Part shown: positions 1-64,000 of the stretch, in pieces
How positions within the stretch are numbered: position 1 is the stretch's first letter
Layout: each line of letters starts with the position of its first letter
Assembly (NCBI GenBank): GCA_003971905.1
Contig: RSEE01000129.1
Location: 1-64,000, forward strand
Direction of reading: 5' to 3'
DNA length: 64,000 bases
Source: Moniliella sp. 'wahieum'
Lineage: Eukaryota; Basidiomycota; Moniliellomycetes; Moniliellales; Moniliellaceae
Position numbers and translations under genes: made by a program
Notes under the pieces: model-generated
The model's database searches: none
Told to the model about the DNA's origin: nothing
What the model saw: the letters and a program-made list of their open reading frames with translations, nothing else

Positions 1-505
1 GGGAGAGAGCCGAGGCGATAGCGAGCTACCCGAAGGGGGAGAGTTATGCCGAGGCGATAGCGAGCTACCCGAAGGGGACAGAGTTATGCCGAGGCGATAG
101 CGAGCTACCCGAAGGGGACAGAGTTATGCCGAGGCGATAGCGAGCTACCCGAAGGGGACAGAGTTATGCCGAGGCGATAGCGAGCTACCCGAAGGGGACA
201 GAGTTATGCCGAGGCGATAGCGAGCTACCCGAAGGGGACAGAGTTATGCCGAGGCGATAGCGAGCTACCCGAAGGGGACAGAGTTATGCCGAGGCGATAG
301 CGAGCTACCCGAAGGGGACAGAGTTATGCCGAGGCGATAGCGAGCTACCCGAAGGGGACAGAGTTATGCCGAGGCGATAGCGAGCTACCGAAGGGGACAG
401 AGTTATGCCGAGGCGATAGCGAGCTACCCGAAGGGGACAGAGTTATGCCGAGGCGATAGCGAGCTACCGAAGGGGACAGAGTTATGCCGAGGCGATAGCT
501 CGCTA
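1..505. repeat. 40-bp tandem repeat array
   Basis: About twelve near-identical units run head to tail, beginning before the window edge. Unit starts fall at 41, 81, 121, 161, 201, 241, 281, 321, 361, 400, 440 and 479. Three units are 39 bp, lacking one C in the CTACCC stretch. The unit contains GAGGCGATAGCGAGCTACCC. The period is not a multiple of three, so the array is not coding in a stable frame. In the last unit (about 497-507) the TAGCGAGCTA core is replaced by its reverse complement. The array directly precedes the 28S remnant. It could be an rDNA spacer or subtelomeric satellite. Confidence 0.95.
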
Positions 506-609
506 CGAAATCGTCCGCTCTATGCAGCATATGCCCTCCGTTTTTCGATTGGACCACCGTTCAAAAGTTACACCCCCCCATCCCTAACCCTACCCACCCC
601 GACCCACCC
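506..609. other. Junction between satellite array and 28S remnant
   Basis: This C-rich linker contains AAAAGTTAC (about 573-580) and then CCCTAACCCTA (582-592), nearly two units of the common fungal telomere repeat in CCCTAA orientation. In an intact 28S gene, AAAAGTTAC is followed at once by CCACAGGGATAACTGGC. Here about 30 bp of C-rich sequence lies between AAAAGTTAC and AACTGGC. No upstream 28S sequence is recognisable in the linker or the array. Confidence 0.5.
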
Positions 610-722
610 AACTGGCTTGTGGCAGCCAAGCGTTCATAGCGACGTTGCTTTTTGATCCTTCGATGTCGGCTCTATCATGCCGTAGCAAAATTCGGCAAGC
701 GTTGGATTGTTCACCCACCAAT

Positions 723-767
<45 letters not shown>

Positions 768-1141
768 ATCCTACCGTAACAAGCGAGTCGACAGTAGTTC
801 CGGCGAGTACGAGAGGAACACCGGGGCCGGGCCTCCAGTTGAGCACCTGTCCGACCGGGCAGAGGTGCGCAGCCGGCCCGCCGAGTAACACCTGAACGCC
901 TCTAAGGTGGAACTCGTGCTGGTACGCTCGCATGTGCGCTGGATGGGTACCAATAGGCGCAAGCCGTACACCACGGGGGGGTCTCTGTGGCGGGGCGACG
1001 CCCCACCACACGCCCCACAATATACACTTGAAGCACACTGCAAATCCCCCGCATACGACGGGGCATGGTCCGAGCGCCGTACGCCGTAGAGTGGGCTTGT
1101 TCCCACGATCGGCTGAAGCCCATCTCGGCACCTCTGATTCC
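610..1141 (+). rRNA. 28S (25S) rRNA, 3' end only (5'-truncated)
   Basis: Landmarks of the large-subunit rRNA 3' region are easy to read: AACTGGCTTGTGGCAG at 610, the GATGTCGGCTCT block near 661, GCGTTGGATTGTTCACCCAC near 699, the sarcin-ricin stretch AGTACGAGAGGAAC near 807, CTGAACGCCTCTAAG near 890, and a final ACGATCGGCTGAAGCCC block ending in CTCTGATT near 1138. Everything 5' of the AACTGGC element, including the conserved ACAGGGATAA, is missing. Several normally invariant stretches are shortened: GGCTCTATCAT lacks about four bases and AGTTTATCCTAC is altered. It is either a truncated remnant at the edge of the rDNA array or a misassembled unit; as it stands it could not give a working ribosome. 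Confidence 0.9.
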
Positions 1142-1569
1142 CCCCCTCCCTCGGGAGGGGGGTTCCTGACCAAGTCCCAACCCTACCCCCGAAAAAATAT
1201 GGAAAAATAGCGCGCCTGCGGCGCAAGAAAGAACGAAAAGAGGGAAAGAAAAGAGGGAAGACTGCGTGAGCGGCGCCGGACGCTCTATCAGGTTTGAGCC
1301 ATACCCTTTTACTTGCCCCGTTTTCCCCCCCGTTTTACCCCGCTGCGAGCACCCCCAAACCCTACTGACCACCGCTCGCTCCACTGCGGCGAGTATCCCC
1401 TGGGGGTGTCGCTAGGGGGCTCCCTAGGGTTTCCCTAGGGTTCTCCCTTGTGGATTCTCCCTCCTCCCCCCCTCCCCTCCCTTGTACTCTCCTACTGGGC
1501 TAGCCCCAGTAGGGTTGCCCCTTGTCAATATACGCCCCCCCCCATACCCCCCCTCCAAACACCCTGTGT
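1142..1569. other. rDNA intergenic spacer between 28S and 5S
   Basis: The stretch is pyrimidine-rich, with C runs and repeated CCTAGGG(T/C)TT elements near 1423-1442. There is no ORF with recognisable content. It lies between the 28S 3' end and the 5S gene, as IGS1 does in many basidiomycetes. Confidence 0.7.
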
Positions 1570-1687
1570 ATCCGCGGCCATAGAACTGTGAAAGCACCGC
1601 ATCCCGTCCGATCTGCGAAGTTAACCACAGTATCGCCCAGTCAGTACTACGGTGGGGGACCACGTGGGAATCCTCGGTGCCGCGGTT
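1570..1687 (+). rRNA. 5S rRNA
   Basis: The 118-nt gene matches the basidiomycete 5S pattern: GGCCATAGAACTGTGAAAGC at the 5' end, then GCATCCCGTCCGATCTGCGA (internal promoter region), AAGTTAACCACAGT, and GGTGGGGGACCACGTGGGAA. The terminal stem pairs ATCCGCGGC at the 5' end with GTGCCGCGGTT at the 3' end. It lies on the same strand as 28S, a linked arrangement common in Basidiomycota but not universal in fungi. Unlike the 28S remnant, it looks complete and foldable. Confidence 0.95.
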
Positions 1688-1688
1688 C

Positions 1689-1693
1689 TTTTT
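1689..1693 (+). terminator. RNA polymerase III terminator of 5S
   Basis: A run of five T residues immediately follows the 5S 3' stem, the usual Pol III stop signal. Confidence 0.85.
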
Positions 1694-2562
1694 GCCAACT
1701 GACCCTCTGTAAGTACCCCTCTCCGCCCTCCTTTTGCACACCCACCCTCCATCGGCAGGGCCCCCCCCGTACTAATACACCCCGCCCCCATCGGCACCGT
1801 TGCGGCGCTACACCCCATTCTACCCTCCATCTTCGACCCCCCGCCCATGCCCCACAACTCTTCCCCCCGCGCCCCCACGCCGCCCACACCTCCGTCGCAC
1901 CCCTCTCCACTTCGTTCTAATACCACTTGGCCGTACCTCCAACCATTGAGGAGCTATAGCACTTCCCCCGCATACTTCCCCCTATAGAGCTCATACATAG
2001 TCGCTGCACCTACCACCGCCCCCCCTCCGTAACCGATTGGGCCCGTATATATTCGATTTGCGTCCGAGGGCAGCATCGTGCTTCCGTCGGCACTGTTCAC
2101 CCTATAGCCTCGAAGCGCGGCTTGGAATTATAATTAACCCTAGTTCATTCTGTCGCTGCGGATTCGCAACCCTAGTGCCCCGTTTGCCAGTGAACTGCGC
2201 TGGTTTTGGGGCCTGCCCCCTTCCTCTCACCACCACCACCACACGTATGCCAAGGCATCGCCCTGACCACCACCTTCAGCATGCGTGTTACCTCTGTCGG
2301 CTGAGCTCCGCGACGTGACCAATGCCGGGCCATGCCCGGCATCCTCCCAACCGGTGCTCATTTCTCTTGGCCACTCGCCCCCTTCCACAACACAGTCTTC
2401 CCCATCCAATTGCCATTTGTGTGCTGGCGAAGCGCCTAAGCCGAGGAGCGCAACATGCCGAACGTCAGCTCAGTCGTCGGCTGACCGTATGCCCTGCTTG
2501 AAGTAACTAGTAAGTCCCCACTATTGCCTCGTTGCTCATCGCTGACTGTCCTGTGTGAAGAT
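1694..2562. other. C-rich spacer, no gene seen
   Basis: This is probably the start of the second rDNA spacer. It is strongly C-biased on the + strand (many CCCCC and CCACC runs to about 1920), then mixed. I see no 18S or external transcribed spacer, and no ORF with family features. Confidence 0.5.
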
Positions 2563-3333
2563 ATGATGTGCCTTGTGGGATGCACGTGTCCCTATCTCTA
2601 CGTTGCGAAACCGCAGCCTAGGGAACGGGCTAGGCAATTATGGCGGGGCAAGAAGGTTTGTACGACGACGATGCACCCTCGACAAAGCGAGTGGCGCTCC
2701 CGCTTCGGGCATGTGGCAGCGGTCTGCCAACAAGTGGCGACCGGGGGCAAGAAGTGCGGCCTGTGCCGCATCCCCCGGCACCAACGCGACCAATGCCAAG
2801 ACCTGATTGATGTGTCGATCAAGGCCATTGCTCGCAAGAAAGGGCCTGAGCAAGTTGAATGCAGCGCAGAAGACATCGTGGCGAACGGGTCGGAGCGAAT
2901 CGAAGTGGCAGCGGCAGCTGCAGCGTTGGATGCGCCCCGGACAAGCGCGCGTGGTTTATCTGGAAAGAATCGTGGTCGTGTTTACTCCTCCTCCGAGTCG
3001 GAGGGGGAGGCTTTTGGCGGCGGTCAAGACGCCAGCGAGGCCCGCGACTGGGGCGATCGTGGTGTCAATTGGGCCGGTACGCCGGTCGACGCGGAGGGCA
3101 GCGCTCAACGGCTGTCTTTGTGCGCAGGGCTGCCGTTGCGGAGGCGGCCTTTACCCCTTGCCGGGTGGATCCGGCGATGGGTTGATGGGTTGGAGTCGGG
3201 CAAGGAAGGTGGGGACGGAGTGGGAAGCGAGGGGGGTGGATCGGAGGGCGAGGAGGCCGACAGCGAGGGCGAGGCGGCCAGCTCGGGGCGGGGGCCTGCT
3301 CTAGGCGGCCTCTGGTCCATCCCCCCCGTCTAG
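2563..3333 (+). pseudogene. Gag-like ORF with CCHC zinc knuckle
   Basis: An uninterrupted reading frame of 256 codons from ATG 2563. Around residues 64-78 it carries CGLCRIPRHQRDQC, which fits the C-x2-C-x4-H-x4-C zinc knuckle of retroelement Gag/ORF1 nucleocapsids. The rest is basic, then acidic and Ser/Gly-rich (about residues 125-250), without a known fold. A short stretch near 2604 (VAKPQPR) recurs near 12874 upstream of the reverse transcriptase, hinting that both belong to one element family. No protease, RT or integrase follows directly. It may be the ORF1 of the same non-LTR element, or an unrelated low-complexity frame. Confidence 0.4.
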
Positions 3334-3368
3334 CCCCTGGCGAAGCTCCTTCCCAGGGCAAAGAAAAC

Positions 3369-3408
3369 ACTGCCATGTTCACCACCGTCGCCGGGGCACC
3401 ATGCTAGC
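3369..3408 (+). repeat. Short direct repeat, copy 1
   Basis: About 40 nt ending CACCATGCTAGC. It is nearly identical to 3931-3973 (differences and small gaps only). The shared segment reads as coding-like (MFT(N/T)VAWGTMLA in one frame of copy 2). Confidence 0.7.
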
Positions 3409-3639
3409 CATCGCCACACACGCTCTCACACGCCGCTCCCCCACCAAGCTCGTCACGTCCACCAACACTGCCACCACAGTAAACGCCACTACTTAGCAGG
3501 TGCGTTGTTGCAGCGTTGGACATACGTCTGCATGCACATCCCCCCTCCCTCCTGCTTCTATTCTGCTCACCACCCGCGTCTACTCTGCGTTGCTCTCCCC
3601 CCCACCCAGGCCCAGCATACGGCTCCACCCATCGGGCAT

Positions 3640-4280
3640 ATGCCATTTGTCGTTCTTGAGGTGAGCCTTTCGGCCATCCTGTTTGCCCGGTACGTGCCGA
3701 CTCTGGCGTATCCCCTTAAAACGCCCTTGCCTCACACCACCGCAAACGCGTCGATCCTGACGTGTTTTTCCTCTCTCTCTTACTATAGCGGATTCTTCCC
3801 TCGTGACCACTACCGCCAGAGCATCATGGTCCCCGCCCTGCTCGACAACCCACTGCCCATCCCGGGGGGAACTGACGAGCCTGACTGGGAAACCCGGCCA
3901 CGTCAAGTGATCCGGGCCAAAGGGGATAAAACAGTGCCATGTTCACCAACGTCGCCTGGGGCACCATGCTAGCGGGGATGCCCTTGTGGAACATCACATA
4001 CGAGTCAATATCATAGGCGCCGACCAACGCGACCCTCGATGTTATTGTCTCGCCACTGTCCATCGCCGGCCTATCTACCTGCAACCCGCCAAGAAACGGT
4101 TTGCCACTGCGTACGAGCGACTCTGGCATGAAAGTGGTGGCAAATGGCCGCTGCAGCCCTTTTATGAGTCCCCATCGGCCCTAATACCGCCCTGGCCCAG
4201 CTCTGTCTAGCGCAACTGAGTGCCGATGACTATGCCCCGAATCGGCAGTGGTTGGACGAACGGCTCCCCCAGCCCTAGCG
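3640..4280 (+). pseudogene. Decayed coding-like segment with an intron-like block
   Basis: A plausible intron (GTACGT near 3690, CTGAC branch near 3759, TATAG near 3788) separates short open stretches. After it, frames change repeatedly through coding-like text such as YSGFFPRDHYRQ and LQPAKKRFATAYERLW, with in-frame stops in between. I do not recognise the product. It sits just upstream of the repeated family and may be its leading part or a separate relic. Confidence 0.25.
3931..3973 (+). repeat. Short direct repeat, copy 2
   Basis: Second copy of the 3369-3408 sequence, about 560 bp downstream in the same orientation. It suggests an internal duplication in the decayed element. Confidence 0.7.
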
Positions 4281-5041
4281 ACTCTGGATGATCTCAAGAA
4301 GCACGATCAAAACCACAATCTCTGCCACAGTTGCTGTCCTGGCTCGACTGTATCGGTACGTTCGATGACCCGTCCATCCGTTGGGATGCTCTTCTTCTTC
4401 CTTCCTGGCACCCCGCCGCGGTAACAGGTGCGACGAAAGGGGGTGAAAGGAGAGAAACAGCGCGAGGAGGAAGACTTGCTAACCCGCACATCTCTCAGCA
4501 GGAGCAGATGGGCACCATCCCAACTCTCACAACTGCGTCAGATGATGCACTATTCCCGTCTTGGTCAGCACACCACGGGGGGGTGGGGACCACAACGTGT
4601 TACAACAACTGGAATGATACGGAGGTCCGACTGGCGTATCTGGTGACCAAGAAGGTACGTATATGATGATGATCTTTTCAGGATCGTGACGCAATCCGAC
4701 TAGAAAAGGAACCGGAGGGGACGATATACTTACTGGATACACTTTGCCTTATCAGTTTGACCAAGCTTCGCAAGATGCCGAGCACTGGACCGCCAAGTTG
4801 TTTGTCGCCATGGAAGGCACTGCCCACCCCCCAAAGCAGCAGCTCCCTTGAATAGTAGAGCTACCTTTGGCTGGAACACTATGCATGGCTCAGTGTTGAC
4901 TAGCACCTCCGTGCTTCATCCCTTGCCGCCTCATCTACCTTGCCCCAGCTACGAATGTTCCTCTTGACTGGGATACCCGGGCGTGGCAAAGCTGCCGTCG
5001 GCACTGTTCGCGTAGGACTGTCTCTGCCCTGCTGGCCTACG

Positions 5042-8000
5042 TTGTGATGGCGGTACGTTACCCACGTTCTCTTGTACTGTCCAAATTACTGACAACCCAA
5101 GCAGCTCAAACACCGCACCAAGGAACCTGCCTGGATCAATACCCCTTTTCCAAGCATACGAGCGTACGCGGTGGCCATGGAGGCACTGCCCCACTTGACG
5201 ATGAGCAGCTACTGTGGCGAAGAAAGTACCCGCTCCACTCCCCCTTCGGTGGGGTCTGCTCGGACGATCCTGATTGCCATTTGGCCGGGCAGGGACGTGC
5301 GAAGGGGATGTCGGACCTGCATCCGGGTCTTTTAGCGGCCGGGCGCCGCCCTACGGGATAGCCAGCTGCTTCTGGGCAACACAGCGGACGCCTTTAACGC
5401 CGTCTGCAGCGATTCCGTCTGCAGTGCGGGTCTGGAGCGACTGCTGCTTGTGCGAAAGGGAGAGAGACTAGGTTGGTAGTTTTTCTTGGCCGCAACGAGA
5501 GATGTTAGGCGACACACAGCGAGCACCCCGACGAACAACAAACAAGCGACCACCTCCGCGCTCGGCGCCCTCGCGGAGTCCGAGGAGCAGCTCGCAGGGC
5601 AACGCCATGGACATGGCCTCGACGCGAAGCAGCTGCAGAGCATGGTGCTGGGCGGGACAACGGCCAAGGAAGGGGGTAGCCAAATGGCTGCGGCGACGGG
5701 GACAACGGGGACGACGGCGGTGAAGGCGAGAGGGGGAGACGAGACGCGAGGGGAAGCAGGATGCGCGACCAAAAGGCGCACTAGGTACGCTGCGTTCCGG
5801 ATTGGCGGGTCGGTAGACAAGGCGCCGCTTGCTTGGTGCGCTGTGCTGCCGAGCGTGGCAAACGCCTACTGCTGTCCCCAAGAATCGGCAGTGTGGGTTG
5901 GTTCGTGGCCAGGTCCGGCCGGTAAGGACGGGCCAGCCAAGGAGGGGGTACGTGGGTCGGGAAGCCACGCGCGGCGAGGGTCCAGTCGCGGGAGTGTGGT
6001 GCCGATATGGGTGCAGGTGTCCCCCTCGGCACAGCGCTGGGCCGCTCGGTTTCGCGGCGAGCGTTGCGTCGTCGCGTTGCGGCCGCCGCGTCGGTTGGCG
6101 CGCCCACGCAGTTGCAATTCATCTACATCGGCTGCGGCCACCACCTACAACCCTAGCTCCGCGCCGAATTTAATCTCGTCGCGTCTGCGCGGCTTTTGCT
6201 TCTGCGCCAACCAGCACTGTGGGGCCGCCGCTGCAGCTCGTGTCCTAGCTTTTTCTCCTCTCGCTGTGCACCAAGGCGGATGCGTGCTCATGGGGGCGGG
6301 GCCCCGCTTCTTGCTGCTCATCCTTGTCCATGCAGCGCTCGATACGAGGGCGCGGCTGGGACGCAGGCCTAGACGCGTCCCAGGCCTAGGCGATGGTCTG
6401 CAGCAGCATGCCGAGCAGGACACGCTGTTCCTTCACCCGCCCACCTAGAGTCGTGGGTACGACGAATCGGGCCTTGCCTGCAAACGTGAATCGTGTCTTC
6501 CCGAATCGGCCGCTTCTGTTCCAAGCGCGGTCGACATCGTGCGTGGCGGAATGCAAATCAACCTGAAGATGGCCCATCCATGGGGTCCTGACAACTGGAC
6601 TGTGCGTGTGGTGGCAACGAGGGCGGCAGTATGGATCGCCCTCTTCCCTTTGCTGGGCAGCAACATGCATCATGCACATCTCTCAGAGCCAGCAGCGCCC
6701 CAACCAAACGCAACACCACTCGCGGATGATTCATTTGCTGGTATTTGCCGCCCTCCCATTTGCGTTGCTTGCCACATTGCCCAACGGCAGCGCGCCAACC
6801 TCACTCCTCGATGGAGCGCCGACAGCCCGCTTGTATCGATTTTAGTTGTCCCCCCAAATCGGCCGTGCTTGGGTTCCCATGAGTAACCATTTTCCACAAA
6901 CCGGCTCGAGGGCAACTATCGTGCCCAGGAGAAGTGGACCCATTACCTCTGAACAGTTGTGCGTGCGTTTGGGCTCGTCGGAGTGGGGTGAAGCAACAAG
7001 TTTTTGCCACATCAACCTTTGGAGTATTCCTGGCATGGGTATGAGCTTTACCTTTGCAACGCGGGTGCCAGCAATGACAACATTCCCTTTTGCTAGCAGT
7101 TGCGCTGGTAAGGTGGGATTGGATATCGGGCCCTCCATTGCTGTGAGGCTGCACGTACCGCTGCTTCCTCCATCGACGAACGAGGCTGGGCTCGTATCGT
7201 TCATGTCCCCCATGGCGGTGTTGCGACCAAGACGGGGTTACGCTTCCATCAAGGTACACTGTGACGCGGTGTGGCATCTAGTTCTTCTGCTTCTGTTGCG
7301 TTTACATCCGCAAAAGCCTGTCGCGCCGCCGCCTTCCTTTCGGCCTTACGGCCACGCCGAATTGCTAGACATGCGAATCCTTTTTACGCTGTCTTGCGAG
7401 GCGTTGATACCGCTCTACCGACTATGTGTTACTCTGGTACGAAAGCACCCATGTCTTGCTCTGCGGCGATGTACTGACCAGCTCACTAAACAGGTACAAA
7501 TATGCCTGCCGGAGCCGAATAGCCGATGGAAACAAGTAAGTGGTCAGTCCGCCATCTGCAGAGGCGTCCCTTCGCACCAAATTAAACGTCACGACGGGCA
7601 GCGGCAACCTCGGATGGTGGCGGGGGGGTTGCCAGGTCCCGCCGTCCGCCTGGCCTGGGATCGTCCCCAATGAACACAATGGGCACGCTTTGCAAGAGAG
7701 CTTGAGGTTCATTATAAAGACGCGAACCAAACCATTGCCAGCTTATACCGCGTCGTTGTGTCGATGAAGAAGGAGACGCGCATCCGGAGATGGTTTCGCT
7801 CACGCCTGAGGAATGGGGGGCGGCCTGGTGGTATGAGACCAACAGGATGAAAAGAATTGGTCCTACTGATCGTCCCTCATGATGTGTTTGGTCGCGATGC
7901 ACACTTCTCTCAGGGATTACCGATCCAGGATGGGCCCAGCGCGCCAATTTCTTGGTGTGGATGTCGATGCTTGTACGTGGTCCTTGTGCTTCTTGTAGCC

Positions 8001-8670
8001 CAAGTTGCTGACATCTATCATTAGCCAAGCGCAGCATCGGAGGCAATCGGGCCGGACGCATCATGCAGCCCTTCAACTCGTCACGTCAACGCCCCACAGT
8101 CGTTCAAAGTGCGAATTGAGACGCACGCCGACACGGCACTGCCCTGTTTGGTTATCGGCGCTGCACCACAAGCCAAGCAGTCCGGATTCGCACTCCCCGC
8201 GGTTCCGCCGACAAGGAAGGCCCCAAGTTGCTATCGAGGAGCAAGTGCTGTTCGCTGCTGTTTTGTTATGCGGGGCCGGTACAGACGTGGAGAACGGGTG
8301 CGGGGGACGAGCGGCCGCAGTGCGTTGCCTTTCGCACAGCCACAGCACTACGAAAGAAGATGGGGGTCGGCGGCGACAGGCTTGCCTGCTCCCAGAGAAC
8401 GCGTTTGCTGACCGAGCAGGCCTGCCCAGCCGCAGTTCTATCGCTTCACCGAGCTCGAGACCCGGCCTGTCATGACCATTTAGGGGGATGATGGGCGCCG
8501 CATCTCGAACCCCTGAAGAGGATGCAGATGGTGTGGTTAGCGTCAATGAGCCTCACTCTCGATTGGATATTGAGGATTGATGCGACGCTTGGTCCGCCGC
8601 GCTTGCCGTTCGGGTGGGCTGTCGACCACCCCCAAACCCAAGCCGTGTCGGAGTGAATTCTCAGCCTCGC
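5042..8670 (+). repeat. Intron-bearing repeated family, copy A
   Basis: The longest copy of an unrecognised family. In order it has an intron-like block (GTACGT 5051, ACTGACAACCCAAGCAG), a segment reading roughly GNTADAFNAVCSDSVCSAG near 5376-5430, a segment with GGMQINLKMAHPW near 6543, a segment near 7090-7500 with IKVHCDAVW, an intron-like GTACGT...TTGCTGAC...TTAG block (7975-8024), and a 3' segment near 8490-8670 sharing CCTCACTCTCGATTGG with copy B. Frames break repeatedly. No domain is recognised. The same order of segments in copies B and C shows these parts belong together. Confidence 0.6.
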
Positions 8671-9477
8671 ATCTTCTGTCTGCCACTCCCTGATCATTCG
8701 CCACTCCCTTATCATTTACATTTCCTCGTTCCCCCTCCCCCTGTCTTCGGCCCCCCGGTGCTGCTGGGCCGGGTACCCACACGGCGAGCTCCTGGTACGG
8801 CCCCTGCGTCATGCCCTTGTGCATGCAAAGACAGCGGCTGTCATCGCGGCAGTCGTCGTTGGAGCGGCGGTCCAGTTAGTCGCTCGAATTGTCTCGTTCT
8901 ATCTGTCCCGCAACAATCACTGTTCCCGCGAGCGCATGTGTACCGCAGGTCCTAACCAAAAGAAGCAAGGCGGTGGGTATGCCATCCCGTCAACCTGGTC
9001 TGGCTTAATGGCCTCCTGACTATTTTTGTCCCGAGTCGATCTAAGCTGTCTTGCTCGTGCTTGCTCGTGCGTTACGTGCACATCTAAGGCACATCATCTT
9101 GGGGAACTCGTTGCTGGCATTGCATCCCGGGAGACCCAAACATGTCCATCTATTCATTGCGACTGCCCGACATATATCGCAGCGATCCCGCCACAGACGC
9201 CTCTGAACCCCAGCGCCCAAGGAACATCATTCGCCACCAAACGGCCGCGTGGCGACTGCAATGTTGGGGACTGGTTCCGCTATTCTTCCAGTGCAGCGCG
9301 CAGCTTCATGAGCCCCTGGTACTGTTTGCGTGCAGGCTGTAAACGTTGTCCATGCCCTACAAATGTGGTGCGATGTCTCCGCAGTTACCAACGATAGGAT
9401 AGCTGCTGCCGATATGGGCGGTTTATCTGCAACACTTGATGTGCACATTCGTTTCGACCAAGCTTGCTGGCTCACAT

Positions 9478-10960
9478 TGTGGTGATGGTACGTTGCCCCT
9501 GCTCTCTTGTACTCTCTTGTGGTGCGAAATACTGACAACCCACGCAGACCGAACACAGTACCAGCAGTAATTGGGACGAACGTACTAGCCCAAGGAAACT
9601 GGTTGCATCAATGCCTCTTATCCACCGCATGCGACGCGGACGCGGTGAAAGTGCAAGCACTGCTCCGCTTGACGCCGCCCTCGCAAGGCAAGTGCGCGCA
9701 CTGCTCTCCCCTCGTTGTACGGAAGGCGCGGGTTGGGCTTTGCGCAGCAAGGGACGTGCGCAACCAGTGTCCGACGCGCTCCACGCGCCTGCTTCAGCAG
9801 CTGTGCACCAGGCCTGCGTGGAAGCGACCTGTGCCTGGCCAACACGGCGGGTGCCTTGCGCGTGGGAAGCGCTCCCTGCTGCAGTGCAAGTCCACAGAGC
9901 TGCTGCTCATGACAGGGGAAGGGGGGCTGGGTTGTGATATTCGTGGCCGCAACCACAAAAGGCGGCGGCGGACGCAAGCCAAGCAGCCCCGCAATCGGCC
10001 GCAATCGGCCGCCTCTGCGCGGGACGCGCGAGAAAGGGCTGCTCCCGCCGCGGGGTTAACGTTTAACGTGCGTTTGCCGCTCGCTTGGCGCGCAGAAGTT
10101 CCTCCACATTGGCCGCCGCCACACCGCCCAAGCCTGGCCCCGCGCCAATTCTGGCCTGGCTGCGTTTGGGACCGGTTTGCCTCTCCACGACCAACACGCT
10201 GGGAATCTGCTATGCCTCGTGTCCTTGCTTCCTTCATCCTTGCGCTACCCGCCAAGCCGGATGCGTGCTCACGGGGGGGCACGCCCCTGGGCACCGCTTT
10301 TTGCTGTCCATCCTTGTCGATGCAGTACCCGAACTGGCTGCGAGAAGGCGGTTGCGTTACCGAGCTCGACACGATGCGCAGCGGTGGAATGCAAATTAAC
10401 CTGGAGATGACCCACCCATGGGATGCCATACCTTTGATGGTGGTGATGCCTGTACGTGTCCATTTCCTTCTGCTGGAACCCAAGTTGCTGACGTTTCACC
10501 TTAGCTGGACGGAGCACCAGAAGCAATGTGTGCGCACATAAGCGGGCCTTAACTCGTCGCGCCCACGTCCCCCCAGCCAGTTGCGCAAGGCGCCAATGCA
10601 GGGAATATTGGCAAAGGCACGGTTCCCGCTCCTGCGGATGTGCCAGCAGGGAAGGCCTCTACGGCTGGCGAAGATCAGATCCTGCTCGATGCTGCTGTGT
10701 TGAGGGGCGGGTGCGTAGAGCAGGTCCGGGGGGGGTGGCTGCTCTTCATTACCCTTGTTGGATCCCTGAAGAGGATGGAGACGGGATTGGATAGTGTCGA
10801 TGAGCCTCACTCTCGATTGGGTACTGATCATGGATGTGACTGCCTGGCTCGACACGCTTGTTGGTCAGGTGGACTGGCGACCACCACCCAACCCAAGCTG
10901 TGCCAAAATGAATCCTCCACCTCGCCTCTTTTGCTCGGAACTCGCAGCAGGGCTGTGACC
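9478..10960 (+). repeat. Intron-bearing repeated family, copy B
   Basis: Collinear with copy A but shorter. It has an intron-like block at 9487-9547 (GTACGT...ACTGACAACCCACGCAG), the segment reading LCLANTAGALRVGSAPCCSA near 9835, the KGGGGRKPSSP segment near 9960, GGMQINLEMTHPW near 10384, an intron at about 10451-10505 (GTACGT, TTGCTGAC, CTTAG), and the 3' segment 10755-10950. The section of copy A at 7090-8000 is missing or unrecognisable here. A possible further fragment lies at 11390-11450 (TGTACTGACC...CAG, then a GTACAG(G)TATGC stretch). No known product. Confidence 0.55.
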
Positions 10961-12838
10961 CCATTGCGTCTCCCTTTGTTCTCCCCTCCCGAAGTCGCGC
11001 CCCCCACGCCTCCGCTGCCCGCACAGACCGGCCAGGTCCTGACCCAGTATGACTGGGTGTTCCTTAATATGGAACCCGCATTGATCCCCGCCCAAAACTG
11101 ATCGAAAATGGGTCGAACTCTCGGCCTGGTCCCAGCAGCAGCCCCAAGCTCTTCCCCAACTCACTCCCGGTGCTGGCCGCAATGACCTCCACGACGCACA
11201 AGCCGTTCCGCACAGCGAACGCATTCCTCATCACAACCTTACTGCCGCCGACCATCAACGTCATTCATACTAAAGACGAAAACAATTATCCGCACGACCC
11301 TACTCAATACCAGGGCCATGATTCTCTCTACTGTTGTACATGTACGACGACGACCCCCACTCACACTTCTCTGGTATGATGTACTGACCGACGCGCTTGT
11401 GCAGGCCGGAACGTACAGGTATGCAGACGGAGATGGATCATCAAGAGTGTCCGAGCACTAGTGCAACCACATGGATCAAACCAGTGCCCGCTTTTCATTT
11501 ATATGTGGGAGATGTTAATGGTTCCTATTGAAGCGCCAAGTCGTATGCCTCCAAGCTCCGTCTCGTCTTGGCTCCAATATCCTGCATATTCGAGTACCCT
11601 CTCCCCTCTAATCCCAAATGGGAACCAAGTCCAAGGGATAGTGCGGCAAATTGTGCGTCGGCTAGACATTCGTTACAGAAGGCGATCGAGGCGAAGGGCC
11701 CGAGTGAACAAGAAAAGGTTCCAATGCGTAACGTGGCTCGACTTAAAAACACAATGTGCAAGGTGTGCAAACGCAACGTGCCAAGAGCCTGGACTTCTGC
11801 ATTGGGGATTGTATCACCTGACTGATGCTCTTGCGAGTCAACAATGGGTCAAACCACTCGCTACCCCTGCCTGAAATCCCCCAGTTGCCCCACTGGTTGT
11901 TCATTTTGCGGTTCGTGCTTGCAGCAACCCCTCCGCCATCTGTTTCGCTCGAGACGAGAGAAACGTATCTGGCACAGGCCAAACTCCCCTGGGTAGGTGA
12001 GCAGCAACGGCACCAGGCAAGTCATCCGGGGCGACAATCGGGGCAATGTGGTCGGTCAATGGTAGGACCAAGTTGGCATCCCGATGTCCGTCGCTTTGGG
12101 CAGATCAGTCTTGCTCTCCTCTTGGCTTTGCTCCACAGGCCAACGCATCGACTTGGGCAGCGAGGCGAACGTATGGGTGCACCAGGTGGGTGATCGGCAG
12201 CCAACGAGAGGCATTCGAGCCCGCCCCTCGTCATGGCACAAGGAAACGACGACGGTTTTGCTCGCCTGCCAGGATACGAAGCTGCTGCCTCCTGTGACTA
12301 CATCGCTCGGCTCCTGGCTGATCGAGAAAGCAGAAGCGCTCGATCCCAGCTGGAGGTCGGTGGTGCCCTCAAATCCAGCGTCCACATTTCCTGGCCACGG
12401 GGTCATGACTGGGTTGCGGGACATTCTGGCCACTATGGTAGAGCCCGAGCCATTCAACAACACTCAGCGAGTCGGGCGCTGCTACGCCACTATCACCCGC
12501 ACTGAGATCGCGATGGCAAACGCAGGTGCTCCAAAGAGCCCATCCATATCCAACGGCCTAACCCCTTCGACCTTCGAGACAAGACGCGCGGCGCCTATTT
12601 TACGTCGTATTTGCCATCCGCTCGCCGCCGTCCTGAGGCACACGCGCTGTGTAAGGAGATGAACACCTTGTTCGACATAGAGGCCAAAAAAAAGCACCAG
12701 CGTACAATCCTTGTGCAACGAGTGCGTAGCTCTGTTCCCTTGGTCTTCGCTGCGGGTGACTCCACCTGTGGTTACACATCCGCTGTGCAAGCTAAGGTAT
12801 AAGGATCACTGCATCCAAACGCGCCACCCCTGTAAGAC
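10961..12838. other. Unassigned stretch with weak ORFs
   Basis: It contains an open frame of 192 codons at 12084-12662 (+) and short frames nearby, none with a recognisable domain, plus intron-like CTGAC/CAG motifs near 11390. Coding status is undecided. It separates copy B of the repeated family from the reverse transcriptase relic. Confidence 0.3.
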
Positions 12839-14837
12839 ATGGATCAAGGTGCTTTGCTTGATTTCCCTGCCGACCACGTTGCAAAACCACAGCCTAGGAG
12901 TCGGACTATGGTACTTTGGCTGTACAAGAATGCAAGACTAGAAGATGTGTATTCGCAGAACGTTCTGGACTGCGTGCGCTACTTTGGCTACGAATGTGTC
13001 CAAGGCGCTCTTGAATGGAGATGGGGCGGGCAATGGCAACTTATTCCTTCTCCGCATTTCCACCGCCACCTTATCCTCCGCCTTGCCCGCCGTCTGGAGG
13101 TCGTGGCGAATCATGTGCCCCCTTCCGTGATACGCGTGAACTATGCCGGTGGGAACTAGCGTAACACCAACAGCTCAGGCGCGCACGGGCTACGCCATGC
13201 AGTCGGTGCTCAGCCCAGTCTGGCAGCCGAAGCGGACCACCCGGCAGTTCCGCAGTCCCGATTCGGATCCATTGTGGAGTGCGCTGTGCTCTCGCCGCCG
13301 GGCAGCACAATGGTGCGGCGTCAGTTCAAGGAGGCGGCCGGTCGATTGGGAAGAGCGTATTTGGATCATCCCGATGATTACGCCGTGTTCAACCTGTTTG
13401 CCCTGTCGAAGGCGGATTTGCGGGGGGGGCTCTTCGGCCGACGTTGTGCCACCCTGAAGGCGTATCCGGAGGTGGCTTGACCGCCAACTATGGAGACGGG
13501 CTCTGCAGAGCGCCAGCGTTCCGATGATTTGACCCATGCACACCGCTAGGTCAAAGAGGGAATGCTGGGGCGTGCGGCGCGTACGCTGCGTCCCCAGGAT
13601 GCGGCGGTGGGGTTTGGGCCGGAAACGGTTGAGGCCCTGGGTGCGAAGCATCCTGCAGGCCCGAAGAACCCGCTGGCTGGTTTGGTGGTTCGGCAAATGT
13701 CGGAGCGGGACCCGCCTGGTTAAACAGGCGACACCGCAGCGGCGAACGCCGGTGAGCCACCCCCCCAATGGTTTTGGAGTTGGATGATAAGGACATCTAT
13801 CGCGCGGCAAGCAGCTTCTCCCGGGACGTGGGCGGAGGCGTGGGCGGATGGTCGGTTTCTTCTATAGTTGGCTTTAAAGCGCGATGACTTTAGAGCGGCT
13901 CTCAAGCCAAGGCGGTGCCATGTTTCATGGGACGTGCCCGGGTGCTCAGCTGTTGTGCACCAGTAGGTTGACGGCACTTGCGAAGCCTGACGGTGGAGTG
14001 AGACCGATCGCCTGTGGTGAACTTTACCGCGTAATGGCCAAGGCACTTCTTCTTTATTGGGATGTGGTTACTCCTCTGCTCCACACGCAGTTGGGCGTCA
14101 AGTCCAAGGGCGGGGTGGAGCCGATTGTGCGGCTTATGGATCGTTGGTTAGTGGGGAAGAGAAGGACCCGGCTTGGGCCAAGTTCAACTATGTGCTGTCG
14201 TTGGACTTTAAGAATGCGTTCAACTCGATCGACCGGGCAGCGGTGGCCCAGGCGGTGAGTGACTATTCGCCCGAGCTCCTTCCTTTCTTTCGTTGGGCTG
14301 ATGGGAAGCACACCCAGTTGGTGTTGGGTGGTGCAGGCGGCTTTGGAACCCTCCTGAGCCAGCAGGGAGTGAGGCAGGGCGACCCCTTTGGGCCCTTCTC
14401 TTCCGGCATCCGGGCTGCTCGAGCAGGCGCAGCGCACGTTGGGCGACGATGGGTTGGTGGTGTCCTATTTGGATGACACTTATGTATTGTCGCGCAATGT
14501 CAATGCGTTGCAGCTGGTCTCGCGTGTCGTGGCGCAGAGCAAGACGGGGCTGCAACTCAACCTGAGCAACACGAAGACTATCTCGACGCAGAAGTTGCGT
14601 CTGGAGGGCGGCACCTTCCTCGGCTCGTGCGTGGGTCCCAGAGAAGCTCGGCTCGCTTTTCTGCAGGCAAAGGTGGAGCCTCAGGCGGCGCTTTACCCCT
14701 CCTTGCACGGGATGTCGCTGCAGGACCCCTTGCTCTTGTTGCGCGTGGCTCTGCAACAGAACCTGCGGCACCTGCTCCGCTCGATGCAGACGGACGACCT
14801 GGCGGACCAGCTCCACCAGATCGCTGGTGCGAGGTGA
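12839..14837 (+). pseudogene. Reverse transcriptase of a non-LTR-type element, frameshifted
   Basis: Frames from about 13274 on give successive RT landmarks. An N-terminal region comes first (NLFALSKADLRGG). Then come the KHPAGPKNPL segment near 13640, KPDGGVRPIACGE (fingers) near 13985, SLDFKNAFNSIDR (motif A) near 14200, LLSQQGVRQGDPFGPF (motif B) near 14350, and SYLDDTYVL (catalytic YxDD, here YLDD) near 14463. A thumb-like helical tail runs to the stop near 14837. At least four frame changes and stops (near 13700, 13960, 14080, 14398) make it non-functional as read. The catalytic aspartates are still present. No endonuclease or RNase H is evident. It lies between copies B and C of the repeated family and may have inserted into it. 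The GGVRPIA motif occurs in non-LTR RTs of fungi and other protists; I cannot name the clade. Confidence 0.85.
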
Positions 14838-14974
14838 CGACAATCGGGGGGGCGGATCCGAGCTAGGAGGACGGTCAGAAGTGGCACACGGTTCTTTTCT
14901 CCTTGCCAGCCCGTATGGGTGGCTTAGGCGTTCGGGCGCCACAGTGGTGGCATTCCGGTTGGTTCCATCCACAG

Positions 14975-16625
14975 CTACTGGTAAGGTGCGATTGGATATG
15001 ATGCCTTCCATTGCAGTAGGGAGCTCGTACCCCTGATGAGACTGGCTCACATCGCTCCTGTCCCCCAGGGTGGTGCCGTGGCCAAGATGGAATCGACGCT
15101 GTGATCAAGGCACACCTGGACGCGATGTGGTATATTGTCGGTCCGCTTCTGTTGAATGTTCACATCCGACACGCCTCTCTCGCCCCCACCTGCCTTGCCG
15201 CCTTGCCACCACGCCGAAGTGCCAGACGTACAAATCCTTTTTCACACTGTCATGCACGATGTACCCACAATCTGTTCATCAGGTACAAAGCCACCCGAGC
15301 CTTGCTGTACTGTACTGTACTAACCAGTGCACTAGACAGATCCGAATACGCTAGACGTGGAGAATAGCCGATGGAATGAGCAAATGGTCACCCCGCTATG
15401 TGCAGAGGCATTCCCCGCACCAGATTAACCACCCCGCCAGGCAACGACAACCTCGGATGGTGCCGGGGCAGGTTTGCCAGGGCCGTACCAACGTTGACCG
15501 GGGGGGCGCTGCAGATGAAAACAACGGACAGGCGCTGCAAGAACTTGAGGTGCAAGATAAAGGCATGGATCGAGTCATTACCAGCTTCTGCCGCAATGTG
15601 ATGCATGAAGTAGGGGCTGCGCCTGCAGATTGCCTCGCCCGAGCCGAGGAATGTTGATCAGATATGGGGGCGTGGAGGCAAACAGGATGAAGAGCTGTGC
15701 CGCTACTGATTGTCCTCCGGGATATGCTTGGCCGCGGTGCCCGCTTCTCGTTGTGCTTACCGACCCCACGATGGGCCCAGCGCCACCTTTGTTGGTGTGG
15801 ATACCTGGACGTGGTTCATATCCTTCTGCGGTGGCCCAAGTGGCTGACATTTCGGATTGGCCAGACGCAGTTGGAGCGCCCACATTCGTGCAGCCGTTGT
15901 CACATCAGCGTCCCTAAGCAGTCGTGCAGGGCGTTCAAGGAGAGAGTACCTCCACTGCGTGCTTTGGCCATAGGCAGCAGCATTGGCAAAGGCAAGGCAT
16001 GCTTCGCACTCGCCCGCGGCTTCGCCAACCGCGCAAGAAGGCGGCGGCGCACGCAAACCCAGCAGCCCCACGAACAACCGCCAGTCGACCGCCCCCGCCA
16101 CGCCGCCCCGAACAGCGGCTGTCCGTCGCATCCGCGCGTGGCTCATGGCGGCGGAGTGGGCTTGGCCAACCGGCTGAGGGTCCCCGTTGGGGCTGACGGG
16201 TAACCGCCTGGCTTGACGCGCCGAAGCAGTCGCAATTCATATATTCATCCGGATGGCTGCGGCCAGCCGCCTATAAGCCTGGCACCGCGTCCGATTTGAT
16301 CTCGTCGCGTCTGTGCGGCTTTTGCTTCTTCGCCACCAGCCATCACTTGCGGACCGCTGCGGCCCTCGTGCCTTCCTCTCGCTGCGCACCAAGGCGGATG
16401 CGTCACGGGGCGCACACTCCTTGCGTCCGCTTCTTGCACCCCATCCTTGTTCTTCAACACCCGAACTAGCATCGAGCGCGCGGCTGGGTTAGCGAGGTCG
16501 ACACTGCGTGGTGAAATACAAATCAACCTGAAGGCAGCCCACCCAGGGGGTGCCGTAACATGATGGGGGTGATGCCCGTACGTGTTCATACCTGTGCTGC
16601 CAAACCAAGCTACTGGCGTTTCACA
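14975..16625 (+). repeat. Intron-bearing repeated family, copy C
   Basis: It begins with GGTAAGGTGCGATTGGATAT (14981), matching copy A near 7110. It continues through an intron-like block ending CTGTCCCCCAG (15070), the IKAHLDAMW segment (about 15100), an intron-like GTACTAACCAGTGC...CAG block (15316-15340), and a segment matching 7540-7720 and 7860-7990 of copy A. Without a break it then passes to the KPSSPTNNRQ segment (about 16045), which in A and B is the leading part, and on to the QINL segment (near 16520) and a GTACGT...CATAG intron (16578-16629). The order implies a tandem arrangement in which the end of one unit is followed by the start of the next. Confidence 0.55.
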
Positions 16626-16629
16626 TAGC

Positions 16630-18479
16630 ACGCAACAGACCGGCTGGCCAGAGGGGATGGGGTATGTTTGGTACGTTCATCTCCGAAGCACCTGTCGGCG
16701 TGTAATGCATCAGAAACCACACCCTACCGCACTGTTTTTTTCCCCTGGTCCAAGCCCAAGCTCCAGGTGAACAAGTTGAGGACGCGTAGCAGGCTGTCTT
16801 GCGGGTCTCCATGGGCTGAAATAGGCGGGAAGCTGGCGGTGGCGGAAGACACGCTGCGAGTAGTGCTTCCAGTGGGCCACGGCGCTGGCGATTGTTGCTC
16901 GCAGTGGTTAGTCCGAGTGATGGAGCAGGCGTGCGTCGCCCGAAGAGCGTTGCAAGCTTTACTAGAGTGAACTGACGCCCTGGCTGCCAAGCCCAGCAAT
17001 GGCTGCCTCTTCCCGCCGCTGTTATGAATACCCACGACTCGTCGACATCCATGCATCCGTGGATCTGTCCGACCCAGTCAATGCTAGTCCGATTGATGCC
17101 CACATTCTCCATTCCCCTCCTCCTTCAGCAGGCTGATCTGCCGTCATGGCCCCGTTTCCGTCATTCTCTCTGCCTCGTGCGTGGAGCCCCCTCTCCCTTC
17201 GGTCCGCTTTTTGGCCCAGCTTTTCCACATGTCCTGCGACAGGCATCGGTTTTGCTTCCTACCCTCAAGCGACTGCTACGCCTCTCCCTGCTCCTGTTTG
17301 GCCTCTGCTTTCCCTTCCCCGACGGACATTAACTCGCCCCCCCGCCGTATTGGACACAAAAGAGTGTTGCGTTCGGATGGTTAGTTCGCGTCGCGCGGGG
17401 GGCTTTGTATTCAAGCTGGGAAGAGATTTCAACTGGAAAAGTGTCACATGCCAGTGCTCTTGTTAGGTATTCTGGCTAAGCCCACGTGGGAAAAAGAAAA
17501 TCAACCGGGGCGGGGAACCGGGGGGGGAAAGAGAGCATAGGACGACAGAGTAAGTAGGAAGATGGGAAAAGTATCCCGACACAGGGTCGGATGCGGTGCC
17601 ACAGACCGGGGGAGCCACCATCAAAAGAGGGGGGACAACACGCCAGTCCCAGATCTCCTGTGGCAACCGCAGGCAGGTGCTTGGGTAAGCTTGGGCGCAC
17701 CGGCGATGTCGAGGAGGAGAAGGAGAGAGAAAGAGAAGCTGACAGGCTGAGAGGGCTTAGAGTTTGAGTGCTGAGGCTGAGGCGGCTGAGCGCTGGGGCC
17801 AACGTACGGCGGAAGCAGGGTGCGTCACGCGTGACGCGCGTCAAGCTTGAAGCTGCAAGTTTGATATGACGCCTGAAACTTGAAGCTTCTGGCAAGCTGA
17901 AACTTGGCACTGCACCGTGCGGGGGCGGCGGGCGGCGCTGGGGAAGAAGACGAGGCTGGCCGGGTGCCGGCGCACCCTGTCGCGCGCAACACGGGCAGCC
18001 CGAGGCAGCGGGCAGGCCGCATCGGGCCGACTGGTGCTCGCCCAGCGGCTGTCCCGCGTGGCGCTGCGGTGCGGCGGACGAGCGTGGGACTGGGCCGGCG
18101 CAAGAGCAGCGCGCGGCCCAAAAAAAAGGCAGGCGATGCAGGAACAGCGCACGTGCCGGCAGCCGAGTGCGCATACGTGCAACCCACACCCGCCATCCCA
18201 CATCCCCACACCGCCTTCCGCCGAGCATGGGTTGCGTGCTGCGGCTGCCGCCTGCTGCCGCGCGGAACGCTCGGGCGCTCGCATGGCGCAAGTCCGCGCC
18301 GCCCACCCTCCGCCCTCCCTCGCCCCACGCCTCCCTTGCCGCCCGCCCACGCCCTGCCCCGCCTCCCGCGAATCATCCGCCCATCCGCGCTCCCCTCGTC
18401 CCCTCGTATCCCTCCCCCCTCGTCTCCCTCTTCCCCTCGTCTCCCCCCCTTCCCCCACCACCCCCTCCGCGCCCTCGCC
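16630..18479. other. No gene seen
   Basis: Mixed sequence without conserved coding signals. Long frames at 17.5-18.5 kb on either strand are composed of Pro/Arg/Ala-rich low-complexity text and have no recognisable domain. The last part may hold the promoter of the phosphodiesterase gene. Confidence 0.4.
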
Positions 18480-20048
18480 ATGCCGCCATCCGCTCCCCCC
18501 GTCGTCGGCGTGCCTGAACCAACCTACAAGGCCCGCCGCGTCCAAGTCGCCGTGTCCATCTGGGCCGGCTGGGTGGCCCTGTACTTGCCCAGGTGTACAA
18601 CCTCGTCATCTACCCCATGGCCGCCGCCCTCTTGGCCCTTACCTCCTCGCTCCAGCGCTCCTACGCAACCGCCCACGGTGTCGATCTCCGCTCCTGCGCC
18701 GCCGATGTATCTCTCCCGCCCCGAGCTCCCCGCCCGCGTCCACGGTAACCGCCCCCGCCCCTCACCCACCTCCCGCCCAAGCGACGAGCCTGCTGCGCTC
18801 GGCTTACATGCGCGGTATGGACGGATACACGCGTTTGTTGGGAGCATTGACGAATGCAACCCGGGGGCTCCCGGACAAGCAACCGCTCAGCCCCTCGCCG
18901 AGCCGTGCCGCCGGCAGCGTTAGCGCCTCGTCCCAGTCGGAGCCTGCGCCGTCCAAGCTCTCTGCTGTATCGCATTCTCCACCCTACAGTCCATCCACGC
19001 CGCACGCAACTTTGTCCAACCCTTCCTCGATGCGGGCGCCCCGCCTCCCTTGCCCGAGTGTTGGGGACACCGTGGCGCCTCGGGCGTGTTCCGGAGAATA
19101 CGATGGCCTCGTTTGAACGTGCGGTTGAAGACGGTTCCGAGGGCATTGAGACGGGTGTGTCTTTTTCTGATTTGTCTCCCTCTCACGTGGGAGCTCCCGA
19201 ACTAACACGGTACCCACAGATGTGCACATCACCCAGGACAACGTCATTGTCATGTTCCACGATCCTTCGCTCGAACGCACCACCGATGGGCATGGCTTGA
19301 TTCAGGACCAAAACTGGTACGGCGGGGTGGAGCTGGTCCGGACAACCAAAACGCCTGTGCAGCAAATCCCTCGGTTGAGCAACTATGCGACCTGATGATG
19401 CGTCCTAACTGCCGCCACGTCAAAGCAAACATTGACATTAAGCCGGAAAACGATCCGGCACGCCTGTTCCCGCTGATGGGCGAGCTGGTACGCAAGTACC
19501 CCAACTGGGAGACTGATTTGGCCCCACGTATCCTGCTTGGCTGTGGCATCCCAAGTTTATCCCTTATGCCGTGCAACACGTTCCCGAGCTGACGCGCATG
19601 CACATTGGCGGCAGCCCCTCCGTTGCGCGGCAGTACTTTTGGCCGTACGTGAGCGGTTTCAGTATGCAGTTTGCCTCCCTTCTTCCAGCGGAGGGGCAGG
19701 CGTTTTTGCGTGACGCCAAGGCAGCCGGGAAGACAGTGACCGCCTGGACGGTCAACTTGCCCGATGAAATGGTCGAGGCGTCACGGTGGGGAGTGGATGC
19801 CGTTGACGGACAACACGGCCACCTTTCATCGTCTGCGCGAAGATTTGCGGAAGGACTTTGTCGCGACCGAGCGCAAGTACGTCTCGCCGCTCTGGGCCTG
19901 GTCCCGCTGGCGCTACTACTCCTGGCCGGCCTGGGTGTTGCAGACGACGCGACTGGCTGTCCTGGAGATGCGCGCGAAACAGCCGTTTGCCTTTACGCCA
20001 GAGCAGTACGAGACGCTCGAAACGCTCCTGGAAAAAAAGCAAGAGTAA
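18480..20048 (+). CDS. Glycerophosphodiester phosphodiesterase (GDPD) family, membrane-anchored
   Basis: Hydrolyses glycerophosphodiesters or phosphatidylglycerol-type lipids; the fungal Pgc1 group is the closest I can suggest. An N-terminal hydrophobic stretch (YNLVIYPMAAALLALTSSL) could anchor it. The GDPD landmarks follow in order: WGHRGASG (19061), PENTMASFERA, IET-DVHITQD across an intron, FHDPSLERTTDGHG, ANIDIKPEN, and near the C terminus TAWTVNLPDEM and LTDNTATF. The catalytic His pair and the metal-binding Glu/Asp residues are present. Intron 19155-19219 (GTGTGT donor, ACTAAC branch, CACAG acceptor). Single missing bases break the frame near 18597, 19087, 19377, 19544 and 19799, while flanking sequence stays conserved, so assembly error is likelier than loss. 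The start ATG is the first before the hydrophobic segment; the 18.7-19.0 kb part is low complexity and uncertain. Confidence 0.85.
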
Positions 20049-20592
20049 CGACAAGTAGAACACATCTTGCCTTGGCCATCTGCCCTTGGAACGCATCGCT
20101 TTGGTATCGCCTCATCTCATTCAATGTACATGTTCATCGGGACTCTCCGGGCCCCGCGGCTGCTCCCCTGGGAGGGGCAGTGTGCCGTGTACCCGACCTG
20201 TGCGCGCTGAGCTCGGCGCTGGCTAGCGACTAGTGGCTGCGGGATATAGGGAGTGGCTGCGGCAGATCGATAGAAGGTGCCAGGGAGAACAGCGGGTAAG
20301 CGTACCGGTGAGGTGGCTGGGGGCCGTGCTATGATTGTGGCCACTCGTAAAAAGCCGGCGGAGCGCGGCCGGGGCACGGGCCACTGTGGTTATTTATCAC
20401 TAGAAAATCACCGCAGTCTCCACACTGGCGCCCTGGCAGGAGCGGGGCATGGACCAAATGAAGCGAGAAGAGACCGTGCTTGCTGGGCGGATGGACGCGG
20501 CAGGTTAAAGCGTCGGGTGTTGGCTTGTGGGTCTGCTCCTTTTCCATCCCCCCTAACCCCCATCCCCCTCGTGCCCTGCTCCGCTTACCAGG

Positions 20593-22225
20593 ATGCCTCT
20601 CGACATCGACGCGGTGCGTGCGCAGTTCCCTGCGATCCAAGCGAACCCCAACTTTGTGTTTTGCGAGAACGCAGGTGGGTCGCAAGTGCTAGGCTCGGTC
20701 GCCGACGGGGTGCGGGACTACCTGCTGGAGACGAGCATCCAGCTCGCGCCTACCCCTTGGCGCAACAGGCCATCGCATCGATCCAGGATGGCACTGCGGC
20801 AGCAGCTGTGTACGCCGATGCCGAATCGCCCAACTGCATAATGACTGCAGCATCCTCGACGCAGATGGTGGAGAACCTGTCACGGATGATTGAGGGTACG
20901 ATCATCCGACAACGGCGCGGGCTGTACCAAGGCCCTGAGCCCACGTGGAACGAGGCGATGAAATCATTGTCCCAAGCGGACCACGAGGCGAACCGGGGTG
21001 CGTGGCTTCGCTTGGCAGAGCGGCAAAAGCTGGTGATCAAGGAATGGCCATCACGCCTATCCCCAACGAAGCTGAGCGCAACCCGTATGCAGTCGAGCTC
21101 AATGTGGCATCGCTCGAGCCTCTGCTAGGCCCGCGGACTCGTCTCGTTGCCTTCACCGCCTGCTCGAATGTGCTGGGTAACTTGACGCCCATCAAAGCGG
21201 CTGCGCAGGCCGTCAAGCGCAAGGCGCCCCAGGCTTACACCATGGTGGATGCCGTAGCGTTTGCCCCACACAAGCGAGTGACTCCGCGGGAATGGGGCGT
21301 GGACATGGTGACCTGGTCCTGGTACAAGGTGTATGGCCCCCATACGGCGAGCATGTACCTATCGCCTCGGGTGCGTGGGGTGGTGATGGGCCCGGCCGAT
21401 GCGGATGAGAAGGACGCGCTGGGTGTATGGAAAGATTCGTACCTCCTCTGCCCTTCTCACCAAGAACAACCACCACTTTTCATTCGCTCGAAAGCATGTA
21501 TTCCTTCCAGCCTTCGAGCCAACAATATGAGTTGGTCGCATCCATCAGGTATGTTTCCTTTTTGATTTACTCTTAGGGTTGTGCTGGTGCTGTACAAACG
21601 AGACACTGACGACGCCGAATGCCTTTGTGCTGCGTGCTCTGCTAGGGACATTGTAAACTACCTCCTATGGATTGGCCAGTCTGGCAAGACGGCAGCGCCG
21701 AAGCGAGTGGACTATGCTTCGCTCTATCCTGACGCGGGTGGGGCTGGATACGCGAGTGCCAATGGATCGACGTCCACGGGGGAAGGGGCCAAGAAGCTGA
21801 TGACACTGCAAAACCAGATGAACGAGTCGTATGACGCGATCAAGGAGCAAGAGCGGGGCCTTCTGAGTGAACTGATGGGCTTCCTTACATCGGAAAAGAT
21901 GCGGGCCAAGGGGGTGCGGGTGGTGGGGACTGAGTCGGCGGATCCGAATGTGCGTGCCCCACGGTGGGCTTTGTGATTGTCGACGCGACTGGGCGGGCGG
22001 CGGGGGACAAGAGCCAGCGGTTTGCAGCAAGTGTTGATTGAGCAGGTGGGCAAGCGGATGGGGCTGCAGCAAGGGCACATGTACGCTTACGCGCTGCTGG
22101 TCGCACCGCCACTGTCGATTGCCGAGGCGGACGGGGTGGTGCGGGTGTCGTTTGTGCACTACAACACCATTGGTGAAGTGCGGGAAGTGTGCCAGGCGAT
22201 CGAGTCGGCACTGGCCGCACTCTAA
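20593..22225 (+). CDS. Cysteine desulfurase-like class-V aminotransferase (VC1184-type)
   Basis: A PLP-dependent fold-type I enzyme. It begins MPLDIDAVRAQFPAI, followed by the substrate/cofactor segment FCENAGGSQV. The cofactor aspartate lies in MVDAVAFAPH and the Schiff-base lysine in SWYKVYGPH (about 21317). The C-terminal small domain ends with GVVRVSFVHYNT, typical of the family annotated as cysteine desulfurase-like, VC1184 subfamily. Sulfur transfer from cysteine is the family assignment; the true substrate is unproven. It is not the mitochondrial Nfs1. One intron fits 21549-21645 (GTATGT, CTGAC, GCTAG), joining ELVASI to RDIVNYLLW. Single-base losses shift the frame near 20745, 20960, 21045 and 21955. 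It follows the phosphodiesterase by about 540 bp on the same strand, probably with its own promoter. Confidence 0.85.
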
Positions 22226-23836
22226 AGAACTCAAATGAAAGAGGATCGATCTACTCGACAGCCGACTTGACGACTTCATGCAGTAGTGTGTGTACATGTA
22301 AGAGTTAGAGTATTCTATCTTCCCCGAGCGCCTCGAGCAATAATCGCTTAGGAAAGCCTCCTTTAGGTGAGGAGGCAATTCCAGTGCTGTTCTATTGTGC
22401 CGCAGTGAATGGTACACCATACTATAGGAAGGTTTAGGAGTATGTGATCGTATACTAAGCGTGGCAGCTATATCCTCTGTGCTATACCCCCTTCCTTTTC
22501 ATTCTTGCACTGGAAGTTCTTTTTCAGCTCACAGTCCCGTCTCAGCACCTTGATGCACCACCACCACCTCCTCAAAAGCCCACCGCCTAGTCACGCGCTC
22601 GACGATGGCATGTCAGACTCAGGAACAACGAACTACATTTGTGTCTTCTCTAACGGTCACGGTGTGGCCTTGCTGGGAATCGAGAGAGGGAATCGAGAGA
22701 GGGGAACCCAAAAATTCTCCGTCACCTGAAACATGGGGTGGGATTCGATAAACAGATGTATAGTCCGTAAACGGGAGTTTCTCACTCCTACGAATCGTAT
22801 CCTGTTATGCCCATAACAAGCTATAATAGTAATGGGGTAAGTAGTAGTGCTCCCAAAATGGAAGAGACCAAAAAGGGTGTGGGAGCGACTCGGCTATGTG
22901 ACATGTCACGCCTGTGGATCAGAGCCTGAGAATGATAGTCCCGACTTGTGCTGTTGTGTGCACACTCATGAACTGAATCCAGGTAGGCATTTGTATGGTG
23001 TCGGCGACAATAGACCGGGGAGCGATCCATAGGCAAATGTGCATCGGTATGATCTATTGGGAGACCCCATTCATTACGCAAAATCAACGCCCAGTTCCCA
23101 CTTGGTCTTCGTTATGGCGTCTTCGTTGTGGGAGCCGACGCGATAATTCGGAGGCCTGATGAGGAGGGGCAAAATGCCCACACTGGGTGATGAGTAGACG
23201 TTCTTTGCTTTTACCTCATCGGGGCCATTGCCCTAGGGAGGTGGATCTGTTCGATGTTTTTTGCATGCACGGCACCCCTTCCCACTTGCTCAGCTACCCA
23301 CGGCTTGGCGCCGCCGTCCTTTCCGCACCCTGAGGATCGCCATGGCCGTCACTTGCTCACACACCATGCATCACAAGTGGGTGTGGCAAGGACCGCCTAT
23401 TTGCCCGGCCTTGGGGTTGAGCAGGGTTAACCCACCTGGTGCCACAACAGGACCAAGACGGGCCTGGCCGGCCGGCCGGCCGCGGAGGATGTGAAGTGGA
23501 GACAGGTGTGGCGCCCCACGCACTGTCCCGCTCTCGCCGCCCGACGCCACAGGATTACATGCAGCCAGTGTGTGCCTGCCTGCGCCTGCCCCCCTCTGCC
23601 CCCCCCCGGCGGAGCAGAACCAAAGGCCGCACACTGGCACCACGCCAGCCGCGCACTGCTCCACTTGTGATAAAACCCTGGCCGATCAGCTCCGCTGCTG
23701 CATTAGCGACCAACCCAGCCACCATGCATCCAACATCCATCATGCATCATCTATCATCCCCCTAGTTATAGTAATTCGTACACGGCACACAGGAATCTGC
23801 GCTATGGCCAGGGCTGATTATTATGGTTATCGATTA
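22226..23836. other. Intergenic, no gene seen
   Basis: AT-richer than its surroundings. It holds a 7-bp-stem hairpin at 22356-22376 (GCCTCCT/AGGAGGC), which may lie in a 3' UTR, a GGCCGGCC run near 23470, and repeated CATCCA/CATGCATC words near 23720-23760 before the chitin synthase start. No conserved coding text. Confidence 0.4.
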
Positions 23837-26800
23837 TCATGACCGACGAGTGGTAAGCATTGGGTCGACTTTTGGACCTTCTTCACCATCTTCTTCATCT
23901 TCACCACCTCCGCCTTCCTCCCTCTCCTCTTCACCACTTTTCTTCCCGGTCATGAGCCGCCTGCAGCACTACGCGCCGGGGGGGGACTACCAGTCCCATG
24001 CGGAAGTCTCTTCATTGTCCGTGGCCGCGGTCTCCCGCCGCCGCCGGCACCGTCCGCAGTGCAGCACCCTCCGTCGTTCGCGCCGTACAGCAGTCCCAGG
24101 CGCAGCCCAGATGGCAGTCCTCATCCGTCTCACAGCGTTGCCTCTCTCTCGTCCGTATGGCTACCACGGTGCCTCGTCCGTGATGGGCTATGGCGAGGGC
24201 TATGACCACGATGCTCAGCATACACTATCAGAAAAATGCCCCGTTGGAGGAGTTGGAGTCGATCAAGGCCCTGTATTACCATCCCCCAGCGCCGCGCCAA
24301 GTGTTGTACAGGTATGTTTCATCCGATCGCTATTACCCCCTCAGTTATTGGGTTAGTTACTGACTGACGTCTCCCCTTCATTACTACCCCGCTGTAGCCT
24401 GTGCGATGGACCGATGCCCCACTCCACAGAGTCCAGCACGACGCTTTATGACTAACGATCGGGTCTTAGTACGACCGACCTGATCCCAGATGACAGTGCG
24501 TCGGAGGTAGAGTCGCAGGTGGCTGGGCACAACGGCAAAACCTGCCCCGGCGGGGGACGACTCGCCGGGTCAAGCTCACCAAAGGACACTGGATTGTCGA
24601 GCACCAGGTGCCCACTGCGATTCTCAACTCGTTTGAGCCCACTGGACGCAAGGGAATAAGACGTCCGAGTTTACCCACATGCGCTACACGGCGGCTACGT
24701 GTGATCCGGACGATTTTACCAAGGACAAGGGCTGGACGTTACGCGCTTCCGATATGTACGGACGCGACACGGAGCTGTTGATCGCCATCACATATTACAA
24801 TGAGGACCGCATTTTGGTCGCTCGTACCCTGCATGGCGTGATGCTCAACATTCGCGACATTTGCAAGTCCAAGTCGTCCAAGTTCTGGCGCGCCGTTCCG
24901 CCGAAGAAGGCCGGCCAGGCTGGCAGCGAATCGTCGTCTCACTTATCTTTGACGGAATTGACCCGTGCGACAAGGGGTGCTGGATTTGATGTCGACAGTG
25001 GGCGTGTACCAGGATGGGGTGATGAAACGGGAGGTCGATGGGAAAGAAACGGTTGCGCACATCTTCGAATACACCACCCAACTCTCTGTCGATCCCAAAC
25101 CTTCTCTCGTTCAACCCCATGGCACTGACGAGGCGAACCTTGTTCCGGTCCAGATGATCTCTGTCTCAAGCAGAAGAATTCCAAAAAGATCAACTCGCAC
25201 CGCTGGCTTTTCAATGCGTTTGGTCGCCACCTTGAACCAGAGATGTGCATCCTGTTAGATGCAGGGACCAAGCCAAGCCCCAAAAGTCTGTATTACCTGT
25301 GGGAAGCCATGTACAACAATCCTAATCTTGGAGGATGTTGCGGTGAGATTCACGCGATGGTCAAGGGCGGACGGAAGTTGTTGAACCCACTTGTTGCCGC
25401 CCAAAATTTTGAGTACAAGATGAGCAATATCCTGGACAAACCCTGAAAGTGTCTTTGGTTACGTCTCCGTCCTGCCCGGTGCATTCAGTGCCTACCGCTA
25501 CCGCGCCATTCAAGATCGTCCCTTGCAGCAATATTTCCATGGCGACCATACGTTGGCCGACCGGTTGGGAAAGAAAGGCGTGCACGGGATGAATATTTTT
25601 ACCAAGAATATGTTCTTGGCTGAAGACCGGATCTTGTGTTTCGAGCTGGTCTTCAAGCAGGGGAATCGTTGGACACTGGGGTACGTCAAAAAGCCAAAGG
25701 TGAAACAGACGTGCCGGAGGGTGCCGCCGAGCTGATCAGCCAGCGCCGTCGCTGGCTTAACGGTTCCTTTGCTGCCTCGGTCTACTCTTTAATCCATTTT
25801 CGGAAAGTGTACCAAACGCACCACAACTTCATCCGCATCTTTTCCTTCACATTCAAGCGATTTACAACATTGTCGTCCTTTTCATTACTTGGTTTGCACT
25901 GGCCAACTACTGGCTCACCTTCTCCATCATCATTGGTTTTCTCCCGGACAACATTCTGCATTCGTCGAGCGAAACGGTGCTCGCGGGGCTCCACTGGTTC
26001 AACCTTGGGTGCGAATGGGTGTATGTTTTTTTCTTGATCCTTCAGTTTGTTCTCGCACTCGGAAACCGTCCCAAAGCGGAGGCGCGTCTCTACATTCTTT
26101 CCTTCGTTGTGTTTGCTTTTATGAGCACGTACCTCATTGTCGTCTCGCTCTGGCTCACGGTCAATATGCTGCAAAATCTCAAGCAGCAGATCGATGGTGC
26201 CCACTCGTTTTGGTCATCATAGCCAATGCGCAATCCACCACGGTGCTGATTGCCAGTTTGATCGCTACGATTGGTGTTTATCTCGTTGCTTCACTCATGT
26301 ATCTCGACCCATGGCACATGATCACCTCCTTCCCTCAGTACATGGCCATTGCCCCAAGCCTGATCAACATCCTCAACGTCTACGCCTTTTGCAACCTGCA
26401 CGATGTGAGTTGGGGCACAAAGGGAGCAGACAAGGCGGATGTGCTGCCGTCGTGGACACGAAAAAGGCCATGGCGGTGGATGGGACGGTGGAGGAGGTGG
26501 TACAAGAACAGAAAGACATTGATGCCACTTTTCGCGAGGTGGTGCTGCGTAGTTGCGCCTTTAGTGATGGAAGAGCACAAGGAAAAGCCACTATGGACGA
26601 CAGCAACAGATGTTCCGCACACGTCTCGTCATTTTTTGGATCTTAAGCAATGGTGCGCTGATCATCACGATCCAATACCTATCAGGACTGCACTACAACC
26701 AAACCGACAAGCAGATACAGGCCGAAGAACAAAGAACCAAGGATACTACTTTAAGGCACGTCTACTTTCTATGCGTCCGAACTACACACCACTAACATCT

Positions 26801-26918
26801 GTTTTTACACCTTCTGTAGGCTTTGCTCTGGACTACTTTTGGGATTTCGTTTCAAGTTCTGTGGTTCTTGGTCTTTTGGGCCACAAGGCTCATCCGGATG
26901 CCGTGCCGAAAGTCCTGA
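23837..26918 (+). CDS. Chitin synthase (division 1, class I-III type)
   Basis: Polymerises UDP-GlcNAc to chitin at the plasma membrane. After a Pro/Ser-rich N terminus, conserved blocks appear in order: [18 protein letters not shown] (chitin synthase N domain), [76 protein letters not shown] (catalytic EDR), and [10 protein letters not shown] (product motif). Several membrane spans follow from about 25850 to 26420, then SWGTKG and two more hydrophobic spans. Intron 24312-24397 (GTATGT, CTGAC, GTAG). A probable GC-AG intron at 26756-26819 (GCACGT, ACTAAC, CTGTAG) joins GYYFK to ALLWTTFG. The stop is TGA 26916-26918. Frame breaks (single bases) near 24560, 24960, 25160, 25445, 25700, 25865 and 26215. 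The start is uncertain: ATG 23837 followed by a possible intron, or ATG 23952. Confidence 0.95.
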
Positions 26919-27636
26919 TCTTCTTCTTGCCTGCTGACACCTCGGGGGGCTACATGCATATGCGTGACCCCCTCGCACCCGTCCCTTTTGGCCCCACGAT
27001 CACTTTTTCACCCTGCGTCAACAGCCGCTTCACCAACACAATATGGGATGCCCCCTTCTTCTGCACTGGGTGACACCATGCCCTCTGTCTCCTTTTCTAG
27101 CTCTTCCACCCCCTCCCCTTGCCCTACATTCGTTCTCGTCGCTTACTCGCTCTCTCATCACATCCACACGCTCGTACGGGTGCATACGGCTCGCACCCTC
27201 CCGCTCCCTCACAATCGCTGCACACATCACCTCAATTGTCACGTAGAAAACAACTTCCCAGCGCAGACCGAGAAGTCGTGCTTAACGTTCAACACTCTCA
27301 GCAGCGCTCTGCGCACACTCTCGCACACACCCGGCCCCATTTCCTTCCCTCCTTCCGGCTCTCTTCGACCCCTGTCCCTTACCTGGCTCGTCTCTCTTTT
27401 CAATGTTCCTGGCTGTCGATCCCCTGGTTTATCAAACAAACAAAAACATGCTGTTTTCAGTTTTGTGCATTCTTTTGCGATCCCAGTGAGGTTGCCTTGC
27501 CCCCCCCTTCTCTGTCGCTCTCTCCCATTGTTAGGGGGCGCTCCGGTTTTCTCGGGACGCCGAGCCCCCATGTCGTAGATCTCATCCAAACAAGTGTCAC
27601 GCGTCAGTCCCGTTAGATAGCTAGCGAGAGAGTGTC
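26919..27636. other. 3' region and spacer, no gene seen
   Basis: Pyrimidine-rich sequence after the chitin synthase stop. Open frames here consist of Ser/Pro/Leu-rich translation of C/T tracts, with no conserved motif. Confidence 0.4.
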
Positions 27637-28520
27637 AGAAGGAACCATATCCATGCCGCGGATACTGTCCGCGGAGAGCCAAAAGGGCGAACCGGACTTA
27701 CAGTACAAAGCTTCGTATCTGCGGTGCCGGTCTTGGCAGGACCCTACACCTACTGTGGCCCATCGGATCGCGGCTTGTGGCAGAACAGAAAGCGCTTTGC
27801 CTCTTACTACTGTAGATCCCCTCTTTATACTCCCTGTCTTGAGGCACTTGAGGCCTGGTTCCTCCTGATATAAGCAGCCAGGTCTAAGGCTTGCTATAGC
27901 TGTAGTCCATAATAGGAGATGGAGGTGGGGGAAAGGATGAGGCTGAGGTATATATGCCTCGGAGAAGAAGCACTGCGAGCTGAATCACACGGAGGAAGAA
28001 GGGGAGCATAGTCCAAAGGGGGAAAACAGGGTCTAGAAACAAATTAGGGACCAGTCAACTTGGTGATCAAACGGTGATCAATGGGCTGATCCCGACCAGT
28101 CCTTATCGACCATCCTGTCTTTGGTCTCCTCGACTTCCCGTTCCTCTCTGGGAAGCCCCTTCCACTTCTATACTACCCTTACGAATTTACGACTCCCGTC
28201 GAGTCCGCTGCAAGCCGCGGTTACTCTTAGTAGCGCTTGCTCTTCTTTAGGACCCCCTCTGATTCCGCGAAGTACTACAGCGCGTCGAGTTTAGTGACGC
28301 TGCCGGTCCCACAGCGTTACCGGTTACCCCGGAGCTCCTGGACCGCTTCAACTGGTCCGAGACGACCTACGTACGCGGCTCCTGCCTCGGGGGTCTGAGC
28401 TGCGGCCTTTGCATGCAGACAGCCACCCAAACAGTAGGGTGTCTCTCCCTCGCCTCTACACACCGCTCGGTTCAGCCAGATCTGAGGCAGGACCCTAAGT
28501 ACGAGACTCCGATCGGCCTA
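27637..28520 (+). repeat. LTR-like dispersed repeat, copy 1
   Basis: Aligns in the same orientation with 46895-47600. Shared blocks include CCGCGGAGAGCCA, TACTACTGTAGAT(C/T)CCC, TATAAGCA(G/A)CC followed by GTCT(A/G)AGGCTTGCT, TACGAATTTACGAC, CTGCAAGCCGCGGTTACTCT, TAGCGCTTGCTCTTCT, and GTGCGGCCTTTGCA-type text. A TATA element (GATATAAG, 27867) sits mid-repeat, as a U3 promoter would. Copy 1 has about 230 bp extra (27890-28120). No flanking gag-pol, terminal TG/CA or target-site duplication is certain, so solo LTR is an inference. Confidence 0.65.
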
Positions 28521-29498
28521 CGAGGGTTTATACCTACCCTAAACTACAGGGCACCCATGCTCTCTCCATGTCGGATCGCCGCTCGCATGGGTGCCTAACG
28601 CGCAACACCGGACTGGGTGTATCGAGTATCGAGCGTCGCGTATCCCTGTCCGATCACATGCAGACTTGACATACCAAAAAGACACCCGTCGCATCCTACT
28701 CGACAGTATTTATAGCTGCGCCCTGCGGCCTGCCAGCTCCCACGTGATCGCGTGACGCGTCCCAATCCCGCAGGACGCGCTGGCGGAAGCCCGGCAACCA
28801 GCGCAAGGGGCCAGGCGGGGGAGCATGTCGAGTCAATGTTAGCAGCACAGTTCTGTGACAATGTGGCATGCATGACATGGCTTGTGCCATGCATCATGCA
28901 TCATTGATTCGCATGGGGCTGCGGGCTGCGGACCTGCTCGGGCTGTGCGAGCTTGCGGCCAAAGCCCCTTGACCGGTGACCGGTGACCGGTGACTAGCTT
29001 GAGCTTGTCTGTGACGAACGGACACATGGTCGATGGCCAGGGTCACCGGTCACTACTCAATGATTAATGATTTCATGATCTCAGATCCCAATGGTCATCG
29101 GCATGGATGCCTTGATCACCCCGATTGCATCCAGGCACTGGGCGTGTGTTAGGCGAGCTGGGCGTGGCGCGTGCTGGGCTGGGCTTGGCCGCAGCCACAC
29201 TGGCCTCCGTTCTGCTGCCAGGCGGCGTTCGACCGACGTTCGATGCATGGGTTGAGGCACTGGCGGGCACACGCTGCACAGCACCGCCCAGCCCCCCTTC
29301 ATTGTACCGCGTCTGCGGCACTCCGCCGCCAGCGCCAGCAGCACAGCTCCGTGCAGCCGCCACGGAAGCGAGGAGCTCCCTGCTGGTTACGCGGTACCGT
29401 GACCAGTTCCTAGTTGCGGGCCACACCAGTCGCCCCCTCGCCTCGGTCCACTCAGCGCTTCCCTTGCCTTCGCTCCTCCAGCTCCCAACCACGCTTCC
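28521..29498. other. Spacer with short motif repeats
   Basis: No gene seen. Contains three to four tandem copies of the 7-mer GACCGGT (28971-28997) followed by GACTAG, a second GTCACCGGTCAC near 29041, and a CATGCATCATGCATCATTGA run near 28890. Confidence 0.5.
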
Positions 29499-31431
29499 AT
29501 GGCTGTCCTTGCGCGCGCAACCCCGCGCCTCCGCCCCGCGCCCTGCGCCCCCGCCAGGCCCCCGCCCTCGCCCGCGCTGCCAGCGCCTCGACAGGCACCG
29601 ACACCACCCCGACCTCCCCGACGGCGGCTCGGGCGACACCTCCACCGACCCCGGCTCCGGTGGCCAGCACACCTCCACCAACGCCGACGGTGGCAGCGGC
29701 GGCACCACCACCGCAGCAACGATGGCGGCAGTGGCGGTACCACTACCGGCGACACTGGCGGCGACGATCCCACCTCCACCACCCTGGCACACCACTGGCC
29801 ACCCGACCACTACCGATGGCAGCGGCAGTGGCGGCACCACCACTGGCCCCTCCCCCAGCACAAGCCCCACCCCAGGCAATGGAGGGAGCGGTAGCGGCAG
29901 CGGCAGCGGCAACGGCAGCGGCAATGGCAATGGCAACGGCAACACCTCTACCGATCAAACCTCTTAATCCCCCACCACTCAGTCCCAACCTCCATCCACG
30001 TCGCCTTCTGACAACCCACCGCCCAGCACGTCCCCTTCCACCCAGGGCGGGCAGACGAGGAGCACCATCACCACCCAGGTTACTGTTACACCAACTGAGT
30101 CTAGCTCCCCCACCCAGACGACGGTGATTGTCACCACCAGTACCCCGTCTGTGCCGACCACGACACAGCAGACCCGTTCGACTTCGTATGAGACCACGTC
30201 GAGATCTTCCTTTGTCACGGATACGGTACCTCCACCTCTCATTCGACTCCTCCGTAGGTTTTTCTTTTGCTTTTTCTTCTTCTTCCCCCAGTCTGCCTAC
30301 TGACACCTCACCCTTGTCTGCCCCTCATATCATCTGTTCCACAGCCCAACGACCACAGGCAAGAGCGTTGTGACCTCTGTCAAACAGATCACGATCACCT
30401 CCTCGCTGAACAACGGGTACACCACCATCACATCGTCTAGTACGTTTTACGCCCAGAGCACCGCCACTGGTTCGACAGGATTCTTCTCCAATCACGGTGC
30501 TGTCGGCGGCACATTTGCTGCCGTTGGCGTGGTTGCATGCGTCTTGCTTGGTCTGTTGGTGTGGCTTTTGGTTCGGAAGCGCAAGCAGCACCGCATGGAC
30601 GCAGACATCGTGGCAGCCACCACAGCCGGCGCAGCTGCCACACGCCAGCCGTTTGACGATGACGATGACGATGACGACGACTATGAGTTGGAGGACACCG
30701 AGATGGAGCAGCACGGTGGTGCTGGGTCGGATGGGCGGTATGCGAGTGGCCTGTTGGTGCCCTCAGCGGGAACTGGGCCACAAGGTGCGTATGGCGACTA
30801 CGGTGCGTATGCTCACCCGGCCACACGGCAGGGATTCCCATCGGACGTGGCGGCCTACTCGAACCCCAGCTCAGCGCCGTACGGGCACGACCCGTATGCC
30901 ATGTACGGCTCCACCGGGTCGGAGGGTGCGGCGGGTGTCGGCGGCCGGAGCGGGCGTTGGGGAGGCAACGGGTCGGGTTCGCATGGCCCAACTGGATCCC
31001 ACACTCCTTCGGCCGAAGGGGGCTATTCGACGCCGGGCGAGTACCCCGAATACGGCAATCCCTACGGCTACCCAGTGCCGCAGGGCTACTACGGGCAGCA
31101 ACCTGGAGATGGGTACGGGCGATCTGCTGAAGAAGCGGCAGCAGCGCAGGCGTATGCAGGCCAGCAAGGGTCCTACTCGACGCACAGCACGCACATTGGG
31201 CCAGTCGCGCCAGCACGCCCGGGCGCCAGCTGGGTGGACATGCACTGTATTCGGACGCGGAAGTGCCGCTCGTGCTTCGGGTTCAACCCCGACGGAGGCC
31301 AGGCACATGTACAACACCAACCCATCCCCGAGACTGTGTCGGGCCCCACGACTGCCGATGCGGCGCACGTGATGTACTCGGACCAACACGAGGACGGCGA
31401 GTCGTTGACCAAAACGCACGGGTCGAGGTAA
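29499..31431 (+). CDS. Mucin-like single-pass surface protein (Ser/Thr-rich ectodomain, cytoplasmic acidic tail)
   Basis: A candidate wall-spanning sensor or adhesin-type protein; function not known. After a possible signal sequence (frame uncertain, ATG 29499) comes a long Thr/Ser/Gly/Pro region with GGSG and GSGSGNGSG repeats. Thr-rich stretches such as TTQVTVTPTESSSPTQTT follow, then TSVKQITITSS. One transmembrane helix follows (about 30508-30575, VGGTFAAVGVVACVLLGLLV) with a basic stop-transfer RKRKQ. The tail has a run of nine Asp (30655-30681), then a Tyr/Gly/Pro-rich region with repeated YGxY and YGYP motifs, and ends HGSR. An intron fits 30254-30344 (GTAGGT, CTGAC, CACAG). Frame breaks near 29590, 29967 and 30225 look like single-base losses. 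The fungal SKG6/AXL2-like membrane-anchor pattern is comparable. Confidence 0.7.
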
Positions 31432-32498
31432 CAGACTCGGTTTTGCCGTTCTCTCTTTCTTGCTCGTTCGCCTGCCTGTCGCAACGCGGCACCCATTTTG
31501 CTTCGTGTCTTCTATGTATTCCATTCCCTCGATGCTGTGCTCCCAACCCATCCCATGCCATCCACGCTGCCCTCGCCCTGACTGGCCTGTCGCTAAAGCA
31601 CTCTTTTACTGTTCTTGGGCTGTCGTTTTGCCATTCTCTGACTCGCACGCCATGTCGCCCAGCGGGTTGAGCCGGACCAGCCTGTGCTCGTTAATCATTG
31701 CGTATGCCCCATGGATTAGTGTACTGCCCTTTGCGCGCCGCAGCACCAGCTGGGCCCAGCACAATAGGATGGGAATGGGATGGGATGTGGTGGCGGAGCT
31801 GGCGGCGAGAGATCAATTAATGACGATAAGAGAGTATGACGATCTGCGTATGTTGGCACCGGATAGATGCGCCTGGCAGGCGCACAGCGTTTCTGTGTGT
31901 CCACTGGGTCGCCTTCGACGGTTAAGACATGCAATCATCACAACAGATATCGACTGTGGGGGGGCGATGCTGTTCAGACGGGGGGAAGGCTGGACGAGAC
32001 TGATTATCGATTAAGGATTAGAGATCGATTAGAGCCCACGCTCTGATGTGCTGTGGAGTGTCTTTGCTTGCAGTTCTCTTCGCAGCAGAGCGGGCTTAGC
32101 GCTAAGCCTTAGCTTAGCGCTTAGCACAAGTTACTAGCTACCCCAGGTGGATTAGGTAACGCACTCCAACGTGTTTCCTCAATTGACCCGCATTCCTGCG
32201 CGAGACGGGTGATGGTGGCGCAGCAGTAGAGCGCGGCCACATGCGGGTGCCACGGTCACAAGCCAGTCACGTGGCCACTGGCCCACTGGTAGTTTGAACA
32301 GCTGCAGGGGACATGGGATGGGATGGGATGTGGTGTGATGCACATGTGACTGCGCGGTGATGCCTGCCCAGGACTGCGTCCCACGCGCACCCTGTCCGCG
32401 TCGAGCAGTGGACCGGCGGTGAGTTCGTCCCCTCCCACCGCCGTCTTCTCGCCGCGCCGCTCAGTGGGCGTTGCCACCCTCGACCCGCGGGGACAGCC
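31432..32498. other. Spacer with a palindromic element
   Basis: No gene seen. At 32094-32125 it carries the perfect 12-nt palindrome CTTAGCGCTAAG, followed at once by a near-copy CTTAGCGCTTAG. The 3' part may be the promoter of the thioredoxin-like gene. Confidence 0.5.
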
Positions 32499-34801
32499 AT
32501 GACCAACCTCGTCCCGGCCGTCTGGCCCTGGCCGCTGCATTGCTCGTGTCCTCGCCGCCCCCGTCGACAGCCCCGACGGCACCGCCAGCGTCGCCCCGCC
32601 AGCGTCGAGCACGCCCCACCCCCGCCATGGGTCCAGCTCGACACCACTTCATTTCGTTCTTGTAGCGCATGGAGCATGGTACGTTTCTCCCTGCCTTCAC
32701 GCCTGTTGGCCTGCTGACCTGCTGACCTTGTCGTTTGCGGTGGCACACAGGCTGGTCGAGTTTGTTGACGCCAAGCACGAGAGCGAAAAGTTTGCTCCGA
32801 CCTGGGCCGAGCTGGCGCGCAACAAGCAGTCCTTGCGCACCGACTACCCGCTGCGCCCTTTGGGCTTGCACAGGTCGACTGCAAGTTGTTCATGAAGCTC
32901 TGTATGGAAGAAGACATCAAAGGCACTCCTTTTTCATTGCGTACCAAGATGGGGCCAAGTCCACCACTCCCTACATGGGTCCGCGCGACTACGCCTCTCT
33001 CGCCGCCTGGGTGGATGAGCAGGCAGCGGAATATCGCAAGGTGAAGGGTGTGCCTGACACTCCCTCATCAGCAACATCATCGCCCTTGCCATCGCCTTCG
33101 ACCTCACATCGCCCTCGACCTCCCTCGCCTTCAGCGTCGCCCTCGTATTCTCCGTCTTCTTCCTCTCCTTCATCCTCTTCAGCTTCCGCTCTGTCTTCCT
33201 CCTCATCGCCATCCCTCCCCGCCTCCTCCGACCCATCCCCCCACACTCCCTCATCCCTGTCCCAAGAGGAATCTTTCGGAGGGATCATTCTGCTCCCGCG
33301 CCCCCGCCGCACCGGCCCAGTCAATCGACCCTAATGGACCCAATCCAAAAGGGATCATGTTGCATTATGGCCAGGCGCCAATCCCAGATGAAGCGGCATT
33401 TTCTGCCTGGCTCTCCTCCACCGGCGGTCACGGCCCCAGCTTTGTCAGGTTCATGGCGCCCTGGTGCCCGCATTGCCGCCACATGGGCCCAGCATTTTAC
33501 AAGGCAAGCTCTTCGCTCCAAGGCCATGTGAATGTAATCGAGGTGGACTGTGAGGCGCACCAAGACGTGTGTCGTAAGTACCACGTTAACAGTTTCCCTA
33601 CGCTCCGCATGTACAAGGACGGCACTGCGACCGAGTACGTGGGTGGCCGATCGCATGACGCGATGGTTAAGTGGGCACTAAAGGCTGGCGCTTCTGCCCT
33701 CCATCCAATCGTCGCCTCTGAATTGGCCCAGTTGGCTAAGCAGCACGACATTTTCTTCCTCTATCTCTTTTCGCCCGGGACGAGGGACGAGGAACGGGTG
33801 AGTGCTTCCCCCCTCCCCACCCCCTGCTTGAAGCCACGGTACTAATCCCCACGTTTCTTTAAGACCCAAGTCAGGAATGCTACCTCGGTTTTGCTGGGAA
33901 AGGACACGTTTGCTTTGAGTCGTCCGATCCGGCCCTACTGGAGCACTACAGTTCCTATCTCACCCTGGTCAAGGGAGTGAGTTGGCGCGGCACTCTCTGT
34001 CGGGACTGTTGTGTTCAAGGACCACAATATCAAGACGCCGCACGCCAAGATGAACCTGGCCGCGTTGTCGAAGCAGGATCCTGTGGGCCAGATCCGATCG
34101 TGGGTACACAGCGAACGGTTTCCGAATGTGGTCGAGCTTGTTTCGACCAACTTTGCCGATGTCGTGTTCAACGATGCAGGGCTCAAGGTGGTTCTGGCTG
34201 CTGTGTCGGATGTGCACCATGGTGGGAACCTGGTGGAGAGGGCTCGGGATCTCGCGAACGAGAGTACGAATTGGCCATGTACCGCCAAGTCGCTGCTGAC
34301 TGGCGGTCGCAGCCACGCGACAACCAAATCCTGTTTCCTGGATCGACGCGGACCGGTGGGCTACCGCGATCAAGTCGTACTTCAACACGCGAGGGATCGA
34401 TCTTCCGAAACTATTCTTGGTGGATGGAGGAAAGATGGTGTACTACGAGCTGCCAAGTGACGCTGTAGCTGCTGCTCATGCTCGCCCCTGGGTTCACTCG
34501 GCCCCGGTGTTTGACCGTCTCGCTGCCATTCTGGCTGGTCAGGTTAAGCCAAGAGCATGGAGACGTACGTTGACCGCAGCATGCATGTCACCTCGTCGCT
34601 AATCGTCGTTTTGGTTGGCACCTACTTCCGTCACCCGTTCCTGGGCACCATCATCTTGCTTGCCTTGATTTACGGTGCCTTCCGATTCGTCACCCACTTC
34701 CAACGTGGTCGTCATGGTCTCTCCACCGACCGGAGATTGACCTCGCGCAGCGCATTGCCCCTGACCAAAGTGTCAGTGCTAGGCAAGTCCAAATCGGGCT
34801 A
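32499..34801 (+). CDS. ER membrane thioredoxin/PDI-like protein (TMX3/Eps1-like)
   Basis: Predicted oxidoreductase or chaperone of the secretory pathway. The start ATG precedes a signal-like stretch (RLALAAALLVLAAP after one base correction). A first thioredoxin-like domain follows (WLVEFVDAKHESEKFAPTW, VDCKLFMKLC, IKGTPFFIAYQDG) with no CxxC. A long Ser/Pro-rich linker (33060-33300) leads to a second thioredoxin domain with active site APWCPHCRHMGPAF (33458) and the cis-Pro segment NSFPTLRMYKDG. A further region (TPHAKMNLAALSKQDP, LFLVDGGKMVYYELP) precedes a C-terminal transmembrane span (HPFLGTIILLALIYGAF). Introns 32679-32750 (GTACGT, CTGAC, CACAG) and 33798-33863 (GTGAGT, ACTAAT, TTAAG) are clear. 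Frame changes near 32865, 33335, 33915, 34320 and 34560. Eps1 or TMX3 is the best comparison; exact orthology is unproven. Confidence 0.8.
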
Positions 34802-35607
34802 AGGCGGAGCGTCGGTGCGGAACCATGTCCGATGTCCGGTCTGAGATCTGATGGGAGGGAAGTCGAAGCACATCCGCTTTGGGTAGCTCGTTGATTTTGT
34901 CATTCAATCAACCACCTTCCATTGCCACTTGGCCGCCGGGCTCACCCCTGTATCGGTGTTGCACCCGTACCTGCACAGCACTGATGATTCATGAGCAGAA
35001 GGATCCGAATGGCTGCGCAGAGGATAGTGGTCATGAAATAGGAGACGCGGATAATATAATTCTACCCCGAAGGCTGCATAATGTCAAGCATCGTGCGGGA
35101 ATGGCTGTAAGATTGCCGATTATAGCTGTCGCCCTTGGGGATGAATATGTCACTAGCCGTTACCACATATTTAGACCATAATGCACAACGGTAAGGCGCA
35201 GAGATTCACCAAGTTGGAAAGTACCCCAAACTCACCAAAGCCAGAACAAACTAGAAAGCCAGAACAGCAGCGATCACACACGTTGAATCCCCCCCTAACC
35301 CCGAATCCACTATTGACACTGAGCACATTGAGCAGTGAGTCTCCTAGTGAGTACTGAGTCCGTGAGTGGGACTACTCAACTCGGTGCCATCATTTATCAT
35401 TGTACTAAATGCACTGCTGAGGGGGATGAAAGGAGGCGACGGCTGGCAGTACGATTCACACAGGCTACGCCAAACGGGGCACGCGGTATCGGCTGGGACG
35501 TGAGTTGCGGTAGAAGACGACAGTGTGAGAAAAGGGTAGACAGAGCCTACGGGACCATGCTCGTGTTTCGTTCATACCCTGGGCAAGGCAATGTCACCCA
35601 ACACCGA
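34802..35607. other. Intergenic between convergent genes
   Basis: No gene seen. It separates the 3' ends of the thioredoxin-like gene (+) and the lipase gene (-), so it should hold two polyadenylation regions; no clear signal could be fixed. Confidence 0.4.
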
Positions 35608-37534
35608 CTATGTAGGCCACACCAGGCCAAATGGCATATGGACCCATTGCGAGGGCTCATAGCGGACTCGCCAGACGGGAGGGCCGAACGCCAAAGAAGA
35701 AAGCGAGGAAGCAAATCCCAGCGATAACAATAAGTGAGGGATATGGGAGAGATGGCAGGGGGGGGGTGGGGATGATTGTCCAGACTGATCAGGAAGAGTG
35801 ACGATAGAAAGGCGAGAGGTGGAGCGCCACAGGGAGAGGAGAAAACGACTTCGCCAGAAATTAGGCCTGAACCCTTTGGTCCTCTGAGACAGGAGAAGGG
35901 GGTAAGAAGGTGATCTTGGATGCTGATGCCGTGTCAGGGGATGCGTCATCGGAGTTGGTGTCCGAGAGGTACGCAAGGGAGGGTAGGACTCCGGGACCGG
36001 GCGCGGGACCGGAAGAAGAGCAACGTTTTCCGGGTAAGCAGGCCGAGTCTGTTCAATGTCGTGCAAAATGTCTTGGAAACACCACTCGACCGCCTCGGCC
36101 GCCCAAAAGTGGTCGCAATGTTCCGCCTCGGGCTGGCGTTTCCAGCGCAAGAGACGAACATGAGGTTCGTGGTGCTTGATTCGATCGATCACCGGCTGTG
36201 TCAACACCAAAAAGTCCATCCCGCCCGAAAAGATGGAGAGAGGGGGGAAGTCGGCTGTCCACCACGGTTCCGTGGTCGCTGGCAAGGCACATCCACGCGC
36301 TGCAAAGCCCCCCTTGCCCGTCCACCAATGGATGCTAGCACTGCTCACGGGTTGCGGAGCAAAGCGGAACATCTTGGCCTTACGGCGGGAGAGCCAGTTG
36401 GCATCGGTCCATTCGAACAGAAACGCAAACATTTCGTACCCCAGCCGAGCATAGGGCAGCGCAGGGGTCCAGTCGTAGGAGATGCGCATGAGTGGGATGT
36501 AGTCCAGCCAGCCAAACAGTTTACCCCAAGTGACGGGACCAATTAGTTGCAGCAGCGAAATGGGGAAAGATTGAGTTAGGGGTCCCGCATAAAGTGCCGG
36601 TGCCAGCGCTGTAAAACTGGACAAGTGACGCCCCAAAGCCGGGCAAAAGCCTCGGCTAAGCGCGAGAAACATGATCATGTTACCCTGCGAGTGACCAATG
36701 TAGGCCAGTTGGTCGTACCCCGTGTCGGCGCGGATCCAGTCAACCAAAGCGGGCAAATCATACTGCGCCAGATGCTCCACGGTCCAGTCCCAGAACTTGG
36801 GATCGGAACGAGAGTACCGCTCATGGCCCATATCGAACACGGCGCGATTGTTACCCAAGAACACTTGGTAGCCGCCCTGCCGTGCGAGCCAAAAAGCAAT
36901 GCTCCGCTCCTCGCTCGTCACAAACGAGCCGGACGACTGGAAGAGGCCATGCATGATCAGGACGGGGTAGCCGCCTTGGTGCACCATCCGATAGAAGGTG
37001 AGCGATCCATGCTGAGACAAGCAGCAAAGTCGAGACAGAGAGAGATGAAAACGAACGTACCTTTTCCATCTGCATGCTTCTCATGTGCCCGGGTGGGATC
37101 CACGACGCGGTGAAGGCGTAGGTGGTATCCATCTTTGGTAGTTACCGTCTCGTCGATGATGTCAAATCCACAGGAACGCGCATAGTAGCCCACATCTTTG
37201 ACCAGCTTCTCGTTTGCCCACCGTGCAGGCTGTTCCCACGCGTGCGCCGCGCCTGCCTTATTGGCCGGATCCTGATCGGGTGGGGTAGCAGTGCGCGAGT
37301 TGGCGGACGAGGGGGGGGCGTGGGTGTGGCAGCGGAAAGCAGGCCGCGCACATCCCATGCCGGGGCAAAGCGCTCGATGGCGCGGGTGAGCAGGGCCCAG
37401 ACGACAACGAGGATGAGAAGAGAGAGAGAGGAGAGGAGCGTGGCGACGAGCTGGGCCCGGTGAAAGCGGAGCTTGTCCGGCCACGTCGTATAGGGCCGCT
37501 GCACCAGCGCGGGCTGGGATGGAGAGGCAGCCAT
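35608..37534 (-). CDS. Membrane-anchored acid lipase / steryl ester hydrolase-like protein
   Basis: Alpha/beta-hydrolase of the gastric lipase/Tgl1/Yeh family, which cleaves steryl esters or acylglycerols. An N-terminal membrane span (LVATLLSSLSLLILVVVWAL) lies near residue 30. Then comes the AB-hydrolase lid/N region (YYARSCGFDIIDETVTTKDG, YHLRLHRVVDP), VLIMHGLFQSSGSFV (oxyanion region), and DLPALVDWIRADTG. The nucleophile elbow is YIGHSQGN (Ser), the Asp lies in SGGMDFLVL, and the catalytic His is probably in EHCDHFW. Intron at 37012-37060 on this strand (GTACGT...TCTCAG, 49 nt). Downstream of it the frame is open for more than 450 codons, one of the longest unbroken stretches here; the upstream exon changes frame near 37230. 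The last 100 residues are low complexity and may be read-through past a lost stop. Confidence 0.88.
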
Positions 37535-39417
37535 CGAGGGGCAGTGAGGCGCGGGGGACACGAGGGGAAGCGGAGCGCAGGCACGAGAAAGACGCGTCCG
37601 GGCAGACAGGGCCAGGGGCAGGGAGGCGAGGCCAGTGGGGGTAGAACAAAGTAAAGCCCTCTGAAGATTCCCAGTCGAGTGGAGCATCCCCCGAGCGGGA
37701 CTAGTGACTAGTGACTAGCGACTAGCGACCTAGTAACCGGCAGCCGGGAGCGGAGGATGGGGTGAGGCGGTGACCGTTGACCGGTGAGGCAGGGTGCGGC
37801 GGCCGAGCCAGTGGGGCAGCGGCGCAGGCAGGGCGGCAGCCGGCGAAGTGGCTGCGACCCACACTCGCTGGGTGCGCGCCTTGAGCCTCGCACGGCGCCA
37901 GTGTCAGCGGGGCAGTGCAGCGATCGCCGCATTCACGACAAGCGCGAGAACGAGGCAGGGCGCCTGTCTGCGGGGCAGCCCATGCGGCGCGTGCTTTGCC
38001 ACTGCGCCCCGTGGGGGTCCATGCTCAAGCACTGGGCGGGGACTGGCGTGGGCCCAGCGTTGGTGCGCCCAGTGGCACCGCGTCCAGGGCCCAAGGCCAA
38101 GCCCAGAAGCAGCAGGCACAGGAGAGGCCGCTGCTGGCGCTGACAATCATCGATCAGCAGCGCTTTCAGTCTGCAGCATCGAGTATCCCCGGCCATCTAG
38201 AACGCTCGTCGATCCCCCGATACTACAGCAGCAGAGAGCCTGTGTGCATAAACGCTCGGCGCCAAATGTAAAACCCCCAGTAGCAGCACGCGCCTGCAAG
38301 CGCCCCTGTGCACACACCCAGACCAACAGCTGATCCACGCCAGTCTCACCATTGCATCATCGAAGTTGCGCCGTGCGCGTGACCGCGTGACCAGTAACTA
38401 ACTGGTAACCCGAACGGTAACGCGTAACGCGTAACGGGAGTCGATAACCGACGTCGGCCATGGCCGGCATGACCAGTGATCGTGATCTCTCCTGACTAAA
38501 AGAGCTAGGTAGCTGATCACGAGCTCGGAGAGGGTGAACGCAGTGCGCGAAGTATCGAGTGAAAGCAATGTCGGTCGGAGAGAGAAGACAGATAGGGGAA
38601 GCGAACACAGGAGCGCAACGGAATGTGAGTAGGCGTGTGAAAATTGAAAGGGCAACGTGCGTTAAACGTTAAACGTTAATCCAGGCATCGCAGACAGAAG
38701 GTCTTTCTAGGAAAGCTAAGTTATCATCTCCACAACACACCACTACAGCGCTCAAAGTCGTCAACTACAGCCAGACGCATTGAAGCAAAGCCCACAAAAC
38801 AAACAAGCAGGAATGCAGATGGACACATCAGGTTTGCGAGCTTCTAGGATCAACGTTCTACGTTCAACGAGGTAATGAGTAGTAGACCAAGGTGACGAAG
38901 GGGAAGTACAGCAAGCATCTCCTGCCTCCAAGGCAGACACCTGACGGTGCGTGGCAAGAGAGGGATGGTGAAGAATGAGAATAACGAATGAACGAAAGGG
39001 GGACAATAGATCGCAAAACGATCCTCCAAAGGCGAGCAATAGAGTAGCGCCGGTAGAGGCTGGACTGGGCGAGGTGGGGAGGGGTACAGCCTCGCCAGCC
39101 TCGTTGAAACAAAGTGGGAGTGAGGGAGAGCACTTGCCATGCGACGTAAGGTTGACTGGGAAGAACGATGACTCGTCGCAAAAAAAACGAGACGCACAAA
39201 AGGGAAAATGACCAAGGCAAGTGAATCGCTGAAAGGGGATCCATACAAACCGGGGACCCTGGGCTGTAAGGCAGGATAATGAACCAGGTCGAGACAAATG
39301 GAAACAAGGCGCCAAGACGAATCAGGAGCAAAGGAGGATCAAAAACACCCACTCCTCCGCACCGAGCAGAAGAACAGACGGTGAAAAGAACCAATCGCAA
39401 GAGAGGGATGCCGGGCA
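37535..39417. other. Long spacer with short iterated motifs
   Basis: No gene seen in 1.9 kb. Iterations are visible: ACTAGTGACTAGTGACTAGC followed by GACTAGCGAC (37700-37735), GTAACGCGTAACGCGTAACG (about 38417-38436), and GTTAAACGTTAAACGTTAAT (38661-38680). It separates the 5' end of the lipase gene from the 3' end of the bHLH gene. Confidence 0.5.
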
Positions 39418-40615
39418 CTAATATGAGAATGGACAAAATCGGATCAATGGGCCATACTCAAGCCGAAGGATAAGGGTACCAATAAATGACGCTAACTCGA
39501 CGAGCGCATCTGAAGTGGCATCGTAGGCATGGCCATCATCAGGCATCGTGAAGGACGAGAACATGTCGAAGTTGGTCGGCATGGGGTTGGGGGGGCTCGG
39601 AGCCAACGACGTTGGGCTCAAAGTGGTGAGGGCCACCGGGGAACCCGACAATGGCGAACCAGCGGGAAACTCGGAGTGACTGAACGGCGACGATGTTCCG
39701 GGCGAAACCGACATTGACATCTGTTGGAAAAACATTGAACCATTCATGTCTGCAGACACCTCATTCGAAGTGGAAAAGGAACCCGCAGCTACCGTTCCGT
39801 ATTGGCCCGGGATGGCTGTAGGTACCGTCTCGGGTTTGGTGACAATGGACTGCGAAGAGAATGGAATGGGGGCTGCGGCTGCCGAAGAAAAATCGTCGAC
39901 AGGAATTGTACCGTCATCGTACTCAGCTAGACCAAACTCGTCAGCCGCAGAGTCAATGCCATCCAAACCCGAAAGGCCACCTGTGCTCTTGCGCCCAACG
40001 ATGCGAGCCGTAGGCTTGTCCTTAGGAACATCCGCCAGCGCGACTGGGAGTACGAGTTCCGGAACAGTCTCAATATAGTTTGTAGACCATTAGCAAGGCG
40101 ATATTCGTTGAGCTGCTCCGTTAGCACACGGGTGCGGTCGTGCAACTCGACCACCAATTTGCGGTACATGGCCTCCTGCGCAAGCGAGTCGGCAACAAAT
40201 TGAAGAGAACGGTTCACAATGAGCAATTTGGAGGGACGGCGGACCTCTGAGATGGATGGGATCTTTGAGGCCAGGTCCTGATAGGGATGATGGGGAATGA
40301 TGTGGTTAGCACAGATCGATGAAAGGAAGCTCAAGGACATACCAAAAAGCGCTGGTTCAAACTGTCACGGCGAGCACGCTCAATTGCATTGTGGTTCGCC
40401 CGCTTCTCCGGATTGCCCTTGCGCTGCAACACAGCCGAAGTGGCGCTGCTCACACGGCGAGGAGGTTGCTTGGGGCGGCCAGATGCGGGGGGGGAAGGGC
40501 GACGGCCTGCAGCAATGGCCGCGACAGTGGCGGTGGACGGAGCCTGCCTCATCTTCTTCGATTGAGGTTGCTGCGGAGCCGCAAAGAAATGGGGGGGAGG
40601 GGGGAGGACAGCCAT
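39418..40615 (-). CDS. bHLH transcription factor
   Basis: A nuclear DNA-binding regulator. A Pro/Ala-rich N terminus precedes the basic region KRANHNAIERARRDSLNQRF, with the His, Glu and Arg positions typical of E-box binders. Helix 1 continues across the intron into DLASKIPSISEVRRPSK. Helix 2 is LLIVNRSLQFVADSLAQEA, followed by a short coiled-coil-like extension (LHDRTRVLTEQLNEYRLANG). The C-terminal half is Ser/Pro/Thr-rich with acidic patches (AEYDDGTIPVDDF), a possible activation region. Intron at 40278-40342 on this strand (GTATGT, GCTAAC, ATCAG) splits the HLH. A frame change lies near 40075. Similar RRPSK-containing bHLH proteins occur in many basidiomycetes and Mucoromycota; the target genes cannot be told from the sequence. 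Confidence 0.9.
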
Positions 40616-42644
40616 CGTGTTGAGACAGTCAAGAGGAGAAAAGGAGGAGTGGAAAGGGTGGAGAGAAGGGGTTGATGTAAGGTCGCTGGAGAGTCCAGGA
40701 GTACACCGAGCCAGTCAAGAGATCGTCGCGCCCGAAGGGGAGATCAATCCTGCAGTCTACAAGGTGACGAAGGTTGGGAAAGAAGGAGGGGGGAGGCGCC
40801 GAGCCGTACTTTAGCGAAAGTCGTCTGCGAGGCGGAGCTGAGAAGGGATAGCAAGCAAGGTTAATATCCAGCGTCGAGGCTCACGGTGCAAAGAGTCCCG
40901 CCATTGTCACCCTCGTGGCATCCATTCACCACAACCACTCATAGCGCTTCAGCAGCAGCAACAGAAGCGGGATGCGGGCGAACAGCAAGGCCAGCGCGGG
41001 CGCCAGAGGCACGACTGCCACCAAGCACCTTGGGGGGATAGGCTACTCACGAGCTGGTGGTGAGGAAGGGAAGGGCAGGAACGGCATGCCACCCAGAGAA
41101 CGGGAGGCACAGAGGGGGGGGCAGGACAGGCATGGGACCAGTGTGCGGCTGACTTGGGGCGCGGGAGCGGGGCCGAGGGACGACAGGGGATGGCAGGCTA
41201 CGGCAGCTCGCAGGGGGAGACTGCGCTGCCGGATGATCGATGAAACTGAAGCTTGAAGGGGGCAATGCACACAGGCGCCGAGCAGAAGCTCATGGCCGAA
41301 CTCCAAGGGCAGTGCGCTGGTGCCTGCTGGGGCAGCGCTCGCGCCTCCTCAGGCGTCAGGACGGAGACGCCGTGGGACGGCAGCGGCGCTCCGCCTGCCT
41401 GCCTGTGCCCGCGTGTACCTCGGCCCCATAGCCCTGGGGCCTGGAATGGGCCTGAGAAGTCACAGTGACTAGGGACTAGGGATTAGTGACTGAGTAGTAC
41501 GAGCCTCGATAGTGATGGGGACGGGTGGCCGCCACCGGTGACCGCCCGAGTAGGGAGTGTCGCTATAAATAATCACCAGCGAGAAGAAAGGCGTGGGGGC
41601 ACTGTGTTGGATATGATAGCAGACGCTGTGGCAGGCAAGCATACTCATGCACTCATGACACTGCCCCGCGGCAGGCGGTCCGGCCCCAAACTAAAGCCCT
41701 CACCGGCACCTGGCCTCACCAGCTCACTCACTATCAGTCTGACTAGTACTGCCCTGCCCTTGCGCGTTCTTAGCTCGGCTCAGCCTGAGCGCTCAACGGA
41801 AGAGGCACAGGGGGAAGTGACCCACTCGGCAATGCACTGCGGCGGTATCGGGGTTAGTTTGTGTTCGAGTGCGCGCTTAGGATTTCGCCATTGCGAGTGC
41901 ATATCCTGGTGCGTGCTCGGTGAGGTGCTGAGACCATCAGGTGCTTCGTCCGAGCGAAATGTTTGCTACATCAGCCATAGGACCTAGGGGCAGATGTGCT
42001 TAATGTGCTCAATCTGCTCGTCTAGCTGCCACTATGCGCTACGCCAGAAAGAGCCTTTACTGTCCAGAATAAGATGATTGCGGTCCTCTACTGCCGCCTT
42101 CCGACGGCACAGGATTGCGTGGTGAAAAGGTATCACGACAGATTGTGGTTTCATGATCGTACAGCTCCACGAGCTCTGTTATTCTCAGTTCGATTCTGGG
42201 CGCAGTCATTCTTTTCTGTTTTGCTCTTTTTTCATAGCACTTGGTCTCCCCGCCGTCCTTAGCTTGTCCTTCGCGGATGGCAGAGCAGCTATTGGTTGGA
42301 GGCAGTTTCGAGGTAGCAAGTATAGCTCAGCCTCAGCGCTCAACCGGAGGAACATGCATCATGCACCCCACTGCTCTCCCTTCATGTCATGTCATCATTG
42401 GCGACTGACTGCGGTTGTGAGGCTCGCTCCGATTTCCTATTCTGCATTCCGCACATCTCGCTCTCTTTTTCCGTTTCCCCATTTGCCCATGTTCCCTGCC
42501 CGACGCCGCAAGACGCCTCTTGTTTCTTCCCCGAACGATCGCACCATTCTCCCTCTTTTCTGACTGGACATTGGTCTCTCTCGCTTCGACCCGATTGTGT
42601 TAACTATTATCGTTCATCACTCTCATCCGGCGAGCCCGACCAAG
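40616..42644. other. Spacer, no gene seen
   Basis: Upstream region of the bHLH gene and left flank of the Gag relic. Contains AGTGACTAGGGACTAGGGAT at 41464-41483 and a GCCACCGGTGACCG motif near 41531, both resembling motifs in other spacers of the window. No LTR matching 27637-28520 is seen upstream of the Gag. Confidence 0.45.
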
Positions 42645-44243
42645 ATGTCCGCGACCCCCAACCAGCAGGATCGCAGTAGTAACCCTGCCAGTAACCCTCT
42701 CGTTCTGTGCGGGGCCCCGTGCGCGTTGGGCGCCTCGGATGATGGTGATGGTGGCGGAGGGAGGTATTGGCGGTGGCGGGGAAGCGAAACAAGGCGCCCC
42801 GGCTAGCGCAGCCCCGATGGCTCAAGACCCTTCTCTGGCGGCTGTGCCCCCTGCTACCGCAATGGCGCTGGACGAGCTGCAGGCAGAGAAAGGCCGCGAA
42901 GACTGGGCCTATGAGGCCGAGAAGATTCGCGACGATAGGGCCCACATTCAGTTCCGGCGGGAGGCCATAATGTTGGAGGAGAAAAGGGCCGAGGCCACAG
43001 CGGCCGTGGAGATGTTGCAGCTGTCGCAGATGACTCAACAGCCAGCGCGCGCCGCTCCTAATAGCGGTGGCTCTGTCAATGAGCAACGCCCCGCCTTTCC
43101 CAGGGCCGAGCCCGCCGCGTCCCAACCTGCACCTACATCTCGAGACCTGGAGATGTTTGAACCGGTCCATTTCCGCCCGTCTTCCAGTGCCCACCCCAGC
43201 AAGAGCGACCGGACTTCGGCTGAAGAGGTGGTTACTTCCTTCGAAATATACGCTCGCATCGCCCTTGGTCGCCAGCTGACGATGAAGAAAAGATCGACTG
43301 GTTCATGGGATTGATGCAGGGTGGAGCTCTTCAGTAGATCCGGCAGTATGGCTCGGAGCTTGAGCTACCTCTCAATCGACGCACCTCACCTGAACTCCAG
43401 TCGTGGCCGGCCTTTCGGGCTGCATTCTTGGCATATTGGGGTGAACGCATCCCGCAGCACGCCCTACAGCGCGGACAATGGGAAAGAGGCCCAGGTCGCG
43501 AAAGTCCAGGCTGTGGGAGTAACGATAGGTGCGCAAGTATCCATTGCGACGGAGCAACACTGGGTGGCCAGTCTCCAAAGGGATTTGTCGGTGCGACATC
43601 AAAGAGCGTGGAACCGAAACCGCACATATTCTACAGCGGTCCGCTTATCTGGAATATCGGGCGCTGAGCCAGGAGGGGTCAGCATCTGACTATGCCGTCC
43701 AATTGTACGACTACTGCGGTGCTGGAGCCCTAACGCAACTCACGAGCAGTTCTATTGGGGCTTCCTTCATGGGCTCCAACCGCGAGTGCGGGACGAACTT
43801 GCCGCTCGTGGTGAGGCCACACATGTCGACCGAGTGTCATTTGAACAGCTGGCCACGGCGGCCATCGACATCGACGAGTCCTTGAGCTTGCGCAGTATAC
43901 CCGAGCCAGTGGGCAGTACCGACGTCGATCCGCAGATCATCACAGCGAGGGCGGTGCGATATCGTCAGCGGAGGGCGCAGGGGTCCTGCTACTACTGCGG
44001 TTCCCGGGAACACAACATTTCTCACTGCCGCTTGCGAGCTCATTACCGCCTCTCCAGTCCGGATGACTGTCATCCAGCGGGGCTGGAGGTGGGACCCGCC
44101 CTTTTAGTTAGAGGTATGAACTTACGAACGTTTCGACGGCCAATCGGAGACGTGTACGGTATATCTGGCTTTTCAAACGCTGAAGTGACCGTGGCACATA
44201 TGGTAGGGAAGTATAGGATGTTTACAGAGGTTACAATAAGCTA
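42645..44243 (+). pseudogene. Ty3/gypsy-type Gag relic with zinc knuckle
   Basis: Begins MSATPNQQDRSSN. After a frame change it continues with a coiled-coil-like helical stretch (LDELQAEKGREDWAYEAEKI). The retrotransposon Gag core follows: EEVVTSFEIYARIALG, DWFMGLMQGGALQ, SWPAFRAAFLAYWGE, DYAVQLYDYC, and FEQLATAAIDIDESL. It then has a CCHC knuckle CYYCGSREHNISHC (43990, C-x2-C-x4-H-x4-C). Stops and at least six frame changes (about 42806, 43270, 43318, 43450, 43680, 43780) break it. After the knuckle, where protease and RT would start, only about 200 coding-like bases remain. I infer a truncated gypsy-like element; no pol is present. Confidence 0.8.
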
Positions 44244-44331
44244 AAGCACAAGCAAGGTCGCTAATATTTAGGTGCAGTCGGTGCACTGCGGACAAAGGGC
44301 TTAGCCACGACTAATAGGTGCAATGGCTACC

Positions 44332-44450
44332 GCTTTCAACTGAAAGAAAAGTGAGCTCCGCCAGGCCGTGCGTCGCTAGTAGGACTGTGCCTAATGGCCC
44401 AATAAGTCGAAGATTTGAGGGATGCATGGTGCTCCGCCTCGAAAAACTCA
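44332..44450 (+). repeat. Dispersed fragment, copy 1
   Basis: About 110 bp sharing GTGAGCTC(C/T), AGGCCGTGCGTCGC, ATGGCCCA and AAGTCGAAGA with 48172-48280, same orientation. It lies just 3' of the F-box gene. Origin unknown; it may be retroelement or a piece of gene-family 3' sequence. Confidence 0.6.
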
Positions 44451-44602
44451 TCAACCATATTGTTTGTGGGATCCAGGAGATGTGTAGCTCTTCCGCGACT
44501 AGCCTTCGTACATCTCCACGTACATCTCCCAGAGGTAGGGTCTGAGCCGTAAGTTGGCGCTGGCAACCAAGTCGTAGGTTCGGAGCCGGAAGCCGTCCCC
44601 TC

Positions 44603-46441
44603 TCATTGTAGCAAATAGACTGCCGACGAGGTGCACTTGGCATCCTCGATGGGCAATGCATCCGCCTTACGATCGCGTACAACGGTACGGGGGAAGAGGT
44701 ACCCTTGCTCAATCACAGAAGTTCGAAGGCTCGGGCGACTGGTCGTCAGAGAGTAGACACGTATCTGCTTTGCACCACCCGCAAACGAGTAATCCAGCGC
44801 AATGCAGAGACTTTCAAGGGTTAACACACTGGCGCGACCATCATCCACAGATAAACGGAGAAGTTGATTTACCGTCAAAGAAACAATGGACATAAACCGA
44901 GCGCATGTTCCGTCGTCCAGATTGAGCAACACAATTCGCCCCCCCGCATATGCAATCAACAAAACTCGGTACTTGCTATCCAGGCCCATACTAATCGGCG
45001 GATGCGTGTACTTCGCAGATTGAGGCAAATTGTGGGCTAGTGTTTCACGTAGGGAGGAGAGACTGAGGGCCTCCCTCACATAAGCCAGGGGGGTCCTTCC
45101 TCTCCTCTCCCGGATGGTGTCAAATACAACCCTCGGTGGCCGCGGCCAGTACGTGCTGCTGTCGTCACTGTCACTAGCCATGGCCCAGCCATTGCACGAC
45201 GCCTCCATGACAAGTGGCTCGTACCACTTTGAAGAAAAAATACCTCCAGCCTTTGTTGGTAGTGGAGGGGGCTCGTCCACCTCCCCCGTAGGAAATCAGT
45301 CCCAAGCAAAGGGACTTATTCCACTTTCCATCGCCAGATTCCGTTACGCGAAAAACAATGAATCGCGCTCCGATTCTCAGCGTCAAGTACCCGCAATGCA
45401 TCAGAGTCCCGAGAATATTCCTCACCGTTGCCACGTACACCCGTTCGGCATCATGGGTAAAGGTGGCCACCCTCCCTTCTAATGCCTCGTTGAGAAGGGG
45501 ATGAAGCACGATGCTGTTTCCACTTTTCAGGTCGTAACAGATCACCTCCTGGCTCGCTTCCGGGGACACCAAGAGCAGGTCCTCCCCAAGCTCAGCCTGG
45601 GTGTAGTGCAGGCAGGCCATCTCTTGCGGCAAAGGAACTGGGTCAGTGTCCATCCCTTTCTTGGAACCACAGGTCGGTACAACTGACCTGGTGCCTCCGG
45701 AGCAAAACTGAAGAGGTATTGCGAGGTAACACAAACATCTTCGCCCACTTGGAGATCCCGCGTCCACAGCACATCTAGCGAATCCAGATTGAGTGTTGTT
45801 ACCCGGCTTCCCTTGGAAATAAGCGCCAAAATACGATGCGACCGAAGAATCCGCATCCTGGTGTCAGCATTGCTAGGGTGGACGTCGTGGACGAGTTGCT
45901 GGAACCGCTGTACCGGCACCACAGCAATACGACCCTTTTTACCATGAGGTAGGCGACCAAGATAGTATTGTTGCAAATAATCGACCTGGACGAGTGCCTT
46001 CCAATTGCGCGCAAAATGCATATAACCTCCTGTTTCGTCCTCATATTGAACTGCCTCCAGTGAGGTATCGGGTGGAACAAAAGTTTGGTGTGCACGTGTG
46101 CTCCAAATCTCGTCCGAGTCGAGCAAACGATTGAGAAATGGCTGGCCTGGCTCAATGTTGCTAGATCTTTGACAGACACAAGGGGACTAGAGAGGATCTG
46201 CGCGACAATTTCAAGAGGCAGACGGACTGAGGAGAATCATAGGAGTAAGAGTGTGCTGTTTTTGCCCCTCGATTATCTTTTGCGGCTTTGGAACACTTCT
46301 TTGGCTCATCCACATGTCTTCCGAATGGAGCAAGCAGTGGAGGTCTTGGCTGGCCTTGCTTAGTGCAGGTAGATCTTTCAATTCATGGGGGCTGGAAAGA
46401 ATCTGTGCGACAATGCAAGACGGTAGACGGAGGAGGATCAT
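44603..46441 (-). CDS. F-box protein
   Basis: Probable substrate adaptor of SCF ubiquitin ligases. The N-terminal F-box reads (L)PLEIVAQILSSP, VKDLATLSQAS, RLLDSDEIWSTRA. A further copy of this box (LPSCIVAQILSSPHELKDL, SKASQDLHCLLHSEDMW) lies immediately upstream, in frame, about 0.2 kb away; the outermost ATG is at 46441. The rest (NWKALVQVDYLQQYYLGR, RILALISKGSRVTTLNLD, VCYDLKSGNSIVLHPL-like text, KYRVLLIAYAGGRIVLLNLD) resembles WD/beta-propeller-like repeats without strict WD dipeptides, as in many basidiomycete F-box proteins. It ends VYLLQ-stop near 44603. Frame changes near 46215, 46100, 45740 and 45230. Genuine decay cannot be excluded, since a Gag relic lies next to its 3' end. Confidence 0.7.
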
Positions 46442-46894
46442 TTGGTGAGGATATATATGAACGTGTATACCACAGTTTTGGTTTGTTATCGACGACCGTT
46501 ATTGTTGTTTTGCACAAGTCCTCTTCGTGGCTCGAGTTGGGTTTAAGACGAGGTAGGGTGGTGGAGGGGTTGTTTTGGCTTGGTTTTGTCGGTGCAGGAG
46601 AGGAGGCAATGGGAGGGAGAAGCGTGGAACGTCAGCTGCCCTCTTTTATATCCTCACTACTTACAGTTGTCCTCTCAGCCTCCTCTCCTCGGATTTGCCC
46701 CTTCCATTCTATAGACAGCAACAAAAAGAGTCACGAGGGGGGTTCTCAGATGCAAAAACAGCTCACACCTCAAGGGTGCATGAACTCTCTCCGCTTAGGT
46801 CAGAAGTCTGTGCACGTCTCATGTTATTGGGCGCTCCGGTCATCTCAATTCTCATCGAAGCACACACGCCACTCCCACAACACTTGTGAGTAAG

Positions 46895-47600
46895 AGTCAC
46901 TACTCAGCACGGACCACACTTGCCTCGGATATTTGCCGCGGAGAGCCAGGACAGGACGGGACTTAGCGGTACGAAGCTTCGTATCCGTCGCATCCGGTCT
47001 TGATAGAACTCCACATCGACTGCGACCCACAGGATCGCAGTCTGGGAAGAACAGGCCGCCCTTTACCTTTTACTACTGTAGATTCCCCTTTCTTCTGTTG
47101 ATGCCTGTTCTGATGTTACGGTATATAAGCAACCCGGTCTGAGGCTTGCTGGCGGTGATCCTCACCGCCCAACCCACGTCTACCCCCGTCTATTACCCAC
47201 TTCTATACCCCCGACTTCCCTCTTTACTCTTCAATCTTCACCCTTATACGCTTACGAATTTACGACTTACGTCGAGCACTCTGCAAGCCGCGGTTACTCT
47301 CATCAGTAGCGCTTGCTCTTCTAATTTAGGACTCTGTCTGTTCCCGCCAACTACAGCGTACCAAGTGTGGTAACGCCGCGAGGAACAGAGTAACTTCGGA
47401 GATCCTGGACCCCTTCAATTGGTCTTACGACGTACGAACACGGCTCCTACCTCGGAGGGTCTGAGGTGCGGCCTTTGCACGCAGGCAGCCACCCAAACTA
47501 GAGGGTTTCTCCCTTGCCTCTACGTACACCCGCTCGGTTCAACGTTCAACCAGGATCTGAAGCAGGACCTATATAACGTACGTAACTCTAATGCCATGTC
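46895..47600 (+). repeat. LTR-like dispersed repeat, copy 2
   Basis: Second copy of the repeat at 27637-28520, lacking the extra 230 bp. It has GTATATAAGCAACCCGGTCT at 47121, CTGCAAGCCGCGGTTACTCT near 47281 and CACGCAGGCAGCCACCCAAAC near 47478. Divergence from copy 1 is high (many substitutions and small gaps), so it is old. It lies upstream of the F-box gene's 5' region and downstream of no intact pol. Confidence 0.65.
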
Positions 47601-47689
47601 CAAGGGCTTTCACCCCGAGACGGAGCTCGACCCATGATATCTCCACACAAATGCTGATACCAGAGGAGAAACGATCACTGCCGCACTAA

Positions 47690-48300
47690 GAGAGCAACAG
47701 CTGATGAATACAACAGATGAAATACAATAGAGTAACTAATACTTGACTGATGTTACTCACGAACCTACTAGTATATGGGTGACCATCATAGGGGACATGT
47801 GGATGTGTATACTCTACACTTTCACCTTGGGGTGCTGACGAAAAGAGTCCACGGAGCCCGAGAGAGGATGATCTGTGCGATTTATGGACGAAGTGCCCTC
47901 CCCTCTTCCCCCTTTCGTAGTGTGGAATCCGAATAACACGGCAACCACATTCACATACGCATTGTTCTCCTGGTTGCCACTGTATTATCCACAACGCAAC
48001 ACCAGCAAGTTCATGACTGCCAGGTGGTTGGGCTCCGGACGCACCGATGCCCGCGGGAGTGTACATCACACAGGAGTCGCTGTACCACCCCATATAGGAA
48101 GGATATAGAACACGCTGCCTGTGACCGGCAACGGCAGATGGCCGAAAGCCCAGTCGAGCCCATCCTCTCTCCTTGAAGAAGTGAGCTCTCGCGAGGCCGT
48201 GCGTCGCCAGGACTGCCTGATGGCCCAAAAAGTCGAAGAATTGAGGGACGCATTTTTGTGCTCGGCCTCGAAAAAGGCGTAAAAGACGTAAAGACGTATC
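47690..48300 (-). pseudogene. Degenerate coding-like segment, possibly related to the F-box gene's C-terminal half
   Basis: On this strand one frame gives GSVDSFRQHPKVKVEYTHPH near 47800, resembling SSLRETLAHNLPQSAKYTHPP of the F-box protein near 45010. Upstream text (GWYSDSCVMYT) may match KWYEPLVMEA. Frames break repeatedly. It includes the second copy of the dispersed fragment (48172-48280). The order of the two shared segments differs between the loci, so a simple duplication does not explain it. Confidence 0.25.
48172..48280 (+). repeat. Dispersed fragment, copy 2
   Basis: Matches 44332-44450. In this copy one + frame stays open (SSREAVRRQDCLMAQKVEEL), so it may have been coding. Confidence 0.6.
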
Positions 48301-48519
48301 CCGCACCGTTGAGCAAGAAAACAGAACTGATCTGGTCAGTAACCGGCAACCCCGCCCCTGTAGTACTCACTCGTAGATGTACTTTCTATCTAGCAGAGGT
48401 ATATATGCTTGATCAAAGATCAGGCCTGGCTTTGTCTCCTCTTCTAAGCACTCTGGAGAGGCCAGCGAATGGTTACCTTCTGCCATATGTTCGCGAAACA
48501 GCACGCTGGTGATGATGTT

Positions 48520-49669
48520 CTGGAGACTAGTAGTGCTCTCTACATCTCTCCACTACTAGACCCACCTACTACAACAGGCCCATAACCAACATTTCATCCA
48601 AAGGCGGGTACAGTAGTGACGCTCTCCAAAAGCTATTTGAATACGGTGCGTGAAGTCAAGCTCCTATAACCACCCTCTACTAACATCGTTCAGGTCCCGG
48701 GGAGCTTGAACTGCCTCCGTGGCAACCAACCGCGCACGATCGAAACTTGAAGGTCTACTTTCTGAGTTTCTGTTAGTACGAAGAGAGCTCCTCCTCTAGC
48801 GCCTATTATTGCTAAGGAGCGCATTCGAATCCTGGGACGTACTGGCCGCGCATCATCACACGCCGCTCTCCTCGCAGTATGGCCGACATGGCGACTGATT
48901 CAACTCTATTAACTCCACCCAGCCTGCTCTTCAAGCGCCTCTGTCTCTACGCCCCAACCGACATTCCCTTTTGAGGGGGAAATGAGACGTGTCTTGCAAA
49001 TTCCCAACTTGTAGGACGAGTCTGCCCTGTACTCCGTCTTGCTGTGGACCAGAGCCTCTGTTGTCCAGCGCTAACCACTGCAACGCCATTTTCAGCGTCA
49101 CCACTGTCCCCCCATCCGGGCACAAATTGACGTACGCCGTTGCCGCTCCGTTTTCGCCCAGCAGACTATCTAACTGTTTTCGCGCATCGCACCGCAAGCT
49201 ACCTGCTGGACTGGTCGAGTGCATGGGGGAATTTCTATAGTAGGGCATTGCGGATATGCATCTCTTGCAAGGGAACCCCGAAATCTGGACCGCTTTGGGT
49301 GTGACATGCCAGTGACCCGTGCGCAACTCACCCGCACCCGCCACGCCATGCCCAAGGAGTCCGGGCGCAAGCCGAAGAGGAGAGGCACTGAGCTAAGAAG
49401 AGGGGTGCGGTGAGGCAGGTTAGCCCATTGGGCGGCTGTGTGTGCGTGAGTGGGGCGAGGCATTGCAACTACGATCTGCACTACATCTCCTTTTTCAGGC
49501 ACACACAACTAACAACTCTTCCGGGCCCATCTACATACTTAGCAGTCCGTCCATCCCAGAGAAACGACACCAACCATTGTGCAACTTGCATTCAAGGACA
49601 CGTCTCCATGCGTGTGTCACCATTAGAAAGTGGGCTACATCCCACAGAGCAAAGTCACAGTTACCGCAG
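48520..49669. other. Spacer, no gene seen
   Basis: Downstream of the Mei2-like gene (-). Short frames on both strands lack conserved content. Confidence 0.4.
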
Positions 49670-52019
49670 TTACTGCGTTGGCGCCCGAGTCTGGCTTTGC
49701 AGCAGAGCCAGGAGTTTTTGTGTCCGAGGACGAAGAGGTGGGCGTGCCACTGGGCGGACGAGGGTTTCGGACGAAACTGCTGTGGCCGGTTGGGGCGGAG
49801 TAGAAGACGCTTGCGCCTCGGGAACAGCCGACGGAGCAGAGGCAGAGGCAGAGGCAAGGTAGGCACCGCAAGGGTAGACCCCCCAGTCGGGTTCTGCAGA
49901 AGACTGAGTAACTTTTGTGTCGTGTCCGACGATGGCGGGGTCAGCTCGGTACTGGGCGTGACGGGAGTGCTCGACAACTCTCCTGTGGCCGCTTGGGGAG
50001 GTACAGAAGCCGCTTCCACCGCGGCAGCAGCCGGCGGACCAGAGTCCGAAGTAGGCTCTGCAACCGTGGGAGGCGAGTGCTGAATGGGGGCTGGGGCGGG
50101 CATAGGCTCGGGTGCAGTTGCAGAAGATTCAGACGCCACAGGGATAGCGGGCTCAGGTTTAGTATCAACAGTAGAAGAAGCGGCCAAACCTGAGGCAGCA
50201 GTCGAGGCCGGGGCAGGCTCCGCATCAGGAACCGTCACTGAAGCATGATTCTCAGCTGGTGCAGAAGCAGAAGCAGGGACTGGAGCTGGAGCCGCAGCCG
50301 GAGCCGCAGCCGGAGCTGTTTCAGGCGTAGGAGCTGCAACCGGAGCCGGGGCAGGAGCTGGAGCTGGAGCTGGAGCTGCAGCCGGAGCCGGGGCCTCAGC
50401 AGGGGCCGGAGCCGGGGCAGGTGCAGGAGGGGCCTCAGCCGGCGCTGGCACCGGAGCCGGGGAAGCCGACGGGGCAGCAGTGAGCGTCGTAGCCGGGGGA
50501 GGGGCTGGTGCAGCTCCGCTGAGGCCTGGCGCGTTCTTAAGACTAGACAGGGAAGCTAGCAAGGCTTGCACCTTTTGGGTCTGGTTGGGGTTGACCACCG
50601 GAGCAGCCGGGGCGGCGGGGGCAACAGGGGTGCTGGATGCACCAGGCGCGGCGGGGCTGCCCGAGACAGAAGGTGCCTGAGTCTGGGCCGGAAGGCCGGG
50701 CGGGGGGGTCATCACGCTTCGTGGGCCCCACTGGGAGGCGGCTGGTCGTACCGCGCCGGGCTGCGTGGGGACGGGGCGTAGGGTGGACTAAGCGTGGGCG
50801 GGGCGTAGGGGCTTGGGCGGCCCCAGGAACGACCGGTGGAGGGTCCGGATACACCGCGCTCAGCGGGCGCAGGCGCGGGCGGAAGTCCTTGATGGCCGTG
50901 AGGGTGGCCTGTTCTTCGTCCCGCGCAGGCACGTCCCACACCAAAGTCACGTCCCACGTCCCATTGGGAGGAACGGGCTTCTTGTGAAGGTTGTCAAAGC
51001 CATGACAGCCACGCGCGCATCAAAGTAGTCCACAATGAACGTTCCCGGGCGCTCGGGACGGATGGACTTGATCTCGCCGATCTTGTCAAAGGTAGTTTGT
51101 ACCAGATCCTGCGACAGGTCATGGGCAATCACCCCATTGTGCAGCAGGGAGACGCGGATCGTGCCCTGGTTGCTAGTCCGGGTGCAGGGTTGGCGGTAGT
51201 CCTCCGGGCGGGGGAGGTTGTAGTGGATGTCGATCCCGCGGCGGCCATTACCAAAGACGTAGCCATGCAGGTTGTGCTTGGCCTCCATCGCGGCGCGCAG
51301 ATCGAAAAAGGTAATGAAACTAATGCCGCGCTTGGCAATCAGATCAAAGAGGGTCTTGACCTCGCCATATTGGCCAAACACACTGCGAATCTCTTCGACG
51401 GGCGTTTCAAAGTCAAAGTTGCGCACAAACAGCGTCCGATTCGGACGCTCCTTGCCCTCGGCCCGCACAGGCACCTTGCCGGGGATCTCACGGCGGCGCG
51501 GACCACGGTCGAACCCATCACGACCACGGTCATGGAACGAATCACGACCGTACGGTTCGCGTCCATGCATTGGTTCACGCGCAGGGGGTTCGCGGCCATA
51601 GGGATCACGGCCATAGTCACGTCCCCAGGCGGGAGGGCCGGGGGCGGGGGCGCGGCGCCGTAGCCATAGGCGCCGGGGGGAGGCCATAGCCGTAGGGGTC
51701 GGCGGGCGGGGCGTAGCCGGAGGGCGGGGCGCCATACGCCGGCGGCGGCTGGCCGTAGGCGGGGGGCGGATAGGCCGGCGCGTAGCTGGACGGGGGGGAG
51801 GCGTAGGCGGGGCAGCCGGGGCAGGCGGGGGGTAGGACGGGTAGTAGCCGGCCGAAGGCACGCGGGGGGCGGCGCCATAGGGGCGGGGCGGCGCATAGGA
51901 CGCCGGGGGGGCACTGTCACCAAAGTCGCCGTCGTAGGCGCCGCGCTGGCCGGGGCGCGCCGCGCCGCGGGTGCGGGCGGGCGGGCCGTCGTAGCTGGCA
52001 TATGGGTGGGGCGGCTCAT
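49670..52019 (-). CDS. Mei2-like RNA-binding protein with two N-terminal RRMs
   Basis: Predicted RNA regulator. The N terminus is Pro/Tyr/Gly-rich, with RGAARPGQRGAYDGDFGDSA and RGRDGFDRG-type patches. RRM1 is RTLFVRNFDFETPVEEIRSV (51440) with its RNP1 region RGISFITFFDLRAAMEA. The linker GRRGIDIHYNLPRPEDYRQ and RRM2 (TIRVSLLHNGV, IGEIKSIRPERPGTFIVDYF) follow. This spacing and the DIHYNLP linker match the RRM pair of Mei2-like proteins; the C-terminal Mei2 RRM is absent. The C-terminal half is Ala/Pro/Ser low complexity containing three TQK-LL motifs (near 50570, 49910 and 49715). Frame changes near 51985, 51640, 50990, 50715 and 49880. The stop at 49670 is in the frame that preserves the third motif. 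It is divergent from REI1 across about 570 bp. Confidence 0.8.
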
Positions 52020-52590
52020 GGGGGGGTCTGGTCTGGTCTGGTCTGGTCTGTCCGGGGCTGTCGTGGCAGGAGGGCGCGGAGTTAGTGCAGGCCGTGGCTT
52101 TCGGGCAAGGGCCGACGCTGTCGTGCTCGCGGGTCGGGGCTGGCGCGCGGCGGGAGGCGGCGCTGGGGATGGCCCACGCGGTACTCACGGAGAAGGCAGG
52201 AGACAGGGGACGCGGGCTCTCGGGGCTCAGCTCTCGAACGCTCGTCTGTTCTTTCCGGGGCTGGCAGAGAGCTGTGGCAGGCAGGCACAGCAGGCACAGC
52301 AACCAATCCGTGCAGGTCGCCGCCAAGCAGAACGCCGGCGGGGTTAGAAGCGGTGGTGGCAGCACACAAGCGAGCAGCCGCAGCTGCCTCGCCAGTGCGC
52401 CCCTCCGACGCGCGTTCCGCCCGCCACGGCGCCACTCTCCCGGCGGCCGGTGCCCGTCGGTGCAACGCTGCTCTGTTCCGCCTCGCAGCAATTTTTCTAT
52501 TCCGTCTCGCCCTCTCAGCCCGCGGTGGCCGTCGCCCTGACCCACCCAGGCGAGCCCACACCCCCCACCAACCGCCGCCACCGCGACAGC
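52020..52590. promoter_or_regulatory. Bidirectional promoter region between Mei2-like gene and REI1
   Basis: The interval lies between two divergent conserved starts. It is GC-rich and holds repeated GTCTG units (GTCTGGTCTGGTCTGGTCTG, 52028-52050). No TATA box is evident. Confidence 0.45.
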
Positions 52591-54279
52591 ATGACCTCCA
52601 TCGTCGACAGTGGCCTGCACAAGGGCCGCCTCAACGCCACCGCTGCCGCCGCTCCCCAGGCGGCCATGCCCGCCTCCATCCCCGTGAGCGAGAACGGCAC
52701 GCCACTCTTCACCTGCATGTCGTGCGCCGTCGCCTTCACCGGCGCCGTCGAGCAGCGCGACCACTACCGCAGCGAGCTCCACCGGTACAACATGAAGCGT
52801 CGTGTGGCCAACCTCCCCCCGTCAAGGCGGATGTGTTCAACGCCAAGATCCAAGAGCACGCTGCCGCGGCCCAGGCCGAGTACGACACGGCCGACCAGGC
52901 TGTGGGCAAGTGTGTCCCGTGCGGGTACGTTGCTCTTCTTGCTGGCTGGGGCTGCACCTGCTCATACTGACTTACATGTTTCCCCCAGAAAATCGTTCGC
53001 GTCGGAGAATGCATACCGCGATCACTTGGCGTCCAAGAAGCACAACCAGACGGTGGCCAAGAAGGCCAAGAAGGCGCCTTTGCCACCGAGCACGTCGACG
53101 GACCCTCCGCTTGTGTTCCGTGTGGCTCCCTCCATGGCGCAGGTGGCAGAGGAAAAGGACGAAGAAGACGAGGACATGGTTTCCCAGCCCAAAGCACCTC
53201 TTCCTCAGCCGACCGCACCGGTGCACAAGAACATTCAGGAAGCCTTTCTCTTTGTTCCGGAGGATGCGAGCGAGGAGGAAGTGCAGAAAGCGCTCAAGGA
53301 GCGCCTGGCCACTGCTGAGCGCTTGGACGCGACCAAGGCGTGCATGTTCTGCAAGGAGGACTTTTCCCACGCTCATACGGATCCCGAGGCTACCTTGGCC
53401 GCGCTTCTTGCCCATCTGAGCAAGGCTCACAGTTTCTTCATCCCCGAGCAGAGCTACTTGGTGGATAAGAAGGGTCTTCTTCAATACCTCGCAGACAAGA
53501 TCTATGTTGCGCACCTGTGCATTTGGTGTAACGCGCGCAGCAAGGTCTTTGGCTCGACCGAAGCCGTACAGGGACACATGGAGAACAAGGGGCACTGCCG
53601 GATTGCGTACACGACCGAGTCGGACCAGATGGAACTGTCGGACTTTTATGACTTCTCCACCTCGTATCCGGATGCGGAGCTGTACGAGCGCAAAAAGGCG
53701 GAGCGGGCGGCCAAGAGGGCAGCCAAGAGCCGCAAGGGTCTGACAAGCGGAGAGAAAGGCGAGTGGCAGGCCGAAGGTACGGAACAAGGGGACGAGGACG
53801 AGTGGGAAGACGAAGATGTGGAGATGGAAGAGACCGACTCGGACTCGGACTCGGACTTGTCAGATGACTCGGGTGACTCGGACCTGAGCGAGCAGGAGGG
53901 CGGGGTGCGCCTTGGCGACACGGAGTACGAGCTGGTGCTTCCTTCGGGCACGCGGATTGGGCACCGAACAATGAGGCGGTACTACAACCAGCGGCAGACG
54001 GGAGAGAACCGGGACCAAGGATCTGGGTTGGCGCGGAGGCTGTTGCCTGCTCCGCGTGGACGGAACCAGGCCCCGCTCCCGGACGATGGCGCGGGAGGCA
54101 AGTTGACAATCACCAATCGCGGGGGCAACCACATGCTGGTGCGCAACCGCGGCGAGGCGCGCGAAGCCAAGAAGCTCGAGACGACGTTTGCCGACAATCG
54201 TCGTTCCCAGCGCTTCAACCTCTCGGTTGGAATTGCCAACAACCAGCAGAAGCACTTCCGTGCCCAGTACCTCCAGTGA
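52591..54279 (+). CDS. REI1: Rei1/Reh1-like cytoplasmic 60S biogenesis zinc-finger protein (ZNF622 family)
   Basis: A late 60S pre-ribosome maturation factor that helps recycle shuttling factors such as Arx1. The first C2H2 finger is CMSCAVAFTGAVEQRDHYRS then ELHRYNMKRR. A linker (KADVFNAKIQEHAAAAQAEYD) leads to the second finger (CVPC, intron, KSFASENAYRDHLASKKHN). An acidic region, then the Rei1 core follows: CMFCKEDFSHAHTDPEATLA, HLSKAHSFFIPEQSYLVD, YVAHLCIWCNARSKVFGSTE, GHMENKGHCRIAY, FYDFSTSYPD. The C terminus has basic and Asp/Glu/Ser stretches (DSDSDSDLSDDSGDSD) and ends RAQYLQ. One intron near 52926-52990 (GTACGT, CTGAC, CCCAG). A frame change lies near 52820. Domain order and length fit the family well. 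It is divergent from the Mei2-like gene. Confidence 0.93.
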   Translation: MTSIVDSGLHKGRLNATAAAAPQAAMPASIPVSENGTPLFTCMSCAVAFTGAVEQRDHYRSELHRYNMKRRVANLPPSRRMCSTPRSKSTLPRPRPSTTRPTRLWASVSRAGTLLFLLAGAAPAHTDLHVSPRKSFASENAYRDHLASKKHNQTVAKKAKKAPLPPSTSTDPPLVFRVAPSMAQVAEEKDEEDEDMVSQPKAPLPQPTAPVHKNIQEAFLFVPEDASEEEVQKALKERLATAERLDATKACMFCKEDFSHAHTDPEATLAALLAHLSKAHSFFIPEQSYLVDKKGLLQYLADKIYVAHLCIWCNARSKVFGSTEAVQGHMENKGHCRIAYTTESDQMELSDFYDFSTSYPDAELYERKKAERAAKRAAKSRKGLTSGEKGEWQAEGTEQGDEDEWEDEDVEMEETDSDSDSDLSDDSGDSDLSEQEGGVRLGDTEYELVLPSGTRIGHRTMRRYYNQRQTGENRDQGSGLARRLLPAPRGRNQAPLPDDGAGGKLTITNRGGNHMLVRNRGEAREAKKLETTFADNRRSQRFNLSVGIANNQQKHFRAQYLQ

Positions 54280-55014
54280 TCTTTTGCTGATCGGTCCCGC
54301 TACCCTACATTTGATGCACCTGGTCCTTGTATTTCACACTGCCATTTGAATTTCACATGCCCCCTCCGATTCAGATCAGACTAGAGACTAGCTTACGGAG
54401 GTGTTGGCGGACGCTAATGCGGAGAGAGGGAGTGGCAGTCGGAGTGGTGTTAGCTGTATACACAAGAGGCTGGGCCGACCGTATCGGCCGTGGCACCGCC
54501 GCAAGCCTACGGAGCGCGGACACCAGCCATGTCAATCCGTCACGTGATGCCTCGTATCGCCGGGTTTCCAGCGCGCGTGCTTGTGGCTGCCAAGGTTGCC
54601 CCCCGTGGTCTATCCGGAAGCATGCTCTAGCCGTAGCCTCGCTTTGTCGACTCATCGATCATCCTCGTCTCCTTGTCATCATCATCATCATCACCATCAT
54701 CACCCCGATGCGAGCTGCCCCCCGCGGCGTCACGCGTCCTTCGACCTCGGCCACTTGCTCACCTGCACACCTGCACACCAACAAAAGCACGTCACCGGCG
54801 ACTTTTCCTTGGTGGCGATTTCGCATTAATTGCCCAAACAGGCCGAAAAGACGTACGTACGTAGCATGGGCGGGCTCTTGCTACTTTGCGCTTAGTGCTT
54901 ATGAAAGACAGCCCAGCACGTCCTCTCTCGGTTATAACCGTTCCATGGTCCACGAGCGTGTCCACCACCTCGGTCAGACTTCTACCTGCCCGCCACGCCT
55001 CCGACCGGCTTAAG
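54280..55014. other. Intergenic, no gene seen
   Basis: Between REI1 and the sulfur transporter gene. Contains an ATCATC microsatellite near 54677-54702 and GTACGTACGTA near 54855. Confidence 0.45.
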
Positions 55015-56286
55015 ATGGTGTCGTCGGACTTTACGCCGTTGCACTCGCTCGTGGGGGGGCTGATGTTAACGTGCGGGGTGTCGGGCATGCTGGGCATGTT
55101 GGGGCAGGTGCTGGGCATTAGCGGCATGTACCACCGCACTGTTGACCTGCTCGTTCGTCCCCCCCTTGCCGTTGGCGGAGCCAAAGGCTCGCAGGGGCAA
55201 AGCGTAGTGCAAGCGCGCTCGACGGCCGTGTGGTTCACCGCGGGTCTGGCGCTGGGCGGAACGGTGCTGGGCACGTTCCGGCCCGCCCTCGAGGCCGGAC
55301 TGGGGACACGGCTGTTTGACCCGGACCAGGTGGTCCCGCGCGGGTCGCTGGGCTGGCTGGCGCTGTGCGGCGCGCTGGTCGGGTTCGGGACCCGCTGGGG
55401 CGCCGGGTGCACTTCGGGCCACTTTCTCTGTGGTCTGAGTCGGTTCAGTCGCCGTTCCATCGTTGCTACCGCCACGTTCTTCTCGGTCGCTGTGGGCACC
55501 CACCTGCTCACCTCGGACGCTGCCGTTTCTGCCAGCGCGGGCACGGCGGGTGGCACGACCCATGCGCCCACATGGACCGTACTGGCCTTACTTCAACTTC
55601 CCCTCCTCGTCTCCCTTGGTCTGCCTTTCCTTTTTGCCCATGGCCCGCCCTCACCCACAACGCTCAAGAAGCAATGCCTCCTGGCCGATCTGGCGTCCTT
55701 GGCCATCGGTACGTCTTTCCCTCTCCCCCCATGCCCCGTGCCTTCTCTCCCGAAAAGAAGCGGCCCGCGTTGTGAGGACAACGGCTGACTGGCATTGTCA
55801 GGTGTGCATTTCGCCTTTGGTCTGGCGGTGGCTGGGATGCTGCGGCCAAGTAAGGTGTTGGGGTTCCTTTCGCTTTCGCCGGCGCGCATGCAGGGGGAAG
55901 GATGGGACCCTTCTCTGGCCATGGTCGCCCTGGGCGGGATCCTTCCCAGTGCGGGCATCTACTTTGCATGGCTCGCGCCGCGGGTGCAGCGACAGCGCGC
56001 ACTAAGTACGCCGGGTACGGAGCAGGATGCAGCACGAGCCAAGCAGGCGCCTTGGTTGGACCTTGCTTGTCCCCTCTGGCGCCTGCCCACGTCGCAAACC
56101 CTTGACCTGCACCTCGTCCTGGGCTCGGCAGTGTTTGGCGTGGGATGGGGGCTGAGCGGACTGTGCCCGGGCCCGATGATCGTTTCCTTTGGCTCGGATC
56201 TCGCGCGCGGATCGGCGTCCTGGCTCGGAACTGGCGTGCTGTTGCTCTCCATGGCGGCCGGCGGCCAGCTGGCTGCGGCCGTGTAA
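55015..56286 (+). CDS. YeeE/YedE-family sulfur transport protein
   Basis: Polytopic membrane protein of the family that in bacteria takes up thiosulfate or related sulfur compounds. ATG 55015 starts MVSSDFTPLHSLVGGLML, giving the first span with SGMLGMLGQVLG. The hallmark FGTRWGAGCTSGHFLCGLSR (with conserved Cys) lies near 55388, and its paired repeat FGVGWGLSGLCPGPMIVSFG near 56133, matching the internal two-fold repeat of the family. At least eight hydrophobic segments are visible. One intron 55709-55801 (GTACGT, CTGACTGG, TGTCAG) splits AIG from VHFAFG. The stop is TAA 56284-56286. Unlike its neighbours it reads through without a frame change. Fungal members exist; substrate in this organism is inferred. 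Its cysteine pattern suggests function is retained. Confidence 0.92.
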
Positions 56287-56304
56287 GAAGTAGCTTTGCA
56301 GGGG

Positions 56305-56368
56305 TGGGCGCGTGGGAGCGTGGGCGCGTGGGAGCGTGGGCGCGTGGGAGCGTGGGCGCGGAGCGCGG
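56305..56368. repeat. Short G-rich minisatellite
   Basis: About four units of a 16-bp sequence (GCGTGGGAGCGTGGGC) right after the YeeE/YedE stop codon. Confidence 0.85.
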
Positions 56369-57296
56369 GGAGCGGAGCGTGGAAGTGGGTCTTGGATTCG
56401 TGGATTCTTGGCGCCCAACACCTATCCCAAAGCCGGCTCTACGGTGCACTTGAGCTTTCCCTCGTGCAAGATCGAGGCTCTTTCCTGCGTTGCTTGTTGC
56501 TTTTTCTGCTTGACCAAGTGGACAAGCTGCCGCTCTTCAACCTCCAAACTTCACTCCAGTCACTGAACCGCCCCAGTCCACCTCCGAGCGCGGGGTAGCT
56601 AGTACCTAGTACTTAGTACCTCGTCGAATGCTTCACCGACTGGCATCCCTGTCAGCATCACGAAACATCTGCCGCGTCGGGCGCGTCACTAGTCACTGTC
56701 GGGTGCCATCTCCCCACTTCCAATCGATCCTCGGAACCAGGGAAACACAGAAACACTTTCTGATCATCTCATCTCTCTTCCAATCCATTCCGTTGTCATC
56801 GACCTGAACAAGTGCTCGCATTAACCATTCAATAGTATGTCACGGGAACGCGGGGCCGTGCCAGAGCCAGACCACAATCTTGTGTAATACGTCGGCTGCC
56901 CTACACATGGATGTTGGCGACAGCGCGGTACGCCCACCAGGGCGGGCGCAACCGTGTCTGCCCTTTACCTCGTCAGAGGACGATCTCAGACCGCCGCAGA
57001 GGCAGGGGATCGAAGTCCCCCTGGCCCGAGCTAGACAGCGTATTGCCATATACCGTATTTGCATTCCAATCCTACCCAGCTACCCTGCCCGAGCCAGCCG
57101 GGGTGTGACCGGGGGCAGGCGGGCAGGCGCATGCGATCCTGAGAAACAAGGTGCTATCCAATGAGAACGGGGGCTGCGGTTCGCCGCACATGTGGACTCG
57201 ACATGAGAGGAGGAGGGCGGGAGGGGAGAGGAAGGGGGGAGGGGGGAGGTAGGGGCCCGAACTACCTTCTTGGCCGGGCACCGGCCACCACACTTT
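56369..57296. other. Intergenic between convergent genes, no gene seen
   Basis: Contains a TAGTACCTAGTACTTAGTAC iteration near 56599. It serves as the 3' region of the transporter (+) and the Mrn1-like gene (-). Confidence 0.4.
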
Positions 57297-59390
57297 AAGC
57301 CGGGATGGTGGGCATGCTTTGTGCCTCGCGTTCTTCGAGCGGGACGGTGAGGCTGACTCCGAGCCCGGGTTGCCTGTGGCTGTACCCACCTCGCCGGGAG
57401 GGACTGGGCCTGGACGTGCTGCAAGACACTGCGCGGCGGGTTGCCGCACCGGTCCTTGCCGTAACTAATCTTGGTCGTTTGGTAGTCCGCATGGTTCTTC
57501 ATAGCACCAATCGCTTTGATCGCGTTTTGGATGTTGCAAAAGTTGACAAACGCCTGAACACAACCCAACACAACACAACACAACACGAGGTAAGGTAGTT
57601 AGTTAACCATAGATAGCATCGAGAGCGGGGCCAGAACAAGGCGCCACAAGGAACAAACAAGCACGTACGCAATTTTTCTCCCGCAAAAAGTTGACCTGCT
57701 CAATCTCGCCAAAGTCGCCAAAGTCGCGGCGGAGCTTCTCTTCGGTGTGGAGAGCAGGGTCGGTAATGTTGCCGACATAGACATTGCGCGAACCGCCAGC
57801 CTGGACGGCCATCGCAATGGCGGGGGACAAGGGCCCCGAATGCTTGCCCCACCCAATTTTCAACCGCCGATTGTGGATCATAACGCCCGAGTAGGACGCC
57901 ATGTGGAAAAAGGCGAGCGCAGCATGCGGATCGACAAAGGTGACAAACGCAATGTGCTTTTCGGGGATGTAGCGAATGGTCTGCAGCAAACCACCTCGAA
58001 CGTGGTTGCAAATTTCTTCAGTGGTCGTTTCGGAATGGATGTTGCCCAAGTAGACGGTGCGGTTGCCCAGTTGCGAAAGCGCGGCAGCCGCGGTCGCAGC
58101 GGCAGCGGTGGCGAGTGCGGCAGGCGTACCTTCCTCGCCCTCTCGCTTTTCCCCCAGGTCGGGCGTAATGTTGAGATAGGGACTTGAGAGGGTACCGAGC
58201 GAAGCCGAATAGCCCAGCGACGCGGCGGCTGCGTACCCCATCGCAGCGGCCTGATGGTTGTGGGCTTGGTTTTGCTGCTGGCTCTTGGGCACGTAGGCGC
58301 AACGATCTTTACCATAGTTGACACGTTTGTCGTGCCATGCGGGCTCAGCAGAGAGTAGCGACGACCTTGATGGCGGTTGCGATCGAAAGGAAGTGGACAA
58401 AAGCAATGTTGCGGTCCCGAACCACCTTGACCTGGTCAATCAATCCAAACCGGCCCAGCTCGTCCCGCAGCGCTTCCTCGGTCCAGCTTTCCTCGAGGTT
58501 GCCCAGATAGACATTGCGCGTCGCATTGTTCTGTTGCACCGCCGCAGCCACTTGCTGGGGCACGGGCGTGTTCTTGCCCCCGCCAATTTTGAGCTCCGAC
58601 GAATGGAGGGAAAGGTGCTTGACACATGCGTCGGCATGGAACGCCGCTGCAGTCGAAGGGTCAAGGAAGGAGATGAACGCGCACGCCTTCTCGGGCAAGA
58701 TGCGCACACTCTCGATCGGACCAAACTTGACCAGGTTCAGCAGCTCGTCCAGCGACGCATCGCCCGGAAGATCACCCACGTACACCGTCCGCCCTGGGCC
58801 GTGGTGGTGGCTTCCAGCAGGACCCGCAAGCAGCGGCGTGGCACCGCCCACGAGACCTGGCATGCCCATGCCCATCCCGTACGGCGGGCCAAGCGCCGGT
58901 GAACCGTAAAAGCCGTATCCTGAGGCAGGACTGAGAAACCCGGGGCCAAAGCCCGAGGGCGGGACCATGCCGTAGCCTGGAGAGGGTCAGCATGTATGCT
59001 AGATTTTTTCTTTTTCGTTGGGAACGGGAAGGGGAAAGGGACATACCATTGGGGTTGGGCGAAGCGTCGGGGTTGGGCGAAGGAGAAAGAGAACCGGCGG
59101 GAGAGACGGCGTACATGGTAGGCATGGGGGGAGGGTACATGCCGAGGCCGGGCTGGGGGGCACGAGGGATGCGGTCGTTGGGGGTGGGGGGATAAGCGTA
59201 TCCGTCGTCGGTGCCAGACTGGTCTGGGTGGTGCCCGAAGCAGGGAAGAAGATGGGGGTGCCGGGGGGAAGGGGGCTGACGGGGACGAAGGCGGCGTCGT
59301 GGGCGTCGTGCGGGACAGGAGGCCGGCGGCGTAGGCAGGCGCAGGCGCATGGCAGAGGCAGGAGGGGGGCGGAGGGGGGGTGCGGGCCAT
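57297..59390 (-). CDS. MRN1: Mrn1/Nrd1-like protein with four RRMs
   Basis: RNA-binding regulator; yeast Mrn1 and fission-yeast Nrd1 bind many mRNAs and affect differentiation and stress responses. RRM1 is RTVYVGDLPGDASLDELLNL, with ACAFISFLD. RRM2 is RNVYLGNLEESWTEEALRDE, with NIAFVHFLS. A linker contains NYGKDRCAY. RRM3 is RTVYLGNIHSETTTEEICNH, HIAFVTFVD, RLKIGWGKHSGPL. RRM4 is RNVYVGNITDPALHTEEKLR, VNFLREKNC, AFVNFCNIQNAIKA, KISYGKDRC. Introns on this strand are 58977-59046 (GTATGT...CCAG) and 57554-57668 (GTACGT, GTTAACTAAC, TTCAG). The N terminus is Pro-rich; ATG 59390 is a tentative start because frames change near 59260 and a 24-G run lies just upstream. Another frame change is near 58345. 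The C-terminal end is uncertain (57075-57297). Confidence 0.92.
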
Positions 59391-59401
59391 GCTGGCTGTG
59401 C

Positions 59402-59425
59402 GGGGGGGGGGGGGGGGGGGGGGGG
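59402..59425. repeat. Poly-G tract (24 nt)
   Basis: An uninterrupted run of 24 G, in the presumed leader of the Mrn1-like gene. Length is unreliable in most sequencing chemistries. Confidence 0.95.
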
Positions 59426-60130
59426 TGCTGCGGCGGGGCGCGGACAAGCGAAGAGGCAGCGGAGACGAAGGGAAACAAAAGGCGGGGCCAGGCGAGCCAG
59501 GCAGCGCAGACGAAGGGCAAGCGAGCGGGGGGGAGGGGGGAGGAGGCGGCGGCGACGACGGCGGTGGCCACGACGACGACGGCAGCGGGAGTGGCAGTGG
59601 CGGGGCAGGCGGTGGGACAGAGCAAGGGGCGGCTGGGCGACGCTCTTAATGCGCCGGCGGCCTGCGCCGAGCCGCAACTGCGGCCACCGGCGCGCGGGTG
59701 GTGGGGTCGAGCGCTGTTTGCTGCGCGCTGCCCTCGGCGTAGAGCGGGCACAAACGCACACTGGCCCCCTGCCGCCGCCCACATTGCCGGCGCGCGCGGC
59801 GGCCAGGATCAGCGCCGCCACACTGGCCCCCTGCTGCGCCCAGCGTGCTCCACACCCCGCCTGCTGCCACGCCCGGGCACCCCCCAGTGTTCCGTGTCAC
59901 CGCTCACCTGTGAGGCCACTGGGCCACTAGGCCACTGCGCCCCGCCTCGCTTTGCCCGCCATGGCCTGCGGCTGTCCCAGGCTGTCCCAGGCTGACCCCT
60001 GCCGCCCCTCGCCGCCAGCGCCCCATTGTTGGTCTGTCATTCTGGCCATGCCTGCGCTGCGCCCCACCACCATCTCCTCATTCCCCATTCCTCATGGCCC
60101 AAGCCAGCCCCATGCATTCACACCTTGCTT
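59426..60130. other. Intergenic, no gene seen
   Basis: GC-rich upstream region of the Mrn1-like gene and 3' region of the iron permease. Open frames are Arg/Gly/Pro low-complexity text. GCTGTCCCAGGCTGTCCCAGGCTG is a short tandem near 59971. Confidence 0.4.
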
Positions 60131-61911
60131 CTACCAGCAGAACAGAGCAGCCCCCACCATCGCCCTTGCCTTCAGGGCCAGGTAGTGGCCTGCGTCATCA
60201 TAATGGCTGCGCGCACACGCACAGCAGTGGCATAGGCAGGGGGCACAAGAAGCCATTGTTATATCCACACGTGGGGGGGGGGGAGGAGAAGCACCCCTCG
60301 CTGCCACGCCCTCCGCCCCTCGCACCATGCCCACCTGCCACACGACTCTCAACGCCTCACACACCTTGGGCAGCACAGGTGCGTCCGGCACGCTGCCCAG
60401 CGGCGACATGGCCTTGTCTGTGCTGGGCGTCTGCATCTCCGGACTGGCCTGGCGCGCAATCTCGTCCGACTCTCCCTTGCTCACCTTTTCATCGGCCGCC
60501 GGGGCGGCCGCACGGGCCGCGATCCGCTCGGCGCGCATGCGCTGGTGGGCTTTGCGCCGGCGCGACTCCCAGATCTTGTACTCTTTGCCCTTGTAGGAAA
60601 ACGAGCCCCAGGCGTCCCTCGGCCCACATGCGGTAGTTGAGGTAGGCCGCGATGACCGCCCAGAAGAGGGCGTACGAAATCGTCGCGCCGTAGCTCCACG
60701 AGTTGTTCTGGACAGTCTAGAGTTAGCATGGCATCCCTTTTGGCTCCTCCCAGCAAGGTATAGGTAGCCCACAACAGCCCGAACGAGGAAAGAACGTTTC
60801 TTCTTCACGTACCCAGCCAAACAGCGAATTCAGAATACTCCATCCCGTTCCGCCCCCCTTGTCCTCCGGGTTGCCCGTGTCGAAGTGGACAAAGACGTTC
60901 CACGGTGCATAGGAGCCAGGGCCCGAGCCCGACTCGGCCGCCGCATCGCCGACCAACTGGACATACTTGTAAAACTGAAGGTAGTACACCGCACGGGAAA
61001 ACATCCCAGCCGCAATGATCAGCAGCGCACACGTCGAGAACAAGAGGAACATCTTGACCCGCTGGCCCATGCGCCCCCGCGCCAAATCAGAATACCAATC
61101 CCAAACCCGATGAACAACCCGACAATCGCGGGAACGGAATGGAACTCGCCGGCAGTCCGAGCGAGACACCGCCAATGAACACCACGCCTTCCAGCCCCTC
61201 ACGAAGCGTGGTGATGAGCGGGATGGTAAACATGACCCATTCTGGCTTGCTGCGCATGGAGGCCAAGTTGGTGTCTTTCTTCTTGGGTGGAAGCAAGCCA
61301 AAGAACCGACGTTTGAGCTCCGTCTCGTGGCCTGGGAGGGGGAGCGCATCGCCATGCTGGACCGCTTTGGCAGCCCGCTTACGTTCTTGCTTCTCAATCG
61401 CCTCGCGATACGCATTTTTGAGCTTGACGCTCCATTTGGCCTTGGACCGGTCGGCACGGAGAATGGCCATGCTCATGGGCAAATGAGAATGACGGCAATC
61501 AGGTTGAAGACCCTCCCAGTTCTTCGGCTTTGCCATACAGGTCATTGACCTGCGTGTAAAACACGGCCAAAAACGCCGCGCCAATGCAGAACGCAATAAT
61601 CAGCCCAATAAATGCACCGAGAAATGGATTTGCGCAGCTGCTTGATGAGAACCTTGCGCTCCAACTCGACGTGCTCGTGGTCTCGGCGTGCCATCGAAAT
61701 CATCGGGGGGCCGCTTAATCTCGTCCGGGTCCGCCCCGTCATCTCGGCCTTGGCTAGGCAGTTTGATGTCATCCTTAACCAAGGACTCGACCGAGGCCAA
61801 GAGGATACCAATGACCAACGAAGCCTCCATCGCCTCGCGCCAGGCGATGAAGAGGATGGAAGGCGCAAAGACCTTGTTGCCAGTATTGCCAATGAGTGGC
61901 GCAGTAGACAT
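60131..61911 (-). CDS. FTR1: High-affinity iron permease (Ftr1 family)
   Basis: Plasma-membrane Fe(III) permease that normally works with a multicopper ferroxidase. The start is MSTAPLIGNTGNK, followed by FIAWREAMEASLVIGILLA (first RExxE iron motif). After a frame change come IGLIIAFCIGAAFLAVFY and the loop ELKRRFFGLLPPKKKD. The second motif is TTLREGLEGVVFIGGVSLGL, then IVGLFIGFGIGILIW, MFLLFSTCALLIIAAGMFSR, and GTGWSILNSLFGW. Intron 60717-60812 on this strand (GTACGT, CTAACTCTAG) leads to NNSWSYGATISYALFWAVIA (last span) and a basic, charged tail. Both RExxE motifs are intact. Frame changes near 61690, 61620, 61490, 61130, 61060 and 60610 are single-base type. No ferroxidase gene lies in the window. 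The stop at 60131 ends a long tail and may be read-through. Confidence 0.92.
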
Positions 61912-64000
61912 GGTGGTGGTCGCGTGCGCCCAGTGGTGGAAGAGGAGAAAGGATGGACTGACTGCCTAGGCGTAGGCAATCTTTATTGTTTGCTGTGAGA
62001 AATGCGCTGGGTGAGCACAGGAGGGGGGGGGGGCGAGAGACAGGTACGATATGTGAAAGGCGAGGGGCGCTGAACGTTGGTTGAGGCCTGGGGGAAGCCT
62101 GGGGGGACAGACGGATTTGTTCGCCACGGTGCCAGTGCACATGAACGCATGAACGCACTAAGGTACGAGAAAGCATGGAGTGAAATATGTAGTGAAGTAC
62201 TGCCCCTGTGACATTGAGGAGGCACGGAAGGTTTTCCGAGCAACGCAGAGCCAACGAGAGAGCTCAGAGACAGGAGAGGGCCGTAGTCCTACGCAGATGG
62301 GATGGAGTGGGAGGGGGGGGTGCGTGCTGTGCATTGCTCGTGTCGTTTGGCTTGCTCCCCCGTAGGCCCTACGAGAGAGACATGTTGGGCTACTGAGTAC
62401 TTGCGAATTAGCGCTTCGCACTTCCAGCGGTGCCTGAGCTGACTTGGGCGCGCCTCCACTGCACGGGGTGTAGCGAGTATCAAGCGTGGTGTATCTTCGC
62501 ATCAGATGGGCCAGACCGCATGTGGTAGGAGGGTACAACCGCATGTTTCGGGCGGGTTGGACGGACGTTGCGCGATTTATCGATTATCGGACTGGAGACA
62601 TGTGCGTGTTGCCATCGAACAGCATATCTGCGTGCTGGTGCGTGCTTGGCTTGCACCCTGCAACGCGAGGGAGGGGGAGGGGGAGGGGAAAGGGGCTGTC
62701 TTGTCGACTGGGACTTGAAGCTTGACGACGAACTGGCCTCAGGGCCTCAGCTGCCACTGGGCCAGAGCCCCATGGGTCTCACGTGCCCGTTCTCGAGAAC
62801 CTTTTTGCTCGCCCAGACCGACCGACTGCTACCTAGTTAACTAGTTCGCGCCCGTTTTCAGTTTGCAGTCTGGATCAGATCGATCAAATCTCAGATCCCT
62901 AGGGTCCACTGGGCCTTGGTCCGATATGTTCCGAACTTTCCTCTGCCCGCGCTCAACCGCCACCACCGCATCTCCGCGCCACTTTCGACACTCGAGCCAC
63001 GGATAATCCCGCGCGAGGATAGGCCGGGTGCTAGTTGCGCGTTGCAGTCCTCCTCGTGCCGCGGTCTACCTCTGCGATGAGCGCTTTTGGCACAGATGGA
63101 GCTGGTTGGCGTGGCGCCCAGGTGACTCCTATTGGGGGGGAATGCCTAGTTCGTGACTAGGGAGGAGGGCACATCCGATGGCGAAAGTTGCCACCGAGCA
63201 AAGCAGCTGCTTCCCCCAACCAAATAACGCAGCAGGAAGGCGCTGGAGTGGGGGTGTGATATTTCGCATCTGATGAAAAAAAACAGGGCAGCCATGCCAT
63301 CACAGCGGCAGGGGGGCAGTGTTGTGTTATCAGATGGGGCGAGCTTCTGTCGCGGGGGCGAGTAGGTACGTACCCTAGCCAAGCTGGGGTCCACGAACCC
63401 ATCAGATTCGCGATGCGAGGCCGAGGGAGGCAAAAGGGTCGCTGGGCACGCTGCCCCATCCTGCCGCCACGCTCCCCAGACGAGTGCGAGGGCGGGAGCC
63501 GGCCAGGAACGATCATCGACATCCTCCGCATGCATAGCGACGCATGCCATCCGTCGCCGTGTAGAGTATGCTAGTGCCTGCGTCGCCGCCGAGCGCCAAG
63601 GAGAGAAACAGCATGCGTTCCATCCGCGCATCAGGGCGTGTTGCCTGTGCGCACCCTCTTCAGCTGCTCTTCACGCGCAGGAAAAAAAAACTCCTCCACT
63701 CACACGCCGCATGCGGTCGCCTGTCGGGCAGAGCATGCGATCGATGGAATCGGGTTGGTGCCATGCCCAGTGCTGGCCCCCGCGCAGGGTCCCAGCAGGT
63801 GCCAGCCCGCCCAGCATGACAGCAGAGCTATCGACTGCATCCGCCCAGCACTCGTACTCATCAAGCTTTCAGCGTCAAGCTTCACGATAGCTCTTGCATC
63901 AAGACCCTGTGTCACCCTTCCCACCCCCTTGGGCCTGCCTCAGGCACAGCCACCCTCCTCCCTCCTTCACACCTCGGCGCTCGCTGTAGTATAACTAACT
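61912..64000. other. Right-hand end, no gene seen
   Basis: The 5' region of the iron permease gene, then 2 kb with only short, unconserved frames. GTTCTCGAGAAC (62789-62800) is a perfect palindrome of the TTCnnGAA type. A stretch near 62467 (CGAGTATCAAGCG) resembles one near 28623. Confidence 0.4.

Follow-up and report, generated by a model that had tools for sequence, protein, structure and literature searches.

Y′/X-type subtelomeric repeats are mosaic blocks common to chromosome ends and arranged in one orientation, and among retroelements the R9 elements of rotifers are associated with a 126 bp duplication. In Magnaporthe oryzae, the part of the published account used here describes MoTeR1 and MoTeR2 as putative-RLE elements at TTAGGG ends, with their 5′ end telomere-ward; they lie within the telomere repeats with TTAGGG between them, and the ends of this fungus carry head-to-tail MoTeR arrays, decayed relics, end-sequence duplications and rDNA truncated beside the telomere (PMC7367193). 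Similarly, the FoTeRs of Fusarium oxysporum are, in the portion of the report consulted, telomere-associated non-LTR elements in which live and decayed copies occur together and co-localise with telomere-linked helicases (PMC12857005).

The window analysed here, a 64,000-nt stretch of Moniliella sp. 'wahieum' DNA, opens with a telomere-associated satellite (1–606, no strand assigned; a 40-bp unit array found by TRF at 9–506 plus a telomere-like tail), which is fused to a truncated LSU rRNA gene at about ...AACTGG/CTTGTGGCAGCC. The 3′ part of this gene is present and its 5′ part truncated (600–1131, + strand, as are all features given below; Rfam RF02543, reported span 480–1131), and its alignment to the longer LSU of locus L040 begins at 613. 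A 5S rRNA follows (1570–1688; Rfam RF00001), and LSU scraps lie directly upstream of a retroelement relic (2587–2655; 91% to positions 1030–1098 of the L040 LSU, E 1e-20) and between two element relics (12864–12898; 86% to 1032–1066, E 8e-5). LSU and 5S pieces are located at many contig ends. Of 7 telomere-pattern loci examined, 4 have the same satellite beside CCCTAA repeats, and it occurs likewise at the right end of contig C45, where CCCTAA repeats, satellite and sequence of the repeat unit described below lie in that order; this is the one end at which adjacency to telomere repeats was seen, the window's own telomere being missing.

A preliminary description of this DNA had proposed that five segment types (s1–s5) recur beside the rDNA, and when the first 20 kb was compared with the whole window by BLAST (E ≤ 1e-5, direct-orientation matches), most of the named pairs emerged far beyond chance and in the proposed orientation. 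Specifically, s1 was recovered as 5030–5120/9465–9563 (73%) and 5118–5200/9590–9674 (76%), s4 as 7105–8034/14978–15870 (69%, E 1e-88), and s5 as 8511–8678/10764–10933 (78%). Segment s3 paired in all three combinations of the copies A, B and C: 6118–6335/10099–10325 and 6545–6584/10383–10422 for A/B, 6086–6360/16204–16488 and 6524–6586/16491–16551 for A/C, and 10237–10499/16374–16624 for B/C. The exception was s2, for which the B/C pair alone passed (9959–10013/16038–16093), the A/B pair (5335–5580/9790–10020) falling short of the threshold. These segments define unit A (5000–8750), unit B (9465–10933), and copies C of s4 (14978–15870, joined to a truncated RT) and of s3 (16204–16624). The tail of s4 recurs in unit B (7966–8099/10445–10576), which therefore seems to be a copy with an internal deletion. 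The tandem array that had been suggested holds in part: segment order varies from end to end (on C29, for instance, sequence of 10.6–13.0 kb comes after sequence of 14.3–16.0 kb), which indicates a reshuffled mosaic. The join of truncated RT to s4 copy C is found again at other ends. Most of s1–s3 and s5 has no identified ancestor.

Searching the 69.5 Mb eukaryotic genome with unit A (5.0–8.75 kb) yielded 67 scored matches, including 10 near-full copies that were aligned. Fifty-eight of these face inward from positions no more than 35 kb from a contig end, six are on contigs shorter than 20 kb and were left unjudged for position, and three are exceptions to the rule. Blocks of the unit are present at 25 distinct ends of contigs longer than 20 kb, almost without exception in the same orientation, and the neighbouring stretches at 2.4–4.9, 8.7–13.1 and 13.1–18 kb are also repeated, with many ends shared with unit A. 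Such concentration at contig ends in a single orientation is that of a subtelomeric mosaic, and the earlier suggestion of a subtelomeric family was borne out in its location. We conclude, with a probability of roughly 0.7, that the blocks are subtelomeric repeat wreckage, distributed as chromosome ends exchanged DNA, and not a living gene family. Besides the three exceptions, no fewer than three RT matches close to contig ends (on C12, C14 and C69) run in the opposite direction, and both observations count against this reading.

The mosaic holds degraded pieces of an R2-like retrotransposon, LSU scraps and the relic of another gene. The proteins recognisable at 13.2–14.9, 11.7–12.6 and 2.7–2.9 kb and within s4 are, by their similarity to a fresher relative on contig C2, relics of an R2-like retrotransposon. 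Among them is a degraded RT open reading frame (13253–14926), two parts of which match the C2 element, one of 399 aa at 42% (E 5e-77) and one of 148 aa at 58% (E 2e-50), its Pfam RVT_1 scores being below the cut-off (E 0.014 and 0.026). A degraded putative RLE region (12240–12629; 33% over 180 aa, E 3e-18) and an N-terminal cysteine-rich region (2698–2886; 52% over 65 aa, E 6e-17) also match this element, and a probable degraded 3′ part of the RT domain (11753–11957) consists of two adjacent, ordered but weak tblastn pieces in different frames (E 0.002 each). In addition, alignment places a relic of the stretch upstream of the RT domain, 60 residues long, inside s4 of unit A (7573–7745), with tblastn matches in s4 copy C (15421–15600, E 6e-6) and in a further copy, L038 (E 4e-8). 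A minus-strand 'N' match near 6087 in L005, L021 and L023 (E about 6e-5) was weak and judged to be chance.

The C2 element lies inside an LSU gene, with LSU sequence of about 219 bp on both sides (up to 248 bp by BLAST) and thus not in telomere repeats. Its RT gives RVT_1 E 1.2e-5, below the cut-off, and its RT frame had no match among solved structures; those nearest to the related element L060 are R2 proteins (E 4.5e-8). The putative RLE was assigned from order, cysteines and a motif recognised on visual inspection, Pfam giving no hit. Resemblance to R2-type elements extends to the RT of L060, the position of the C2 element within an LSU gene, the C-terminal cysteines and the putative RLE region. 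However, the flank of the C2 element starts at about position 1502 of L040, some 530 nt downstream of the R2 insertion motif, which we take to be at position 968, and so departs from the exact R2 site; the duplication that flanks it, about 219 bp, is also longer than the 126 bp of R9. Along contig C158, RT matches and LSU stretches of about 220 bp occur in alternation.

A further component of the mosaic, at 4099–4829, is the relic of a gene with longer copies on C7 and C55 (L062 and L063; about 70% over 870 bp), for which Pfam, NCBIfam and solved-structure searches returned nothing usable. A tentative assignment to indoleamine dioxygenase found no support in Pfam. As judged by eye, L062 and L063 have several exons.

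The coding-like words described earlier do exist in the DNA, but no coding signal was detected in them, and a living, unrecognised protein family was not supported. Substitutions among 14 copies of unit A showed no clear codon phase (largest chi-square 6.5 over 49 windows), nor did comparison with 10 diverged copies (67–77% alike), and indel events in both sets were mostly not multiples of three. The dN/dS-like ratios overlapped across all six frames, a D-type block gave no clear signal of codon constraint, and purifying selection on codons was not found in the s1–s5 copies. Retroelement genes of this genome, used as positive controls, did show codon constraint: the window RT against the C2 element gave 239/129/147 substitutions by C2 phase, and L060 against L061 gave 11/14/34. 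When the same RT comparison is scored in the phase of the window, the figures are only 138/189/188, the phase test being weaker after frame shifts. Long frames are nonetheless present, the longest (9486–10541, in unit B) encoding 351 aa and others in unit A 322 and 275 aa, and such frames, the intron-like blocks and the adjoining gene relic are what might be left by a subtelomeric protein-coding family that was alive until recently and is now mostly pseudogenes. Against this stand the unclear codon phase even at 67–77% likeness and protein identities of the 351-aa frame that are lower than the DNA identities, the latter taken over wider stretches (67/85% for C53, 58/85% for C201, 57/87% for C118, 56/85% for C3, 51/82% for C2 and 45/80% for C219). 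In addition, no plainly intact homologue occurs among the matches listed in genome-wide protein searches, the counts of which are lower bounds; the 351-aa frame has no match in Pfam or NCBIfam, and searches of the unit frames and s4 against Pfam, NCBIfam and solved structures gave nothing usable. We consider a recently living family quite improbable.

The sole surprise of these repeats is that splice-like signals, unlike codons, are unusually well conserved. The pattern GTACG..CTGAC..YAG occurs six times on the forward strand of 2.4–17 kb and never on the reverse, whereas 60 dinucleotide-shuffled versions gave 0.17 on average and at most 3. The earlier argument that the copies are not retrocopied cDNAs thus holds, and copying at the DNA level, with the intron-like blocks retained, is supported. 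As had been described, the blocks sit at matching places: the six hits are copies of three blocks, I1 (5053–5104 in unit A, 9488–9547 in unit B), I2 (7437–7493, with a related copy at 11342) and I3 (7973–8024 in unit A, 10452–10504 in unit B), with more decayed copies near 15283 and 16578. All 26 aligned copies have GTACGT or GTGCGT at the 5′ site of I1; in the corresponding count for I2, 12 D-type rows were left out. Across 33 5′-site and branch-site positions (in-window copies B and C excluded from the test), mean conservation was 0.964 compared to 0.831 for random blocks of the same shape, with 0 of 20,000 placements as high, in rows that are mutually related and for blocks originally picked by a reader who had seen their recurrence.

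Since conservation in the unit is higher at the splice-like signals than elsewhere, the unit could conceivably be a transcribed, spliced, non-coding RNA gene, comparable to TERRA- or ARRET-type transcripts, that selection on splicing maintains at many ends, a reading with which the single-strand occurrence of the blocks and the unclear codon constraint also agree. We regard it as unlikely: the 3′ AG of I3 is poorly conserved (1 of 8 copies in one comparison), the I2-related copy at 11342 can be read as open protein too, and at sites beyond the blocks mean conservation is 0.86 for four GTACG sites (one of them at 0.97) and 0.89 for two CTGAC sites. Other short islands of the unit are also fully conserved; neither these islands nor the conservation of the splice-like signals are predicted by pure decay, which counts against the wreckage reading.

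Introns are known in Penelope-like elements. An intron-bearing retrotransposon lineage, with s1–s5 as its 5′ and linker parts, might accordingly be imagined from the position of the s4 pre-RT relic between I2 and I3, but recombination may have brought that stretch there, and the intron pattern is absent from the C2 element and, in L060 and L061, from the coding parts. We regard such a lineage as very improbable. The pattern is absent from L062 and L063 as well. The alternative offered earlier, that the units are cargo of an intron-bearing DNA element, gained no support, the 10 forward-strand frames searched with Pfam containing no transposase.

If the blocks are subtelomeric wreckage, retroelements would have inserted into LSU genes adjoining telomeres and then decayed, and breaks there would have been repaired by copying other chromosome ends, through break-induced replication or unequal exchange. 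End-to-end copying could have spread the debris, including intron-like parts of captured sequence, leaving reshuffled head-to-tail copies in a single orientation relative to the telomere; segments spread in this way could persist without serving any function themselves. One-orientation mosaic blocks at many ends recall Y′/X repeats, from which the window differs in having no helicase among the 10 forward-strand frames searched with Pfam. The same result sets it apart from FoTeRs, which, as far as the consulted portion of that report describes them, it resembles in having telomere-associated non-LTR elements decayed beside live copies (PMC12857005). The MoTeR ends, within the part of the account used, are alike in putative RLE, end position, orientation, head-to-tail arrays, relics, duplicated end sequence and truncated rDNA, whereas here the fresher element lies in LSU rDNA and RT matches on C158 alternate with LSU (PMC7367193).

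Chromosome ends in this organism thus begin with telomere or satellite, followed by pieces of rDNA and then by retroelement and gene wreckage common to many ends, a MoTeR-like situation but with at least one fresher element in LSU rDNA instead of the telomere. A more speculative and doubtful proposal, drawn from sequence comparison, is that a non-coding locus, transcribed and spliced, resides at many ends; selection would act on its splice sites while its exons drift, and exchange among these ends, where rDNA-inserted retroelements also accumulate, would keep it alive. Both the duplication around the C2 element, which is unusually long, and the conservation of splice signals can be tested directly.

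The window covers the left-hand end of C129, a contig of 164,555 bases in a eukaryotic assembly of 69.5 Mb and 223 contigs, and opens with a 40-bp satellite array, inward of which lie the 3′ part of a 5′-truncated LSU rRNA gene and then a 5S gene. A search of the genome for four exact TTAGGG-type repeats gave 14 places, compared with 58 for a reversed-pattern control, so that this count is by itself no proof. Of seven such loci, each cut out at a distinct match, six lie at a contig end (C8, C26, C34, C65 and both ends of C88) and one, on C75, is internal; the satellite of the window was found at four (C34, C65 and both C88 ends) and also on C45, and was not found at C8, C26 or C75. Given the contig-end position of these loci, together with the presence of the satellite at several of them, the start of the window probably lies a short way in from a chromosome end. 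Within 1–640, satellite and LSU sequence are fused near ...AACTGG|CTTGTGGCAGCC. In LSU terms, this join is close to where a fresher R2-like retrotransposon on contig C2 (the C2 element) has the beginning of its downstream flank; a match on C112 spans the same join.

Unit A, the repeat at 5000–8750, has at least 67 matches in the genome, with 40 of 103 candidates scored. Fifty-eight are no more than 35 kb from a contig end, all running from the end inward, and represent 25 distinct ends of contigs longer than 20 kb; three, on C54, C48 and C151, are exceptions to this rule, and the six on contigs shorter than 20 kb were left out of the judgement of position. Ten copies are full or nearly so and, the query itself aside, 84–96% alike. 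Self-comparison of the first 20 kb recovered most of the segment pairs listed in a preliminary description, the strongest being 7105–8034/14978–15870 (69%, E 1e-88), while the second-segment pair between unit A and copy B (9465–10933) fell short of E 1e-5. The stretches at 2.4–4.9, 8.7–13.1 and 13.1–18 kb also recur at many of the unit A ends in varying order; the proposed tandem array thus holds as an array of repeats, though not as a clean tandem, and is better described as a reshuffled mosaic whose order differs between ends. A 0.5-kb piece (window 3415–3927) occurs at 92% identity in a contig interior, 271 kb from the end (C31:411000–413700). In the first ~9 kb of C2 and C33, LSU and reverse transcriptase (RT) matches begin at the same coordinates (4571, 6939 and 8842), reflecting either a very recent chromosome-end duplication or two haplotypes.

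The window also carries the remains of genes and retroelements. A gene relic at 4099–4829 has longer counterparts on C7 and C55 (~38 and ~24 kb from contig ends, respectively), with which it shares ~70% identity over 870 bp; its searches yielded no product name. Protein comparison with the C2 element gave matches at 2698–2886, 12240–12629, 13253–14926 and, within the fourth segment type, 15421–15600, with a weak match in two pieces (E 0.002 each) at 11753–11957; short LSU scraps lie at 2587–2655 and 12864–12898. Near contig ends, at least three RT matches run in the opposite orientation (C12:983486, C14:6373 and C69:369878), each flanked by two pieces of the 2.4–4.9 kb repeat.

The C2 element itself spans 4.05 kb (C2:4794–8845) within an LSU gene, with ~219 bp of LSU on each side (4575–4793 and 8846–9064 of the cut-out left end of C2; up to 248 bp by BLAST), an unusually long target duplication; that of R9 is 126 bp. 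It encodes zinc-knuckle-like cysteines, an RT with a Pfam RVT_1 match under the curated cut-off (E 1.2e-5) and no match among solved structures, and a C-terminal region read, from its order and a motif identified by eye, as a putative restriction-like endonuclease. Its frames are interrupted in the assembly, with the RT spread over two frames and a stop between the RT and the C-terminal part; these breaks may be either real or assembly errors. A relative within C2, L060, carries a 961-aa open frame (RVT_1 E 7e-17); among solved structures it comes closest to R2 proteins (E 4.5e-8). At a contig end, C158 (756–12305) carries ~220-bp LSU fragments at 2738, 6981 and 11208 alternating with RT matches at 756, 5018 and 9325, an arrangement consistent with three elements placed head to tail.

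The repeats gave no clear sign of coding constraint. In a 14-copy alignment, variable sites were nearly even over the three codon phases (maximum chi-square 6.5 among 49 overlapping windows), and gap events numbered 374, 116 and 58 for lengths of 1, 2 and 0 modulo 3, to which single-base assembly errors may contribute. Ten more diverged copies (67–87% alike piecewise) likewise lacked a clear phase and had gaps mostly of lengths not divisible by three, and non-synonymous/synonymous ratios ranged from 0.53 to 1.75, overlapping across six frames. The even phases and overlapping ratios indicate that the coding-like words GGMQINL and IKxHxDAxW, previously noted as kept between copies, are conserved DNA without evidence for a living protein. 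As controls, substitutions by phase were 239/129/147 between the window RT and the C2 element, in C2 phase, and 11/14/34 between L060 and another cut-out locus, L061. The former became 138/189/188 in the phase of the window itself, which is frame-shifted, and the phase test is therefore weaker where frames have shifted. No consistent phase was found in six subtelomeric copies of the window RT, the most uneven (L049) giving 20/41/30.

The intron-like blocks of the preliminary description do recur. The pattern GTACG..CTGAC..YAG occurs six times on the + strand of 2.4–17 kb and never on the – strand; 60 shuffles averaged 0.17 occurrences and never exceeded 3. The six occurrences are copies of three blocks (I1, I2 and I3; 5053–5104, 7437–7493 and 7973–8024 in unit A). 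A GTACGT-like 5′ site, counting GTGCGT, GTACGA and GTAAGA as such, is present in 26/26 copies of I1, 24/26 of I2 (12 of 38 rows, of a related class termed D-type, being dropped) and 29/32 of I3. Because the collected copies were centred on the blocks, the test was redone on alignments without such centring. When blocks of matching shape were moved along the unit, they equalled or beat I1 at 66/3472 places, I2 at 0/3468 and I3 at 128/3471. Across 26 rows, excluding copies B and C of the window, mean conservation at the 33 positions of the splice and branch sites was 0.964, versus 0.831 for random placements, of which 0/20000 reached 0.964; caution is warranted in that the rows are related and the blocks were noticed through their recurrence. 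The 3′ AG of I3 is retained in one of eight copies. Outside the blocks, GTACG is found at four sites with a mean conservation of 0.86 (0.97 at one of them) and CTGAC at two with a mean of 0.89. An open-protein reading is possible for the D-type copy of I2 at 11342, in a region also without codon phase. Short islands at 5485–5495 and 8501–8520 of unit A, outside the blocks, show complete or almost complete conservation among the compared copies.

Among the titles found in the literature, which included work on the fungal telomere retroelements MoTeRs and FoTeRs (PMC12857005) and an R2 review, none sets out the present chromosome-end arrangement. In Magnaporthe oryzae, the MoTeRs and the rDNA telomere are reported to show a pattern that resembles it (PMC7367193). 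Conservation of the splice signals is the observation that the account of decay and copying given below leaves unexplained. The placement, the orientation and the lack of clear constraint in the repeats are observed directly, and we infer the copying mechanism and the order of events: most likely, retroelements would have inserted into rDNA near telomeres and then decayed, and the decayed elements, together with captured gene pieces, would have spread via repair copying among chromosome ends.
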